64,000 nucleotides of DNA from an uncultured SAR86 cluster bacterium (GTDB lineage Bacteria > Pseudomonadota > Gammaproteobacteria > Magnimaribacterales > D2472): positions 361,328 to 425,327 of the forward strand of contig CACKEY010000001.1 in assembly GCA_902599315.1 (NCBI GenBank), written 5' to 3'. This document shows positions 1 through 64,000 of the stretch, piece after piece. The notes beneath the pieces were generated by a model, which saw only the letters and a program-made list of their open reading frames with translations, was not told where the DNA came from and did not search any database. The translations under genes and the position numbers were made by a program. How positions within the stretch are numbered: position 1 is the stretch's first letter; every line of letters begins with the position of its first letter.

Positions 1-1902
1 ATCAATTTCATTCGGATCTACAAAATTGCTTAATGCGCTTACTGCTTTTGGCCCCCATAAACCAAGGGTTGTAATATCATGAGTTCTAATATTTATGTCT
101 GCGTTTAATCCATTATCATCTCTGTAGTTACGCAGCATTACCCAATCACGATTTCCATCAGCACCACCAGTTACAACTCTATAACTATCATTTCCTAAAC
201 GAGAAATGGTTAGGTCAGCATGCACTCCACCGTCTTCATCAAGAAAGTTTGTATAGATAACCTTACCTTCGGGAGTATTGCCCCCAACTTTTGCTACTGA
301 CAGGTATTCCAACATGCGCTCAGCATCAGGACCTTTTATATCCATAATGGGGAAGTGAGATAAGTTAATCATGCCCACAGAATCACTCATAGCAAGATGC
401 TCAGCATTAGCAACATCATAGGGCACATGACGAGTATCCCATTCATTTTCTCTTATTGGTACATCATTTATAAATTGTTCAAGTTTTTCCCTGTTGGTTG
501 TATAAGCAAGAGCTCTTTCCCAACCTGCAACCTCATTTTCAAAATGACCACCAAGCTCTTTTTCTCTTTCATAGAATGGGCTTACAAACATTTCTCTTTG
601 CGTAATATATGGTTCTCTCGGGTGAACAGCAGGCGTATAGATAGTTTGAGAGTTCTCAAATGCTCTTGTTTTGACAAATTCTTTCTCTTTTTGATGCGGA
701 TAGAATCTTGATATATCGAAAGAATGCATGTCTACTTGAGTTTTTCCATTGATCATGGCTTCAGCACATAGTCTGGCGCAACCCGGCCCGTCTTTAACCC
801 AAACAGCTTCACACAACCAAAATCCTCTTACCTCAGGACTTTCACCAATTAAAGAGCCTGCATCAGCTGTCACAGATAGAAGTCCATTAAATGAACTTTT
901 TTCATCCCAACCTAATTCACTAAGTATTGGAGTTGTTTCAAAAGCTTTTTCAAGAGGCTCCGCGATTTCTTCAAGTTCTAAATATCTCATAGAATCAGAC
1001 AACATAGTTTTGTCAGGATTTCCTATATCTGCGGGATCAACTAACCGAGGATTTTTGTCCTCATAAAATCCCCATTCGAGCATGCCACCATGAAATTTTC
1101 CAGTATCTCTAACATAAGCTGAATTACCTTGATCTCTGAGAAGTGGATAAACAAGCATTTCTTCCGTATCTTGAATCTCTTCATACGGTCCAAAAAATAA
1201 CAGTGGATGTTCCAGAGGCATTAATGGAACTCCCACTCCAGCCATCTCACCCATTAATGGTCCCCAGATTCCTGAGGCAATAACAACCTTATTAGTTTTG
1301 ATAATCCCTCTATCGGTTTTGACAGCAACAATTTTTCCATTTTCTATTTCAAAGCCTGTGGCTGGTGTATTTGTAAATGTTTTAAGTGCACCTTTTTCTT
1401 TAGCAGTTTCTACAGCAAAGTTGACCACTTCTTGTGATCGAGGAACTACCAAACCTGCATCTGGATCCCACATAGCGCCAATCATAGAGTCTTCTTCGAG
1501 TAAGGGAAACTTTTCAACTGCTTCAGCTGCTGATATTAATCTAACATTTGTACCAAATGCTTTTCCTGATGCAACTTTTCGTTTAAGTTCTTCCCATCTT
1601 GCTACATCACCTTTTCGGCAGATTTCAAGACCACCCTTTTTTAAAAAAAAGCCATTGTCTTCGTAAAACTTTCTACTAAAGTTTGTTGTCCAACAACCCA
1701 ATTTATCGTGGGTAGTGTTGTATACAAAATCTGACGCATGTGCAGTGGAAGCAATATCAGAAGGAATGATTGTTGATTTTTCTAATCCAACAATATTTTT
1801 TTGACCTAATTCTGTCAGCCAATATGCCAACATAGATCCGACTATGCCACCAACTCCTACGATTACTACTTCAGCATCTGTGGGAAATTTAGAAGATTCC
1901 AT
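1..1902 (-). CDS. FAD-dependent dehydrogenase with GcvT-like C-terminus (dimethylglycine/sarcosine dehydrogenase family), partial
   Basis: This gene enters from the left edge, so its C-terminus is missing; 634 codons are visible from the ATG at 1902, which has a GAGG ribosome site 4 bases upstream. The N-terminus (about residues 8-40) is a dinucleotide-binding fold with the glycine cluster VIVGVGGIVGS, followed by a DAO-type oxidoreductase domain to about residue 370, and then an FAO_M/GcvT-like aminomethyltransferase region that the window cuts off. Family members oxidise N-methylated glycines such as dimethylglycine or sarcosine and pass the one-carbon unit to tetrahydrofolate. The exact substrate cannot be told from the sequence. 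The glycine cluster has one residue more than the usual GxGxxG. It lies downstream of, and co-oriented with, the saccharopine-dehydrogenase-like gene, with a 194-base gap. Confidence 0.85.
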   Translation of the reverse strand, partial: MESSKFPTDAEVVIVGVGGIVGSMLAYWLTELGQKNIVGLEKSTIIPSDIASTAHASDFVYNTTHDKLGCWTTNFSRKFYEDNGFFLKKGGLEICRKGDVARWEELKRKVASGKAFGTNVRLISAAEAVEKFPLLEEDSMIGAMWDPDAGLVVPRSQEVVNFAVETAKEKGALKTFTNTPATGFEIENGKIVAVKTDRGIIKTNKVVIASGIWGPLMGEMAGVGVPLMPLEHPLLFFGPYEEIQDTEEMLVYPLLRDQGNSAYVRDTGKFHGGMLEWGFYEDKNPRLVDPADIGNPDKTMLSDSMRYLELEEIAEPLEKAFETTPILSELGWDEKSSFNGLLSVTADAGSLIGESPEVRGFWLCEAVWVKDGPGCARLCAEAMINGKTQVDMHSFDISRFYPHQKEKEFVKTRAFENSQTIYTPAVHPREPYITQREMFVSPFYEREKELGGHFENEVAGWERALAYTTNREKLEQFINDVPIRENEWDTRHVPYDVANAEHLAMSDSVGMINLSHFPIMDIKGPDAERMLEYLSVAKVGGNTPEGKVIYTNFLDEDGGVHADLTISRLGNDSYRVVTGGADGNRDWVMLRNYRDDNGLNADINIRTHDITTLGLWGPKAVSALSNFVDPNEID

Positions 1903-2096
1903 AATACCTCGTTATAAATTTTCGTAATCTAGAATATAGCTACAATATAAACCCTGCATATATGTCTGTCTATCGAAAAATTTCTCAATTTATGTATAAA
2001 AAATAAGCAATTTTTTTACATAATTAATTTAAATATCTTAAGTTTTTTAAGGCTCTTTTTTTTACTTGAAATGAAGAAAAATAATCAGGATTTTCG
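1903..2096. other. Intergenic spacer, 194 bases
   Basis: This is the longest gene-free stretch in the window. It is very AT-rich and lies upstream of the FAD/GcvT gene on the minus strand, so it should carry that gene's promoter. I see no convincing -35/-10 pair, no terminator hairpin for the gene ending at 2097 and no small open reading frame. Confidence 0.5.
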
Positions 2097-3296
2097 TTAC
2101 TCCCATGATCTATTAATTCTGATATTTTCCTCAAAATTACCAAGTGGTTTGTTGATAGCTTTTGATAGTTCATCTAATACATCAGTAATAAAATCATGTG
2201 GATCAATATGACCTGCTTCAGGTGAAAAAACTCCTGATTTATTTATTTTTCCTTCAGCTAGCATTTTTATTCCACAGGCTAATGGAATCCCTGTAATTTC
2301 TCCCATGCCAATTGCATCATAATTATTAGTTGATGCTGAATTTCTTTGCTCATTTGATAGACAGACTCCTACACTTGCAGGATCACCATTTTTTAGACCG
2401 TTTGCATAACCATAAATTACAGGAAGATAGTTAGAAGATAAATTTCTTTCAGAGGATCCTTGATTTTCCAACCATGCAAATACATTAGCTGCTTTATTTT
2501 TGCTAAGCAAACCAACATTAACGAGCTCTGCAATAGCCTTTAAGACAAATGAGCCAACGCTTCCTCCATGAGCAAGATTAATTGAATCTTTGAGATCTTT
2601 AAAATAATGCGGAAAGGTTAATGCTTCGGGATGGCCAATTATATTCCCAGTAAAGGTTGTTAGACCTGGATAATTTACATCTATACTTTTGAGAGGCTTA
2701 ACCATTTTATAAGTGCTATCTTGATATATTTTTACTTTACCTGTGATTTGTTCTACTGCATGCATCATCGCCGCATTCACAGATTGTTTTTTTGCGGTCT
2801 CATCTATGGATGTTCCTCCGGCATCCCATCCAGTGAAGACCTTACTAACGCTGTCTAATTCACGAATAGCAATCAATGCCATCAGGTTAGTTAACCCTGG
2901 ACTAGCTCCAAGACCAATGGTGGCAGATATCCCAGCTGATTTTGCTGCAGAATCGAGGTTTAGCATATCAAGCGTTGGCTCCCAGTCATCACAAATATCT
3001 ACATAGTTACATCCTGAGGAAATAGCTGTGCTTAAGATGGGTGTTCCAAACTTAAAAAATGGACCACAGGTATTAACCACAGTATCAACACCTTTCATTG
3101 AATTTTTAAGAGCTTTGCTATCTGTTACATCGAGTTGAATAGCGCTTGCTTTATTATTTAAAGTGGATGCAAATGAATTTGCAGCCTGTTTATTAATATC
3201 TGCGATTACAATTTCGTCAACTGCGCTGAAATTCTGAGTTGCTCTCATAGCATAACGCGCCATACTTCCTGATCCGCCGATTGCTAAAATTCGCAT
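2097..3296 (-). CDS. Saccharopine dehydrogenase family protein
   Basis: A 399-residue NAD(P)-binding reductase of the saccharopine dehydrogenase/homospermidine synthase-like superfamily. The N-terminus begins directly with a Rossmann glycine motif (AIGGSGSMARYAMR, residues 5-18). It is followed by the family's NTCGPFFKFG and GCNYVDICDDW segments near residues 90-115 and GLGASPGLTNLMA near 128-140, typical of the substrate domain. Length fits the family. True saccharopine dehydrogenase (lysine pathway) is only one possible role; many members of this fold are uncharacterised, so no gene symbol is given. It is divergent from a second member of the same superfamily, with 62 bases between the two starts. 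Confidence 0.8.
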   Translation of the reverse strand: MRILAIGGSGSMARYAMRATQNFSAVDEIVIADINKQAANSFASTLNNKASAIQLDVTDSKALKNSMKGVDTVVNTCGPFFKFGTPILSTAISSGCNYVDICDDWEPTLDMLNLDSAAKSAGISATIGLGASPGLTNLMALIAIRELDSVSKVFTGWDAGGTSIDETAKKQSVNAAMMHAVEQITGKVKIYQDSTYKMVKPLKSIDVNYPGLTTFTGNIIGHPEALTFPHYFKDLKDSINLAHGGSVGSFVLKAIAELVNVGLLSKNKAANVFAWLENQGSSERNLSSNYLPVIYGYANGLKNGDPASVGVCLSNEQRNSASTNNYDAIGMGEITGIPLACGIKMLAEGKINKSGVFSPEAGHIDPHDFITDVLDELSKAINKPLGNFEENIRINRSWE

Positions 3297-3358
3297 GCTT
3301 TACTGTAGATTAACTTCCTTTATTATTTATAAATTATATATACGAAACTTAAAGAAAT

Positions 3359-4546
3359 ATGCAAAAGGATATAGATATTATTATATATGGAGCAACCGGA
3401 TTTACGGGTCAGCTTTGTGTGAAATATTTTAAGTCACTTAATACATCTGTGAAATGGGCAATTGCAGGAAGAAATAAAGAGAAACTTCAACAAGTAGCTG
3501 AAGATAATTCTGTTGATGTTGAGATTTTGATTGCCGATTCAGATAACGAAGCAGAATTAGATGTGCTTACTTCAAGGGCAAAGGTCATGTTATCTACCAC
3601 GGGACCATTTCATAGATATGGCTCTAAACTTGTCGCATCTTGTGTCAAGAACAGTTCACATTATGTAGATATAACAGGCGAAAATTTCTGGGTAAAAGGA
3701 ATTATTGCCAAACATCATGAAGAAGCATCTGCAAAAGGCATCAGAATTATTCCTTCTTGTGGCTATGATTCCATCCCATCAGATTTAGGAGTCTTTTATT
3801 CAGCAAAAGCTCTAAATAAGCCCATTAAAAGAATTGAATCATTTCACTCATGGAAAGGGGGAGCTTCAGGGGGCACTCTTGAAACCATGTTTTCTATGGG
3901 CGACCTAGATCTTGGTAATGATTTACTAGATCCGTTTTTATTAAACCCAAAAGATTCATATTCTCAAGAGCAACTAGACTTGAGTAGCGATAAAGTTGGA
4001 ATTACAAAGAAGCAAGAAATTAATGCTTGGTCGGGGCCATTTATTATGGCAAATGCTAATACCAGAGTAGTTAGACGCACCGGAGCATTATTAAGCTTAA
4101 GACAAGAGTCCTATGGAGCAAATTTTACATACCAAGAACATGCTTATCATAAATCTTGGTGGAGCGCATTCAAATCTATAATTGTTACAGGAATATCAGT
4201 TTTAATTTTAATGTCACCACTCAAGAGAGCAGTAAAACCATTTTTACCAAAACCTGGAGAGGGTCCCTCAGAGGATATTCAAGAAAATGGATGGTTTGAT
4301 TGTAAGTATATAGTTGAAGCAGAGGATGGACAGAAATCAGTTTTTAATATGCATGCAAAAGGAGATCCTGGTTACAAAGTTACTTCAAAGCTAGTATCTG
4401 AATGTGCATTATGCCTAGTGAAGGACATTGATAGTCTTCCTGGAGGACAAGAGTATGGAGGGGTCTTGACCAGCGCCTCTGGGCTAGGAGATGCGTTAAT
4501 CAAAAGACTTATAAATGCAGGAATTTCTTTTGAGGGGCCACTTTAA
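3359..4546 (+). CDS. Saccharopine dehydrogenase-like / trans-acting enoyl reductase family protein
   Basis: A 395-residue protein with an N-terminal Rossmann motif (IIYGATGFTGQL, residues 8-19), then STTGPFHRYG, SHYVDITGE and IIPSCGYDSIPSDLGV. These segments are diagnostic of the SCCPDH-like branch, which includes the mycobacterial trans-acting enoyl reductases. A hydrophobic stretch around residues 277-295 (SIIVTGISVLILMS) suggests peripheral or single-pass membrane contact, as in SCCPDH proteins. The family reduces lipid or polyketide-type substrates in mycobacteria; the substrate here is unknown. AAAGAA just upstream of the ATG is a weak ribosome site. It is divergent from the previous gene and convergent with the S9 peptidase, 11 bases apart. 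Confidence 0.8.
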   Translation: MQKDIDIIIYGATGFTGQLCVKYFKSLNTSVKWAIAGRNKEKLQQVAEDNSVDVEILIADSDNEAELDVLTSRAKVMLSTTGPFHRYGSKLVASCVKNSSHYVDITGENFWVKGIIAKHHEEASAKGIRIIPSCGYDSIPSDLGVFYSAKALNKPIKRIESFHSWKGGASGGTLETMFSMGDLDLGNDLLDPFLLNPKDSYSQEQLDLSSDKVGITKKQEINAWSGPFIMANANTRVVRRTGALLSLRQESYGANFTYQEHAYHKSWWSAFKSIIVTGISVLILMSPLKRAVKPFLPKPGEGPSEDIQENGWFDCKYIVEAEDGQKSVFNMHAKGDPGYKVTSKLVSECALCLVKDIDSLPGGQEYGGVLTSASGLGDALIKRLINAGISFEGPL

Positions 4547-4557
4547 AAAACTAATAT

Positions 4558-6543
4558 TTATTTTTGAAAGCGTTCATACCATTCAGTTAAGTATCCATAA
4601 GTTCTAAACCAGTTTGAAGGTTTTGAACTTGTTCCATGCCATTCCTTATTCATTCTTATTAATGCAGTCTCAACTCCTGCTTCCTTCAAGGCAACATACA
4701 TTTCTTCTGTTTGCGGCATTGGCGTTCTTATATCAAGAACACCTGTCATAAACAGAGTTGGAGTTTTAATATATCCGGTTCTCATAATCGGAGAGCGATC
4801 TAACCAATTTGAAGGATCTTCCCAGAATGGCTTATCAAACCATTCAAATGTCCATGCAGGAATATCAGTTGTGCCAACCATCGAGATCCAATTTGTAACA
4901 GGACATAGTGATGCAGCTGCAGCAAATCTATCATCATGTCCCACCACCCAAGCTGTTAACACGCCACCACCGCTGCAACCTTGGACATACATCTTTGATT
5001 CATCAATAAATCCTTTTTCAGTGAGATGATCAACGCCTGCAAGTAAATCTGACAAGTCCCCAGCACCTGGGTAATCATTATCAATTATATTTGCAAATTC
5101 ACTTCCGTACCCAGTGCTGCCTCTTGGATTTGTATATAAAACTACATACCCATCGCTTGCAAACTGATGCCAAGAATAATTAAATGCAGGTCTGTACATT
5201 GCGTGTGGACCACCATGAATTACTAATATGAGGGGATATTTTTTAGATTTATCAAAATTTGGAGGTGTTATATACCAGCCTTGGATATCCATTTTATCTG
5301 GAGATTTATAGTTAATCTCATTTGTGACCCCAAGTTCATATTGACTTAGAATGAGTTCATTATGTTGCGTAAGAGTCTCTAATTTTGAGTTAGAAATCAT
5401 GCCCACTTCACCTGGTCTATTTGAGTTTATATATACCCCATACAAAGAATCTTGATAAGTTGATGATAGATAGAATTGATCTTTGAAACTTGGAATCGCT
5501 TCATACAATTTCTTGTTTAAAAGATTCAGACGCATAACTCTTGCAGATCCCCGATGATCGTGATCAAAAACTATCTCATTTTCGTTTAACCAAAATAGAT
5601 TTTTAGGAGAAGCACTAAGATTTTTAGTTAACAACTCATTTTTTTTTCGAGCAATGTCTCTAACATAAATATCTGATGCTACCGAAGAATAATTTTTGCT
5701 TGGATGACCAGTAAAAACAATTTTATTTCCATCTGGCGATGCTTTTGGAGTTGAGAAAACTCCTTTAGGATTCGTTATTTTTTCTAATTTTTTATTTTTT
5801 ACATTCAGTATAAAAACTGACAATTGTTTCCATGGAGTTCCTAAATCATCTAATGAGTCATTACCGGTAAATAAAATTTGGGAATCATTGAGCCACTGCA
5901 AATCATCAACATAATCCAACCCCCAATCTGAAATTTTTATTGCAGATCCCCCGCTGGAATCTACAAGGTATAAATGATTCTCTCCACTTTCTAGTTCACC
6001 AACTCCATCGGACCTCCAATGCATCGAGGTTACCACAGTCGGATCATCAGTCCAGTTATAATCAATTCCCTCATCTTTTCCTGGAATTTCAATAACCCAT
6101 TCTTTTTCATATTCATTAAATGATGAAAATGAAAAGAAATCACCATCTTTTGACCAAGCATAATCTTCAACACCATCGTTGAAGTTAGTGATCTTGGATT
6201 CTGATTGATTCTTTAAATGCTTAACAAATATTTGAGGCACTTCATTTTCATCTTCTTTTATGAATGCGATTTTTAGACTATCTGGTGACCACTTAGGGTT
6301 AGATCCATCTAAGAGAAATCTTTTATTGGAACCGTTATCATCCATAATCCAAAGTTCAGTGATGTAATCATCATTTTTTTTATCTATGTATCTTTTTGTG
6401 AAGATAACATTTTTTCCATCAGGACTTACTAATGGACTTCTTACAGATTGGATATCCCAATAACTCTCAATGGCTAAGTTATTTGCTGATACATTAAAAG
6501 ACCCTATTAAAAATAGAGTTACAAAGATATAACGAATGCTCAT
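4558..6543 (-). CDS. S9 family peptidase (prolyl oligopeptidase / acylaminoacyl-peptidase type)
   Basis: A 661-residue exported serine peptidase. I start it at the second ATG (6543) because AAGGAG lies 7 bases upstream and because the protein then begins with a clean signal peptide (MSIRYIFVTLFLIGSFNVSA). The upstream in-frame ATG at 6564 has no such site. The first two-thirds contains WD40-like/PD40 beta-propeller repeats with recurring SPDG, SPDS and WSKDGDF motifs. The C-terminal alpha/beta hydrolase has HGGPH (oxyanion region), the nucleophile Ser in YVQGCSGGG, an Asp in TGVLDIRTP and the His in EWHGTSSKP. Such enzymes trim peptides in the periplasm, consistent with peptide scavenging by marine bacteria. 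Confidence 0.93.
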   Translation of the reverse strand: MSIRYIFVTLFLIGSFNVSANNLAIESYWDIQSVRSPLVSPDGKNVIFTKRYIDKKNDDYITELWIMDDNGSNKRFLLDGSNPKWSPDSLKIAFIKEDENEVPQIFVKHLKNQSESKITNFNDGVEDYAWSKDGDFFSFSSFNEYEKEWVIEIPGKDEGIDYNWTDDPTVVTSMHWRSDGVGELESGENHLYLVDSSGGSAIKISDWGLDYVDDLQWLNDSQILFTGNDSLDDLGTPWKQLSVFILNVKNKKLEKITNPKGVFSTPKASPDGNKIVFTGHPSKNYSSVASDIYVRDIARKKNELLTKNLSASPKNLFWLNENEIVFDHDHRGSARVMRLNLLNKKLYEAIPSFKDQFYLSSTYQDSLYGVYINSNRPGEVGMISNSKLETLTQHNELILSQYELGVTNEINYKSPDKMDIQGWYITPPNFDKSKKYPLILVIHGGPHAMYRPAFNYSWHQFASDGYVVLYTNPRGSTGYGSEFANIIDNDYPGAGDLSDLLAGVDHLTEKGFIDESKMYVQGCSGGGVLTAWVVGHDDRFAAAASLCPVTNWISMVGTTDIPAWTFEWFDKPFWEDPSNWLDRSPIMRTGYIKTPTLFMTGVLDIRTPMPQTEEMYVALKEAGVETALIRMNKEWHGTSSKPSNWFRTYGYLTEWYERFQK

Positions 6544-6633
6544 TTTTTTCTCCTTAAAGGACATAGGCTATAGAAAATGTTTGAAAATGAAAAGTTCTCC
6601 TTATTTTCTTCATCTTAGCTTAGAATCTATTTT

Positions 6634-7155
6634 ATGATTGAAATATTGCTTAAATTACTTTTATTAATCTTTCTTTCTATGAATGCTTTTTCAAATCAAC
6701 TTGATGATCCTAATACATGGCGACCAATCACCGATCAAGTAATGGGAGGAATCTCTAAGTTAGTAATCTCACACAATGATGGCGTGTTTTCAATGAAAGG
6801 AGAAGTCTCAACTGAAAACAATGGCGGATTTGTAAGGCTTTCAAATAGAATAGATATCACTAATAATAATTTTAAGGGTATCAAATTTCAAGCCAAAGGA
6901 AATAACGAATCCTATGAGGTCCACGTTACTCTTAAAGGGTTAAAAATGCCGCCTTGGTCATATTTTAGCAAGTCATTTGATGTGATAAATGAGTGGCAAG
7001 AATACACAATAGATTTTAAGGATTTAAAAGCAAGCTCTGGATTTTCTGCTGCTTCGATGAAAGCAAGCAATATTAGGGACATTAGTATCGCAGGCTACGG
7101 AAGAAATTTTAATGTAGATTTAAAAATTAAGGACATCAGTCTTTACTTTGACTAA
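6634..7155 (+). CDS. CIA30 family protein (complex I intermediate-associated protein 30-like), exported
   Basis: A 173-residue protein with an N-terminal signal peptide of about 20 residues ending near NAFS. The mature part matches the CIA30/NDUFAF1 beta-sandwich pattern: WRPITDQVMGGIS, then GEVSTENNGGFVRLSNR, an internal FKGIKFQAKGN strand and a C-terminal DISIAGYGRNFNVDLKIKDISLY segment. In mitochondria CIA30 assists complex I assembly. Bacterial members are mostly uncharacterised and the fold resembles galactose-binding/CBM modules, so the function here is open. Its stop overlaps the stop of the small convergent gene by 4 bases. Confidence 0.8.
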   Translation: MIEILLKLLLLIFLSMNAFSNQLDDPNTWRPITDQVMGGISKLVISHNDGVFSMKGEVSTENNGGFVRLSNRIDITNNNFKGIKFQAKGNNESYEVHVTLKGLKMPPWSYFSKSFDVINEWQEYTIDFKDLKASSGFSAASMKASNIRDISIAGYGRNFNVDLKIKDISLYFD

Positions 7156-7331
7156 TTGTTATCTGATTGTTTATTTATTTCTTTTAAATATTTTTCATAA
7201 TCTTCCCAATCATGGGGAGTTCCAGCTCTGGGTTTTGCCATTTCACTGGCCCGTTTTAATGCCTTTGAGGAAAGCTTGCTTGGATTATCTTTAAAAAACT
7301 TATTAAAGGTTTTTTTAATTAAGTTTTTCAT
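7152..7331 (-). CDS. Small basic protein of unknown function, 59 aa
   Basis: A short open reading frame of 59 codons that starts with ATG at 7331, immediately after the TAA of the upstream gene (TAAATG), which suggests translational coupling. The N-terminal half is lysine-rich (MKNLIKKTFNKFFKDNPSKL) and the second half carries a compact motif, KPRAGTPHDWEDYEKYL, that looks conserved rather than random. No membrane segment or signal peptide is visible. It overlaps the 3' end of the CIA30-like gene by 4 bases. The zero-gap junction and good codon structure support it as real; function unknown. Confidence 0.6.
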   Translation of the reverse strand: MKNLIKKTFNKFFKDNPSKLSSKALKRASEMAKPRAGTPHDWEDYEKYLKEINKQSDNN

Positions 7332-7622
7332 TTATCGATTAAGAATTTTAACTAGTTTTTTTAAAAATCTTTTTATAGTCTTTGCAGCATCTTTTTCAGA
7401 GTTAACCTCTATCACCTCTGATTGAGAGTAACCATCCCAAAAATAAATTTTAAAGCAACCATCAATTTTTTGAACATCCAAAGATGCACAATCAACATTG
7501 TTTACTTCAATTAAATGAATATTTATTTTTTCAGCATCAATGTTATAGCTTACATTTTTATTATCAGCAAAATATGATTTGATAAGATTTTCAACTCTTT
7601 TATCAAAGCTATAAGGCTCCAT
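7332..7622 (-). CDS. Hypothetical protein, 96 aa
   Basis: I do not recognise this 96-residue protein. It is soluble-looking, with alternating beta-type segments (KINIHLIEV, CFKIYFWDGYS, EVIEVNSE) followed by a basic amphipathic C-terminal helix (TIKRFLKKLVKILNR). It starts at the ATG at 7622 and ends directly against the next small gene. It may be transcribed with the PsiE-like gene 46 bases upstream. No catalytic motif is visible. Confidence 0.6.
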   Translation of the reverse strand: MEPYSFDKRVENLIKSYFADNKNVSYNIDAEKINIHLIEVNNVDCASLDVQKIDGCFKIYFWDGYSQSEVIEVNSEKDAAKTIKRFLKKLVKILNR

Positions 7623-7668
7623 ATATTTACTTATTTTTAAAGAAATATATTCGCAAAATACTTCAAAA

Positions 7669-8094
7669 TTAATCTGAGGAAATAGAATCTCTTAAGCGTT
7701 TAATTTTTTCTAAGCTAACCTGATCTTTAAAACTCATAACAATTGCCGCAAGTGATAGTACAAGTATTGCTCCAGCTTCACCAAGTACTACTAACGCATC
7801 CATTTCTTTACTTTGCATCACTATAAGCCTGCATAATGCAGTGATTGCAATGATGATCGGAAGGGTCACTGGAATTCTATTAGTGCTATAAAAAGCTCCC
7901 ACCATTCCAATAATTTCTGCATAGATGAACAACATAAATAGATCAGGCAAAGTGATACTTTGAGCAAGAAACATTTCATAAATATATAAAGCAGAGGCTA
8001 TACAAGTTGCAATACCTATAATAGCTAAAAGTATTTTCTCACTTGCAATAGTGGTCCAGTGAAGACTTTTCGTTAGTTTTGATTCTTTATTCAT
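7669..8094 (-). CDS. PsiE-like (phosphate-starvation-inducible E family) inner-membrane protein
   Basis: A 141-residue protein with four predicted transmembrane helices (about residues 20-42, 52-70, 76-92 and 103-123) and short charged ends. The layout and the FMLFIYAEIIGMVGAFY and RIPVTLPIIIAITALCRLIVM segments match the PsiE family. In E. coli psiE is induced by phosphate starvation, but its biochemical role is unknown; the call here is by family resemblance. It lies 71 bases downstream of hemE on the same strand. Confidence 0.72.
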   Translation of the reverse strand: MNKESKLTKSLHWTTIASEKILLAIIGIATCIASALYIYEMFLAQSITLPDLFMLFIYAEIIGMVGAFYSTNRIPVTLPIIIAITALCRLIVMQSKEMDALVVLGEAGAILVLSLAAIVMSFKDQVSLEKIKRLRDSISSD

Positions 8095-8165
8095 AAAATT
8101 ATCATAACAAATGAATAATGTTATTTACTATTTAATAAGTTAAGAAGATAAAAAATTTTGAAATT

Positions 8166-9197
8166 CTATTCTCTAGCTGCTTTGATCATTGTCTGTACTT
8201 TTTGAGGGTTTATGTCTGGAGTAATTCCGTGACCAAGGTTGAATATAAATCCCGGATATTCAAACATTAAAGAGCATATTCGTTGCACCTCTTGATAAAT
8301 AGTTTCATCAGATTCACTTAATATCATAGGATTTAAATTTCCCTGAATTGCAATATTATTTTTTACGCTTTTAGATATAGCCTCAATATCATTTTTCCAG
8401 TGCAGACTTATGCAGGACAGATCATCAAATAAAAGATCAGTTATTTTCTGCTTAGGATCCTTTTCAAATAAAATAATTGGAATATCTTTTGTAATTGGAT
8501 CACTTTTTAACTTTTTAGTAATCTTTTTTGTATATTGTAGAGAAAATATTTCTAGCTCTTGTGCACTTAACAAGTCTGCCCACGAATCGAATATTTGCAA
8601 GGCGTTTACTCCACTTAAGACTTGTTGTCTTAAATACCGATAGCAAGCATCACAAAGAATTTCCAGAAAATCATGCAATGCTGATGGATGATCTTGCATG
8701 AAATTTTTTGTTTTTTTAAAATCTTTCGAACCACCACCTTCGATTGAATATGCTGCTAGAGTCCATGGGCTACCACAAAATCCAATCAATGGAAGGTCTG
8801 CAGGCAGTAATTTTTTTGTTTCCTCTACAGCATTGAATACATATGATAGTGTGTTTTCGTCAAATGAGATTAGGGTGTTAATATCCTCGGGTTTTGAGAT
8901 TGGGTTACTGAATTTAGGACCTTCTCCTTCATGGAAGGCAAGCCCAAGATCTAATGCATCTGGTATTGTCAAAATATCTGAAAATAAAATTGACGCATCA
9001 AGATCAAATCGCTCGATAGGTTGCAATGCTAACTTCGCGCATGTTTTAGGTTCTTTACACATATCAAGAAAATTTGAATAGTTTTTTCTAATTTCTTGAT
9101 ACTCGGGGAGGTATCTGCCTGCTTGACGCATGAACCATATTGGAGGAGTTGAATTTGGTTTTAGCTCTAAAGCATTTAAAAATTTTGAATCATTCAT
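8166..9197 (-). CDS. hemE: Uroporphyrinogen decarboxylase
   Basis: A 343-residue cytoplasmic haem-pathway enzyme that decarboxylates the four acetates of uroporphyrinogen III to give coproporphyrinogen III. The family signatures are all present: PPIWFMRQAGRYLPEYQEIR near residue 18, FSDILTIPDALDLGL near 72, GFCGSPWTLAAYSIEGGG near 140 and NLGHGITPDINPQKV near the C-terminus with the conserved His. The length is normal. Its ATG follows the gltD stop with no spacer (TAAATG), so the two are almost certainly cotranscribed. The same gltD-hemE adjacency is known in Pseudomonas. Confidence 0.97.
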   Translation of the reverse strand: MNDSKFLNALELKPNSTPPIWFMRQAGRYLPEYQEIRKNYSNFLDMCKEPKTCAKLALQPIERFDLDASILFSDILTIPDALDLGLAFHEGEGPKFSNPISKPEDINTLISFDENTLSYVFNAVEETKKLLPADLPLIGFCGSPWTLAAYSIEGGGSKDFKKTKNFMQDHPSALHDFLEILCDACYRYLRQQVLSGVNALQIFDSWADLLSAQELEIFSLQYTKKITKKLKSDPITKDIPIILFEKDPKQKITDLLFDDLSCISLHWKNDIEAISKSVKNNIAIQGNLNPMILSESDETIYQEVQRICSLMFEYPGFIFNLGHGITPDINPQKVQTMIKAARE

Positions 9198-15377
<6,180 letters not shown>

Positions 15378-15381
<4 letters not shown>

Positions 15382-16451
15382 AAAGTTAAACTTTTTTTAA
15401 GATTATTTGAGTCAAAAGAGCTTGTAATTATGGCTTTAGAAGGCCCGCCTAAAAGTACTAAATTTAATTTTCCTGATCTAATCTTTTTATCTCTAAATAT
15501 AAAAGGTTTAAGATCCTTGTATTGATATTGACTGACAGAAAGATCAAATTTATATGCGTCTAGCAAATCTTTAATAGTATTTAAATATTTTTGAGAAATA
15601 TGACCTTCTAAATATGAAATTTTTGAAGCAATGAACATTCCTTTGGCTACTGCCTCTCCATGGAGAATTTTTTTATATTTTCCATGAGCTTCAATAGCAT
15701 GACCGAAAGTATGTCCAAAATTTAATAATGCCCTTATACCATTTTCTCTTTCATCTTTTGAAACTATTTCTGCCTTAGTTTTTATGGATTCAAAAATTAC
15801 ATCTTCAATTATATTTTTATTCATTAAAATCACTTTTTGAGGATTTTTTATTAGAAGAGAGAAGAGATATTTATTCTTAATTAATCCATATTTTACAACT
15901 TCCGCAAGTCCGGCTTTGTATTCTCTTTCAGGGAGTGACTTTAAAACCGAGGTATCTATTAGAACTGCTTTTGGGTTATAAAAGGCACCAACAAGATTTT
16001 TACCAGCAGAGATATTGATTGCGGTTTTTCCACCAACAGAAGAATCAACTTGCGCAAGAAGAGTAGTTGGTATTTGTATTAATTGAATTCCTCTGAGGTA
16101 TGAGCTAGCTACATAACCGGAAATATCTCCAACAACTCCACCGCCAACTGCAATAATAATGTCGGTTCTGTCAAAATTATTTTCGGCTAAGAAATTTAAA
16201 ATTTTTTGAAAGTTTTGAATGGATTTTGATTGTTCTCCTTTTATTAAAGTAATTGAAAAGACTTTACAAAAGTTTTTGCTAATAGATTTAACTTTCTTTG
16301 TAATATCTAATGGAACTCCATTGTCTGAAATTATAAGGACTTTTCTATGCTCTTTAAGAATGGGGCCAATATTTTTTTTCGATACAGCACTTCCTGAAAT
16401 AATAATTTTATATTTTGAATTTTTTTTTCCTGCAAAGATTTCTTTAGCCAT
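15378..16451 (-). CDS. aroB: 3-dehydroquinate synthase
   Basis: A 357-residue NAD- and metal-dependent enzyme that cyclises DAHP to 3-dehydroquinate, the second shikimate-pathway step. Signatures are AVGGGVVGDISGYVASSYLRG (positions near residue 95; NAD site), PTTLLAQVDSSVGGKTAIN, NLVGAFYNP, LNFGHTFGHAIE with metal-binding histidines and HGEAVAKGM. I start it at ATG 16451, which overlaps the aroK stop by 8 bases (ATGGCTAA), rather than at the in-frame TTG 12 bases earlier. It is cotranscribed with aroK, as is usual in gammaproteobacteria. Confidence 0.95.
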
Positions 16452-16953
16452 AGTTTTTAACAAGTTTAACTATTTCATTTGCAACTTCGGAGCCACTTTT
16501 ATTTTCTGTGTTAATAATATGATCTGCAACTTCTTCATATTGCGTTTGCCTATCCTCTTGCAGTTGTTTTAAAATTTTTCTTGGATCTAGATTTTTTAAC
16601 AATGGTCGATCTTTATCCTTAGCCGTTCTTTCAACCTGAGTTTCAAGCGGAGTGTGTAAATAAAAAACTGTTCCCCTGGACGCAAGAAGTTCTCTATTTT
16701 GCTCTTCAACAATAATACCACCACCTGTTGCAAGTACTATGGAATTTAAAGCAACTAAGTTTTTTAATACTGAGGTTTCTCTTTTTCTAAAGCCATCCTC
16801 TCCTTCTATGTCAAAGATCCAATCTATTGAAACACCGGTGTTACTTTCAATTGTTGTGTCAGTATCGTAAAAATCAAGAAAAAGTTCTCCAGCCACAATC
16901 TTTCCAACAGTGGTTTTTCCTGAACCCATGGGGCCAACAATAAAAATATTCAT
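16444..16953 (-). CDS. aroK: Shikimate kinase
   Basis: A 169-residue kinase that phosphorylates shikimate at the 3-hydroxyl using ATP. The P-loop GPMGSGKTTVGK lies at residues 7-18. The DTDTTIE segment near residue 31 carries the shikimate/Mg-binding Asp residues, FRKRE carries substrate-binding Arg near 56, ATGGGIIV is the next substrate-binding loop, and the lid Arg is in AKDKDRPLL. Its length is standard. It heads the aroK-aroB pair, divergent from ponA with about 105 bases between. Confidence 0.95.
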   Translation of the reverse strand: MNIFIVGPMGSGKTTVGKIVAGELFLDFYDTDTTIESNTGVSIDWIFDIEGEDGFRKRETSVLKNLVALNSIVLATGGGIIVEEQNRELLASRGTVFYLHTPLETQVERTAKDKDRPLLKNLDPRKILKQLQEDRQTQYEEVADHIINTENKSGSEVANEIVKLVKNYG

Positions 16954-17058
16954 ACTTAGTTTTTAGAATGAAGATTCTATCATTTATAGGAGTAAAATAA
17001 TTTTTATTCATGCATCAAAATATTTTAAAATTTAAATTGGAATCTAAAAAACCAACTT

Positions 17059-19500
17059 ATGCTCATAAGATTAATAAATACTAGTTTAATATTTGCTTTG
17101 ATAGGAACTCTTCTGTCAATACTCTTAATTGGAGGAGGCTATTTTTTTTTTAAGCCTGGCCTTCCAGAAATTAATCTTGTAGATGAAGATGTTCTACAAA
17201 TACCTTTAAAAGTTTATTCTGCTGATGGTATTTTAATAGGTGAGTTTGGAGATCAAAAAAGAAGAACAATTGAATTTAAAGATATTCCAGAAAATCTCAA
17301 AAATGCATTTTTAGCAGCTGAGGACGATAAATTTTTTCAACATAAAGGCATAAGAGTTACCTCTCTTATAAGAGCTTTTTATCAAATGATTAAATCAGGA
17401 GAAATTGTTAGTGGTGGCGGTACAATTTCAATGCAAGTTGTCCGCGGATATTTATTATCTAGAGAACAAAAAGTTATTAGAAAAATAAAAGAAATTTATC
17501 TGGCATTTGAACTTGAGAGCGTTGCTACCAAAGAAGAGATTCTTTCTTTATATTTAAATACAATCTTTTTAGGCAATCGATCATACGGTGTTGAAGCAGC
17601 TGCAAATAAATACTTTGCAAAATCCATTAATGAACTAACACTCGCTGAGGCAGCTTTAATCGCCTCCTCTGCTCAACTTCCATCTAGAATTAATCCTATA
17701 CGTTCCCCTGATCGATCATTAGTTCGACGTAATTGGATTTTAGGTAGAATGTTTAAGCTTGGTTATATCGGTAAAGCGCAATATCTTCTTGCTAAAGACG
17801 AACCAATTGCATTAAGCCAAGTTAATACAAGGTTTTCTCTTGATGGTCGATACATAGCAGAAATAGCAAGACAAGCCATGATAGATAGATATGGTTTATC
17901 TGTTTATAGAGATGGATTTTCAGTTTACACAACAATAGATTCAAAATTACAACAAGCAGCTCTTGAAAGTATTGACAAAAATTTATATGCATATGACAAA
18001 AGGCATGGATGGAGAGAACCAATAAATTTATTAAATAAAATACCCGAAGTTGTTTTTACGGAATTGAAAAATCAAAATATTGATATTTTATATCAAACAT
18101 CAAATATTCAAGATGAGTTAGGAATGAATCAACTATTTATTTCTTTAATTAGAGATTATTTTGAAAACTCCAAAAATTTAGATAAACACATAGGCGGAAT
18201 TGTAGTAGATGTAAAACCTGAGAGAATTATTTACTTAAGTAATTTTTTCAAATTAGAAAGTCTATTTTGGGATGATCAATATAAGTGGGCAAGACGCAAA
18301 ATTAATATAGATAAACTTGGACCAGCCCCCTCAAATTTTTATGACATAGTTCGTAGAGGAGATTTAATATATTTAACTAATATCGAGGGTAAGCACTATC
18401 TTGATCAGATTCCAGAAGCAGAGGCTGCTTTTATTTCAGTGAATCCGATAGATGGAGCTATTAAAACATATATTGGTGGATTAAATTTCTCAAATAGTAA
18501 TTTTGATAGAGTTAGACAATCATTTCCACAAGCTGGATCGAGTTTTAAACCTTTTATTTATACTTCAGCATTTGCAAATGGTTACAATCCCTCTGATAAA
18601 ATTAATGACGCACCTATTGTATTTGAAGACAAAAATTTAGAAAGCAGTTGGCGTCCAGAAAATTATACTGGTAAGTTTTATGGACCTATAAGATTAAGAG
18701 AAGCTTTAGTTCAATCAGTAAATTTAGTTTCTATTAAATTGCTACGAGAAATGGGCATTTCAGATACCCAAGCTTTTTTAACTAGATTTGGTTTTGAAAA
18801 AACTAGATTGGCTCCAGATCTTTCTTTGGCATTGGGATCTTCAAGTTTTTCACCAGCTGAAATGGTCAGAGCATATTCAATTTTAGCTAATTCTGAAAAT
18901 CCTAAAGATCCATTTTTTATTGAAAAAATTTTAAACAGGCAAGGGGATGTCATCTATAAACATTCAAGCTCTCCCGAGGAAAAAAATTCTCAAGAGTCAG
19001 TTGATGCTTTTCCTTGGTTTCAAACTCAGATTGCTGATGAAACAAAACCTTTTACACTTTTGCCGTCAATCAGCAATTTTTCAGATCCTATTGATCCAAG
19101 AGTTACTTTTATTACCAAAGATATCCTTCGTGAAGCTCTTTCAAGAGGGAGTAATGCAAGACAGGTTAAAGTACTAAAAAGAGACGATATTGCTGGAAAG
19201 ACTGGAACTACCAACAACTCTATAAGCACTTGGTTTTCAGGATTTCATAATAACTTAGCTACAACAGTTTGGATTGGAACTGATGACTTTTCTTCACTCG
19301 GAGATAATGAGTTTGGTTCGAGTATTGCGCTTCCTACTTGGGTTGATTTTATGAAAATTGCTTTGTTAGAACTGCCAAATGAGATGTGGAAATCTCCAGA
19401 AGGCCTTTCATATGTTCGGGTTGATAGAGATACTGGGAAGCCAACTGATCAGACAAGTGAAAATGCATATTTCGAACTTTTTTTAGATGCAGAAAATTAA
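17059..19500 (+). CDS. mrcA: Penicillin-binding protein 1A (bifunctional peptidoglycan glycosyltransferase/transpeptidase)
   Basis: An 813-residue class A PBP (also called ponA) that polymerises and cross-links peptidoglycan at the inner membrane. One N-terminal membrane anchor (residues 5-30) precedes a GT51 domain with the catalytic Glu motif AAEDDKFFQHKGI, GGGTISMQVVRG and a conserved LYLNTIFLGNRSYGVEAAA segment. An intermediate OB-like region follows, then the transpeptidase domain with the active Ser in AGSSFKPF, SVNLVSIK (SxN) and KTGTTNNS (KTG). It sits next to aroK-aroB as in other gammaproteobacteria, but the pilMNOPQ genes usually between them are missing. Its stop overlaps that of slmA by 4 bases. 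Confidence 0.95.
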   Translation: MLIRLINTSLIFALIGTLLSILLIGGGYFFFKPGLPEINLVDEDVLQIPLKVYSADGILIGEFGDQKRRTIEFKDIPENLKNAFLAAEDDKFFQHKGIRVTSLIRAFYQMIKSGEIVSGGGTISMQVVRGYLLSREQKVIRKIKEIYLAFELESVATKEEILSLYLNTIFLGNRSYGVEAAANKYFAKSINELTLAEAALIASSAQLPSRINPIRSPDRSLVRRNWILGRMFKLGYIGKAQYLLAKDEPIALSQVNTRFSLDGRYIAEIARQAMIDRYGLSVYRDGFSVYTTIDSKLQQAALESIDKNLYAYDKRHGWREPINLLNKIPEVVFTELKNQNIDILYQTSNIQDELGMNQLFISLIRDYFENSKNLDKHIGGIVVDVKPERIIYLSNFFKLESLFWDDQYKWARRKINIDKLGPAPSNFYDIVRRGDLIYLTNIEGKHYLDQIPEAEAAFISVNPIDGAIKTYIGGLNFSNSNFDRVRQSFPQAGSSFKPFIYTSAFANGYNPSDKINDAPIVFEDKNLESSWRPENYTGKFYGPIRLREALVQSVNLVSIKLLREMGISDTQAFLTRFGFEKTRLAPDLSLALGSSSFSPAEMVRAYSILANSENPKDPFFIEKILNRQGDVIYKHSSSPEEKNSQESVDAFPWFQTQIADETKPFTLLPSISNFSDPIDPRVTFITKDILREALSRGSNARQVKVLKRDDIAGKTGTTNNSISTWFSGFHNNLATTVWIGTDDFSSLGDNEFGSSIALPTWVDFMKIALLELPNEMWKSPEGLSYVRVDRDTGKPTDQTSENAYFELFLDAEN

Positions 19501-20069
19501 CTTTTAATAATACTATTTAAAATTGCAACCCAATAATTCTCAATATAGTTACTAGGTATTTCCTTGAATTTATTTCTAATAAACCTTGAAATAATTCCTT
19601 CCATAATTGAAGTTATAAAATGAGCGCTTTGTCCAGATGTTAATTTTAAAGAATCTTTTTTTGAAGATAAAAGTTGTTTTATTGAGAGCTCTAATCTTTC
19701 ATAAAATTGATTAACTGCATCAATAACATTTTGCTCATTTGGGCCTAATGCTTCTCTAGATAATATTCTTGCAAAACCCTTATTTTTTTCTAAAAATATT
19801 GCAAAGAAGAAAAATATTAAACGAACTTTTTCTTCAGGTTCGATATTTTTTTCTTTTTTTATCTCTCCTACTTTTTGAAAAATAGTTTGATCACAGAAGG
19901 TAAATAATTCTAGGAAGATAGATCTTTTACTTGGAAAATGTCTATAAAGTGCTGCTTCAGTTATGCCGCTCTCTGACGCTAGAACAGCAGTTGTGATCTT
20001 GGTTGCATCTCTTTCTTCTAAGAGCTTTGCTAAACTTTGAAGAATAATCTGCTTTCTATCCTTTGACAT
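19497..20069 (-). CDS. slmA: SlmA-like nucleoid occlusion factor (TetR fold)
   Basis: A 190-residue TetR-family protein. The N-terminal helix-turn-helix (residues about 22-50) reads KITTAVLASESGITEAALYRHFPSK, split here as ITTAVLASESGITEAALYR and HFPSK, closely following SlmA. The upstream ILQSLAKLLEE and downstream RFIRNKFKEIPSNYIENYW segments also match SlmA rather than drug-responsive TetR proteins. SlmA binds chromosomal sites and blocks FtsZ polymerisation over unsegregated DNA. It lies 4 bases downstream of algC, a neighbourhood related to the coaBC-dut-algC/slmA-pyrE region of other gammaproteobacteria. A plain TetR regulator cannot be fully excluded. Confidence 0.8.
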   Translation of the reverse strand: MSKDRKQIILQSLAKLLEERDATKITTAVLASESGITEAALYRHFPSKRSIFLELFTFCDQTIFQKVGEIKKEKNIEPEEKVRLIFFFFAIFLEKNKGFARILSREALGPNEQNVIDAVNQFYERLELSIKQLLSSKKDSLKLTSGQSAHFITSIMEGIISRFIRNKFKEIPSNYIENYWVAILNSIIKS

Positions 20070-20073
20070 TGCT

Positions 20074-21447
20074 TTAGCTTAGCTCAATGTTAATCGTTTC
20101 ATCAATTTTTTTGAGCTTAGTTAGAAACATATTTTCTATTTCACTAAGTCTTTTTGGAGAATTGGCTTCAAACCTTAGCACAAGTTTCGGAGTTGTGTTT
20201 GATGCTCTTAGCAATCCCCAACCATCCTCAAAGTTCACTCTTAATCCATCAATTGTAATTTTGTCAGCAGTTCCAAAATCAGCTTTTGAAATGAAGTCTT
20301 CAACAATTTGAAATTTTTTATTTTCATCAACATTAATATTCATTTCAGGAGTAGAGAAAGCTTTTGGTAAATCTTTAATAAGATTATCAAGTGAAGTTTT
20401 AGAATTTTTAAGAATTTCTATAAGTCTGAAAGCAGCATAATGAGCATCGTCAAAACCATACCATTTATCATTGAAGAAGATATGACCACTCATTTCACCA
20501 GCCAAAGGAGATTTAGTTTTTTTCAACATATTTTTTATATGAAAATGTCCTGTGGGCGACATAAATGGAATCCCTCCAGCATCAGTAATAATTTTGTTGA
20601 GTAAATTTGTACACTTCACATCAAAAACTATTTCCTTGCCTGGATTATTTTTTAGTACCTCTCTACTAAATATCATCATTAGTTGATCCGGATATATTAT
20701 TTCTCCACTATTAGAGACAACACCAAGACGATCACCATCACCATCAAATGCTATTCCAACATCAGCTGATTCGCTTTTTACAGCTTTGATTAAATCTTTA
20801 AGATTTTCAATTTTTCCAGGATCTGGATGATGATTTGGAAAATTTCCATCAACTTTACAAAATAATTCTATTACTTGATGCCCTAGGCTGCGGATTAATT
20901 TTGGCGCTATTTCACTGGCTGAACCATTTCCGCAATCCATAACAATTTTCATTGCATTGGTATCTGAGCTTGCCTGAGAGATTACCTCATTTATATATTC
21001 ATCCATAAGGTTTTTTTTGATGTTTTCCCTTCCTGAATTTTTTAAACTGGGCAATTCATTTGAAATTAAATCGTACATTTCTATTCCAGAAACTGGCGAG
21101 TCATTAATTACAATTTTGAAACCATTATAATTTTTTGGATTATGACTTCCGGTAATCATTATTCCTGATTTAGATTTTATTTTTTTAGCTGCAAAGTAAA
21201 GTAGGGGGCTTGTAACAATTCCTATATTTAAGACATTGATTCCTAGAGACTGTAATTCACTTGAAAGGGATTGCAAAAGATTGTCTCCTGATAAACGCCC
21301 ATCTCTTCCAAGAGCAACTTCGTCAACCTGTTCATTATTGCATTTAATTGCTATAGCTCTTGCAATAGCCTTGACTGAGAGGTCATTGATCTGATTTGGA
21401 ACAATCCCGCGAATATCATATTCTCGAAAAATAGATTTATCGATCAT
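20074..21447 (-). CDS. algC: Phosphomannomutase/phosphoglucomutase
   Basis: A 457-residue alpha-D-phosphohexomutase interconverting the 1- and 6-phosphates of mannose or glucose, supplying sugar nucleotides for LPS and exopolysaccharide. It shows the start motif FREYDIRG, the phosphoserine loop GIMITGSHNPKNYNGFKI near residue 100, the metal loop FDGDGDRLGVV near 235, the sugar-specificity loop GEMSGHIFF near 315 and the phosphate-binding loop RASNTTPKLVLRFEA at the C-terminus. Length and motifs fit Pseudomonas AlgC and E. coli CpsG-type enzymes. It is probably cotranscribed with slmA. Confidence 0.93.
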   Translation of the reverse strand: MIDKSIFREYDIRGIVPNQINDLSVKAIARAIAIKCNNEQVDEVALGRDGRLSGDNLLQSLSSELQSLGINVLNIGIVTSPLLYFAAKKIKSKSGIMITGSHNPKNYNGFKIVINDSPVSGIEMYDLISNELPSLKNSGRENIKKNLMDEYINEVISQASSDTNAMKIVMDCGNGSASEIAPKLIRSLGHQVIELFCKVDGNFPNHHPDPGKIENLKDLIKAVKSESADVGIAFDGDGDRLGVVSNSGEIIYPDQLMMIFSREVLKNNPGKEIVFDVKCTNLLNKIITDAGGIPFMSPTGHFHIKNMLKKTKSPLAGEMSGHIFFNDKWYGFDDAHYAAFRLIEILKNSKTSLDNLIKDLPKAFSTPEMNINVDENKKFQIVEDFISKADFGTADKITIDGLRVNFEDGWGLLRASNTTPKLVLRFEANSPKRLSEIENMFLTKLKKIDETINIELS

Positions 21448-21513
21448 AATAATTTTAATTTCATTATATGTCTTGTTTTGTCATAATAACTGAGACTTAA
21501 AACCTGACACAAC

Positions 21514-22434
21514 ATGTTTCTAAATACTAACTCTAAATTTATTTGGCTTAACGGAAATTTTCAGCCATTTGATGAAACAAATGTGCATCTTTTATCAAAC
21601 ACTCTACATTATGGCATGGGAGTTTTTGAGGGTGTTAGAGCTTATGAAACTGACGATGGCGGCGCAATTTTTAGATTATATGATCATACAAAGAGGCTGT
21701 TTGAAGCTGCCTCTAAAGTGAATATAACTATCCCCTACTCAATAAATGAATTGTGTGATGCACAAAAAGAATCTATGTCTAAAAATAATCTTCTTGAAGG
21801 TTACATAAGGCCAATTGTCTTTCTTGGAAGCGAATCCATGGGATTGAGATCTCAAGATTCACTTTCGGTAAATGTTGCGATTGCCTGTTGGGAATGGCCA
21901 TCATACATGGATCCTGACGCTAAAAAGAATGGTATTTCAGTCATTAAATCACCATATCAACAATACGATAATCCTCTTTACTCAAATAACAAAATTATAG
22001 GGACATATGTTAATTCAATAATGGCTGTTAATGATGCTATTGCTAAGGGAGCCGAGGAGGCAATACTTATGGACAAAAATGGTCACATATCTGAGGGAAG
22101 TGGAGAAAATCTTTTTATAGTCAAGAATTCATGCTTATTCACCCCGACAACAGATTTTTGTTTAAACGGAATCACAAGACAAAGTGTTATATCCATAGCA
22201 AATGATCTTAATTATAAAATAGAAGAAAAAGATTTAAATTTTGACGATTTGTTGAATGCTGATGAAGCATTTTATTCTGGAACTGCTGTTGAAATAACAC
22301 CCATAACAAAAGTTAACGAATTTAAAATTAGCTCAGGATCAATTGGACCAATTACTGAAATTCTTCAAAGAAAATATTCTGAAATAGTTTGTGGTCAGGA
22401 TAAAAAATACTCAGATTGGCTTACGGCAATATAA
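21514..22434 (+). CDS. ilvE: Branched-chain amino acid aminotransferase
   Basis: A 306-residue PLP-dependent class IV aminotransferase catalysing the final step of Ile, Leu and Val synthesis. Class IV features are HYGMGVFEGVRAYET near residue 32, RLYDHTKRLFEAA near 52, a Lys in NNKIIGTYVNS near 158 expected to hold PLP, EEAILMDKNGHISEGSGENLF near 183-203 and the phosphate-binding FYSGTAVEITPI near 250. It starts at the ATG at 21514. It precedes the GT4 gene by 13 bases on the same strand, so it may head that transcript, though a functional link is not obvious. Confidence 0.93.
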   Translation: MFLNTNSKFIWLNGNFQPFDETNVHLLSNTLHYGMGVFEGVRAYETDDGGAIFRLYDHTKRLFEAASKVNITIPYSINELCDAQKESMSKNNLLEGYIRPIVFLGSESMGLRSQDSLSVNVAIACWEWPSYMDPDAKKNGISVIKSPYQQYDNPLYSNNKIIGTYVNSIMAVNDAIAKGAEEAILMDKNGHISEGSGENLFIVKNSCLFTPTTDFCLNGITRQSVISIANDLNYKIEEKDLNFDDLLNADEAFYSGTAVEITPITKVNEFKISSGSIGPITEILQRKYSEIVCGQDKKYSDWLTAI

Positions 22435-22447
22435 TTCTATATTTAAA

Positions 22448-23686
22448 TTGAATCAAAAATTAAATATTGCGATTTCAAGTTATCGAAGCGCTCCATTTGG
22501 AGGAGGCCAAGGTATATTTATATATGAGTTATCTAAAGCCTTGCAGTCTTTAGGTCATAATGTGGACATTATTTCCGGCCCTCCATATCCAAACCTAGAA
22601 TCAAAAATCAATCTCATTCGATCACCAGGATTGAATTTATTTAGCACATTTGTGTTTAAAGAGAGGCTTGCAATATTTTTTAATAAAAAAAATAAATCTT
22701 TAGATGACTGGTATGAATTTATTTCTGCCTTATTTGGAGGATTCCCAGAAATTAAAACTTTTGGCAATAGATTAAATCAATTGCTCCAAAATCTACCTTA
22801 TGACATTTTGATTGATAATCAATCCCTTAGCTTTGGTGTACTTCAGCTTCAAAAGAAAATACCAATAATTGAAATTGTTCATCATCCAATCACCAAAGAT
22901 TATGAATATGATATTCAATTTTCAAAAGGCATCATTCAAAAAATTTCAAAGTGGCGCTGGTTTTCTTTTTTAAAAATGCAAAAAAAAGTTGCCCCCCTTT
23001 TAAAGGTGATTTCTACACCCTCAACTAATTCGAAAAATGATATTGTTAAAGATTTCAATGTCTCAAAAAAGAAGATCGCTGTTATCCCAAATGGAATAGA
23101 CCATATTAAGTTTTCTCCTAAAAAGGATATTAATAGAAATCCTGGACAGCTTATCACTACCGCAAGCGCTGATGTTCCTCAAAAGGGTTTAGATTTTACT
23201 TTAAAGGCTATATATCTACTAAAGAAAGACTTTCCTAAGATAAGATTGATTATAATCGGAGCGCCCAGATCAGGTGGACATACTGAGCGCTTGATTCAAA
23301 AATTGAATTTAGAGGCAAATATTGTATATAAAACTAATCTAACTAAGGAAGAGATTGCAATTGAATATGCCTATAGCAATATCGCTATTGTAAGCTCACT
23401 TTATGAGGGATTTGGATTTCCTGTTGGAGAGGCTATGGCGTGTAGTATTCCATTAATTGCTACCAATGTAGCCTCAATACCTGAAATTACCTCAAACTTT
23501 GCTGAATTAATTCCGCAGAAAGATCCTAAAAGCATCGAGCAAGCAATTAGAAAAATTTTTTTAAATCCCTCAAAGTATCAAATTAGAGCAGATGCAGGCA
23601 GAATGCATATAATAGAAAACTTTGATTGGCAAAAAATTGCAAAACAATATGAGAGCTTAATCTATCAAACAATTGAAAAATTTTAA
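22448..23686 (+). CDS. Glycosyltransferase family 4 protein
   Basis: A 412-residue GT-B retaining glycosyltransferase. I start it at the TTG at 22448 (LNQKLNIAISSYRSAPFGGG), because the longer GTG frame overlaps ilvE by 44 bases and has no family homology there. The N-terminal half carries the glycine-rich acceptor loop FGGGQGIFIYEL. The C-terminal half is a Glycos_transf_1 domain with IPNGIDHIKFSP, the LIIIGAPRSGG strand-turn and the sugar-nucleotide motif SLYEGFGFPVGEAMA (E-x7-E). It probably acts on the cytoplasmic face of the inner membrane. It overlaps the next gene's start (TAATG). The glycan made is unknown. Confidence 0.88.
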   Translation: MNQKLNIAISSYRSAPFGGGQGIFIYELSKALQSLGHNVDIISGPPYPNLESKINLIRSPGLNLFSTFVFKERLAIFFNKKNKSLDDWYEFISALFGGFPEIKTFGNRLNQLLQNLPYDILIDNQSLSFGVLQLQKKIPIIEIVHHPITKDYEYDIQFSKGIIQKISKWRWFSFLKMQKKVAPLLKVISTPSTNSKNDIVKDFNVSKKKIAVIPNGIDHIKFSPKKDINRNPGQLITTASADVPQKGLDFTLKAIYLLKKDFPKIRLIIIGAPRSGGHTERLIQKLNLEANIVYKTNLTKEEIAIEYAYSNIAIVSSLYEGFGFPVGEAMACSIPLIATNVASIPEITSNFAELIPQKDPKSIEQAIRKIFLNPSKYQIRADAGRMHIIENFDWQKIAKQYESLIYQTIEKF

Positions 23687-24390
23687 TGCTTACTTTTGAT
23701 TTTAAAAAAATTAATTTACCGCCTGGAGCGAAAGTTCTGGATGTTGGATGCGGTGAGGGGCGTCATATTTTTGGCATTCTAAATGAATTTAAAAATGTGA
23801 ATTGCTATGGTATAGATCAAGATATTCCATCCTTAGAGAAATGCAAAGAGGGGTTAGAATTTTTTAAAGAGCTTGATTCAAATGAGACTATTTTTCAGCA
23901 AGGTTCAGTGTATCAATTACCCTATGAAGACAATTTTTTTGATCTTATTATTTGTTCGGAAGTTTTAGAGCACCTAGATGATTATCATGCTGCTTTAAAA
24001 GAAATTTACAGAGTTTTAAAACCCGCTGGAAAGTTTTTACCTAGCGTTCCATCATATTGGCCAGAAAAAATATGTTGGCTTCTATCTAAAGACTATCAAA
24101 ATATGCCAGGTGGCCATGTAAGAATTTTTAAAAAAAATCAACTTATAAATGAAGTATCTAGTTATGGTTTTCAATATAGTATTTCTGAAAGATTTCATGG
24201 TTTTCATAGTGCATATTGGTGGCTTAGGTGTTCATTTTGGAAAAATCAGGACTCAAACTTTTTAGTAAATATCTATAAAAAATTTCTTGAATATCATATT
24301 CTCAAAAATCCTGCATGGCTGAATAGATTTGAAAAAATTATTAATCCAATTTTTGGGAAAAGCGTTGCATTTTATTTTGAAAAAAAATGA
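23686..24390 (+). CDS. Class I SAM-dependent methyltransferase (Methyltransf_11 type)
   Basis: A 234-residue methyltransferase with SAM motif I VLDVGCGEGRHIF at residues 18-30, an acidic post-I Asp in YGIDQD, and DLIICSEVLEHLDDYHAALKE as motifs II/III. The C-terminal portion is rich in aromatic residues (FHGFHSAYWWLRCSFW) and may bind a lipid or glycan substrate. Its ATG overlaps the GT4 stop by one base (TAATG) and its own stop overlaps the next gene by 4 bases (ATGA), so the three genes are translationally coupled. Substrate unknown. Confidence 0.85.
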   Translation: MLTFDFKKINLPPGAKVLDVGCGEGRHIFGILNEFKNVNCYGIDQDIPSLEKCKEGLEFFKELDSNETIFQQGSVYQLPYEDNFFDLIICSEVLEHLDDYHAALKEIYRVLKPAGKFLPSVPSYWPEKICWLLSKDYQNMPGGHVRIFKKNQLINEVSSYGFQYSISERFHGFHSAYWWLRCSFWKNQDSNFLVNIYKKFLEYHILKNPAWLNRFEKIINPIFGKSVAFYFEKK

Positions 24391-25430
24391 ATCAACCCCC
24401 CAACGCCTCTCATATTGAGCCAAATTCTATTCTAGGATTAGATCATTTAGGAAAATTCTTAGAGAGAATACAACTTTCTTCTGGAGCCATTCCTTCCAAT
24501 AAAAACGGTACTCATGATCCTTGGGATCATTTAGAAGCTGTTATGGGCTTAACAACTTTAGGCTATCGAACTGAGGCTATTAAAGGTTTTAATTGGATGT
24601 TTGCTAATCAAAATTCTGATGGAAGTTGGTATAACTTGTATGATGACCAAAAGCCGATAGAACTCAATAAGCAGACAAATTATTCATCATACCTAGCAGT
24701 TGCTATCTGGCATTTTTATCTAATAAATAATGATATTACCTTTCTTAGAAATCATTGGGAATCCATAAAGAGAGGAATAATATTTTCTCTATCTCTTCAA
24801 AATGATAATGGAGCAATAGCTTGGAATATAGATAAAAAAGGTGAGATCGATGATGACTATCTTTTAACTGGCTGCAGCTCGATTGCAAAAAGTCTCGAAT
24901 GTGCAATTGCTATCAGTCAAATCTTAGACCATAAGAGTATTCAAAAAGAATGGAGAATTGCTCACAAAAAGTTAATAGGAGCAATAGAAAATCCAACTGG
25001 AATCTTTGATCTAAAAAAAGATCGGAGTAGATTTTCAATGGATTCATATTATCCAATCTTAGGTGGAATATGTTCAAAAAATACAGTTTCTTCTTTGATC
25101 AGCGGTGTCAAAAAATCCTTTTGGGTTCAGGGGCTGGGTATAAAATGTGTTGCTGATGAGCCATGGGTTACTGTGGCTGAAACAAGTGAGTGCTCAATAG
25201 CATTTAAAAAAATAGGAGAGGACGAAATTGCACTGGAGCTTTTACATAATGCAATTTCAATAGTTGATAGCAGAAGTATTCCCTATATGGGGTGGCAATA
25301 TCACGAAAATATTTATTGGCCTGAAGAGACTCCTTCATGGACTTCTGGAGCATGCATCCTTGCTGCAGATGCAAATTATCAACTAACTAATGCATCAGCA
25401 TTATTTTTGAAGCAACAATTTAAGTCTTAA
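24387..25430 (+). CDS. Alpha/alpha-toroid protein, prenyltransferase/terpene-cyclase-like
   Basis: A 347-residue, all-helical protein with repeats that suggest an (alpha/alpha)6 toroid. Residues about 42-80 carry DPWDHLEAVMGLTTLGY followed by a QW-type repeat NQNSDGSWYNLYD, as in squalene-cyclase/prenyltransferase folds. Later repeats are LSLQNDNGAIAW, SMDSYYPILGG, GLGIKCVADEPWVTVAETSE and WPEETPSWTSGACILAAD. Similar proteins in actinobacteria are annotated as prenyltransferase and, as far as I recall, also sit beside GT4 and methyltransferase genes. The classical DXDD cyclase motif is not obvious, so a glycoside-processing or binding role is equally possible. No signal peptide, so cytoplasmic. 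Confidence 0.65.
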   Translation: MNQPPNASHIEPNSILGLDHLGKFLERIQLSSGAIPSNKNGTHDPWDHLEAVMGLTTLGYRTEAIKGFNWMFANQNSDGSWYNLYDDQKPIELNKQTNYSSYLAVAIWHFYLINNDITFLRNHWESIKRGIIFSLSLQNDNGAIAWNIDKKGEIDDDYLLTGCSSIAKSLECAIAISQILDHKSIQKEWRIAHKKLIGAIENPTGIFDLKKDRSRFSMDSYYPILGGICSKNTVSSLISGVKKSFWVQGLGIKCVADEPWVTVAETSECSIAFKKIGEDEIALELLHNAISIVDSRSIPYMGWQYHENIYWPEETPSWTSGACILAADANYQLTNASALFLKQQFKS

Positions 25431-26025
25431 TCAAGCAAACAATAGTATCAATTTGATCGTAAAACTTAAAACCTTCTTGAAGGGCCCTTTTATAAATTAA
25501 ATAGGGAGCTTGACCGCCTTCATCAGGTTTTTCATAAATATCATGAATAACTAAAGCTCCTTGAGAATGAATTTTTGTATTCCAATTATCATAATCATTC
25601 ATTGCTGAGATCTCAGTATGACTACCATCTATAAAGAGAAGTCCTAATTCTGTTGTCCATGATGGGGCTACTGAATTTGCATTTGCAATAATTGGAATCA
25701 CCCACTTACTTTCATCAAACTTTTCAAGATTTTCTTGCATCAAAGGCACTGTATTAACTCGACCTAATTTAATGTCATAAATATCTGAATCAAAATACTC
25801 CTCACCTAGCTGATGCTCTTCTGACCCGGAATGATGATCAACTGTATATACAAATTGGTTATTAACTGAAGTCCCTGTTGCTATATATAAAGCAGACTTT
25901 GCTCCAAATGTACCTATCTCAAGTGCAGGACCATGGCAGGTAAATTTTTCAGCCCATCCAGTTAAGGCTAAACCCTCATCTTTTGGCATAAAGCCTTTCA
26001 GTTGATCTAATTTTTTAAAATCCAT
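25420..26025 (-). CDS. Class I SAM-dependent methyltransferase (Methyltransf_24 / cephalosporin-hydroxylase-like)
   Basis: A 201-residue protein with the SAM-binding segment GPALEIGTFGAKSALYIA at residues 32-49, YTVDHHSGSEEH, and LLFIDGSHTEISAMNDYDNW near residue 130 with LVIHDIYE, the usual Methyltransf_24 arrangement. It starts one base after the stop of the lipid A acyltransferase-like gene (TAA-A-ATG), so it shares that transcript. It converges on the toroid gene, overlapping it by 11 bases. Its position suggests methylation of an envelope glycan or lipid, but this is inference. Confidence 0.8.
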   Translation of the reverse strand: MDFKKLDQLKGFMPKDEGLALTGWAEKFTCHGPALEIGTFGAKSALYIATGTSVNNQFVYTVDHHSGSEEHQLGEEYFDSDIYDIKLGRVNTVPLMQENLEKFDESKWVIPIIANANSVAPSWTTELGLLFIDGSHTEISAMNDYDNWNTKIHSQGALVIHDIYEKPDEGGQAPYLIYKRALQEGFKFYDQIDTIVCLIKT

Positions 26026-26026
26026 T

Positions 26027-26878
26027 TTATTTGTAAAAGCTTTTTCCTAAGGTAGATTTAAATCTTCTGTGTGCCCAAAGATATTCAGCTGGGTGAAGAA
26101 GAATTTTTTCTTCCATAAAATCATTTATTTTTTGTGATAATCCTTTATTATCGATCCCAAAAGAATTTAATGCCTCTAACTTAAGAACAATTTTGTTTTT
26201 TTCATAATAGGAATTCATAAATAGTAAATTTGATCCAGTAATATCAATAATTTTTTTGGGGGTAGTAATTGTGGCAGTTTCTTGATTAAAGAACTTTAAT
26301 TTTGCGGAATTATCCCATCCATAATCTTGATCTATTGCATACAAGACATTTTTTCCATTTTTAAGCCATTTTATAAATTTTCTTGGATTGTCTTTATCGG
26401 CGGTACCTTTAATGCTTGAAAGTCGACCTTTATTCTGAATTTTATTCATTGATGCTGAGTTATGTGATCTACTAACTCCATATACTTCTGCATTAATAGC
26501 CAAAAGACGGGCATCTAATTCTAGGTGTTGGGAGTGTTTAAAAATTATTAAATTTCCTTTTGTAGAGTTTTCAATGGATAGAAGATCTAGCCCAAAAATT
26601 TCATAGTCAATTGATTTTTTTATTTTTGCATCAGACCAAAACCAAGCTATCCCTGTTTCTATTATTGATTTTCCTAATAACGCAAAATTATTACTTAAAA
26701 TTTTTTTTTGATCATCTGCTGACAGATTTGATAAACAGAGCGAAATATTTGCCTGAGCTATTTTTTTTCGATCCTTTGCGACAATAAGTAGGAATTTGCC
26801 AAGCAACCTTCCCATAGGAGGGTGCCACGAAGTTGGTAGATGACAAAGACCTTGCCATAATGTCATTATTAATCTCAT
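26027..26878 (-). CDS. Lipid A biosynthesis acyltransferase-like protein (LpxL/LpxM family)
   Basis: A 283-residue member of the lysophospholipid/lipid A acyltransferase family. The catalytic H-x4-E appears as KHSQHLELDARLL near residue 116, and the typical C-terminal WAHRRFKS motif is present. A short hydrophobic N-terminus (LCHLPTSWHPPMGRLLGKFLLIVA) matches the membrane-anchoring start of HtrB-type enzymes. These add a secondary acyl chain to Kdo2-lipid IVA at the inner membrane. Which position is acylated cannot be told. It is divergent from waaA, whose product makes its Kdo-bearing substrate. Confidence 0.85.
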   Translation of the reverse strand: MRLIMTLWQGLCHLPTSWHPPMGRLLGKFLLIVAKDRKKIAQANISLCLSNLSADDQKKILSNNFALLGKSIIETGIAWFWSDAKIKKSIDYEIFGLDLLSIENSTKGNLIIFKHSQHLELDARLLAINAEVYGVSRSHNSASMNKIQNKGRLSSIKGTADKDNPRKFIKWLKNGKNVLYAIDQDYGWDNSAKLKFFNQETATITTPKKIIDITGSNLLFMNSYYEKNKIVLKLEALNSFGIDNKGLSQKINDFMEEKILLHPAEYLWAHRRFKSTLGKSFYK

Positions 26879-26941
26879 TAATATTGTGAATCAATAAACT
26901 TAAAGCATGTATTATTACATTAATTTAAAAATACCTTTGAA

Positions 26942-28512
<1,571 letters not shown>

Positions 28513-28518
28513 AAGCAA

Positions 28519-29463
28519 TTGAAGCAAATTAAAAAACCTGTAATATTTCTATTAGGTCCAACCGCAGCAGGTAAAACTGATTGGGCTATCAATTGGCAGA
28601 ATCAATTCAAATTCATAGAAATTATTAGTGTAGACTCAGTAATGGTTTACAAGGAATGTAATATTGGGTCTGCCAAACCATCAGATGAAGTTTTAGAGAA
28701 ATATCCTCACCATTTGATTAATCATGTTTCTGTAGAGCATATTTTTTCAGTTGCAAATTTTTACGATACAGCACTTCAACTCATTAGAAATATTCATCTT
28801 CAAGATAAGATACCGTTGATGGTAGGAGGAAGCATGATGTATTTTAATTTACTTAAAAATGGAATTAGCTTACTTCCCTCTTCAAATAAGAAATTGCGCG
28901 AGAAACTTAAACAAAAAATTGTTAATGACGGAGTGGAAAGTTTATATGAAGATCTGTTAAAGCTTGATCCTAAAGCAGCGGGGCAGATTCAGTCAAAAGA
29001 TTCTCAAAGAATCATTAGGGCGATTGAAATTATTTCTTCAACAGGTAAAAGCATTGATGAAAGTATGAATTATTCAACCCAAAAACCTCTTTCAGAAAAA
29101 TATCATTTAATAGAGTATGGAATTTATCCAAAAGAACGAGGAGAACTCAATCAAAGAATTGAAGAAAGGCAAGATAGTCTGATCGGAGACAAGCTGCTCA
29201 ATGAAATAGAAAGTATCCATCATGCATTCAATATTTCCGATGAACATCCTGCAATGAAAGCCATAAATTATCGACAAGGATTGCAGGTGATAAATGGCCA
29301 AATTAAAAAATCAGAGTTATTTGAAAGATCACTCTATGCTACCCGTCAGTTAGCTAAAAGACAGTGTACTTGGATGAAGAGATGGGAAGACCTCCAATGC
29401 TTTGACCTTGGCGCAATGGATATGGCTTCTGACGAATTAAAAAAGCGCCTTAATTTACTTTAA
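28519..29463 (+). CDS. miaA: tRNA dimethylallyltransferase
   Basis: A 314-residue enzyme that adds a dimethylallyl group to A37 of tRNAs reading UNN codons. It has the P-loop LLGPTAAGKTDWA, the DSVMVYKECNIGSAKP substrate motif with the conserved Asp and Ser/Thr, and the C-terminal QLAKRQCTWMKRW segment. The start is TTG at 28519; no better ATG is present before the P-loop. In E. coli miaA is followed by hfq and hflX before hflK; here both are missing and hflK comes directly, 67 bases on. Confidence 0.94.
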   Translation: MKQIKKPVIFLLGPTAAGKTDWAINWQNQFKFIEIISVDSVMVYKECNIGSAKPSDEVLEKYPHHLINHVSVEHIFSVANFYDTALQLIRNIHLQDKIPLMVGGSMMYFNLLKNGISLLPSSNKKLREKLKQKIVNDGVESLYEDLLKLDPKAAGQIQSKDSQRIIRAIEIISSTGKSIDESMNYSTQKPLSEKYHLIEYGIYPKERGELNQRIEERQDSLIGDKLLNEIESIHHAFNISDEHPAMKAINYRQGLQVINGQIKKSELFERSLYATRQLAKRQCTWMKRWEDLQCFDLGAMDMASDELKKRLNLL

Positions 29464-29530
29464 ATCATTTAATTCTGAGGATTTAACCCCAAATTATCTT
29501 TATAATAAAGATTTATATAAGGGTGAATAA

Positions 29531-30574
29531 GTGAACTGGGATAATCAAAAAAATCAAGACCCATGGGGAAGAAAAAATCAAGATGAGGTTTCATTCGACG
29601 ATTTAGTTAAGAAGTTTTCTGCCATGTTCGGTAAGCAAAGTTCCGGCTCCAACGGTTCTTCAAGTGGTGATGGGGGCGGATTTAATTTGCCAATGAAAAA
29701 AGTCTTCATTTACGGGCTTTTTGGACTTTTAATTATTTACGCAAGCATGTCAATTTATCAGCTTGATTCTCCTGAAAGGGCAGTGGTCTTGAGATTTGGA
29801 GAATATCATGCAGAGACTGGAGAAGGTCTTAATTTTATGTTTGCTGGAATTGATGAGAGATATGTAGAAAATGTCGCATTGACAAGGCGCTATTCACAAA
29901 CAGCTAATATGCTTACAAAAGACGAAAACTTAGTGGATGTTACAATTTCTGTTCAATACAGGATTAAGAATTTGAAAGATTTTGTTCTTAATGTTCGTGA
30001 TCCTGAAAGCAGTCTAAGAGAAGCTACAGAGAGTTCTCTTCGACATGTTGTTGGAGATAATACCCTGGAGGAGACTCTTACAACTGGTCGTGAAAAAATT
30101 GCTCAAGATGTCAATTTTAGGCTCCAAAGTTATTTAGATTTATATGCAACTGGGCTTGTTGTCCAACAGGTAAATATAGAAAAAACAGATCCACCTTCTG
30201 CTGTAAAAGCATCTTTTGATGACGTCGTCGCAGCAAGAGAGGATAAAGAGAAATTGCAAAATGAAGCTGATAGATATGGACTGTCTATTGTTCCAGAAGC
30301 AAGAGGTCAAGCATATGCGAGAGTACAAGCAGCCGAAGCATATAGAGAGGAGGTTGTTGCTAATGCAGAGGGTGAAGCAGTCCGTTTTGATAAATTATTA
30401 GCAGAGTACCAAAAAGCACCTAAAGTAACGCGAGACAGACTTTACCTTGATGCTTTACAGGGTCTTTACAGTAATTCAACTAAGGTTTTAATGGATGTTG
30501 AGGGAGGTAATAACTTGATGTATCTGCCTTTGGATAAAATTCTTGAACAAAATAGATCACAGGAGGAAGACTAA
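29531..30574 (+). CDS. hflK: FtsH protease modulator HflK
   Basis: A 347-residue SPFH/prohibitin protein with a Gly/Ser/Asp-rich cytoplasmic N-terminus (GSNGSSSGDGGGF), one membrane helix at about residues 58-76 and the SPFH domain beginning at YQLDSPERAVVLRFGEY. With HflC it forms the periplasmic cage around the FtsH protease and modulates membrane protein turnover. The start is GTG at 29531 with AAGG a few bases upstream. Its stop overlaps the hflC ATG by one base (TAATG). Confidence 0.95.
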   Translation: MNWDNQKNQDPWGRKNQDEVSFDDLVKKFSAMFGKQSSGSNGSSSGDGGGFNLPMKKVFIYGLFGLLIIYASMSIYQLDSPERAVVLRFGEYHAETGEGLNFMFAGIDERYVENVALTRRYSQTANMLTKDENLVDVTISVQYRIKNLKDFVLNVRDPESSLREATESSLRHVVGDNTLEETLTTGREKIAQDVNFRLQSYLDLYATGLVVQQVNIEKTDPPSAVKASFDDVVAAREDKEKLQNEADRYGLSIVPEARGQAYARVQAAEAYREEVVANAEGEAVRFDKLLAEYQKAPKVTRDRLYLDALQGLYSNSTKVLMDVEGGNNLMYLPLDKILEQNRSQEED

Positions 30575-31443
30575 TGCCTAAAGGAATGAATCTCATAATT
30601 TTAGCAGGGCTTATCCTTGCTTTGATTTTAAATAGTCTTTTTGTAATCGATGAGAAAGAAGATGGAATTGTCTTTCAGTTTGGTGAGGCTATAAGATCAG
30701 ATCTACCAACTGGTTTAAATTTTAAGTTACCTATTATACAAAATGTAAAAAAGTATGACTCTCGACTTCAGACATTAGATGAAGAGCCTAATAGAATTTT
30801 AACAGTTGAAAGTAAGTATTTAATTGTTGATTCCTTTGTTAAATATCGAATCACTAACGTCAGAACTTTTTATGATGCAACCAGTGGAAGTTTTATCAAT
30901 TTAAATAATTTATTAGGACAAAGAACTGCATTTGAATTAAAAAATCAATTTGGTCGAAGAACAGTAACAGAACTTGTCTCAGGTGAGAGAGACCAGCTAA
31001 TGAGTGACATGCGGGAGAACCTAGGTAATTCTGTTTCTGACCTAGGTATAGAGATTATTGATTTCAGAGTTAAAAGAATTGATCTTCCTCCTGAACTTAG
31101 TAATTCTGTATACGAAAGAATGCGTTCAGAAAGAAATAGATTAGCTGAAGAGTTAAGAGCCGAAGGAAATGAACTTTCAAATGAAATTCGCTCCACTGCA
31201 GACAAAGAAAAAGTTATTATTCTAGCTGAAGCATATAAAACGGCAGAGCAAATAAGAGGTGACGGTGATGCAAGAGCGGCTGCGATTTATGCCGAATCTT
31301 TCTCAAAAGATCCTGAATTTTACGAATTTACCCGAAGCATGAGAGCTTATGATGCTACTTTTAATAACAAATCTGACGTCTTATTAATCGATCCAAAGTC
31401 AGATTTCTTTAAATATCTCAATAAATCTAAAGGCGATAATTAA
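30574..31443 (+). CDS. hflC: FtsH protease modulator HflC
   Basis: A 289-residue partner of HflK. It has an N-terminal membrane anchor (residues 5-24) followed by the SPFH domain (FVIDEKEDGIVFQFGEAIR), the conserved IDFRVKRIDLPPELSNSVYERM helix and the C-terminal region YEFTRSMRAYDATF with the usual terminal SDFFKYL. It is coupled to hflK and is followed 6 bases later by purA. Confidence 0.95.
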   Translation: MPKGMNLIILAGLILALILNSLFVIDEKEDGIVFQFGEAIRSDLPTGLNFKLPIIQNVKKYDSRLQTLDEEPNRILTVESKYLIVDSFVKYRITNVRTFYDATSGSFINLNNLLGQRTAFELKNQFGRRTVTELVSGERDQLMSDMRENLGNSVSDLGIEIIDFRVKRIDLPPELSNSVYERMRSERNRLAEELRAEGNELSNEIRSTADKEKVIILAEAYKTAEQIRGDGDARAAAIYAESFSKDPEFYEFTRSMRAYDATFNNKSDVLLIDPKSDFFKYLNKSKGDN

Positions 31444-31449
31444 TAAATT

Positions 31450-32673
31450 ATGAGCAATAACACCCTAATCTTGGGATTACAGTGGGGTGATGAAGGCAAA
31501 GGCAAGATTGTAGACGCTCTCGCAGAAACTGCAGAAGCAGTTTGCCGTTTTCAAGGCGGTCATAATGCAGGCCATACTTTAAAGGTTGATGGCGTCCAAA
31601 AAGTTCTACACTTGGTACCATCTGGAATTCTCCATCCTTCTGTCCATTGTGTCCTAGGCAATGGTATCGTTTTATCTCTTTCAGCCCTCGCAAAAGAAAT
31701 AAAAGAATTGCAAGAGAGTGAAATTAATTTTAAGGACCGTTTTTATGTTAGTGAAGATTGCGCATTAATCCTTCCTACTCATATAGCAATTGACAAAGTT
31801 CGAGATAAATCTGAAGGCATTGGCACAACTGGTAGAGGAATTGGTCCGGCATATGAGGACAAGATCGCAAGGCGAGCAGTGCGTTTTGGAGATCTTAAAG
31901 ATCCTCAAAAACTAGAAGTTAAATTGTCAAAATTAGTCAATTATCATAATCAAATTTTAGAGAACTTATATGGAGCTCAACCTATCAAGTATGAGGATGT
32001 CTTGGAGGAGTTAACTGGAAACATAGATTTATACAATAAATATAATTGCAAAACCCAAGATCTTTTAAAGCTATGGATAAAACAGGGAAAGAAGATCCTT
32101 TTTGAAGGTGCTCAGGGTTCGATGTTAGATATTGATCATGGATCTTACCCATATGTCACTTCTTCCAGCACAACTGCAGGTGGTCTATCCTCAGGTTTGG
32201 GAGTTGGTCCGCGATATCTCGATTCAATTATTGGAATTACTAAGGCATACACCACTCGAGTTGGCGAAGGCCCCTTTGCCACTGAGTTATTTGATTCCAA
32301 TGCAGAGCAGTTAGCAAAAGTTGGTCATGAATTTGGTGCAACAACTGGTCGACCAAGGAGATGTGGATGGCTAGATCTGAAAGCTTTAGAAACCATAGTT
32401 TTCATTAATTCTGTTTCAAATCTTTGCCTAACAAAATTAGACGTATTAGATAGCTTTGAAGAAATTAAAGTCTGTATTGATTATGATGACACTCAACAGC
32501 CAATCTATAAAACTTTTTCTGGCTGGAAGCAGGACACATCTAAGGCCAGATCTTTTGAAGATTTACCTAAAGCGGCTCAGGACTATATACTATTTATTGA
32601 AGAGACTTTGGAATGTAAAATTGGCATAGTTTCAGTAGGACCTTCCCGAGATCAAACAATTTACAGAGACTAG
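31450..32673 (+). CDS. purA: Adenylosuccinate synthetase
   Basis: A 407-residue enzyme that joins IMP and aspartate with GTP in AMP synthesis. The N-terminal GTP-binding signature LGLQWGDEGKGKIVDALAE is intact, followed by FQGGHNAGHTL, the GTTGRGIGPAYEDKIARR motif near residue 120, FEGAQGSMLDIDHGSYPYVT near 218 and TTGRPRRCGWLDL near 295. At 407 residues it is slightly shorter than E. coli PurA, but all catalytic blocks are there. The hflKC-purA order is conserved in gammaproteobacteria. Confidence 0.96.
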   Translation: MSNNTLILGLQWGDEGKGKIVDALAETAEAVCRFQGGHNAGHTLKVDGVQKVLHLVPSGILHPSVHCVLGNGIVLSLSALAKEIKELQESEINFKDRFYVSEDCALILPTHIAIDKVRDKSEGIGTTGRGIGPAYEDKIARRAVRFGDLKDPQKLEVKLSKLVNYHNQILENLYGAQPIKYEDVLEELTGNIDLYNKYNCKTQDLLKLWIKQGKKILFEGAQGSMLDIDHGSYPYVTSSSTTAGGLSSGLGVGPRYLDSIIGITKAYTTRVGEGPFATELFDSNAEQLAKVGHEFGATTGRPRRCGWLDLKALETIVFINSVSNLCLTKLDVLDSFEEIKVCIDYDDTQQPIYKTFSGWKQDTSKARSFEDLPKAAQDYILFIEETLECKIGIVSVGPSRDQTIYRD

Positions 32674-32694
32674 ATTTATCAATTCTGGAGAGAT

Positions 32695-34926
32695 ATGAAA
32701 AAACTAATAATCTCAATAATTATGCTATTTATTTTTTGCGCAGCAATTTTTTTTGGGGGCGCTGTTTTAAAACTCTTTGGTACTCTTGATGGCCCTGGAG
32801 TAATTGAAGGAAAAGTTCTTCCACCAAAAGCTGTCGAAGATAGAGCTTCCAGGATCAATGTTGTTAAAGCGGAATTAGATGTTTTGGATGAAAAGCAAAT
32901 TCTCTTTGGTGATTTGCATGTACATACTACTTATTCAACAGACGCTTTTATGTGGTCTTTACCATTTATGAATGGAAAAGGAGCCTCTCCATTAGCTGAT
33001 GCATGTGATTATGCAAGATTTTGTTCAGCTTTAGATTTTTGGTCTATCAATGACCATGCTGAAGCTAGCACTCCAAGAAAATGGTTGGACACCAAACAAA
33101 GCATTCAACAATGTAATAATTTATCAGAAGGAACAGATGATCTAGTAAGTTTCTTAGGATGGGAGTGGACTCAGGTTGATCCAAATCCAGAAAATCATTA
33201 TGGGCATAAAAATGTTATTTTTTTAGAAACCGATGACTCTTTGGTACCCCCTAGAGCTATTGGCTCAGGAGGGGTTGCTCCATTGGTAATGAGACTAGGT
33301 CTACCTTGGACTATGTCTGCCTTGCCAGCAACATTAGATTTAAAAAACCGAGACAGATTTTTTGCATTCGACAAATTTTTTGATGAAATTCAGGCAACAC
33401 CCATTTGTCCTCAAGGAGTTAATACAAGGGACCTGCCTCTTGATTGTTATGAAGAGGCTACCAATCCAAATATTTTATTTGATAAATTGAAAGAATGGGA
33501 TTCCCCGTATATGGTCATTCCGCATGGGACAACTTGGGGATTTTATACGCCCCCAACTTCAGACTGGAAAAAACAATTACAAGACTATAATGATGGCGAA
33601 TCTCAATTTTTATTTGAGATATATTCGGGCCATGGTAACTCTGAAGAATACAGAACCTGGAATGATGCAGATGTAGATATAAATGTTGACCTTTTTTGTC
33701 CTGAGGAATCCAAAGATTTTTTACCAACCTGCCAACAAGCAGGAAACATTATGGCTCAGAGATGTGAAATTTCTGGTATGGATGATCAAACCTGCAAATA
33801 TCTTGTTGATCAAACAAAATTATTTGCTGCTCAGATGGGCCCTACTGGATATGCCGCAGTTAATGAGACTCATCCGGATGATTTTTTAAATGCTGGGCAA
33901 TGCAATGATTGTTTTTTACCTTCTTTTAATTACAGGCCACTCGGCTCTGCTCAATATGTCTTAGCATTGAGTGATTTTACTGACAAAGATAATCCGCAAC
34001 GTTTTAAGTTTGGATTTATTGGTTCAAGCGATAATCATGGTGCTCGACCTGGGACTGGATATAAAGAGATTGATAGACTCTTTAATACTGAAGCCAATGG
34101 TTTTAATGATCCATTGTATGAAAAAATGAGTGATTTGAGACGTCCTAAAGGTGAACTAGAGCCCTCTTATGTAGACCTAGATAATAATAATTTAACCAGT
34201 ATCATGGACTTGAATATAGCTACAGATGCAGAAAGACAAAGTGCATATTTTATGTCTGGAGGACTAGTGGCCGCTCATTCAACATCTAGGAATAGAAAAT
34301 CTATTTGGGATGCTTTAGAGAGAAAAGAAGTTTACGCAACTTCTGGACCAAGAATTCTTCTTTGGTTTGATGCAGAGACTCGATCTCAATCCTTATCAAT
34401 GGGATCAGAAGTTGATAGCAATCAATCACCAGTATTTACTGTTAAAGCAGCAGGCTCACTGAAGCAGAAACCTGGTTGTCCTGATTACAGCAATAATGGG
34501 TTAACCAAAGAGCGACTTGAAAGGATATGTAATTCTGAATGTTACAACCCTAGCAATGAAAGACGACTTATTACACGCATTGAGGTTGTTAAAATTTTAC
34601 CTCAGCAATATGAAAATGAACCAGTCGAGGGACTTGTGGACGATGTTTGGAAGACATTCCCTTGTAATAGCACTAGCTGTCAGATCTCGTTTGAGGATGA
34701 GCAATTTTCAATTGGCCAAAGAGATGCAGTTTATTATGTTAGGGCTATTGAGGAGCCTGCTCTTAAGCTTTCGGCCGACCCATTAGGATGTGAGTTTGAC
34801 GAAAATGGAAAATGTATAAAAACTGAAATCTGTAGAGTAGGAGTTCATGAGAATAGGGGAGATTGTCTTGCACCAGCTGAGAATAGAGCTTGGTCTAGTC
34901 CAATTTATGTAAACTATTCATCATAA
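32695..34926 (+). CDS. DUF3604 domain-containing exported/membrane-anchored protein
   Basis: A 743-residue protein with an N-terminal hydrophobic helix (residues 3-26) that is either a signal peptide or an anchor. The rest matches DUF3604, a PHP-like metallohydrolase family: LFGDLHVHTTYSTDAFMW near residue 75, DFWSINDHAE near 120, EIYSGHGNSEEYR near 313 and FGFIGSSDNHGARPGTGYKE near 442, with His and Asp ligands in the expected places. Numerous Cys residues suggest disulphides in the periplasm. The family is common in marine bacteria, often annotated from the DUF alone; its reaction is unknown. Stop lies 6 bases from that of nusB, convergent. Confidence 0.85.
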   Translation: MKKLIISIIMLFIFCAAIFFGGAVLKLFGTLDGPGVIEGKVLPPKAVEDRASRINVVKAELDVLDEKQILFGDLHVHTTYSTDAFMWSLPFMNGKGASPLADACDYARFCSALDFWSINDHAEASTPRKWLDTKQSIQQCNNLSEGTDDLVSFLGWEWTQVDPNPENHYGHKNVIFLETDDSLVPPRAIGSGGVAPLVMRLGLPWTMSALPATLDLKNRDRFFAFDKFFDEIQATPICPQGVNTRDLPLDCYEEATNPNILFDKLKEWDSPYMVIPHGTTWGFYTPPTSDWKKQLQDYNDGESQFLFEIYSGHGNSEEYRTWNDADVDINVDLFCPEESKDFLPTCQQAGNIMAQRCEISGMDDQTCKYLVDQTKLFAAQMGPTGYAAVNETHPDDFLNAGQCNDCFLPSFNYRPLGSAQYVLALSDFTDKDNPQRFKFGFIGSSDNHGARPGTGYKEIDRLFNTEANGFNDPLYEKMSDLRRPKGELEPSYVDLDNNNLTSIMDLNIATDAERQSAYFMSGGLVAAHSTSRNRKSIWDALERKEVYATSGPRILLWFDAETRSQSLSMGSEVDSNQSPVFTVKAAGSLKQKPGCPDYSNNGLTKERLERICNSECYNPSNERRLITRIEVVKILPQQYENEPVEGLVDDVWKTFPCNSTSCQISFEDEQFSIGQRDAVYYVRAIEEPALKLSADPLGCEFDENGKCIKTEICRVGVHENRGDCLAPAENRAWSSPIYVNYSS

Positions 34927-34932
34927 ATTAAT

Positions 34933-35352
34933 TTATTTTGCCTTCTTTAGCCACTCATCAAGTTTTGCATTCACAAATTTGTAAGAATTAGGATTTGAAA
35001 ATTTCTTTGCTAACCGGATACACTCATCGATTACAATTGGGTGGTCTAATTCATTGGCACGAATCTCAACAATTCCAAGCCAAATAATTGCCTCATCAAT
35101 TTTTTCAATATTTTCGCCATTTGTCTTTTTCGCGCTTCTAGTAATGCTCTTCAAATCGTCGGAATGTTCAAAAATATTCTCCAATCTTTTTTTAAAGTAA
35201 TTAAAGCTAATTTTTTTTGGAGTGTTTTCTTTTAAGAATTGATCTATTAAAGAATTCAAGTTTGATTCTTGAAATATGAACTGGTAGATAGCTTGAACTA
35301 GGCATTCACGTGTTTTGAGCTCTTGCTTATATTTACCAAGATTTTTAGACAT
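34933..35352 (-). CDS. nusB: Transcription antitermination factor NusB
   Basis: A 139-residue all-helical protein that binds boxA RNA with NusE in rRNA and lambda antitermination. It has the typical start KTRECLVQAIYQFIFQ and the C-terminal WLGIVEIRANELDHPIVIDECIRLAKKFSNPNSYKFVNAKLD region, read as VEIRANEL, VIDECIRLAKKF and FVNAKLD. It is the last gene of the nrdR-ribD-ribBA-ribH-nusB run; in many gammaproteobacteria thiL and pgpA would follow, but here they are 12 kb away. Confidence 0.92.
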   Translation of the reverse strand: MSKNLGKYKQELKTRECLVQAIYQFIFQESNLNSLIDQFLKENTPKKISFNYFKKRLENIFEHSDDLKSITRSAKKTNGENIEKIDEAIIWLGIVEIRANELDHPIVIDECIRLAKKFSNPNSYKFVNAKLDEWLKKAK

Positions 35353-35356
35353 AGTC

Positions 35357-35803
35357 TTAATCTAACATTTCAACCAATGATTGAGCGATCTCTCTACCTT
35401 TATTCAATTTTGAAGAACTGACTCGATCTTCAGCTTGTTGTAGATTTTCTGTAGCAATAAGCCCAAAGGCTACTGGTTTTTTGGTATCAATACTTATTTG
35501 CATCAAACCTTGAGCAACTGATTCAGATATCAGTTCATAATGAGTTGTTTCTCCTCTAATAACCACTCCGAATGCAATCACGCCATCAGCATGAGCTAAT
35601 TCTTTTTGAGCTGCATGAACTAATTCCCAAGCTCCAGGAACATAAACTATTTTCAGGTTAGTTAAACCCAATGCTTCCAGATGTACGGTCGCTGATTTGA
35701 CTAGCTCTTGGACAAGTTCAGCATTCCATTTAGCAGCTATTAAAGAAATTTTTTTATTAACATTTAATTTATCTGTTGAAAATGTAAAACCTTCTTTGCT
35801 CAT
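35357..35803 (-). CDS. ribH: 6,7-dimethyl-8-ribityllumazine synthase
   Basis: A 148-residue lumazine synthase that condenses the ribitylamino-uracil with dihydroxybutanone phosphate. It has SLIAAKWNAELVQELV, the PGAWELVHAAQKEL helix and the catalytic His in GVVIRGETTHYELISESVA. Its ATG overlaps the ribBA stop (ATGA). The following RibH family segment MQISIDTKKPVAFGLI is present and the length is standard. Confidence 0.94.
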   Translation of the reverse strand: MSKEGFTFSTDKLNVNKKISLIAAKWNAELVQELVKSATVHLEALGLTNLKIVYVPGAWELVHAAQKELAHADGVIAFGVVIRGETTHYELISESVAQGLMQISIDTKKPVAFGLIATENLQQAEDRVSSSKLNKGREIAQSLVEMLD

Positions 35804-36876
35804 TGCTCAAATCCTGTAACTTCTAAATCAAATCCTGACAATGAAGGATATTTCATAGGAGTTGCTAACAGTTTGATCTCAGTCAAACCGAGCTCCTTTA
35901 ATATTTGGGAGCCAATTCCAACAGTTTTTGTTTCAGGTTTTATTGATGATTTAGTTCCCATCAGATCATTTAAAACTCCATCAGCATTTTGATAATTACC
36001 AATTAAAAGCAAAACACCACATTGCTCAACACCAATTCTTCTAAAAGCTTCTTGTAGATTTAATCTTTCACCAAATTCATCAATGCCAATTAAATCATGT
36101 AATGTATTCGGAACATGAACACGCACTAATGGTGTTTTGGATGCTTTTAGGTCACCCTTTACAAAAGCCAAATGTAAATTGTTAAAAATACTGTCTCTCC
36201 AGGCAGAAAGTTCAAATTGAATCCCATGGACCTCTACTGATTTTGAGTATTCAAGGTGAACGGACTTCTCTTTCAATGTTCGATAATGAATTAGGTCTGC
36301 TATTGTCCCAATTTTAAGATCATGAATTTCTGCAAACTTAATCAAGTCATCCCTTCTTGCCATCGTGCCATCATCATTCATTATTTCGCAGATGACTCCA
36401 GCCTCTTCAAGACCTGCCAATCTGGCCAAATCGCATGCAGCCTCTGTGTGTCCTGCACGGCTTAAAACCCCTCCTTCAAATGCACGAAGTGGAAAAATAT
36501 GCCCAGGCTGCACTATATCATCTGACTTAGCATTTTTTTTTGCTGCTGCTTTAATGGTTCTCGCCCTATCCTCAGCAGAAATTCCTGTAGTGATTCCCTC
36601 TGCAGCTTCGATAGAGACAGTAAATCCAGTACCATGCTTGGCTCTGTTATTATTGGTCATCATTGGTAAATTAAGTTGATCACACTTTTGAGGAGATAGA
36701 GGCAAACACACCAAGCCTTTAGCTTTGCTAATCATAAAATTTATCTTTTTATTATCTATAAGTTCTGCAGCACAAACTAAATCACCTTCATTTTCTCTAT
36801 CTTCATCATCTAATAAAATTACAATTTTGCCAGCGGCAACGTCTTGAATGATTTCTTCTGTAGAATTAAATTCCAT
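35800..36876 (-). CDS. ribB: 3,4-dihydroxy-2-butanone-4-phosphate synthase with degenerate GTP cyclohydrolase II domain
   Basis: A 358-residue protein. The first ~205 residues are an intact RibB domain (LLDDEDRENEGDLVCAAE near residue 20, GRAGHTEAACDLARLAG-like motif as SRAGHTEAACDLARLAG). The remaining ~150 residues have the GTP cyclohydrolase II fold (VRVHVPNTLHDLIG, then EQCGVLLLI) but lack the zinc-binding Cys motif SxRCDCG and the LRQEGRG loop. So this half should be inactive in GTP hydrolysis. A separate, intact ribA lies at 48957-49541, which fits. Such RibB proteins with a dead C-terminus are common in gammaproteobacteria. Confidence 0.92.
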   Translation of the reverse strand: MEFNSTEEIIQDVAAGKIVILLDDEDRENEGDLVCAAELIDNKKINFMISKAKGLVCLPLSPQKCDQLNLPMMTNNNRAKHGTGFTVSIEAAEGITTGISAEDRARTIKAAAKKNAKSDDIVQPGHIFPLRAFEGGVLSRAGHTEAACDLARLAGLEEAGVICEIMNDDGTMARRDDLIKFAEIHDLKIGTIADLIHYRTLKEKSVHLEYSKSVEVHGIQFELSAWRDSIFNNLHLAFVKGDLKASKTPLVRVHVPNTLHDLIGIDEFGERLNLQEAFRRIGVEQCGVLLLIGNYQNADGVLNDLMGTKSSIKPETKTVGIGSQILKELGLTEIKLLATPMKYPSLSGFDLEVTGFEQ

Positions 36877-36911
36877 TTTTCTTTATATAAGTATCAAAAA
36901 TCTAAAAACAA

Positions 36912-38024
36912 TTAGATATTTTCATTGTAATAAGTGGTTTTAACATCATCTTTAAATCTTTCAACTTTAACCGTTTTAAGTTTGCTTGATTTTTTTATAC
37001 TATCTGGAGCTTTTATACTTAATGTTTTGATACTTCCATCACCTAAAAATATTGGCGCAGTATATATCACTAATTCATCAAATAAATTATTAGCAATAAA
37101 ACTATTTAAAGTTTTCTGACCGCCTTCAACTAAAATACTTGATATATTTCTAGCCAAAAGGTCTTTCAGAAATTTTTCAAGAAAGTTTTTTCCTTTATAT
37201 TCTATGTATTCTAAATTTTTGGATTGTTTCGCCGATAGTCTGGATCCAATAATCACCTTTGCATTATTTGAAAAAAGTTTATTATTATTTTTAGATTTTT
37301 TGAGATTACCAATGATAATTTTTGTTGGTTGCTCAATAGTTTCATTTTTATCTATACCTAATTCTTTTTTTGACAATCGAACTGTAAGTGACGGGTTGTC
37401 TTTTTCAGCCGTACCCCTGCCAACTAGGATGCCTTTAACTTTCGAGCGAATACGATGACCATCTTTTCGGGATTCGGTATTTGAAATCCAGTTACTATCT
37501 CCATTTTTGAGAGCAATTTTTCCGTCAATTGATTGTGCACTTTTGAGAATAACGTAAGGCCGTGATTTTTTTTGGTTTGTAAAAAATATTTTATTTAATT
37601 GTTTGCATTCTTTTTTAAGTAGTCCTACTTTTGTATGAATTCCAGCTTTTTCAAGCAATCTAATTCCTCGTCCGTTGATTTTTGGGTTCGGATCGAGAGT
37701 GCCACAAAATAACTTTTTGATTTTATGTTCTATGAGCGCGTTTGTGCATGGAGGCGTATTTTTCTCTATAGAGCAAGGTTCAAGATTTACGTAAAAATCT
37801 GACCCAGCAATAATTTTCATAGCTTTCTTAAGACCAAATCTTTTTTTGCAGTTTTTGATTGCATTTATCTCTGCATGGTCTTTACCGTATTCTTGATGCC
37901 AGCCTTCGCCAACAATCTTATTATTTTTTACAATAACGCACCCGACCATAGGATTTGGTTGTGTTTTTAGTTGGCCCCTTTTAGCAAGCTCAATGGCTTT
38001 AGCCATAAAGTCAATGTCTTTCAT
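36912..38024 (-). CDS. ribD: Bifunctional diaminohydroxyphosphoribosylaminopyrimidine deaminase / reductase
   Basis: A 370-residue two-domain enzyme for steps two and three of riboflavin synthesis. The N-terminal deaminase domain has the zinc ligands in DHAEINAI near residue 47 and [18 protein letters not shown] near 75-90. The C-terminal reductase domain begins at [18 protein letters not shown] and contains the [21 protein letters not shown] region. I start it at ATG 38024, overlapping nrdR by 14 bases, because the longer frame adds 32 residues inside nrdR. Riboflavin synthase (ribE), normally the next gene, is absent. Confidence 0.93.
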
Positions 38025-38499
38025 TTTTCTTTTTTGATACTTTTGACTTTTCTTTCGAAAGAGTTGAAATTTCATCAGCAAATTCTTTGATATCCTGAAA
38101 ATCTCGATACACAGAAGCAAATCTTACATATGCAACCTGATCCACTCTTTTTAAATTTCGCATTACAATTTCACCAAGTTGACGAGAGGCAATTTCTCTC
38201 TCACCAAGTTGACGAATTTCAGTCAAGATACTTCCAAAAACTCCATCGACCTCTTCAGAGGATAAAGGTCTTTTCTCAAGAGCCCTAAGCATGCCCGCCT
38301 TGAGCTTAACACCATTAAAAGGCTGTCTCTCTCCATCGCTTTTTACTATTCTTGGTAAAGCTAGGTCTGCTGTTTCAAAAGTTGTGAACCTGGCATGACA
38401 GACTTCACATTCTCTTCTTCTTCTGATTTGTGAGCCGTCACCAACAAGCCTAGAATCGATTACTTTAGTATCTTGGGCTTGGCAAAAAGGGCAAAACAT
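38011..38499 (-). CDS. nrdR: Transcriptional repressor NrdR
   Basis: A 162-residue repressor of ribonucleotide reductase genes. The N-terminal zinc ribbon has C3, C6, C31 and C34 ([19 protein letters not shown]), with the invariant RRRRECEVC stretch. An ATP-cone follows ([22 protein letters not shown], read as [14 protein letters not shown] and KLKAGM), and the C-terminus carries [16 protein letters not shown]. It ends over the start of ribD, and lies 2 bases downstream of glyA. Confidence 0.96.
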
Positions 38500-38501
38500 T
38501 T

Positions 38502-39776
38502 TTATTGATAAACTGGAAACCTTTTACACATTTCAACTACTTTGTTTTTAACCGTATTAATCTTATCAGCATTGCTATGATCAAGAACAACATCACAAAT
38601 CCAATTAGTTAATATTTCTACTTCATCACCACCAAAACCCCTTGTGGTAATAGCTGGTGTACCTAATCTTATACCAGAAGTCACAAATGGTGATTGGGGA
38701 TCATTGGGGACTGCATTTTTATTAACAGTGATATTTGCATGACCTAATGCATGTTCGCAATCTTTACCCGTTAATCCTTTTTTTCTTAAATCCATTAAGA
38801 CGATATGATTGTCAGTTTTGCCTGTCACAACATCAATTCCCCTGTCTTGAATGACCTTGCACATCAGTTTTGCATTATCGATTACTTGCTGAGTATATAT
38901 TTTGAAATCAGGCTCTAAAGCTTCTTTAAAACACACTGCTTTTGCTGCTATGACATGCATCAATGGCCCACCTTGAGACCCAGGGAATACTGCTGAGTTT
39001 AATTTTTTTTCTAAATTTTCATTTGATTTCGCGATAATAATGCCAGATCTAGGGCCTCTAAGAGTTTTATGAGTCGTTGAAGTTACTACATCAGCATATG
39101 GTACTGGCGAGGGATATAAACCCGCCGCAACGAGTCCAGAAACATGAGCCATATCAACAAGAAAATAAGCATTTACTTCATCAGCAATATCTCTAAAAAT
39201 TTTCCAATCTATAATTCCAGAAAAAGCTGAAAATCCAGCAATGATCATCTTAGGTTTATGTTTTTTAGCTAAATCTCTTACGCTATCGTAGTCAATATCA
39301 AATGTTTCAGGATGCAAGCCATATTGAATAGCTTGATAGTTTTTGCCTGAAAAATTTACTTTTGCACCATGAGTTAGGTGACCACCTTGATCGAGACTCA
39401 TTCCAAGAATCAAATCGTTAGGTTCAAGCATGGCAAGAAATGCAGCAGCGTTTGCAGAAGATCCTGAGTGAGGTTGAACGTTAGCGTAATCTGCCTTAAA
39501 AAGCTCTTTGGCTCTGCTGATTGCAATTTCTTCTGCAACATCTACATACTCACACCCACCGTAGTATCTTTTATTTGGATAGCCCTCAGCATATTTGTTT
39601 GTAAGTAGGCCTCCTTGAGCCTCCATAACTCTTTTGCTGGCGTAATTTTCAGATGCTATGAGCTCTATGTGCTCTTCTTGACGCATTGATTCTTTGTCGA
39701 GTGCTTGCCAAAGCTCAACATCATATTTTTCAATAGTTTGTCTATTAGCGAAGATTGAATCAGCTTTAGATTCCAT
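38502..39776 (-). CDS. glyA: Serine hydroxymethyltransferase
   Basis: A 424-residue PLP enzyme interconverting serine and glycine with tetrahydrofolate. It has the N-terminal [29 protein letters not shown] and, near residue 228, the PLP-lysine motif [16 protein letters not shown] start it at ATG 39776, which has GGAG 6 bases upstream; an in-frame TTG at 39788 lies in that ribosome site and is less likely. glyA-nrdR-ribD is a common order in gammaproteobacteria. Confidence 0.96.
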
Positions 39777-39828
39777 TAATTGCTCCAAAAGTATTTTTTT
39801 AAAATTCGAGATGTTTATTCTAAATTAT

Positions 39829-40482
39829 CTAGGGCTTGTTGTGGGAAAAAGGACGCGATCTTTTTGGATAAGTTGCTTTGCAAATTTTGCATGTAATCCC
39901 ATGACATTGCTTTGCTTGGCAAAATTCTCTTCCCCAAAAAATTATTTGTAGATGAAGTTTATTCCATGAATCCTTAGAAAAAATTTTTTTTAAATCCCTT
40001 TCAGTTTGTTTAACATTTTTACCTTTCGTAAGTCCCCATCTTTGAGCCAGTCGATGAATGTGAGTATCTACAGGAAATGCTGGATGTCCGAAACCCTGGC
40101 TAATTACTACAGAAGCAGTTTTATGGCCGACACCTGGAAGCTTTTCTAATGCCTTTATGTCCTCCGGAACTTCTCCGTTAAATGATTCGCACAAAATATT
40201 TGAAAGTTTATGTATTGCTTTAGATTTTTGAGGTCCCAAACCACAGGGTTTTATAATTTTATATATTTGATTAGGGCTTTTAGTACTCATGTCCTTTGGA
40301 TTATCAGCCAGCTTGAAAAGTTTTGGCGTTACTTTATTAACTCTTTCATCCGTGCATTGTGCTGATAGAAGGACAGCAACTAGAAGGGTAAAATTATCTT
40401 TATGATCAAGTGGAACGGGTGTTTCAGGATAATATTCATCCAAAATTTTTTTAACAATTAATGCTCGTTCAGCTTTTATCAT
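39829..40482 (-). CDS. nth: Endonuclease III-type DNA glycosylase with variant C-terminal Cys motif
   Basis: A 217-residue HhH-GPD base-excision enzyme for oxidised pyrimidines. The helix-hairpin-helix LPGVGHKTASVVIS (residues about 112-125) carries the catalytic Lys, and FPVDTHIHRLAQRW has the catalytic Asp. The C-terminal cluster reads FCQAKQCHGITCKIC, i.e. C-x4-C-x4-C-x2-C, instead of the classical C-x6-C-x2-C-x5-C of the 4Fe-4S loop. Four Cys are still available for a metal site. It is transcribed toward glyA with a 52-base gap. Confidence 0.92.
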   Translation of the reverse strand: MIKAERALIVKKILDEYYPETPVPLDHKDNFTLLVAVLLSAQCTDERVNKVTPKLFKLADNPKDMSTKSPNQIYKIIKPCGLGPQKSKAIHKLSNILCESFNGEVPEDIKALEKLPGVGHKTASVVISQGFGHPAFPVDTHIHRLAQRWGLTKGKNVKQTERDLKKIFSKDSWNKLHLQIIFWGREFCQAKQCHGITCKICKATYPKRSRPFSHNKP

Positions 40483-40528
40483 TTTTAAAATTTTTTAAAT
40501 AATACTATATTTTTATAATTCAAAATTT

Positions 40529-40538
40529 CGAATATTCG
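40529..40538. promoter_or_regulatory. Palindrome upstream of the acyl-CoA dehydrogenase promoter
   Basis: CGAATATTCG is a perfect 10-base palindrome 15 bases before the -35 box at 40554. Its position would suit an operator, but such a short AT-rich palindrome can arise by chance and no second half-site is clear. Confidence 0.25.
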
Positions 40539-40553
40539 TTGTATTAATAGCCA

Positions 40554-40581
40554 TTGATTTGACTGATTTAATACCTATAAT
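40554..40581 (+). promoter_or_regulatory. Sigma-70-type promoter for the acyl-CoA dehydrogenase pair
   Basis: TTGATT at 40554-40559 and TATAAT at 40576-40581 are separated by 16 bases. The -10 box is a consensus match, and the pair is about 60 bases upstream of the ATG at 40642, in the divergent spacer next to nth. A transcript would carry a leader of about 50 bases. Confidence 0.5.
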
Positions 40582-40641
40582 ATCTTCACACATTGCCTTA
40601 CTTTTACAAGTAATCAATGCTGAAATTCAAACTAAAACCTT

Positions 40642-41763
40642 ATGCAAGACTATAAAACAGAATCTCCATTTGACATTTCTCTTTCTGAAGAGCAACAAAT
40701 GACATGGGATATGTTAAGAAAATTTGCTGAAACTGAGCTTCGACCGCAAGCGAGAAACACCGAAGCTGATGGAATGCCAAGCGATGAATTACTTGAGAAG
40801 ATCAAGTCCTTAGATCTCATTCCTTTAATTATCCCTGAGGAATATGGCGGCATGGGCTTAAAACAGGATTCTGTCTCAAATGCTCTAGCCCTAGAGGCCC
40901 TCGCATACGGAGATCTGTCGTTGGCAATGTCGGTATCAATTCCTTTATTAACTGCTCAGATTATTGCTGAACATGGCAGCGAAGAACAAAAAGCTAAGCT
41001 TTTACCTGACTTTGTTGCCGGATCAATCTTTCAAGTAGGATTGGGTATTAATAACGCAATGATTTCAACTGATTCATATCAATCAAGCGTTTCCGCTAAA
41101 GAGCAAGGTGAAGAAATAATTCTCAATGGTTCTAAAGCAGGCATTGCTTTTGCAAAGGATGCTAAATCTTTTTTAATTTCTGCATCCAATGAATCAGGTG
41201 AATGCGACCTATATCTTGTTAATAAAGATCAGAAGGGTCTTAAACTTGAAGATAAAGAATATATGGGGTTGAAAGGCATGCCTCTCTCACAAATTAGTTT
41301 CTCAAATTGCAAAATTAATGTTTCGCAAAAACTCGGAGGACATAATTATTCTATTAATTATCAATCCCTGATAGATTCCTCAAGAATTGGTATGTCCGCT
41401 CTGGCGCTTGGAGTTTGCCAGGCTGTTTTAGATTATGTTGTGCCATACACTAATGAAAGAGTTGCTTTTGATGAGCCAATTTCAAACCGACAGTCCGTAG
41501 CTTTTTTGGTTGCAGATATGGCAATAGAAACTGAAGCCCTAAGACTTATGGTATATAAGTCTGCAGCTCTAAAAGATCTAGAAGAGGATTTTCATAAGCA
41601 AGCATCACTGACTTATAGATTTGCAACTCACCATGGAATGAAAATTGGAACAGACGGGGTTCAATTGCTTGGTGGCCATGGTTTTACACATGAGCACCCA
41701 GTTGAGCTTTGGTACAGAAATTTAAGAGCTATCGGAATATTTGAAGGAGGCGCAGGAGTATAA
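40642..41763 (+). CDS. Acyl-CoA dehydrogenase family protein with divergent FAD site
   Basis: A 373-residue acyl-CoA dehydrogenase-fold protein. The N-terminal helical domain (IIPEEYGGMGLKQDS, near residue 58), central sheet domain and C-terminal helical bundle (GVQLLGGHGFTHEHPVELWYRNLRAIGIFEG) are recognisable. The usual flavin-binding block A-x-TEP-x-AGSD is replaced by QVGLGINNAMISTDSYQSS. The protein also stops right after FEGGAGV, so it lacks the usual C-terminal arm with QRxIARxxL. It is followed, one base after its stop, by a second dehydrogenase with an intact flavin site. The pair may form a heteromer in which this subunit is the degenerate partner. Confidence 0.85.
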   Translation: MQDYKTESPFDISLSEEQQMTWDMLRKFAETELRPQARNTEADGMPSDELLEKIKSLDLIPLIIPEEYGGMGLKQDSVSNALALEALAYGDLSLAMSVSIPLLTAQIIAEHGSEEQKAKLLPDFVAGSIFQVGLGINNAMISTDSYQSSVSAKEQGEEIILNGSKAGIAFAKDAKSFLISASNESGECDLYLVNKDQKGLKLEDKEYMGLKGMPLSQISFSNCKINVSQKLGGHNYSINYQSLIDSSRIGMSALALGVCQAVLDYVVPYTNERVAFDEPISNRQSVAFLVADMAIETEALRLMVYKSAALKDLEEDFHKQASLTYRFATHHGMKIGTDGVQLLGGHGFTHEHPVELWYRNLRAIGIFEGGAGV

Positions 41764-41764
41764 A

Positions 41765-42964
41765 ATGATTCATCCACTATTACCAAATCAGTTACAAAAA
41801 ACGCAAGAGACCATGAGAATGGCGGCAGAATTTATTTTGCGCCCAATTTCAAGAAAGTATGATAAAGCTGAACATGAGCCTCCTTTAGAAATGGAACAGT
41901 TAAATCAAGCTGCCGCAGCTCAAAAAAAACAGACAGGTATGACTGATGATTCTGTTAAATCGATGGATTTAGGCGGTAGAAATTTATGGGCAGTAATTTC
42001 TCTCGAGCAAATGTGTTGGGGTGATGTTGGTCTATTTCTTGCAAGACCTGGAACTGGTCTTGGAAACGCAGCAATTATGGCTGTTGGTAATGAAGAGCAA
42101 AAATCTAAATGGGGAAAAAGATGGGCTGCCATGGCAATCACTGAGCCAGCAGCAGGATCAGACTCAAAAAACATTTCTACAACGGCAGTCTTAGAAGGAG
42201 ATGAATGGGTTTTAAATGGCGAAAAAATTTATGTGACTGACGGTGATCGATGTGATTGTGTTGTTGTTTGGGCAACGCTAAATAAAAATATGGGAAAAAC
42301 GGCGATTCGATCATTTTTAGTCGAAAAAGGTACGCCAGGATTTACAGTTGCGAGGCTTGAAAAGAAATTAGGTATCAGAGCCTCAGATACTGCAACATTG
42401 ATTTTTGATAATTGCAGGGTTCCTAGAGAGAATTTGCTCGGTGGCAAGGAAGAAATTGAAACGGATGTTAATGCAGCTAAGAAGTCATTTGGTGGAGCAA
42501 TGCAAACTTTTGATAATACAAGGCCAATGGTCGCTGGTATGGCGATCGGTTTAGGTCAAGCTGCATTAGATATGACAAGAGCTCTCCTTGCTGAAGAAGG
42601 TTATGAAGATAATTTTGGAGCATCCATTCATCAACAAACAGCTGTCCAAAGAGAACTTGAAATGCTTGAGGCAGAATTAGAGGCTGCTAGATTACTAGTC
42701 TATAAATCGGCATGGATGATGGATAATAAAATGCCAAACTCTAAAGAAGCCTCTATGGGAAAAGCTAAAGCAGGAAGAATAGGTAATAAAATCTCATTAA
42801 AATGTGTTGAGATATGCTCCATGCAAGGCTTTTCAGAAGATCATTTGCTTGAAAAATTTTCTAGGGACTCAAAAATTCTTGATATTTTTGAAGGCACGCA
42901 GCAAATTCAACAATTGATAGTTGCAAGACAAGTTTTAGGGAAAAGTTCAAGAGATCTAAAGTAG
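41765..42964 (+). CDS. Acyl-CoA dehydrogenase
   Basis: A 399-residue flavoenzyme that introduces the alpha-beta double bond into acyl-CoA thioesters. It starts at ATG 41765 with AGGAG 7 bases upstream; the longer frame overlapping the previous gene is not needed. The flavin/substrate block AMAITEPAAGSDSKNIST is intact near residue 125, followed by TDGDRCDCVVVWA. The catalytic-base region IFEGTQQIQQLIVARQVLG is at the C-terminus. Substrate chain length or type cannot be read from the sequence. With its degenerate neighbour and the thiolase 3.4 kb downstream it suggests a beta-oxidation-like pathway. Confidence 0.92.
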   Translation: MIHPLLPNQLQKTQETMRMAAEFILRPISRKYDKAEHEPPLEMEQLNQAAAAQKKQTGMTDDSVKSMDLGGRNLWAVISLEQMCWGDVGLFLARPGTGLGNAAIMAVGNEEQKSKWGKRWAAMAITEPAAGSDSKNISTTAVLEGDEWVLNGEKIYVTDGDRCDCVVVWATLNKNMGKTAIRSFLVEKGTPGFTVARLEKKLGIRASDTATLIFDNCRVPRENLLGGKEEIETDVNAAKKSFGGAMQTFDNTRPMVAGMAIGLGQAALDMTRALLAEEGYEDNFGASIHQQTAVQRELEMLEAELEAARLLVYKSAWMMDNKMPNSKEASMGKAKAGRIGNKISLKCVEICSMQGFSEDHLLEKFSRDSKILDIFEGTQQIQQLIVARQVLGKSSRDLK

Positions 42965-43042
42965 ATATTTTTGAGGTTTTTTTTGCACATAATCTTCATA
43001 TAAATATAGCTTATATACTCTTATCACTAACACTTAAAAAAA

Positions 43043-43070
43043 TTGCCATATACTTATCTTTGGGTATATC
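43043..43070 (+). promoter_or_regulatory. Possible promoter of the TonB-dependent receptor gene
   Basis: TTGCCA at 43043-43048 and TATATC at 43065-43070 are 16 bases apart, about 40 bases before the ATG. A strong ribosome site (AAAGGGGGAAG) follows. The surrounding 148-base spacer is AT-rich with several other TATA-like stretches, so the exact boxes are uncertain. Confidence 0.35.
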
Positions 43071-43112
43071 ATTAAGTTTGTTCTTTATTAATCAACTTAA
43101 AGGGGGAAGATT

Positions 43113-45989
43113 ATGAACAGATATTTGCTATCCATCGGGATAATTTTTAGTTTATCTATCATGCCAGCTTTTGCGCAAGAAGGCGCCGAAAGAGTGGTAG
43201 AAGAAATCGTTGTTACAGGTTTGAGAAAGGAATCAAATCTGCAAGATACAGCGATTACCATAACAGCGATTACCGCAGCTGATCTTGAAACAAAGCAGCT
43301 TGAAAATTTTGAAGATCTTCAGTTTGCTGTACCAACTCTGACTTTTGGTAAAGGGGCCTATTCAGGCTCTGGTATTTCTTTAAGGGGTATTGGCAACTTT
43401 GCAGTTGGAAACTCTTCAAGTAATGCTATTGGTTATTTTTGGAATGGCCAAACCGGATCACAATCTGGGTTATATGAGGCTGAATTTTTTGATGTTGAGA
43501 GGATTGAGGTACTCAGAGGGCCTCAGGGAACATTATTTGGATCAGGAACTACAGGTGGTGCGGTTCAGCTTGTTACAAAAAGACCTGATGCAGTTTTTGG
43601 TGGAAATGTAAAAGTTGATATGGCTGATTATGATTCAAGAAGACTTTCTGGTGCCATAAACGTCCCTTTATCAGATAATCTTCGTTCTAGATTTGCGTTT
43701 GCAAGCTTAAAAAGAGATGGATTCGTTACTAATAACTACAACGGCGAAACTCTTGATGACAGAAACACCATGGCAGGTAGGGCTACTTTTGAGTGGGATT
43801 ATTCAGACGATACTACAGTTTCTCTTATCTATGAAAATACTACAGCAGATGATAATAGGTTAAGAGCTGCTAGACAGTTTTGTAAGCAAGATTCATTCTT
43901 TGGTTGTAGCCCATTTGAAACTGGTATGGATTCAGTGCATTCAACAGGTAGTTATTTCCATTGGATTAATTACTTTATGTTTACTTACACTGATTTAGAA
44001 AATTCTTATAATAGAGACAACCCTTCTAGTGATGTAAGAACAGTTGACTTAGATTTTACACCTAAGCATGAAACTATGCTTGAGAGTACGTTGCTTGAAA
44101 TTGATCATCAGCTTACCGATGATGTGAGCATGAGCCTAACATATTCTTACCATACTAGAGATTATGAAGATTGGGCTGATTATGACCATTCAGTCTCAGT
44201 TTTACCGTATGCTCTTGGTCCTATCGTAACTAATGTAGGAGTTGATCCAACGACTGGTAATCCAGGTGTTGGATTGAGAAGTTATGACAGTGAGCAAAAC
44301 ATAGATTATTCTGCTAATGAGTCAGAGTGGTCTCAGACAGAAGTTACATTCTCGTCAGATTTTGATGGTAAATTTAATTTTACTGCTGGTTATTACTATA
44401 ACGAAACAAGCTCAGAAACTGATTATCACATTAAATCACCTAGTTTAATGTACTATGGAAACACCAGTAATGGTCCTCATTGTGTGGTCTTTGCTACAAC
44501 TTGTAATTTAGGTGGAATTCCTTATTGGGGTACATTCTTTGCTTCTTTACCTGGCGGTATTGCAACTGCAACTGGAATGGCTCAAGCTGGATTAATAGCT
44601 CCTAGCGCTGTTTTGGGAACAGGTCTTGGAATAGCTTCAGGTAGTGCTACAGCAACTGCGATTGCGGCTGGTAGATCTGGCGGCATGCCACTCTGGCAAC
44701 AAACATACAGAAATGACAGTAACCTTAACAGAGATGAAAACGCTGCATATGGTGAAATCTATTACGATATTTCTGATGACACTCGTCTTACACTGGGTGG
44801 AAGATTCAGTGAATATAGAATCGTTGATAACGCTTATACAGCACTTGCAGATTTAACTGGACAAGGTGCAGGTGTTATTAGTGCGGTTCAACCTGCGCCT
44901 GTAACTAGAACCTTTGAGGGTGAAGAATTTACATATAAGGTTGGAATAGATCATAACTTGAATGATGAACAACTACTTTATGCAACTTTCTCAACTGGCT
45001 TTAAACCAGGAGGTTCAAATCCAACCAGTGGAGATAATGACGGTATTACAGATTATGCTCCTGAAGAGGTAGAAGTTTTTGAGGTGGGTATGAAAAATAC
45101 TCTCATGGACGGTAGATTACAGCTAAATGTTTCTGCATATCAAAATGAAATCACTGGATTGCAACTCTCTAAGATTGTTAGAAGGTCTTCTATTAACGAG
45201 AATGCAGATGCAACTATCAAAGGGGTTGAAGCAGAATTTACTTTCTTCGTCACTAATACACTTCTATTAGATGGTTTCTATGCATGGACAGATGCCACCA
45301 TCGATAGTTTCTTGACAGTTGATCCATTAAATCCAGGTGGGGCTACAATGGTATTACCTTATGCTCCTGGTCAAACAGGATTCTTAAGTGATTTTGCTCC
45401 TTTAGCTGCAACCTGTAATCCACTTGTATTTTTGGGCCAAGCTGCTCCTTCTGCACAATGTAGTTTAGGATTAGCTGCTTCAAATGCTCAGCTCGGCGCT
45501 TTAGTAAAATATCGAAACACTGATGCTGGTATGGTCTTCTCATCTTTTGGAAGTCTTTGTACTCAACCATATTATGGTCTAGACAGCACTACGTTGCCTT
45601 GTCCTGTAAGTGATGGTGTTGAGCAGGATCTTTCTGGTAACCGTCTTCCAGGATCAGCCGAGGATAACTACAGACTTGGTTTGACGAAGTTCTTTGATAC
45701 TACTGGAGGAACTTATGCCCTTAGAGTAGATTACTCTTTTAGAGGAGATAATTATTCAGATACATATAATCGTACAAGAGATTATATTGAAGAATACGAT
45801 GTAGTTGATTTATCACTTAACTATACTCCTAACGATGGAGACTGGTATGTTGGAGCTTACATCAGAAATTTAAGTGACAGCGATCATATCTATGCTAAGT
45901 ATAATACTGATCCTACCATTGGTGGATTTGCTAATGGTGTGGCATTAGATCCAAAAATTATGGGTATTAACTTTGGAATGAATTTCTAA
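43113..45989 (+). CDS. TonB-dependent outer-membrane receptor
   Basis: A 958-residue outer-membrane transporter. It has a signal peptide (MNRYLLSIGIIFSLSIMPAFA), a TonB box (EEIVVTGLRKE, residues about 31-41), and a plug domain from about 45 to 165 with ISLRGIG, FFDVERIEVLRGPQGTLFG and GGAVQLVTKRPD. A beta-barrel follows, ending in the aromatic terminus GINFGMNF. Such receptors import siderophores, cobalamin or oligosaccharides/lipids using TonB-ExbBD energy. The substrate is unknown; the adjacent acyl-CoA genes hint at a lipid or terpenoid-like compound, but this is only positional. The gene ends with a strong intrinsic terminator. Confidence 0.95.
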   Translation: MNRYLLSIGIIFSLSIMPAFAQEGAERVVEEIVVTGLRKESNLQDTAITITAITAADLETKQLENFEDLQFAVPTLTFGKGAYSGSGISLRGIGNFAVGNSSSNAIGYFWNGQTGSQSGLYEAEFFDVERIEVLRGPQGTLFGSGTTGGAVQLVTKRPDAVFGGNVKVDMADYDSRRLSGAINVPLSDNLRSRFAFASLKRDGFVTNNYNGETLDDRNTMAGRATFEWDYSDDTTVSLIYENTTADDNRLRAARQFCKQDSFFGCSPFETGMDSVHSTGSYFHWINYFMFTYTDLENSYNRDNPSSDVRTVDLDFTPKHETMLESTLLEIDHQLTDDVSMSLTYSYHTRDYEDWADYDHSVSVLPYALGPIVTNVGVDPTTGNPGVGLRSYDSEQNIDYSANESEWSQTEVTFSSDFDGKFNFTAGYYYNETSSETDYHIKSPSLMYYGNTSNGPHCVVFATTCNLGGIPYWGTFFASLPGGIATATGMAQAGLIAPSAVLGTGLGIASGSATATAIAAGRSGGMPLWQQTYRNDSNLNRDENAAYGEIYYDISDDTRLTLGGRFSEYRIVDNAYTALADLTGQGAGVISAVQPAPVTRTFEGEEFTYKVGIDHNLNDEQLLYATFSTGFKPGGSNPTSGDNDGITDYAPEEVEVFEVGMKNTLMDGRLQLNVSAYQNEITGLQLSKIVRRSSINENADATIKGVEAEFTFFVTNTLLLDGFYAWTDATIDSFLTVDPLNPGGATMVLPYAPGQTGFLSDFAPLAATCNPLVFLGQAAPSAQCSLGLAASNAQLGALVKYRNTDAGMVFSSFGSLCTQPYYGLDSTTLPCPVSDGVEQDLSGNRLPGSAEDNYRLGLTKFFDTTGGTYALRVDYSFRGDNYSDTYNRTRDYIEEYDVVDLSLNYTPNDGDWYVGAYIRNLSDSDHIYAKYNTDPTIGGFANGVALDPKIMGINFGMNF

Positions 45990-46007
45990 ACTGATAATAT
46001 AGAAAGC

Positions 46008-46037
46008 AAAAGCCCGATTTTTTCGGGCTTTTTTATT
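46008..46037 (+). terminator. Rho-independent terminator after the TonB-dependent receptor
   Basis: AAAAGCCCGA at 46008-46017 and TCGGGCTTTT at 46023-46032 form a 10-base stem with a short T-rich loop, followed by a run of T. It is the only textbook intrinsic terminator I found in the window. It ends 4 bases before the ATG of the next small gene, which is unusually close. Confidence 0.92.
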
Positions 46038-46040
46038 TAC

Positions 46041-46358
46041 ATGAGAATTTTTACCAAAAGCTTTTCGAGAACATTGAACAAACTTCAGCAAAGTTTTTTG
46101 ACTGAGAATATTCAAAATAAAAAAATGCTAGATGTTTATATTAAATATGTTGAGGGGAATGTAAGTGAAGAGGAGTTGGAAAATGCGAATGAGCAACTTA
46201 AAGAAATTTTAAAAAGTTTAGGGTTGGGAATTTTGATTGTTCTTCCATTTAGTCCCATCACGTTACCTTATATATTTTCAAAAGCAAAAGAATTGAATAT
46301 CGATTTAATACCTAATTGGTATAAGTCTTTAAGTAATGATAATGATCGTTTAGAATAA
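46041..46358 (+). CDS. Small LETM1-like protein
   Basis: A 105-residue protein. Its C-terminal half reads GLGILIVLPFSPITLPYIFSKAKELNIDLIPNWY, which follows the LETM1-type pattern of a hydrophobic segment with LPxSxxxLP and a terminal L-x-P-x-W; shown here in parts: GLGILIVLPFSPITLP and ELNIDLIPNWY. The N-terminal half is a charged amphipathic helix. LETM1 proteins in mitochondria act in ion exchange; short bacterial ones are uncharacterised. The assigned ATG lies only 4 bases after the receptor's terminator and has no ribosome site, so the true start may be a later ATG or TTG. Confidence 0.6.
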   Translation: MRIFTKSFSRTLNKLQQSFLTENIQNKKMLDVYIKYVEGNVSEEELENANEQLKEILKSLGLGILIVLPFSPITLPYIFSKAKELNIDLIPNWYKSLSNDNDRLE

Positions 46359-46384
46359 CTCACTACTTACTTTGGAGTTAAAAT

Positions 46385-47578
46385 ATGAAAACAGCAGTTA
46401 TTGTAGACAGTGTAAGAACCGGTCTAGCTAAGTCACATCGTGGAGGTTTTAACATAACGCGTCCTGATGATATGTTGGCACACATTATAAATAATATGTT
46501 GGATAGAAATCCAAATCTTCCGCCTGATATGGTTGAGGACGTTATCATGGGATGTGGTAATCCAGAAGGAGCCATGGGGCATAACATTGGTAGGAATGCA
46601 GCAGTCCTTTCAAATCTTCCTCTTTCAGTTGGAGGCACAACGGTTAATAGGTATTGCTCATCAGGATTACAAACAGTATCCATGGCTGCAAGTCAGATAA
46701 TGGCTGGTTGTTACGATACTATAATTGCAGGTGGTGTTGAGCAAATTACCATGCTTTCCGGTAAGCAAAATATGGATGGATTTGTTAATGAAAAATTAGC
46801 TGAAAGCCATCCCGGTATTTATCATCCAATGGGCATCACAGCAGAGTGTGTTGCCAATAGATATAATGTTTCAAGAGAAGTTCAAGACGAAATTGCTTTC
46901 GAAAGTCAAAAAAGGACAGCAGCTGCCCAAGAAGCGGGAAAATTTGTTGATGAGATTGTTCCGATGGACACAAAAATGATGCTTATGAACAAAGAGACTG
47001 GCGAATCAAAAGAAGTTGATTACACGGTTGATAAAGATGAGTGTAATAGACCTACAACTACTTTAGAGGGATTAGCAGCGCTTAAACCAGTCTTTGATCC
47101 AGAAAATGGATCTGTGACCGCAGGCAATTCATCACAACTTTCGGATGGCGCTTCTGTAACTCTTGTGATGAGCGAAGAAAAAGCCCTTGAACTGGGACTA
47201 AAACCAATGGCTTATTTTAGAGGATTCACAACCATGGGTTGCGAGCCTGATGAAATGGGTATTGGGCCAGTTTATTCAGTTCCCAAGCTTTTAAAATCTC
47301 ATAATATGAGTGTTGAAGACATTGATCTTTGGGAGCTAAATGAGGCTTTTGCAGTTCAGGTAGCCTACTGTCGAGATCAGTTAGGGATTCCAATGGATAA
47401 GCTAAATGTCAATGGCGGCTCAATTTCGATTGGACACCCATTTGGTATGACTGGTTCTAGACAAGTCGGCCACATTGTTCGTGAACTTAACAATCAAGAC
47501 AAACAGTTTGGCATTGTTACAATGTGTGTTGGTGGCGGCATGGGTGCAACTGGTTTATTTGAAAGATATCCAAGCTAA
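46385..47578 (+). CDS. Thiolase (acetyl-CoA C-acyltransferase)
   Basis: A 397-residue thiolase. The acyl-accepting Cys is in VNRYCSSGLQTV near residue 90, the catalytic His in GGSISIGHPFGMTGSRQ near 350 and the second Cys in VTMCVGGGMGAT near 380, with LNEAFAVQ near 320. It could act degradatively in beta-oxidation (FadA type) or as acetoacetyl-CoA thiolase; sequence features alone do not separate them. GGAG lies about 8 bases upstream of the ATG. Its 3' end overlaps the thiL start. Confidence 0.92.
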   Translation: MKTAVIVDSVRTGLAKSHRGGFNITRPDDMLAHIINNMLDRNPNLPPDMVEDVIMGCGNPEGAMGHNIGRNAAVLSNLPLSVGGTTVNRYCSSGLQTVSMAASQIMAGCYDTIIAGGVEQITMLSGKQNMDGFVNEKLAESHPGIYHPMGITAECVANRYNVSREVQDEIAFESQKRTAAAQEAGKFVDEIVPMDTKMMLMNKETGESKEVDYTVDKDECNRPTTTLEGLAALKPVFDPENGSVTAGNSSQLSDGASVTLVMSEEKALELGLKPMAYFRGFTTMGCEPDEMGIGPVYSVPKLLKSHNMSVEDIDLWELNEAFAVQVAYCRDQLGIPMDKLNVNGGSISIGHPFGMTGSRQVGHIVRELNNQDKQFGIVTMCVGGGMGATGLFERYPS

Positions 47579-48488
47579 GATAAGTTCAGAATTTTCAATC
47601 ATTAAGAAGTATCTGTCTGGTATAGGTACTTCTTACTTAAAATCCAACGGTGTAGATCTATCTGTTGGTGATGACTGTGCAATATTAGCAGCTAAATCTA
47701 AATTATTAATCAGCACTGATACTTCAATAGTTGATGTGCATTTCTTAAAATCCATGCCCTCTGATGCAATTGCTTATCGATCGGTTGCTGTTGCTCTTAG
47801 TGATATAGCAGCAATGGGTGGGCAGCCTATTGCATTTAATCTCTCCCTAGTGATGCCAAATTTTAACTCTGACTGGATGAATGGTTTCAGAAAGGGCTTA
47901 CAAAAAATTTCAAGAGAGTATAAGTTTGCTTTAATCGGCGGTGATCTTGTAAAAGGACCCTTGCAAATAAGTGTTACTGTCATAGGTAAACCTCAAAAAA
48001 GAACTCTTCTAAGATCTTCAGCTAAGGCTGGAGATATTTTATGTTTATCGGACAAATTAGGAAGTGGTTATATTGGATTTAAAGAATTTAAAAAAACCGG
48101 CGCGCTAAATGAAATAACTAAACCATATCTATATCCCGTTCCCCAAATAAATTATGGTTTGGTGATTTCAAACATTGCTTCGTCTGCAATTGATATTTCT
48201 GATGGTATCCTCCAGGATCTTTCTCACATAATTTCAAGCTCTGGAGTTGGCTGTAATATTAATTTAGATAAAGTGCCTGTTGCTGATAAAAAATTTAAAA
48301 AACAATGCTTAGAGTTTGGCGATGACTACCAGATACTTTACACAGTTGCACCTAAGAAATTAAAAGCTCTTATGGCTTGCCTGAACTCTATTGGAAAAGA
48401 GTGTCATACTATTGGTGTAATGGAAGGTAAAAAATTAAAGATAACTAACAAGATAGATTCTATAAAAAATTGGGATCATTTTATGTAA
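47559..48488 (+). CDS. thiL: Thiamine-monophosphate kinase
   Basis: A 309-residue kinase making thiamine diphosphate from thiamine monophosphate. It has SVGDDCAIL, LLISTDTSIVDVHFLK, AVALSDIAAMGGQPIAF, ALIGGDLVKGP and SAIDISDGILQDLSHI, the usual PurM/ThiL nucleotide and metal motifs. I start it at the TTG at 47559 (LKDIQAKISSEFSIIKKYL), overlapping the thiolase by 20 bases, since the longer frame only adds out-of-phase thiolase sequence. It heads thiL-pgpA-ribA. Confidence 0.9.
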   Translation: MKDIQAKISSEFSIIKKYLSGIGTSYLKSNGVDLSVGDDCAILAAKSKLLISTDTSIVDVHFLKSMPSDAIAYRSVAVALSDIAAMGGQPIAFNLSLVMPNFNSDWMNGFRKGLQKISREYKFALIGGDLVKGPLQISVTVIGKPQKRTLLRSSAKAGDILCLSDKLGSGYIGFKEFKKTGALNEITKPYLYPVPQINYGLVISNIASSAIDISDGILQDLSHIISSSGVGCNINLDKVPVADKKFKKQCLEFGDDYQILYTVAPKKLKALMACLNSIGKECHTIGVMEGKKLKITNKIDSIKNWDHFM

Positions 48489-48489
48489 T

Positions 48490-48951
48490 ATGAGTTTTCC
48501 CGAATTAAAAAAACCTTCTCATCTCTTAGCCACATTTTTTGGTATAGGTTTATTGAAGCCCGCTCCTGGAACTTGGGGTAGCCTGGCGGCAGTCTTATTA
48601 TGGTATTTTTCAGACTTTTTACATCCCTATGCTTATATAATTGTGCCAGCTTTTATTTTATGTTCATGGTTAGTGTGCATCAAGGCTGATCAAGACAGTG
48701 AATCTAAAGATAATTCTTTTATTGTAATTGACGAAGTTGCTGGAATGCTTGTTGCTCTGCTTTTTATAGCTCATGAAGCAATTTTGTATTTCTTTGCTTT
48801 TTTGTTGTTTAGATTATTTGATATTTTAAAGCCTTGGCCTATTTCTTGGGTAGATAAAAATGTAAAAGGTGGCTTTGGAATTCTTCTTGATGATTTGATA
48901 GCAGGATTTGTTGCTGGTGGTATAATCTTTGCAATTTTAATTAGTATTTAA
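48490..48951 (+). CDS. pgpA: Phosphatidylglycerophosphatase A
   Basis: A 153-residue inner-membrane phosphatase that makes phosphatidylglycerol from its phosphate precursor. It contains FGIGLLKPAPGTWGSLAAVLLW, read as LLKPAPGTWGSLAAV, and the metal-binding IVIDEVAGMLVALL and FRLFDILKPWPI segments, with four hydrophobic helices. Its ATG begins one base after the thiL stop, and thiL-pgpA adjacency is standard in gammaproteobacteria. Confidence 0.92.
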   Translation: MSFPELKKPSHLLATFFGIGLLKPAPGTWGSLAAVLLWYFSDFLHPYAYIIVPAFILCSWLVCIKADQDSESKDNSFIVIDEVAGMLVALLFIAHEAILYFFAFLLFRLFDILKPWPISWVDKNVKGGFGILLDDLIAGFVAGGIIFAILISI

Positions 48952-48956
48952 AAAAA

Positions 48957-49541
48957 TTGAATAGCTGTAAATTTGCATCTAAATCAAAACTGCCTACTAA
49001 GTTTGGCGAGTTTACTATATCTTCTTTTGAAGAACCTTGTGGCAAGGATCATATTGCTTTAACCATTGGAGATATTCAAAACGAGGATACAGTAATGTGT
49101 AGAGTCCATTCTGAATGTTTAACTGGAGATGCATTACATAGTCTTAGATGTGATTGCGGTCCTCAGTTGCAAGCAGCAATGAAGATGTTAGCTGAAAATA
49201 AATCAGGCATCCTTTTGTATTTACGCCAAGAAGGTAGGGGTATTGGTTTGGTAAATAAAATTAGGGCTTACGCGCTTCAAGATCAGGGCCATGATACGGT
49301 ACAAGCAAATGAAATGTTGGGTTTTCCGGCTGACTTAAGAGAATACAACATATGCTTGGATATACTCCAACACTTCAATATCACCTCGGTGAATCTATTA
49401 ACAAATAATCCAAAAAAAGTAAGCGCTTTGGAAGAGGTTGGTATTAGTGTTGCACAAAGAACTTCTCTTCATGAAGGAGAAAATGAAAAAAACACCGAAT
49501 ATCTAAATACTAAACGAGATAAGATGGGACATTTAAGATAA
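48957..49541 (+). CDS. ribA: GTP cyclohydrolase II
   Basis: A 194-residue enzyme that opens GTP for riboflavin synthesis. The zinc site is intact (RVHSECLTGDALHSLRCDCG, near residues 49-68), as are LRQEGRGIGLVNKIRAY and the C-terminal LLTNNPKKVSALEEVGI. The start is TTG at 48957; there is no ATG before the conserved region. This copy supplies the activity missing from the C-terminal domain of the ribB protein at 35800-36876. It converges on dxs with a 9-base overlap. Confidence 0.94.
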   Translation: MNSCKFASKSKLPTKFGEFTISSFEEPCGKDHIALTIGDIQNEDTVMCRVHSECLTGDALHSLRCDCGPQLQAAMKMLAENKSGILLYLRQEGRGIGLVNKIRAYALQDQGHDTVQANEMLGFPADLREYNICLDILQHFNITSVNLLTNNPKKVSALEEVGISVAQRTSLHEGENEKNTEYLNTKRDKMGHLR

Positions 49542-51401
49542 AAAATCTCTTACTTTGGCCAAAATTCCATCTTTATCCAGGGCGACCGCTTCAATCATTT
49601 CTTCTCTGCTTGAATGATCTATAAATTCATCTGGGATGCCACAAATGATAATTTGTGCACCAATTTGATTTTCTTGAGCCCATTCACTTACTGCTGAACC
49701 TGCGCCTCCAGTAATGGCACCATCTTCAATTGTAATAATGGCTTTTTTGCCTTTTGAGTATTCAGCTATTAGTTCTTTATCTAATGGTTTTACAAACCTC
49801 ATATCTAATAAAGAAGCATTTAACTCTTTTGCAACCTCTTCTGATGTGGCAATTAACGTTCCAAAATTAAGCACAAGAAGGTCTGAATCCACTGAGTTTA
49901 TTACCCTTCCTTTGCCTATCTCAACAGATTTAAGTTCAAGATTTATAACCGCATTAATTCCTCCACCTCTGGGATAACGAACAGCAGCCGGTCCGTTATG
50001 ATTAAAAGTAGTTGTTAATAACATTCTTGCTTCATTTTCGTCAGCAGGAACTGCAATAATCATATTCGGAATACATCTAAGATAAGCAAGATCATAATTT
50101 CCTGAATGAGTGGGACCATCTTCACCTACCAGACCAGCTCGATCAATTGCGAATAGAACATCTAAATTTTGTAATGCAACATCATGGATGAGTTGATCAT
50201 AAGCACGCTGCAAAAAGGTTGAATATATTGCAACAACAGGTTTTTTTTCCTCACATGCCATTCCTGCAGCAAGAGTCACTGAGTGTTGTTCGGCAATTGC
50301 AACGTCATAAAATCTTTCCGGAAATTCTTTACTAAATTTCACTAAGCCAGATCCTTCTCTCATAGCTGGCGTGATAGCTATTAAATCTTCATCTTGCTTT
50401 GCCATGTCAACAATCCATTGACCAAAAACATCTTGAAATTTTGGCCCATTCTTTTGATCAATTAAATCTAATGGTTTAATTTTTCCAATTGCATGAAAGC
50501 CAATTCGATCAGCTTCGGCGGGATCTAAACCTGCTCCCTTTTTTGTAATTACGTGTAAAAATTGTGGACCTTCAAAATCCTTTAGATTGCCAATAACTTT
50601 AGTTAATTCGCTGATATCATGTCCATCTATGGGACCTATATAATTTAAACCCAATTCTTCAAAAATACTTCCAGGTGCAACCATAGCTTTCATTTGAGTT
50701 TCAGCCTTTCTTGCAATATGGAGGGCCTGCGGCAGATTTTCTAAAAAGCTTTTTCCACTTTTCCTAATCCCCTTGTAAACTTTAGATGCCCAAATACGCG
50801 AAAAATAATTATTCAATCCACCAACATTTTCTGAGATGGACATATCATTGTCATTGAGAATGATTAACATATTTGGTTTTATATGACCTGCATGAGATAA
50901 AGCTTCAAATGCCATACCTGCTGTCATTGCCCCGTCGCCAATAACCGCAACAACTTTTTTATCTGAATTTTTATTTGCGATTGCCATCCCAAGTGCGGCA
51001 CTTATGGATGTGCTTGAATGACCAACCCCAAAAGCGTCGTAAGGACTTTCTTCTCTGCTTGGAAATGGAGCCAGCCCATCCTTTTGTCTAATTGAGGTTA
51101 AACTTTCTTTTCTTCCAGTTAATATTTTATGAGGATAAGCTTGATGGCCAACATCCCATATAATCTTGTCATCGGGAGCGTTGTATAAGTAATGCAAAAC
51201 AACTGTTAGCTCAACCACTCCCAAACCACCGCCAAGATGACCTCCGCTTTGACCAACACTAAAAAGCATGTGTGCCCTTACATCATCTGCCAATGTTTTG
51301 AGCTCAATGGGTGTTAAATTTTTAATGTCTGCGGGAACATTTACCTTATCTAAAATCAGAGTTTTAGGTTTTTTTGTTGGTATTTCAGAAAATATTTTCA
51401 T
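49533..51401 (-). CDS. dxs: 1-deoxy-D-xylulose-5-phosphate synthase
   Basis: A 622-residue thiamine-diphosphate enzyme that condenses pyruvate and glyceraldehyde 3-phosphate at the start of the MEP isoprenoid pathway. It shows FSVGQSGGHLGGGLGVVELT, GVGHSSTSISAALGMA, the ThDP motif VIGDGAMTAGMAFEAL...NDNDMSIS, the catalytic Glu in VAIAEQHSVTLAAGMA and DRAGLVGEDGPTHSG. I start at ATG 51401, one base after the ispA stop; an in-frame TTG inside ispA is less likely. It ends the xseB-ispA-dxs operon. Confidence 0.96.
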   Translation of the reverse strand: MKIFSEIPTKKPKTLILDKVNVPADIKNLTPIELKTLADDVRAHMLFSVGQSGGHLGGGLGVVELTVVLHYLYNAPDDKIIWDVGHQAYPHKILTGRKESLTSIRQKDGLAPFPSREESPYDAFGVGHSSTSISAALGMAIANKNSDKKVVAVIGDGAMTAGMAFEALSHAGHIKPNMLIILNDNDMSISENVGGLNNYFSRIWASKVYKGIRKSGKSFLENLPQALHIARKAETQMKAMVAPGSIFEELGLNYIGPIDGHDISELTKVIGNLKDFEGPQFLHVITKKGAGLDPAEADRIGFHAIGKIKPLDLIDQKNGPKFQDVFGQWIVDMAKQDEDLIAITPAMREGSGLVKFSKEFPERFYDVAIAEQHSVTLAAGMACEEKKPVVAIYSTFLQRAYDQLIHDVALQNLDVLFAIDRAGLVGEDGPTHSGNYDLAYLRCIPNMIIAVPADENEARMLLTTTFNHNGPAAVRYPRGGGINAVINLELKSVEIGKGRVINSVDSDLLVLNFGTLIATSEEVAKELNASLLDMRFVKPLDKELIAEYSKGKKAIITIEDGAITGGAGSAVSEWAQENQIGAQIIICGIPDEFIDHSSREEMIEAVALDKDGILAKVRDFLS

Positions 51402-51402
51402 T

Positions 51403-52272
51403 TTAGTTTTTTCTTTCAACCATAAACTTTGCTAAAGATAATAAATCTTTTATTTCTTCTAACACAAATGAATTATTTAATTTTGAGATGCAGTTATTCG
51501 ATAGGGCATGAGCTTGTTCAATTGCTGCCTCTTTACCAAATTCACTCACATAGGTTAACTTATGATTTGCTATATCTGATTTATTACTTTTACCTAAAAT
51601 AGTTGAATTTGAAGATGCCTCTAAAACATCATCCATAATCTGAAAAGCTAGACCAAGATCCTTTCCAATATCATGTAAAATCTCTTGTTTATTATTTTGC
51701 TTATCATTGCCAAGATGCGGCAATGTAATAGCAACTTGGATAAGTTTTCCAGTTTTAAGTTCATGGATTTTTTGAATATCATTATATTCATTATTTTCAG
51801 CATCTAAATCATATTGTTGGCCTAAAATCATTCCTTTATGCCCGCATGCACTCGATAAAGCTTTTATGGATTCAATCTTTTGTTCATGAGTCAAATCTGG
51901 CGAAGAAGCAATTGTCTCATATGCTAAAGCCTGCAATGCATCGCCAGTTAAAATTGCAGTTGCTTCATTAAATTTAATATGATTAGAAGCTTGGCCTCTC
52001 CTGATATTGTCATTGTCCATGGATGGCAGGTCATCATGTATTAATGAGTAAGTGTGCATTAGCTCAATACTTGTAGCCATATCAATTAATGAAGAATCAG
52101 AAATTTCTTTATTTAAATTACCTGAAGCAAAAATTAAACCAGCGCGAACGCATTTACTATCAGCCAGAGCTGAGTATCTCATAGAGGCAGTAATCTTATT
52201 TTTATCTGGAATAAGGATGTCAATTCGATTTAACACCTTCTCTTTGCATTCTGATAGAAAGCTTACAGACAT
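51403..52272 (-). CDS. ispA: Farnesyl diphosphate synthase (polyprenyl synthetase)
   Basis: A 289-residue trans-isoprenyl diphosphate synthase. The first Asp-rich motif is HDDLPSMDNDNIRRGQ near residue 85, after TYSLIHDDLP. The second is FQIMDDVLEAS near 210, with DDxxE instead of the usual DDxxD. The Gln/Lys region GQQYDLDAE and HELKTGKLI are present. It makes C15 diphosphate for quinones and undecaprenyl lipids. Sits between xseB and dxs as in most gammaproteobacteria. Confidence 0.93.
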   Translation of the reverse strand: MSVSFLSECKEKVLNRIDILIPDKNKITASMRYSALADSKCVRAGLIFASGNLNKEISDSSLIDMATSIELMHTYSLIHDDLPSMDNDNIRRGQASNHIKFNEATAILTGDALQALAYETIASSPDLTHEQKIESIKALSSACGHKGMILGQQYDLDAENNEYNDIQKIHELKTGKLIQVAITLPHLGNDKQNNKQEILHDIGKDLGLAFQIMDDVLEASSNSTILGKSNKSDIANHKLTYVSEFGKEAAIEQAHALSNNCISKLNNSFVLEEIKDLLSLAKFMVERKN

Positions 52273-52282
52273 AGATTCTATT

Positions 52283-52501
52283 TTAGCTATCCAGATCTAC
52301 TGCATGGCCGTTATCTAAGAGTTTCTTTACTTTAAGCTCAGCTTGAGAAAGCTGTTTTTGACATTCTTTTACAAGTCCTATCCCTTCCTCAAATGATTTG
52401 ACGCTCTCTTCTAAGCTAATATCACCATCTTCCAGTTTCTCAATGATTTTCTTAAGCTTTTGTAAGGATGCCTCAAAATTTACTGTGTCTTTTTTTGTCA
52501 T
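52283..52501 (-). CDS. xseB: Exodeoxyribonuclease VII small subunit
   Basis: A 72-residue, mostly helical protein with the family pattern NFEASLQKLKKIIEKLEDGDISLEESVKSFEEGI (in parts: SLQKLKKIIEKLEDGDISLE, SFEEGIGLVKECQKQL). It assembles with XseA to degrade single-stranded DNA; xseA is not in the window. It heads the xseB-ispA-dxs operon, 13 bases after the RND gene stop. Confidence 0.93.
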   Translation of the reverse strand: MTKKDTVNFEASLQKLKKIIEKLEDGDISLEESVKSFEEGIGLVKECQKQLSQAELKVKKLLDNGHAVDLDS

Positions 52502-52514
52502 AGCTTATTGTAAC

Positions 52515-55500
52515 TTATGATTTTTTATTCACCACTTCACTTGAAGATTCTAAGAAATCAAATCGATTTTTTAACCATAATTTTATTCTTGAAGGAAGTG
52601 TTAATGCTGCTGGGGTAAAAATAAGAGTTAGAATTGTGCTGAAAGCTAAACCGAAAACAATTGATGAGGCTAAATTTTGCCACCATCCAACTACTCGACT
52701 ACCCACCACTATCTCTCTTCCAAGAACATCAATACTAATTCCAAGGGCCAAGGGAAGAAGCCCAAAAATAGTTGTAGCGGTTGTTAATAAAATAGGACGC
52801 AGCCTTTGTTTACAAGTTCTTATAATCACATCTTCCCTTGAAAGATTTGGAAATTCCCCAGTTAATCTGTTGAAAGTATCAATAAGAACAATATTATTGT
52901 TAACAACAATACCCGACAATGCCACAATAGAAATACCAGTCATAGTTGTGCTAAATGGTTTTCCAGTAATTAATAATCCTGCCAATACTCCAACAATTGA
53001 CATAAATACTGCACTAAGAACAAGGATCGATTGATAGAAACTATTAAATTGAGTTACAAGCAATATCATCATTAAGGCTAATGCAGTAATAGCTGCGATT
53101 GAAAGAAACTCTGTTACTTCTTCAGTTTCCTCCTGCATACCTCTGAATTTAGTAGTAATTCCACTATCAAATGTTTGTTCAGATAACCAATCACCCATTT
53201 CTTTTACTTTATCTGATACAAGATAAACTTGACCTGAGCTATCAAGCTGAGTTTTGTCTATTGCAACACCTATTTCATGAAAAAATTTCCCGTCTCTTCT
53301 TACTACTGATTGCCTATTTTCTACTGGCACTAATTCAACAAAGGTGCTGATTGGTATAAGACCATTTAGAGAATTAACTTTTAAATTTTCAATGCCACTT
53401 AGAGATCGATTTTTAGTATCAAATCTTGCTCTTATCTCTATTTCATCTTTAGAATCATCTGGCCTATATTCTCCGACCTTAAATCCATTGGTAAGCATTT
53501 GCACCAAGGCTCCGATGTCACGAATGCTTACACCCAGCTGCGCTGCTTTTTGTTTATTAACCTCTACTTTCCATTCAATTAGGGAATAAGGTAATGTTGA
53601 TCTAATATTGGTCAAACCAACAACTTCATTGATCATGTATTCTTCAATAATTTCTGTTGTTTTTGCAACAGACTCTTCATTATCACCAAAAATACCTAAT
53701 TCAATTGGAGATCCAAAAGATGGCCCTCCTTCCTCTGCAGTGAGCTCTACTATTACTCCTGGGATATCTGCAGTAGCTTCTTGAGCCTTGATGAACACTT
53801 CATTTCCAGAAATGTCTCTAAACTCAGTATCCACCACCTCCATGTAACCTCTTGCCATGGTATCACCACCGGAATTAAACCATTGAGATCCAGTTGTCAT
53901 ATAAAGGTTTTCTACATGCTCAACTTTAAGGAGCCTTTCTTCAACTATCTCCATAATATCTTTGGCCTCTTGTGATGAAAAGTTACCTCTAGCTCTAATA
54001 TTAATCTCAGCTGCAACTGGATCAACATCTGCAAAATAAAGCGTTCCTTTGTTGAAATTTCCATACATGGCATAGCCCACAAACCACAAAAGCATCAGAA
54101 CAGCAATCATGGTTTCACCGGGATTTTTAACAAACTTATTTAGTGCTTTAGAGTAAAATGCAGATAATTTATCAAAAAGAATCTCTCCAGTTTGCTCGCT
54201 TTCTCCAGAGACCAAAGTAGATCTTCTTTGACCAAATAAGGATCCTACAACTGGGGTCACTATCATGGCATATACCAGTGAGGAACTAAGAACAATAAAA
54301 ACTGTAATCGGAAGAAACCTCATAAACTGACCCGTAAAACCTGGCCAAAATATTAATGGAGTAAATGCGGCAATTGTCGTAGCGGTAGAGGAGATAATTG
54401 GATAGAACATTCTTTTAGAGGCCAGTCTGTAAGCTTCTTTACGATTCAAACCTTCAGATATTTTTCTGTCCGCATATTCGGTCACCACTATTGATCCATC
54501 AATCAGCATTCCTAGCCCAAGCAAGAGACCCATCATTACAAGAAAATTAAATTCTATTGATAGAGCTTTAAGGATAATAAATGTCAAAAGAAAGCAAAAA
54601 GGTATAGAAAGACCCACAAGCATGCCAACTCTGACTCCCATACTTGCAATAACTAAAATCATTACCAGAAATATTGCAGTGATAATATTCCCTTCAAGCT
54701 CAGAAATCATTACTTCTGCCCAGACTGTATCATCATTAGTTCTTATTATTGAAAGGTTCTTAGGAAGATCTTTCTCAAAATCTTCTTTCAATTTAATAAT
54801 TTTCTTTTTAGCTTCTATTGCATTTGCACCAACTCTCATTCTTATCTCGAGAGTGACAGCATCCTCTCCGTTTACTTTTGCATACGAAGAAAAGTCTTTG
54901 AAGGTTCTTTTAATTTGACCAATATCACTGAGGGTTACCACTGCATCAGGAGTAACTTTAATTGGAATATTGTATACATCCTCGGCAGTCTCAAAAATAC
55001 TTGGTACTTCAATATTAAATTTTCCAGAACCAGTGTCTTGAGCGCCACCAGGAATTATTAAATTATTGTTTGCAATTGCGCTGTATAGTTGACTTAGGGT
55101 TATCCCATAAGTTTCCATTTTTGATTTATCAATCACTCCCTCAAGCACTTCCTCAGGAGCTCCCTCTAAATCAGCTGCAAGCACTTCACTTATTGACTCT
55201 AATTTATCTTGTAATTCTCTCGCATAAAATACTTTTGTTCGCATTGAAGCAGAGCCAACAAGACTGAGATTCATGACGGGGAACATTGCAAATGAGTATT
55301 CCCTAATTTGCGGATCTTCAGCTTCTATGGGAAGTTCAAACTTTACTTCCTCAACAGCTTGCTTAATATCTCTTAACGCAGTATCGATATCATAGCCAAC
55401 TTCAAACTCACCTACTATCCTTGCATAACTTAATCTTGCAGATGAAGAAAGCTCTTTAATGCCTGGAACACTTCTTAATCTTGTTTCTAGAGGTCTAGCA

Positions 55501-55691
55501 ATTAATCTTGATGCATCCTCAGGAGACGCACCGTCTAGAAAAACAGAAACACTAACAAGGGGGAGTGAAATATTCGGCTCTGAGGCAACTGTTAAAGTAG
55601 TCCTAGCATAAGCACCCGCAATTATGACAACCAATGCCAATGCAAGAGTAGTTCTTGCTTTAGACAAGGCAAAATCTACTATTTTTATCAT
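52515..55691 (-). CDS. RND-family efflux transporter permease
   Basis: A 1058-residue inner-membrane pump subunit with the RND arrangement of 12 transmembrane helices and two large periplasmic loops, duplicated in two halves. Recognisable segments are the N-terminal SPEDASRLIARPLETRL in the porter domain, the GLSIPFCFLLTFIIL helix, TM4 with LGLGMLIDGSIVVTEYADR, FTPLIFWPGFTGQFMRFLP, and TM10-11 SGIVVNNNIVLIDTFNRL. The AcrB proton-relay pair Asp407-Asp408 is represented as Asp-Gly, and Lys940 as Asn. The start ATG overlaps the stop of the adaptor gene (ATGA). Substrate unknown. No outer-membrane TolC-type gene is adjacent. Confidence 0.92.
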   Translation of the reverse strand: MIKIVDFALSKARTTLALALVVIIAGAYARTTLTVASEPNISLPLVSVSVFLDGASPEDASRLIARPLETRLRSVPGIKELSSSARLSYARIVGEFEVGYDIDTALRDIKQAVEEVKFELPIEAEDPQIREYSFAMFPVMNLSLVGSASMRTKVFYARELQDKLESISEVLAADLEGAPEEVLEGVIDKSKMETYGITLSQLYSAIANNNLIIPGGAQDTGSGKFNIEVPSIFETAEDVYNIPIKVTPDAVVTLSDIGQIKRTFKDFSSYAKVNGEDAVTLEIRMRVGANAIEAKKKIIKLKEDFEKDLPKNLSIIRTNDDTVWAEVMISELEGNIITAIFLVMILVIASMGVRVGMLVGLSIPFCFLLTFIILKALSIEFNFLVMMGLLLGLGMLIDGSIVVTEYADRKISEGLNRKEAYRLASKRMFYPIISSTATTIAAFTPLIFWPGFTGQFMRFLPITVFIVLSSSLVYAMIVTPVVGSLFGQRRSTLVSGESEQTGEILFDKLSAFYSKALNKFVKNPGETMIAVLMLLWFVGYAMYGNFNKGTLYFADVDPVAAEINIRARGNFSSQEAKDIMEIVEERLLKVEHVENLYMTTGSQWFNSGGDTMARGYMEVVDTEFRDISGNEVFIKAQEATADIPGVIVELTAEEGGPSFGSPIELGIFGDNEESVAKTTEIIEEYMINEVVGLTNIRSTLPYSLIEWKVEVNKQKAAQLGVSIRDIGALVQMLTNGFKVGEYRPDDSKDEIEIRARFDTKNRSLSGIENLKVNSLNGLIPISTFVELVPVENRQSVVRRDGKFFHEIGVAIDKTQLDSSGQVYLVSDKVKEMGDWLSEQTFDSGITTKFRGMQEETEEVTEFLSIAAITALALMMILLVTQFNSFYQSILVLSAVFMSIVGVLAGLLITGKPFSTTMTGISIVALSGIVVNNNIVLIDTFNRLTGEFPNLSREDVIIRTCKQRLRPILLTTATTIFGLLPLALGISIDVLGREIVVGSRVVGWWQNLASSIVFGLAFSTILTLIFTPAALTLPSRIKLWLKNRFDFLESSSEVVNKKS

Positions 55692-56569
55692 GATTCAGTT
55701 TTTGGAATTGCAATGACTCTTTGACCATTCTCTACAAAACCTTGCCCACGAACTATCAGATTGGAAGCATTAGGAATTCCTTTAACCCAAAGGCCATCTT
55801 GGGTATCTTCTAATATTTTTATTGGAAAGAATTCAACAAATCCATCATTATTTACAATTCTAATCCCAAGAGTGCCGGAGTCAGATAAAAGAAGTATTGA
55901 GGGAGAAATTTTATTAGCAAGTATTTTATTTGTGCTAATTTCTAGGGTTCCAGTTATTCCATCTCTAATTAATCCTTTTGGATTTCTGACCTCTGCTTCT
56001 ACTCTAAAACTCCTAGTTGAAGGAGTGGCACTTTTTGAAACAAAACTTAATTTACTAGAAATCACTTCACCAGTTACAAGCATGATGGACACATTCTGCC
56101 CCTTAACAATATTTTTTATTTCTGCTTCTGGTACTTCAGCAACAAAAGTAACAGGGTCTAACTCGATAATTATGGCGCAAACTTCACCCCTATTGATAAA
56201 GTTTCCTGGTTTAATTATTTTTTCAACGTAACCTCTAAAAGGAGCTTTTACTTCTGTTCTATTTAATTCCACAACTCCTAACCTGCATAAAACCTGATCT
56301 TTCTTAACCCATTGACCTTGATTCACATTATTAGGCATTACTTCGCCTGAAGTTTTTGCAATAACTCTAACTCTTTTTTCAGATGTTGCTGCGGCGTTAA
56401 GAGTTACTTTAGGGGAAAAAAATTCTGCATCACTTTTTTCTATAATTACCGAGGTTAATTCTTGAGAAGATTTTTTTTCAATCACTTCCTCTTCAATGAA
56501 TTGACCAGAAATTACCCACCCAATTATAGGAATGAGAATGTATAGTGATATTCTTACGTTTTTAGACAT
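55688..56569 (-). CDS. RND periplasmic adaptor (membrane fusion protein)
   Basis: A 293-residue HlyD/AcrA-type adaptor with an N-terminal membrane anchor (residues 5-24), a split lipoyl domain (RVRVIAKTSGEVMPNNVNQG and EVKAPFRGYVEKIIKPGNFI), a very short hairpin between them, and a beta-barrel domain (VEAEVRNPKGLIRDGITGTL). It would link the permease at 52515-55691 to an outer-membrane channel. It is the first gene of the pair. The upstream promoter carries a perfect 9+2+9 palindrome, suggesting repressor control. Confidence 0.9.
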   Translation of the reverse strand: MSKNVRISLYILIPIIGWVISGQFIEEEVIEKKSSQELTSVIIEKSDAEFFSPKVTLNAAATSEKRVRVIAKTSGEVMPNNVNQGQWVKKDQVLCRLGVVELNRTEVKAPFRGYVEKIIKPGNFINRGEVCAIIIELDPVTFVAEVPEAEIKNIVKGQNVSIMLVTGEVISSKLSFVSKSATPSTRSFRVEAEVRNPKGLIRDGITGTLEISTNKILANKISPSILLLSDSGTLGIRIVNNDGFVEFFPIKILEDTQDGLWVKGIPNASNLIVRGQGFVENGQRVIAIPKTES

Positions 56570-56631
56570 TTCTTATTTAAAAATAAAGTTTTTAATATCT
56601 TGTACTATTTAATATTAGATGGGGGAGAATG

Positions 56632-56637
56632 ATTATA
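56632..56637 (-). promoter_or_regulatory. -10 element of the RND adaptor-permease promoter
   Basis: On the minus strand a consensus TATAAT lies at 56637-56632, about 63 bases before the adaptor ATG. The matching -35 position falls inside the palindrome at 56649-56668 and is not close to TTGACA, which suggests a weak or regulated promoter. Confidence 0.5.
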
Positions 56638-56648
56638 GTTCAAGGCTT

Positions 56649-56668
56649 TTGTAAAGTACACTTTACAA
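56649..56668. promoter_or_regulatory. Operator-like perfect palindrome upstream of the RND genes
   Basis: TTGTAAAGTACACTTTACAA has perfect 9-base arms around a 2-base centre. It is 11 bases upstream of the minus-strand TATAAT and so covers the -35 region of the RND operon, the classical place for a TetR- or MarR-type repressor. It begins just past the stop of the lambda-P-like gene. No repressor gene is adjacent, so the regulator would act in trans. Confidence 0.6.
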
Positions 56669-56670
56669 TA

Positions 56671-57249
56671 TCAAAGACCATGTTTTTTTCGTAAACTTTC
56701 AAAAAGCTCAATGTCTAAGGGCTCAATAATTTCGTTGTTGCTCTTTGAGACTATCTCAAAGTTTTTTCCTGCTTTTATTTCCTTTGCAAGGCGCATGTAG
56801 GTTTTAGTGAATGCTCGAAAAGCATTTGTATCTTTTGAGGAGTTTATCAACTCCCAGCCAGTTTCTTTGCCTGACCAGTAAATTATTGGATGTGTCCAAG
56901 GGTAGCTATCTCTGGGAGATGAGGATTTTTGAGCTTCAATAAAAGCTTCTTGAGGGGTTGGAATATTAATTGCACCCATTGATTCCGAACACGCTTTAAG
57001 GAATTCTGTAAGTGTTGGTAGGTAATCATTAGATTGAATAACCATTTCAACTGCAGAGCTTATACAATCTGACGGATATTTTTTTAGGCTTTCCGCCCAA
57101 AGTTTTTTTGCTTCAGTAAGCTTATCGTCTGTCCCAAAGACTTTGTAAAATTGATAATGATATGAAAGCTCAAGCTTTAAAAAGAGGCCATCAATCGCAG
57201 CGATGAAGCTTTCTCGTTCAGAGTTCGAGATTTTCTGCCCAGGAGTCAT
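56671..57249 (-). CDS. Lambda-P-like replication protein (putative helicase loader)
   Basis: A 192-residue protein resembling phage lambda replication protein P. Shared elements are FIAAIDGLFLKLELSYHYQF near the N-terminus, EAKKLWAESLKKY, the NDYLPTLTEFLKACSES segment and the diagnostic RDSYPWTHPIIYWSGKETGW, as lambda P has YPW then HYW. P proteins load the DnaB helicase. I start at ATG 57249, overlapping the previous gene by 32 bases; the frame stays open to 57360 but that part reads as a shadow of the DnaT-like gene. It is in the DAHP synthase operon, outside any visible prophage. The call rests on motif resemblance. Confidence 0.7.
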   Translation of the reverse strand: MTPGQKISNSERESFIAAIDGLFLKLELSYHYQFYKVFGTDDKLTEAKKLWAESLKKYPSDCISSAVEMVIQSNDYLPTLTEFLKACSESMGAINIPTPQEAFIEAQKSSSPRDSYPWTHPIIYWSGKETGWELINSSKDTNAFRAFTKTYMRLAKEIKAGKNFEIVSKSNNEIIEPLDIELFESLRKKHGL

Positions 57250-58036
57250 CTTTTGTTCTTTCTTTGAACTGCTTAGAGAACTCTCCTGGTTCATTATGTC
57301 TGTTATTTTTTTTACCATCTCTTTCTTCGTAGGAACCAATAAACTCTTTTCTTTTAACAAAATCTACAAATTTTGAGTTCCATGACCTTAAAGCAGTTCC
57401 ATTTTCTTTCCAGTAAAGTATAAACTCCTTCAAGTGCTTTAACGCGTCATTTTTTGAAACATTTGCTAATCCTAGAATATCAAATGCATCAGAGGAGGGC
57501 GACCAGCTCTCATCAATGCACACTGGCAAACCTTTATTTTCAGATTTTTCTTTTACCCACTCTCTTCTAATGAATTCAACAAATAAAACATTCCAGTTAT
57601 CTCTTATCTGATTTTTTTCTAACCAATATAATTTAAATTCACTGACCTTGCTTTCGATGAATTTTTTATTTATGCCGCCCATCCCCAGTACCTCAAAAGT
57701 TTGTGTTGAGGGAGCCCAAGTTAAATCAAGTTTTCTTTTACCAATACTAGAATTTTTAGTTGGAAGCTTTAATTTATATAAATTTTTTTTACTTGAAGGC
57801 TCGCTATTATCAGAGTTAATTTCTGAGGATATTAGTTTTAAACTAATTAATCTTTTTAGATGATTGGAAATTTCTTTTTCCTCGAGAAATGGAATTTTTT
57901 CTTTTAACAATACTAATATTCTATTGTCAGCAGATGAAGAGATTTTTATTTCTTTAGAAGCTGCAAGAACTATAGCGCATTCTATTCCTAATGTTTCTGC
58001 TTCTTGAATTGAAAAAGTGAATAAGTCCTTGTTCAA
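57218..58036 (-). CDS. DnaT-like primosomal protein with two tandem DnaT domains
   Basis: A 272-residue protein. Residues 1-75 look like a winged-helix module (IPFLEEKEISNHLKRLISLKLI). Two DnaT-type domains follow: residues about 105-160 (WAPSTQTFEVLGMGGINKKF, then EFKLYWLEKNQIRDNWNVLF) and about 176-231 (WSPSSDAFDILGLANVSKND, then EFILYWKENGTALRSWNSKF). E. coli DnaT has one such domain and helps DnaC load DnaB during replication restart. The C-terminal 40 residues are polar and disordered-looking. It starts with TTG at 58036, directly after the aroG stop (TAATTG), and precedes the lambda-P-like gene. The pair likely works as a helicase-loading unit. Confidence 0.75.
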   Translation of the reverse strand: MNKDLFTFSIQEAETLGIECAIVLAASKEIKISSSADNRILVLLKEKIPFLEEKEISNHLKRLISLKLISSEINSDNSEPSSKKNLYKLKLPTKNSSIGKRKLDLTWAPSTQTFEVLGMGGINKKFIESKVSEFKLYWLEKNQIRDNWNVLFVEFIRREWVKEKSENKGLPVCIDESWSPSSDAFDILGLANVSKNDALKHLKEFILYWKENGTALRSWNSKFVDFVKRKEFIGSYEERDGKKNNRHNEPGEFSKQFKERTKDDSWAENLEL

Positions 58037-59089
58037 TTATCCTCGCCTCTTTTGAACAGCTTCACTAAATAGTTTTAAGCAGTTAAGTGTATCATCCCAA
58101 TTCATGCACGCATCGGTAATACTTTGTCCATATACAAGGTTATCTGTAATACTTTGATTTCCTTCAACAAGATGACTTTCAAGCATTAAACCCCTCAAAC
58201 TATTATTACCTTCAGCAATTTGTAAGGCTAAGTTTTCTACAACATCAATTTGTTTTTTAAATTGTTTTTGACTATTTCCATGACTTGCATCAACCATAAT
58301 AGAGTCATTTACGTCTGCTTCAGTTAATGCAGTTAATGTTTGTTGAATTGAGTCTGAACTAAAATTTGGCTCTTTACCCCCGCGCAATATGATGTGCGCA
58401 TCTGAATTTCCAGATGTTTTATATATTGATACTCGACCATCTTTTGTATTTGAGAAAAATACATGAGGATGGTTGGCTGCTTGGATGCCGTCAATTGCAG
58501 GTTTTAAAGCTCCAGTTGTCCCGTTTTTAATACCTATAGGACAAGAAAGACCAGAGGCTAATTCTCTATGAGACTGGCTTTCAGCTGTTCTAGCTCCTAT
58601 GGCACCCCAAGACACAAGATCTGCTACATATTGAGGAGAAATGGGATCTAGGAATTCTGTTCCAATTGGCAGCCCCAATGCAGTAATATCTCTTAGAATT
58701 TTTCTTGCCAGCATCAAGCCTTTATTTGCATCATAACTTTCATTAATATCTGGATCATTGATTAAACCTTTCCAACCCACTGTTGTTCTAGGTTTCTCAA
58801 AATATACTCTCATTATTATCAACAAATCAGCGCTTAATGAATCTCTTGCCCCTTTTAAAAGACGAGCATATTCCATCGCGGATTGTGGGTCATGTATAGA
58901 GCAAGGTCCACATACAACAAGCACTCTATCATCTTTGCCATGAAGAATTTGACTAGCTTCATTTCTAGTTCCATATACTAATTTTGAAATTTCATCAGTT
59001 AGTGGATACTCCGAAATTACATTATTAGGTGTAATAAGGTCAAATTTTTCAACAATTCTTGTATTGTCTGTGTGGTAAATAGATTCCAT
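58037..59089 (-). CDS. aroG: 3-deoxy-7-phosphoheptulonate (DAHP) synthase, class I
   Basis: A 350-residue enzyme that condenses phosphoenolpyruvate and erythrose 4-phosphate, the entry to the shikimate pathway. It has VVCGPCSIHDPQSAMEYARL near residue 58, MRVYFEKPRTTVGWKGLINDP (as YFEKPRTTVGWKGLINDP), GTEFLDPISPQY, GAIGARTAESQSHRELASG and MVDASHGNSQKQ. The isozyme type (AroF, AroG or AroH) cannot be settled, so aroG is used as a generic symbol. A hairpin followed by a U-run in its leader may attenuate it. It is upstream of the DnaT-like and lambda-P-like genes. Confidence 0.93.
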   Translation of the reverse strand: MESIYHTDNTRIVEKFDLITPNNVISEYPLTDEISKLVYGTRNEASQILHGKDDRVLVVCGPCSIHDPQSAMEYARLLKGARDSLSADLLIIMRVYFEKPRTTVGWKGLINDPDINESYDANKGLMLARKILRDITALGLPIGTEFLDPISPQYVADLVSWGAIGARTAESQSHRELASGLSCPIGIKNGTTGALKPAIDGIQAANHPHVFFSNTKDGRVSIYKTSGNSDAHIILRGGKEPNFSSDSIQQTLTALTEADVNDSIMVDASHGNSQKQFKKQIDVVENLALQIAEGNNSLRGLMLESHLVEGNQSITDNLVYGQSITDACMNWDDTLNCLKLFSEAVQKRRG

Positions 59090-59115
59090 GCCTCAAATAT
59101 TAATGCAATTAAATT

Positions 59116-59172
59116 AAAAAAATAGGTTTTAACTAATCTTATTAATTCTTTTTAAATTGCAACTAAAACCTA
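59116..59172 (-). promoter_or_regulatory. Possible attenuator in the DAHP synthase leader
   Basis: Read on the minus strand, TAGGTTTTA (59172-59164) pairs perfectly with TAAAACCTA (59131-59123) and is followed at once by seven T (59122-59116). The loop is 32 bases. A hairpin plus U-run between promoter and start codon of a feedback-regulated biosynthetic gene fits attenuation, although no leader peptide rich in aromatic codons is seen and the stem is AT-rich. Confidence 0.35.
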
Positions 59173-59198
59173 GCAAACCTATATTTTTATGCAAAATC

Positions 59199-59242
59199 AC
59201 AAGATGTTGTGTTAAAAAAGGCTTATAATTACAGCATCTTGT
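59199..59242. repeat. Inverted repeat in the aroG-scpA divergent spacer
   Basis: ACAAGATG at 59199-59206 and CATCTTGT at 59235-59242 are perfect inverted copies, 28 bases apart. The left copy is also part of a smaller palindrome, CACAAGATGTTGTG (59198-59211). A TATAAT (59224-59229) lies between the arms, so the repeat flanks the likely scpA -10 element and could bind a regulator. Confidence 0.4.
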
Positions 59243-59255
59243 ATAAATTGAACTT

Positions 59256-60047
59256 ATGAAGTCTCAAGCACAGTCAGCATTTCCACAATTAAAAGGGAAG
59301 GATTTAAGTCAACTTCCTGATAATTTATTTATTCCGCCTGAAGCTTTAGAAATCTACCTAGAAGATTTTTCAGGCCCAATGGATGTATTGCTCTATTTAA
59401 TTCAAAAGAAAGATATTGATATATTAGATTTGGATGTTTCTGAAATTACCGATCAATATGTTCAATACATTGAGTTAATGGATACTTTGAAGATAGAGCT
59501 TGCAGCTGATTATTTAGTAATGGCCGCCACTCTAGCTCATATTAAATCAAGAATGTTAATTCCTCAGTCAGAAGAGGAGGAGGAGGAGCATGATCCCCGA
59601 TCAGAGCTTATAAAGAGGCTCCAAGAATATCAGAGGTATAAAACCGTATCAGAATCTATCTCAAATTTACCAAGATTAGACAGAGATTTTTTTCTTGCAT
59701 CAACTTCGCTGCCAAAATTTAATGATCGTGTTCCAATAGAAATATCTTCTAATGAGCTTGCATCAATTTTTTATGAAGTTTCAACACGGCCTAAATTTTC
59801 TGCCCATCATGAAATTCACTTTGAGGAATTATCTACACAGGAAAGAATTTCATTAATCCTATCGATTTTAAACAAAAGAAATGTAATTCAGTTTTTTCAA
59901 ACTTATCAAAAAAATGAGGGCAATCAAGGTGTTGTTGTTGCTTTATTGGCATCACTTGATTTAGCGAAAGATGGATATGTAGAACTCATTCAGAATAAAG
60001 ATTCCAACCAACTTTATCTTAAATTAAAAAATCGGGGAGTTCATTAA
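59256..60047 (+). CDS. scpA: Segregation and condensation protein A
   Basis: A 263-residue kleisin that bridges SMC heads with ScpB in chromosome condensation. The family pattern YLEDFSGPMDVLLYLIQKKD begins near residue 33, followed by DLDVSEITDQYVQYIE, AADYLVMAATLAHIKSRML and an acidic segment SEEEEEEHDPRSEL. The C-terminal winged-helix motif IQFFQTYQKNEG...VVALLASLDLAKDG is present. Its ATG is followed by scpB with no gap (TAAATG at 60045-60050). Confidence 0.93.
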   Translation: MKSQAQSAFPQLKGKDLSQLPDNLFIPPEALEIYLEDFSGPMDVLLYLIQKKDIDILDLDVSEITDQYVQYIELMDTLKIELAADYLVMAATLAHIKSRMLIPQSEEEEEEHDPRSELIKRLQEYQRYKTVSESISNLPRLDRDFFLASTSLPKFNDRVPIEISSNELASIFYEVSTRPKFSAHHEIHFEELSTQERISLILSILNKRNVIQFFQTYQKNEGNQGVVVALLASLDLAKDGYVELIQNKDSNQLYLKLKNRGVH

Positions 60048-60611
60048 ATGAATAATCTTGAAAACTTACCAAACCTTGTTGAATCAATTCTTTTTGGTGC
60101 TGGCAGGCCAATAAGATTATCTGAGATTAAATCCCTAATGGGATCTCAAAATATAGATGTCGATTTGCCAAGCATTAAGATAGCTTTGAACACACTTGAG
60201 GAGAGATATGCTGAGAGCTCAATTGAAATCAAAGAAGTTGCATCAGGTTTTAGAATGCAGATTAAAAAAAATTATGGTGATTGCTTGTATCCTCTTTGGA
60301 GTGATACATCAAGCAGACTTTCAAAAGCTTTAATGGAAACTATCTCAATCATTGCCTACAAACAACCTGTTACTAGAGGCGATATCGAAGATATTAGAGG
60401 AGTTACTGTTAGCACTCAAATAATTAGATCTTTGCTTGATAGAGAATGGATTAAAGTTACTGGCTATCGAGATATTCCCGGAAGGCCAGCCTTATATGAA
60501 ACGACCAAAACTTTTTTAAACGATTTAAACCTCAAATCAACGAGTGACTTGCCTCCCTTGCCCGAGGCTATATCAGCAGACGATAGCCTTGATAAACTAG
60601 AAGCTGGCTAG
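60048..60611 (+). CDS. scpB: Segregation and condensation protein B
   Basis: A 187-residue double winged-helix protein, partner of ScpA. It has LVESILFGAGRPIRLSEIKSL near the N-terminus, LSKALMETISIIAYKQPVTRGDIEDIRGV in the second domain (parts: LSKALMETISIIAYKQPVTR, GDIEDIRGV), and the closing RDIPGRPALYETTKTFL. It is coupled to scpA and precedes rluB by 5 bases. Confidence 0.95.
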   Translation: MNNLENLPNLVESILFGAGRPIRLSEIKSLMGSQNIDVDLPSIKIALNTLEERYAESSIEIKEVASGFRMQIKKNYGDCLYPLWSDTSSRLSKALMETISIIAYKQPVTRGDIEDIRGVTVSTQIIRSLLDREWIKVTGYRDIPGRPALYETTKTFLNDLNLKSTSDLPPLPEAISADDSLDKLEAG

Positions 60612-60616
60612 CCCCT

Positions 60617-61339
60617 ATGCTGCGATTGCAGAAATTCCTGGCTCAAGCTGGCTTAGGCTCCCGGCGTTCCTGCGAACAATTTATAAAAGATAATAAAGTT
60701 TTTGTGAACGGAAAAGTTGCAGTTATAGGAACAAAGGTAGCTGAGAATGATGAAGTTATCTTTGATGGTAAAAGAGTGCTTCTAAAAACTGCAGATTTAA
60801 AAGTTATCATGCTGAATAAGCCGAGAGGTGTCCTCTCATCAAAGAAAGATGATAAGAAGATTAAGCTTGTATTTGATTTTTTGCCAAAGGTCTCTAATGA
60901 ACCTGATTGGATAGCAGTTGGAAGGCTTGATATCAACACTTCTGGACTGATGTTATTTACTAATGATGGAGCACTGGCGCATAAATTAATGCATCCCTCA
61001 TTTAAAATTGATCGTGAGTATCTTGTTAGAGCTAGAGGCAGCTTTAATGAGCAAAAGAGAAAAAATATGTTGTCAGGTGTAACAATTGAAAACGAAATTT
61101 ACCAGTTTTCAGATATTGTGCCAGGAGAGAAACAAAGCTCTAATCAATGGTTTTCAGTTTGTATGCTTACAGGTAAAAACCGTGAAGTTAGAAAACTTTT
61201 TGAATCGCAAGACTTAGAAGTTAGCAGATTGAAAAGAGTGAGGATCGGTCCAATATTTTTACCTTCAACTTTAAGGGAAGGTTCATGTATCAATCTTAAT
61301 GAATCTCAAATAAAAGAACTGAAGAACTATGGAAAGTGA
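60617..61339 (+). CDS. rluB: 23S rRNA pseudouridine synthase (RluB family)
   Basis: A 240-residue pseudouridine synthase of the RsuA/RluB/E/F class. The N-terminal S4 RNA-binding domain (LRLQKFLAQAGLGSRRSCEQ) is followed by the catalytic GRLDINTSGLMLFTNDG with the active Asp near residue 103. The KLMHPSFKIDREYLVRARG and TGKNREVRKLFES motifs are also there. The scpB-rluB adjacency supports RluB (U2605 of 23S rRNA) over related enzymes. It overlaps the next gene by 11 bases. Confidence 0.92.
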   Translation: MLRLQKFLAQAGLGSRRSCEQFIKDNKVFVNGKVAVIGTKVAENDEVIFDGKRVLLKTADLKVIMLNKPRGVLSSKKDDKKIKLVFDFLPKVSNEPDWIAVGRLDINTSGLMLFTNDGALAHKLMHPSFKIDREYLVRARGSFNEQKRKNMLSGVTIENEIYQFSDIVPGEKQSSNQWFSVCMLTGKNREVRKLFESQDLEVSRLKRVRIGPIFLPSTLREGSCINLNESQIKELKNYGK

Positions 61340-61913
61340 AAAGGCTTATAGATCATTGCTTAAAGTCTCTAAAGAAAAAGAATTTGAAAAGCTTGGGAAA
61401 TATCTTCAACAATCAAAGTGTATTGAAATTAATTTATCATCACTGCCTTTGGTGGAATATCTCGCCTCGGTAGTTGTTAGTCAACAACTTTCAACAAAGG
61501 CAGCCAAGACTATTTGGTCAAGGGTTCATCCAATTGTTAAAAGTTATAAAGACTATGAAAATTTAGAAAGTGCATTGCGAGAAGCAGGTCTATCAACATC
61601 AAAAGCAAATTATGTAATTGGTTTGATTAATAATTCTCATTTGCAGTCTTTGCATCGAGCTGATTTGCTGAAAATGTCAAACATTGAATTTGAAAAAATA
61701 CTTATTGCAAATAAAGGAATTGGACCATGGTCAGTAAATATGACCAGAATGTTTTACCTGGGAGATACAGATGTTTTGCCGATAAATGATCTTGGAATTA
61801 AGTATGCGCATAAACAATTTTTTCCCGAGCACGAGTTGGACGAGCAGTTTTATAAACCTTTTAGGCCGTGGAGATCATACTTGAGCCTATTTATGTGGAA
61901 GTCACTTTCTTAG
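61329..61913 (+). CDS. DNA-3-methyladenine glycosylase II-like (HhH-GPD) protein
   Basis: A 194-residue AlkA-like alkylbase DNA glycosylase lacking the N-terminal domain of E. coli AlkA. It has VEYLASVVVSQQLSTKAAKTIW near residue 48-69, the helix-hairpin-helix IANKGIGPWSVNMTRMFYLG and the catalytic Asp in VLPINDLGIKYAHK. The closing WRSYLSLFMWKSL is typical of the family. It would excise alkylated purines such as 3-methyladenine. It converges on and overlaps the SDR gene by 23 bases. Confidence 0.88.
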   Translation: MESEKAYRSLLKVSKEKEFEKLGKYLQQSKCIEINLSSLPLVEYLASVVVSQQLSTKAAKTIWSRVHPIVKSYKDYENLESALREAGLSTSKANYVIGLINNSHLQSLHRADLLKMSNIEFEKILIANKGIGPWSVNMTRMFYLGDTDVLPINDLGIKYAHKQFFPEHELDEQFYKPFRPWRSYLSLFMWKSLS

Positions 61914-62637
61914 ATAGGTCAGCATATTCATAATAATGCGCCTTCGAATTAGAACTTTCCTCACTAAAAAACCATAAATAACAACTCATGAGCGCATGAG
62001 GAGTTTTTAATGAATTTGGATTTTCTGCTGGTCTAGCAGATGCTCTCATTTTTGTCTGAGTGGCTCCTGGATCAAAATTAAATACTCTTATAGAAGTAGT
62101 GGTTTCAAATTCATTGGCAAAAATTTCTGCAAGACCTTTTAAACCAAATTTTGAAACTGAGTATGCGCCCCAAAAAGCTCTTCCCATATTAGCAACCCCA
62201 GAGGAAGTAAAAATAATTCTTGGCATGGGTGAATTTTCAAGAATTGGTTTCAGCGTTTTCGTCAGAAGAAAAGGAGCTCTTAGATTTATGTTTAACACCT
62301 CATCCCATTTTGATAATTCGTAATCTTCCAAAGGAGTCATAGTTCCTAAAATTGCAGCATTGTGGATAATGCCATCTAAGATATTAAATTCATCAGAAAC
62401 TGCTCTCAAGATTTCATGAGCCGATTCGTTATTAAGAATAGATAGATCAGCCTCTAAAATTAAGTGTTTCTGAGATTCAAAAGAATGATCCAATTGATCA
62501 TAAACCTCATCCAGTTTAGATGAATTCTTTCCCAATAGGATTATGTTTGAACCAAGTTTTGAAAACTCTTCAGCTAGTACCTTACCTATTCCATCAGTTG
62601 CGCCAGTAATTAGTATAGTGTTATTAGTTAGGTCCAT
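61891..62637 (-). CDS. Short-chain dehydrogenase/reductase (YciK-like)
   Basis: A 248-residue SDR. The cofactor motif is ILITGATDGIGKVLAEEFSK at residues 9-28, NNAA is represented by HNAAILG, and the catalytic Ser and Tyr-x3-Lys are in FTSSGVANMGR and GAYSVSKFGLKG. Order ubiG-phosphatase-SDR matches Pseudomonas, where the third gene is a YciK-type SDR of unknown substrate. Its ATG follows the phosphatase stop directly (TAAATG). Confidence 0.88.
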   Translation of the reverse strand: MDLTNNTILITGATDGIGKVLAEEFSKLGSNIILLGKNSSKLDEVYDQLDHSFESQKHLILEADLSILNNESAHEILRAVSDEFNILDGIIHNAAILGTMTPLEDYELSKWDEVLNINLRAPFLLTKTLKPILENSPMPRIIFTSSGVANMGRAFWGAYSVSKFGLKGLAEIFANEFETTTSIRVFNFDPGATQTKMRASARPAENPNSLKTPHALMSCYLWFFSEESSNSKAHYYEYADLSKKVTST

Positions 62638-63288
62638 TTATATTTGAGAGATCAAATCATACAATTCACTAGGATGATGCGCTCCAAGAATATTTTTATT
62701 TTGATCGCTTGGCTTGAGTGAATACCCAAAGTAACAAGCAATAATATTTGTGCCTGCATTAATTCCCGCTTCAAGATCTTTCTTATGATCACCGATATAA
62801 ATGCAATCAGCAGGATGAATGCCTAGTTCTTTACAGCCAAGTAAAATACCTTCTGGATCAGGCTTAATGGCGCTTAAATGATCAGGACATACAAGCGTTT
62901 TGCAATTTTTAAATATAGTCTCATTCATTAATATTGGTTTGGCAAAACGCAAAGGTTTATTAGTAACTATTCCATAGGGGATATTATCTTGTTCTAAAGA
63001 TGAGAGCATTTCTTTAATTCCATCAAAAGCTCCTCCATGTTTTAGGAGGTTAGATTCATATTCATGCAGAAGTTCTTCTCTTAAAGCAGCACACTTTTGA
63101 TCAGAAGTATCGATGTTGAAGCCTAAGCTTGTAAGCTTCCAACTTCCGTCAGATACATGGCTTCTAATTATCTCTGGATCAAGTTTTGGTTGATTATATT
63201 TTGTAAGTAAATTATCTAGACTAGCAATAAAGTCAGGGGCAGAATCTAGGAGAGTCCCATCAAGATCAAATAAAACACCTTTAGGCAT
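62638..63288 (-). CDS. HAD-family phosphatase (phosphoglycolate or MurNAc-6-phosphate phosphatase)
   Basis: A 216-residue haloacid-dehalogenase phosphatase with motif I GVLFDLDGTLLDSAPDF at the N-terminus, motif II IVTNKP, motif III Lys in SAIKPDPEGILLG and motif IV YIGDHKKDLEAGINAG. By sequence it could be Gph (2-phosphoglycolate) or MupP (MurNAc 6-phosphate, wall recycling); the ubiG-X-yciK position matches Pseudomonas MupP. I start at ATG 63288, which overlaps the ubiG stop by 8 bases; ATG 63300 is also possible. Confidence 0.88.
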   Translation of the reverse strand: MPKGVLFDLDGTLLDSAPDFIASLDNLLTKYNQPKLDPEIIRSHVSDGSWKLTSLGFNIDTSDQKCAALREELLHEYESNLLKHGGAFDGIKEMLSSLEQDNIPYGIVTNKPLRFAKPILMNETIFKNCKTLVCPDHLSAIKPDPEGILLGCKELGIHPADCIYIGDHKKDLEAGINAGTNIIACYFGYSLKPSDQNKNILGAHHPSELYDLISQI

Positions 63289-63982
63289 TTTTAGATCCAT
63301 GCATCATATAGTTTACTCCGAGATCATTGTTTAGATTAGCCGAATGAAAAATAGGATTGTAAAACATCCCTTTACTTTCAATTAATTTTATACCCGCATC
63401 CCTCATAAACTTTTCTAATTCTGATGGCTTGATAAATTTACTCCATTCATGAGTACCTTTTGGCAAAATATTAAAAATGTACTCCGCGCCAACAATTGCG
63501 GTAACGAAAGATCTTGGATTTCTATTCAAAGTCGACAAAAACATATGGCCTCCTGGTTTTAAAAGATCAGCACATGCCTTAATCAACTGACCTGGATCAG
63601 GGACATGTTCAATAACTTCTAAGCAAGATACCACATCATAAGATTTACTCTCTTTTTTTGCTAAATCTTCAGCTGTTATTAATTTATAGTTAATGTCTAC
63701 TTGCATTTTTTTTGCATGGAGTTTCGCAACTTCTATATTTGCATCAGTTACATCAATTGCGGTTACCTTTGCTCCTTTAGCATCGAGAGCCTCAGCTAAA
63801 AGGCCTCCTCCACAACCTACATCGAGAACTTTCAAGCCGTCAATTGGTGACTTTTTATTAATATAGTTTGCTCTGAGGGGATTAATTACATGAAGAGGTT
63901 TGAAATCACCAGTTGGATCCCACCATTTTTCTGCAATTTCAGCAAATTTATTTACTTCATTTTGATCAATATTTTGAGTCAT
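63281..63982 (-). CDS. ubiG: Ubiquinone biosynthesis O-methyltransferase
   Basis: A 233-residue SAM methyltransferase carrying out the two O-methylations of ubiquinone synthesis. It begins with NKFAEIAEKWWDPTGDFKPLH, followed by LRANYI, SAM motif I VLDVGCGGGLLAEALDAKGA near residue 50, VVSCLEVIEHVPDPGQLI and FLSTLNRNPRSF. The C-terminal GMFYNPIFHSANLNNDLGVNYM part matches UbiG. The start ATG is at 63982, so the whole gene is inside the window. It heads the ubiG-phosphatase-SDR operon. Confidence 0.95.
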   Translation of the reverse strand: MTQNIDQNEVNKFAEIAEKWWDPTGDFKPLHVINPLRANYINKKSPIDGLKVLDVGCGGGLLAEALDAKGAKVTAIDVTDANIEVAKLHAKKMQVDINYKLITAEDLAKKESKSYDVVSCLEVIEHVPDPGQLIKACADLLKPGGHMFLSTLNRNPRSFVTAIVGAEYIFNILPKGTHEWSKFIKPSELEKFMRDAGIKLIESKGMFYNPIFHSANLNNDLGVNYMMHGSKNA

Positions 63983-64000
63983 AAAAACTATTTCTTTAAA

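Follow-up and report, generated by a model that had tools for sequence, protein, structure and literature searches.

Helicase loading onto DNA differs between bacteria, and a pair of overlapping genes in SAR86, an abundant marine lineage, raises the question of how DnaB is loaded there. Brezellec et al. are said to have proposed in 2017 a third type of helicase matchmaker, DopC/DopE, encoded by domesticated lambda O and P genes and reportedly found in genomes that lack both DnaC/I and DciA, where a lambda P relative is encoded next to a replication-initiation protein. The SAR86 pair bears on this third proposed route, which to our knowledge has barely been tested so far. Among the articles listed by our literature searches, none dealt with how SAR86 loads its helicase. 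An excerpt of Brezellec 2016 (PMC5109545) describes Cellvibrionales without DnaC/I and DciA, and DopE is counted among the loader families in an excerpt of a further article (PMC13326638).

The two genes lie in the window, the whole 64 kb stretch of DNA that was analysed, which comes from a genome of 1.44 Mb in 17 contigs. On the minus strand, aroG (DAHP synthase, 58037–59089) is followed by a 272-aa ORF (57218–58036), an overlapping lambda P-like ORF of 215 aa (56671–57318), the gene of an efflux membrane-fusion protein (55688–56569) and an RND pump gene; these neighbours were named by eye, and aroG and the membrane-fusion protein gene are conserved beside the pair in SAR86. By analogy with the published names, the two ORFs are called dopC and dopE here. 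The dopC ORF opens with a TTG immediately after the aroG stop, and a TTG right after the preceding in-frame stop is the start of this ORF in 44 of 74 loci. For dopE, the conserved ATG at 57318 is most likely the start, since 63 of 71 loci retain a methionine in the same register (dopC overlap of 98–104 nt), which makes the TTG at 57360 the less likely start. In the window, the 101 nt from 57218 to 57318 code for both proteins, a length shared by 59 of the 71 loci; the overlap is 98 nt in 3 others, 104 nt in 1 and 74 nt in the remaining 8, which form a clade with a short DopE.

DopC matches the DnaT profile PF17948 (E = 2.3e-32, 110.9 bits, cut-off 25) in two stretches, corresponding to two DnaT domains (57536–57730 and 57347–57517, minus strand). 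Its N-terminus (residues 6–77; 57806–58021, minus strand) is a winged helix in the predicted model, which is modest (mean pLDDT 70, pTM 0.34) and gave no Foldseek match at E ≤ 0.001. No lambda O Pfam match was obtained for DopC, which has DnaT domains in its place, so that an origin from a phage O protein depends on the position of the gene and on a short C-terminal D-x-S-W-A motif (57221–57250, minus strand) that, by eye, resembles the ends of phage O proteins.

DopE matches both PF06992 (Phage_lambda_P; E = 1.2e-9, 38.6 bits, cut-off 26) and PHROG 109, 'P-like helicase loader' (2.2e-19). The best structural match of its model is lambda P bound to DnaB, with the lambda P fold found over nearly the full length of DopE and the alignment extending to residue 215 of DopE and residue 224 of lambda P. 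The modelled architecture comprises an N-terminal helical domain with a G39P-like fold (residues 32–116; 56971–57225), a compact helical domain carrying a W-T-H-P motif (residues 122–182; 56773–56955), an extended linker and a terminal helix (residues 203–215; 56674–56712), all on the minus strand. Compared with lambda P by hhalign, DopE gave a weak match (probability 24, E = 0.00085). It differs from the SPP1 loader/inhibitor G39P in that its match to the G39P profile is weak (E = 0.024) and most DopE proteins add the compact domain. NCBIfam held nothing useful for DopC or DopE, and neither matches the DciA (PF05258) or the AAA+ (PF01695) profile. The original prediction had described tandem DnaT domains behind a winged-helix-like N-terminus and, from the motifs LPTLTEFLKAC and RDSYPW...IIYW, a lambda P relative, in adjacent, overlapping genes beside aroG. 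This layout is correct, both motifs are present in the translation of the P-like gene, and the profile searches that it proposed for the DnaT and phage P families gave matches above the curated cut-offs. Chance motif matches are ruled out by the PF17948 and PF06992 results.

A tblastn-confirmed scan of genome contigs yielded 78 loci (L003–L080) from records titled SAR86 or unclassified gammaproteobacterium, proteobacterium or pseudomonadote, and in nearly all of these relatives the pair lies between aroG and the efflux operon. The counts are 77 for dopC, 74 for aroG, 76 for the fusion protein and 75 for the RND pump, and where one of these genes is missing the gap falls, judged by position, at the end of the locus or contig. 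Between the window and six relatives, dN/dS was 0.06–0.20, with the dopC/dopE overlap excluded and dS saturated (1.2–2.5) in three of the six; for dopE, values of 0.06–0.12 indicate strong purifying selection. Together, the conserved synteny and the purifying selection point to a fixed, selected chromosomal locus, where dopE is a lambda P-derived gene outside any prophage. The domesticated, non-phage setting suggested at the outset is thereby borne out, and the possibility raised with it, that the pair occurs only in variable prophage, is contradicted by its conserved place across SAR86; a prophage island is likewise ruled out by the conserved synteny. A prophage remnant, either recent or in decay, that has no role in the cell would accommodate the phage type of both proteins, yet this is extremely improbable given that place and order are kept in nearly all 78 relatives and in both families f1 and f3 of the order, that selection is purifying and that no close phage relative or donor was found by phage tblastn or in IMG/VR. 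The phage tblastn returned 26 distant records for P proteins (20.8–27.1% identity among the 20 of 26 listed) and 4 for the DnaT domain (26.5–26.9% identity), and the IMG/VR search gave 4 and 6 loci. On one viral metagenome contig (L160:2995–3507), a 170-aa protein has two DnaT-like repeats and, by eye, a D-S-S-W-A end, with no P-like neighbour seen.

Across the order, the DnaT domain is present in 133 of 151 genomes. The 18 genomes without a DnaT match include G012, an f4 genome in a single contig of 1.0 Mb that has no DopE match either. DciA (PF05258) was found in none of the 151 genomes, the window's own genome included; the same search was positive in 298 of the 369 genomes of a class sample. 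PF01695 (DnaC/IstB family) matched in 147 of the 151 genomes, and the ORFs among the matches listed are 286–812 aa long and were interpreted as DnaA, Lon and further AAA+ proteins, with no DnaC-sized ORF among them. These two results are best read as a route without DnaC, and the pair probably serves SAR86 as its resident loader of the DnaB helicase, a domesticated system of phage O/P type, similar to DopC/DopE, in the place that DciA or DnaC has in other bacteria. The original prediction had raised the possibility of a distinct route for DnaB loading; its independence from DnaC holds as the best reading, whereas the idea is not new, DopC/DopE having reportedly been proposed before.

DnaB was detected in 15 of the 16 genomes examined, with no match in G028, and PriA was above its cut-off in 15 of the 16. 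The presence of PriA, along with DnaT domains of the type found in the restart protein DnaT of E. coli, would also fit a pair that serves replication restart only, in a PriA/DnaT-like primosome, with DnaB loading at oriC left to DnaA on its own or to some loader that escaped recognition. We consider this unlikely, given that no other loader emerged from the two families searched (DciA, and PF01695 among the matches listed) and that the partner is a relative of lambda P, an origin-type loader in lambda. SAR86 DopC also differs from E. coli DnaT in having a winged helix followed by two or three DnaT domains in tandem, and an adjacent P-type partner, in an order with no DnaC-sized protein among the PF01695 matches listed.

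If the pair loads DnaB, DopC would bind DNA at the opened origin or fork through its winged helix and its tandem DnaT ssDNA-binding domains, and its C-terminal D-x-S-W-A motif would hold DopE. Acting like lambda P, DopE would place its compact domain between DnaB subunits, with its C-terminal helix reaching the linker-helix/docking-helix (LH–DH) site of the neighbouring subunit, and would open or steady the DnaB ring for the entry of ssDNA. In an excerpt of the article on the lambda P–DnaB structure (PMC6391071), P consists of a compact helical domain and an extended stretch whose terminal helix lies against the DnaB linker helix, a residue assignment that the authors call tentative, and the LH–DH site is described as common to DciA, DnaC and lambda P in an excerpt of another article (PMC9912922). 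From the model, the C-terminal helix of DopE may be the counterpart of the lambda P helix on the DnaB linker helix. The tail match to lambda P is weak: a forced global alignment sets IAEIKAKFGL of lambda P opposite the DopE tail with a probability of only 27, and the lambda P tail scores poorly (−11.2) on a matrix of f1 DopE tails. In SAR86 DnaB (L170–L184), the LH and DH helices are strongly diverged, in a comparison that has E. coli DnaB as its baseline and leaves out the G053 locus, and docking of the lambda P kind may therefore not carry over. The tryptophan of the E. coli DH is missing in f1 (5/5), f3 (3/3) and one of two f4 proteins, and present in f2 (2/2). The changed helices could reflect co-evolution with a new partner or a different docking mode.

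The distribution of DopE divides the families of the order. A DopE profile matched 50 of 55 f1 and 36 of 40 f3 genomes, and none of the 35 f2 and 21 f4 genomes, families for which this profile, built from f1 and f3 rows, is less sensitive. DopC is nevertheless present in 32 of the 35 f2 and 16 of the 21 f4 genomes. At the 13 f2 and 8 f4 loci examined (L081–L084, L095–L106 and L120–L124), the fusion protein gene comes immediately after dopC, leaving no space for dopE, and aroG lies upstream of dopC in all except L081, which is on a short contig. DopC of f2 carries three DnaT domains, and the f2 and f4 proteins end in sequences resembling the DopE end, such as KLKEKHQI or NLREKYKI. On the tail matrix, built from 48 distinct f1 DopE tails with 1020 C-termini as controls, 19 of these 21 DopC ends exceeded the best control (11/13 in f2 and 8/8 in f4), as did none of the DopC ends of f1 and f3 themselves. 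Only 3 of 15 f3 DopE tails scored above all controls, and the DopE of G195, a genome outside SAR86, ends without such a tail by eye; the tail is therefore not universal. In one SAR86 subclade (L072–L079), DopE is reduced to about 140 aa, consisting of the N-domain and the tail, with the compact domain missing.

A treekit quick tree of aroG, MFP and RND (29 rows, 895 columns, no outgroup) contains a branch with SH-aLRT 100 that splits f1 and f4 from f2 and f3, making the dopE-less state two changes. A single dopE loss in one f2+f4 clade was rejected on this tree (p-AU 0.0091), whose three genes flank the locus, so that block transfer would mislead the test. A FastTree of aroG only, with L138 as outgroup, gave support of 1.0 for f1+f4, 0.13 for f2+f3 and 0.25 for f1. 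Since dopC and dopE are both present in G153 and G195, the outgroup genomes, the sequences suggest that dopE was lost twice; the losses in f2 and f4 seem to be independent, with DopC retaining the tail each time. It is conceivable, and we propose it tentatively, that both families shed the P-type loader save for its DnaB-docking helix, which now forms the end of the DnaT-repeat protein, leaving a single-protein, non-AAA+ loader; DopC itself would then dock on DnaB. If true, this would be a minimal loader made of a winged helix, two or three DnaT domains and a docking helix, unlike DnaC/I, DciA or DopCE. The SAR86 families form a natural deletion series, from a full DopE through a DopE without the compact domain to a DopC with the tail only, which predicts the indispensable part of a P-type loader and is testable with small purified proteins.

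The same absence of DopE from f2 and f4 (0/56 genomes) and its shortening in L072–L079 could instead mean that DopE no longer loads DnaB and is a leftover partner of DopC or an inhibitor, with DopC alone recruiting DnaB through another surface. The strong purifying selection on dopE and the DopE-like tail kept on DopC in nearly all of the sampled dopE-less loci speak against this, and we regard it as quite improbable next to a role of the pair in loading.

A loader pair derived from lambda O and P has thus reportedly been proposed already, and the novelty lies in a version built of DnaT domains that is fixed in SAR86, and in the apparent reduction of the DopE partner to a tail; we know of no reduction of DopE to a tail in the published DopC/DopE. 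As in the 2017 system as reported, an initiation protein adjoins a lambda P relative, in genomes with no DciA and no DnaC-sized ORF among the PF01695 matches listed. The published DopC is said to be lambda O-derived, whereas SAR86 DopC consists of DnaT repeats, by comparison with that reported description. With lambda itself, the pair shares the PF06992 match and the lambda P fold of DopE, but it is chromosomal and fixed in the order, and its upstream partner carries DnaT domains instead of the DNA-binding part of lambda O.

In the class sample, DopE matches were found in 13 genomes (3 of them SAR86) and DnaT matches in 10 (4 of them SAR86). G153 and G195, both DciA-negative, encode a DopC with three DnaT domains adjoining DopE, with aroG upstream of the pair in G195 and not in G153. 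Three DciA-negative genomes of one family, f106 (G252, G368 and G467), each have a PF06992 match, and in one genus of this family (L149–L151) an O-like winged-helix protein without DnaT adjoins a P-like protein, apparently another domesticated O/P pair, which looks nearer to the reported DopC/DopE than the SAR86 pair does. These three are the only PF06992 matches among 67 DciA-negative genomes outside SAR86, so most DciA-negative gammaproteobacteria of the sample are unaccounted for by this loader type. Prophage-like and mobile O/P pairs were seen at L139–L141 and L157. In G310, a DciA-negative gammaproteobacterium, a gene near one read by eye as rpoD (L143:3871–5028) encodes a 385-aa fusion of winged-helix-like sequence, recognised by eye, with the N-domain of DopE.
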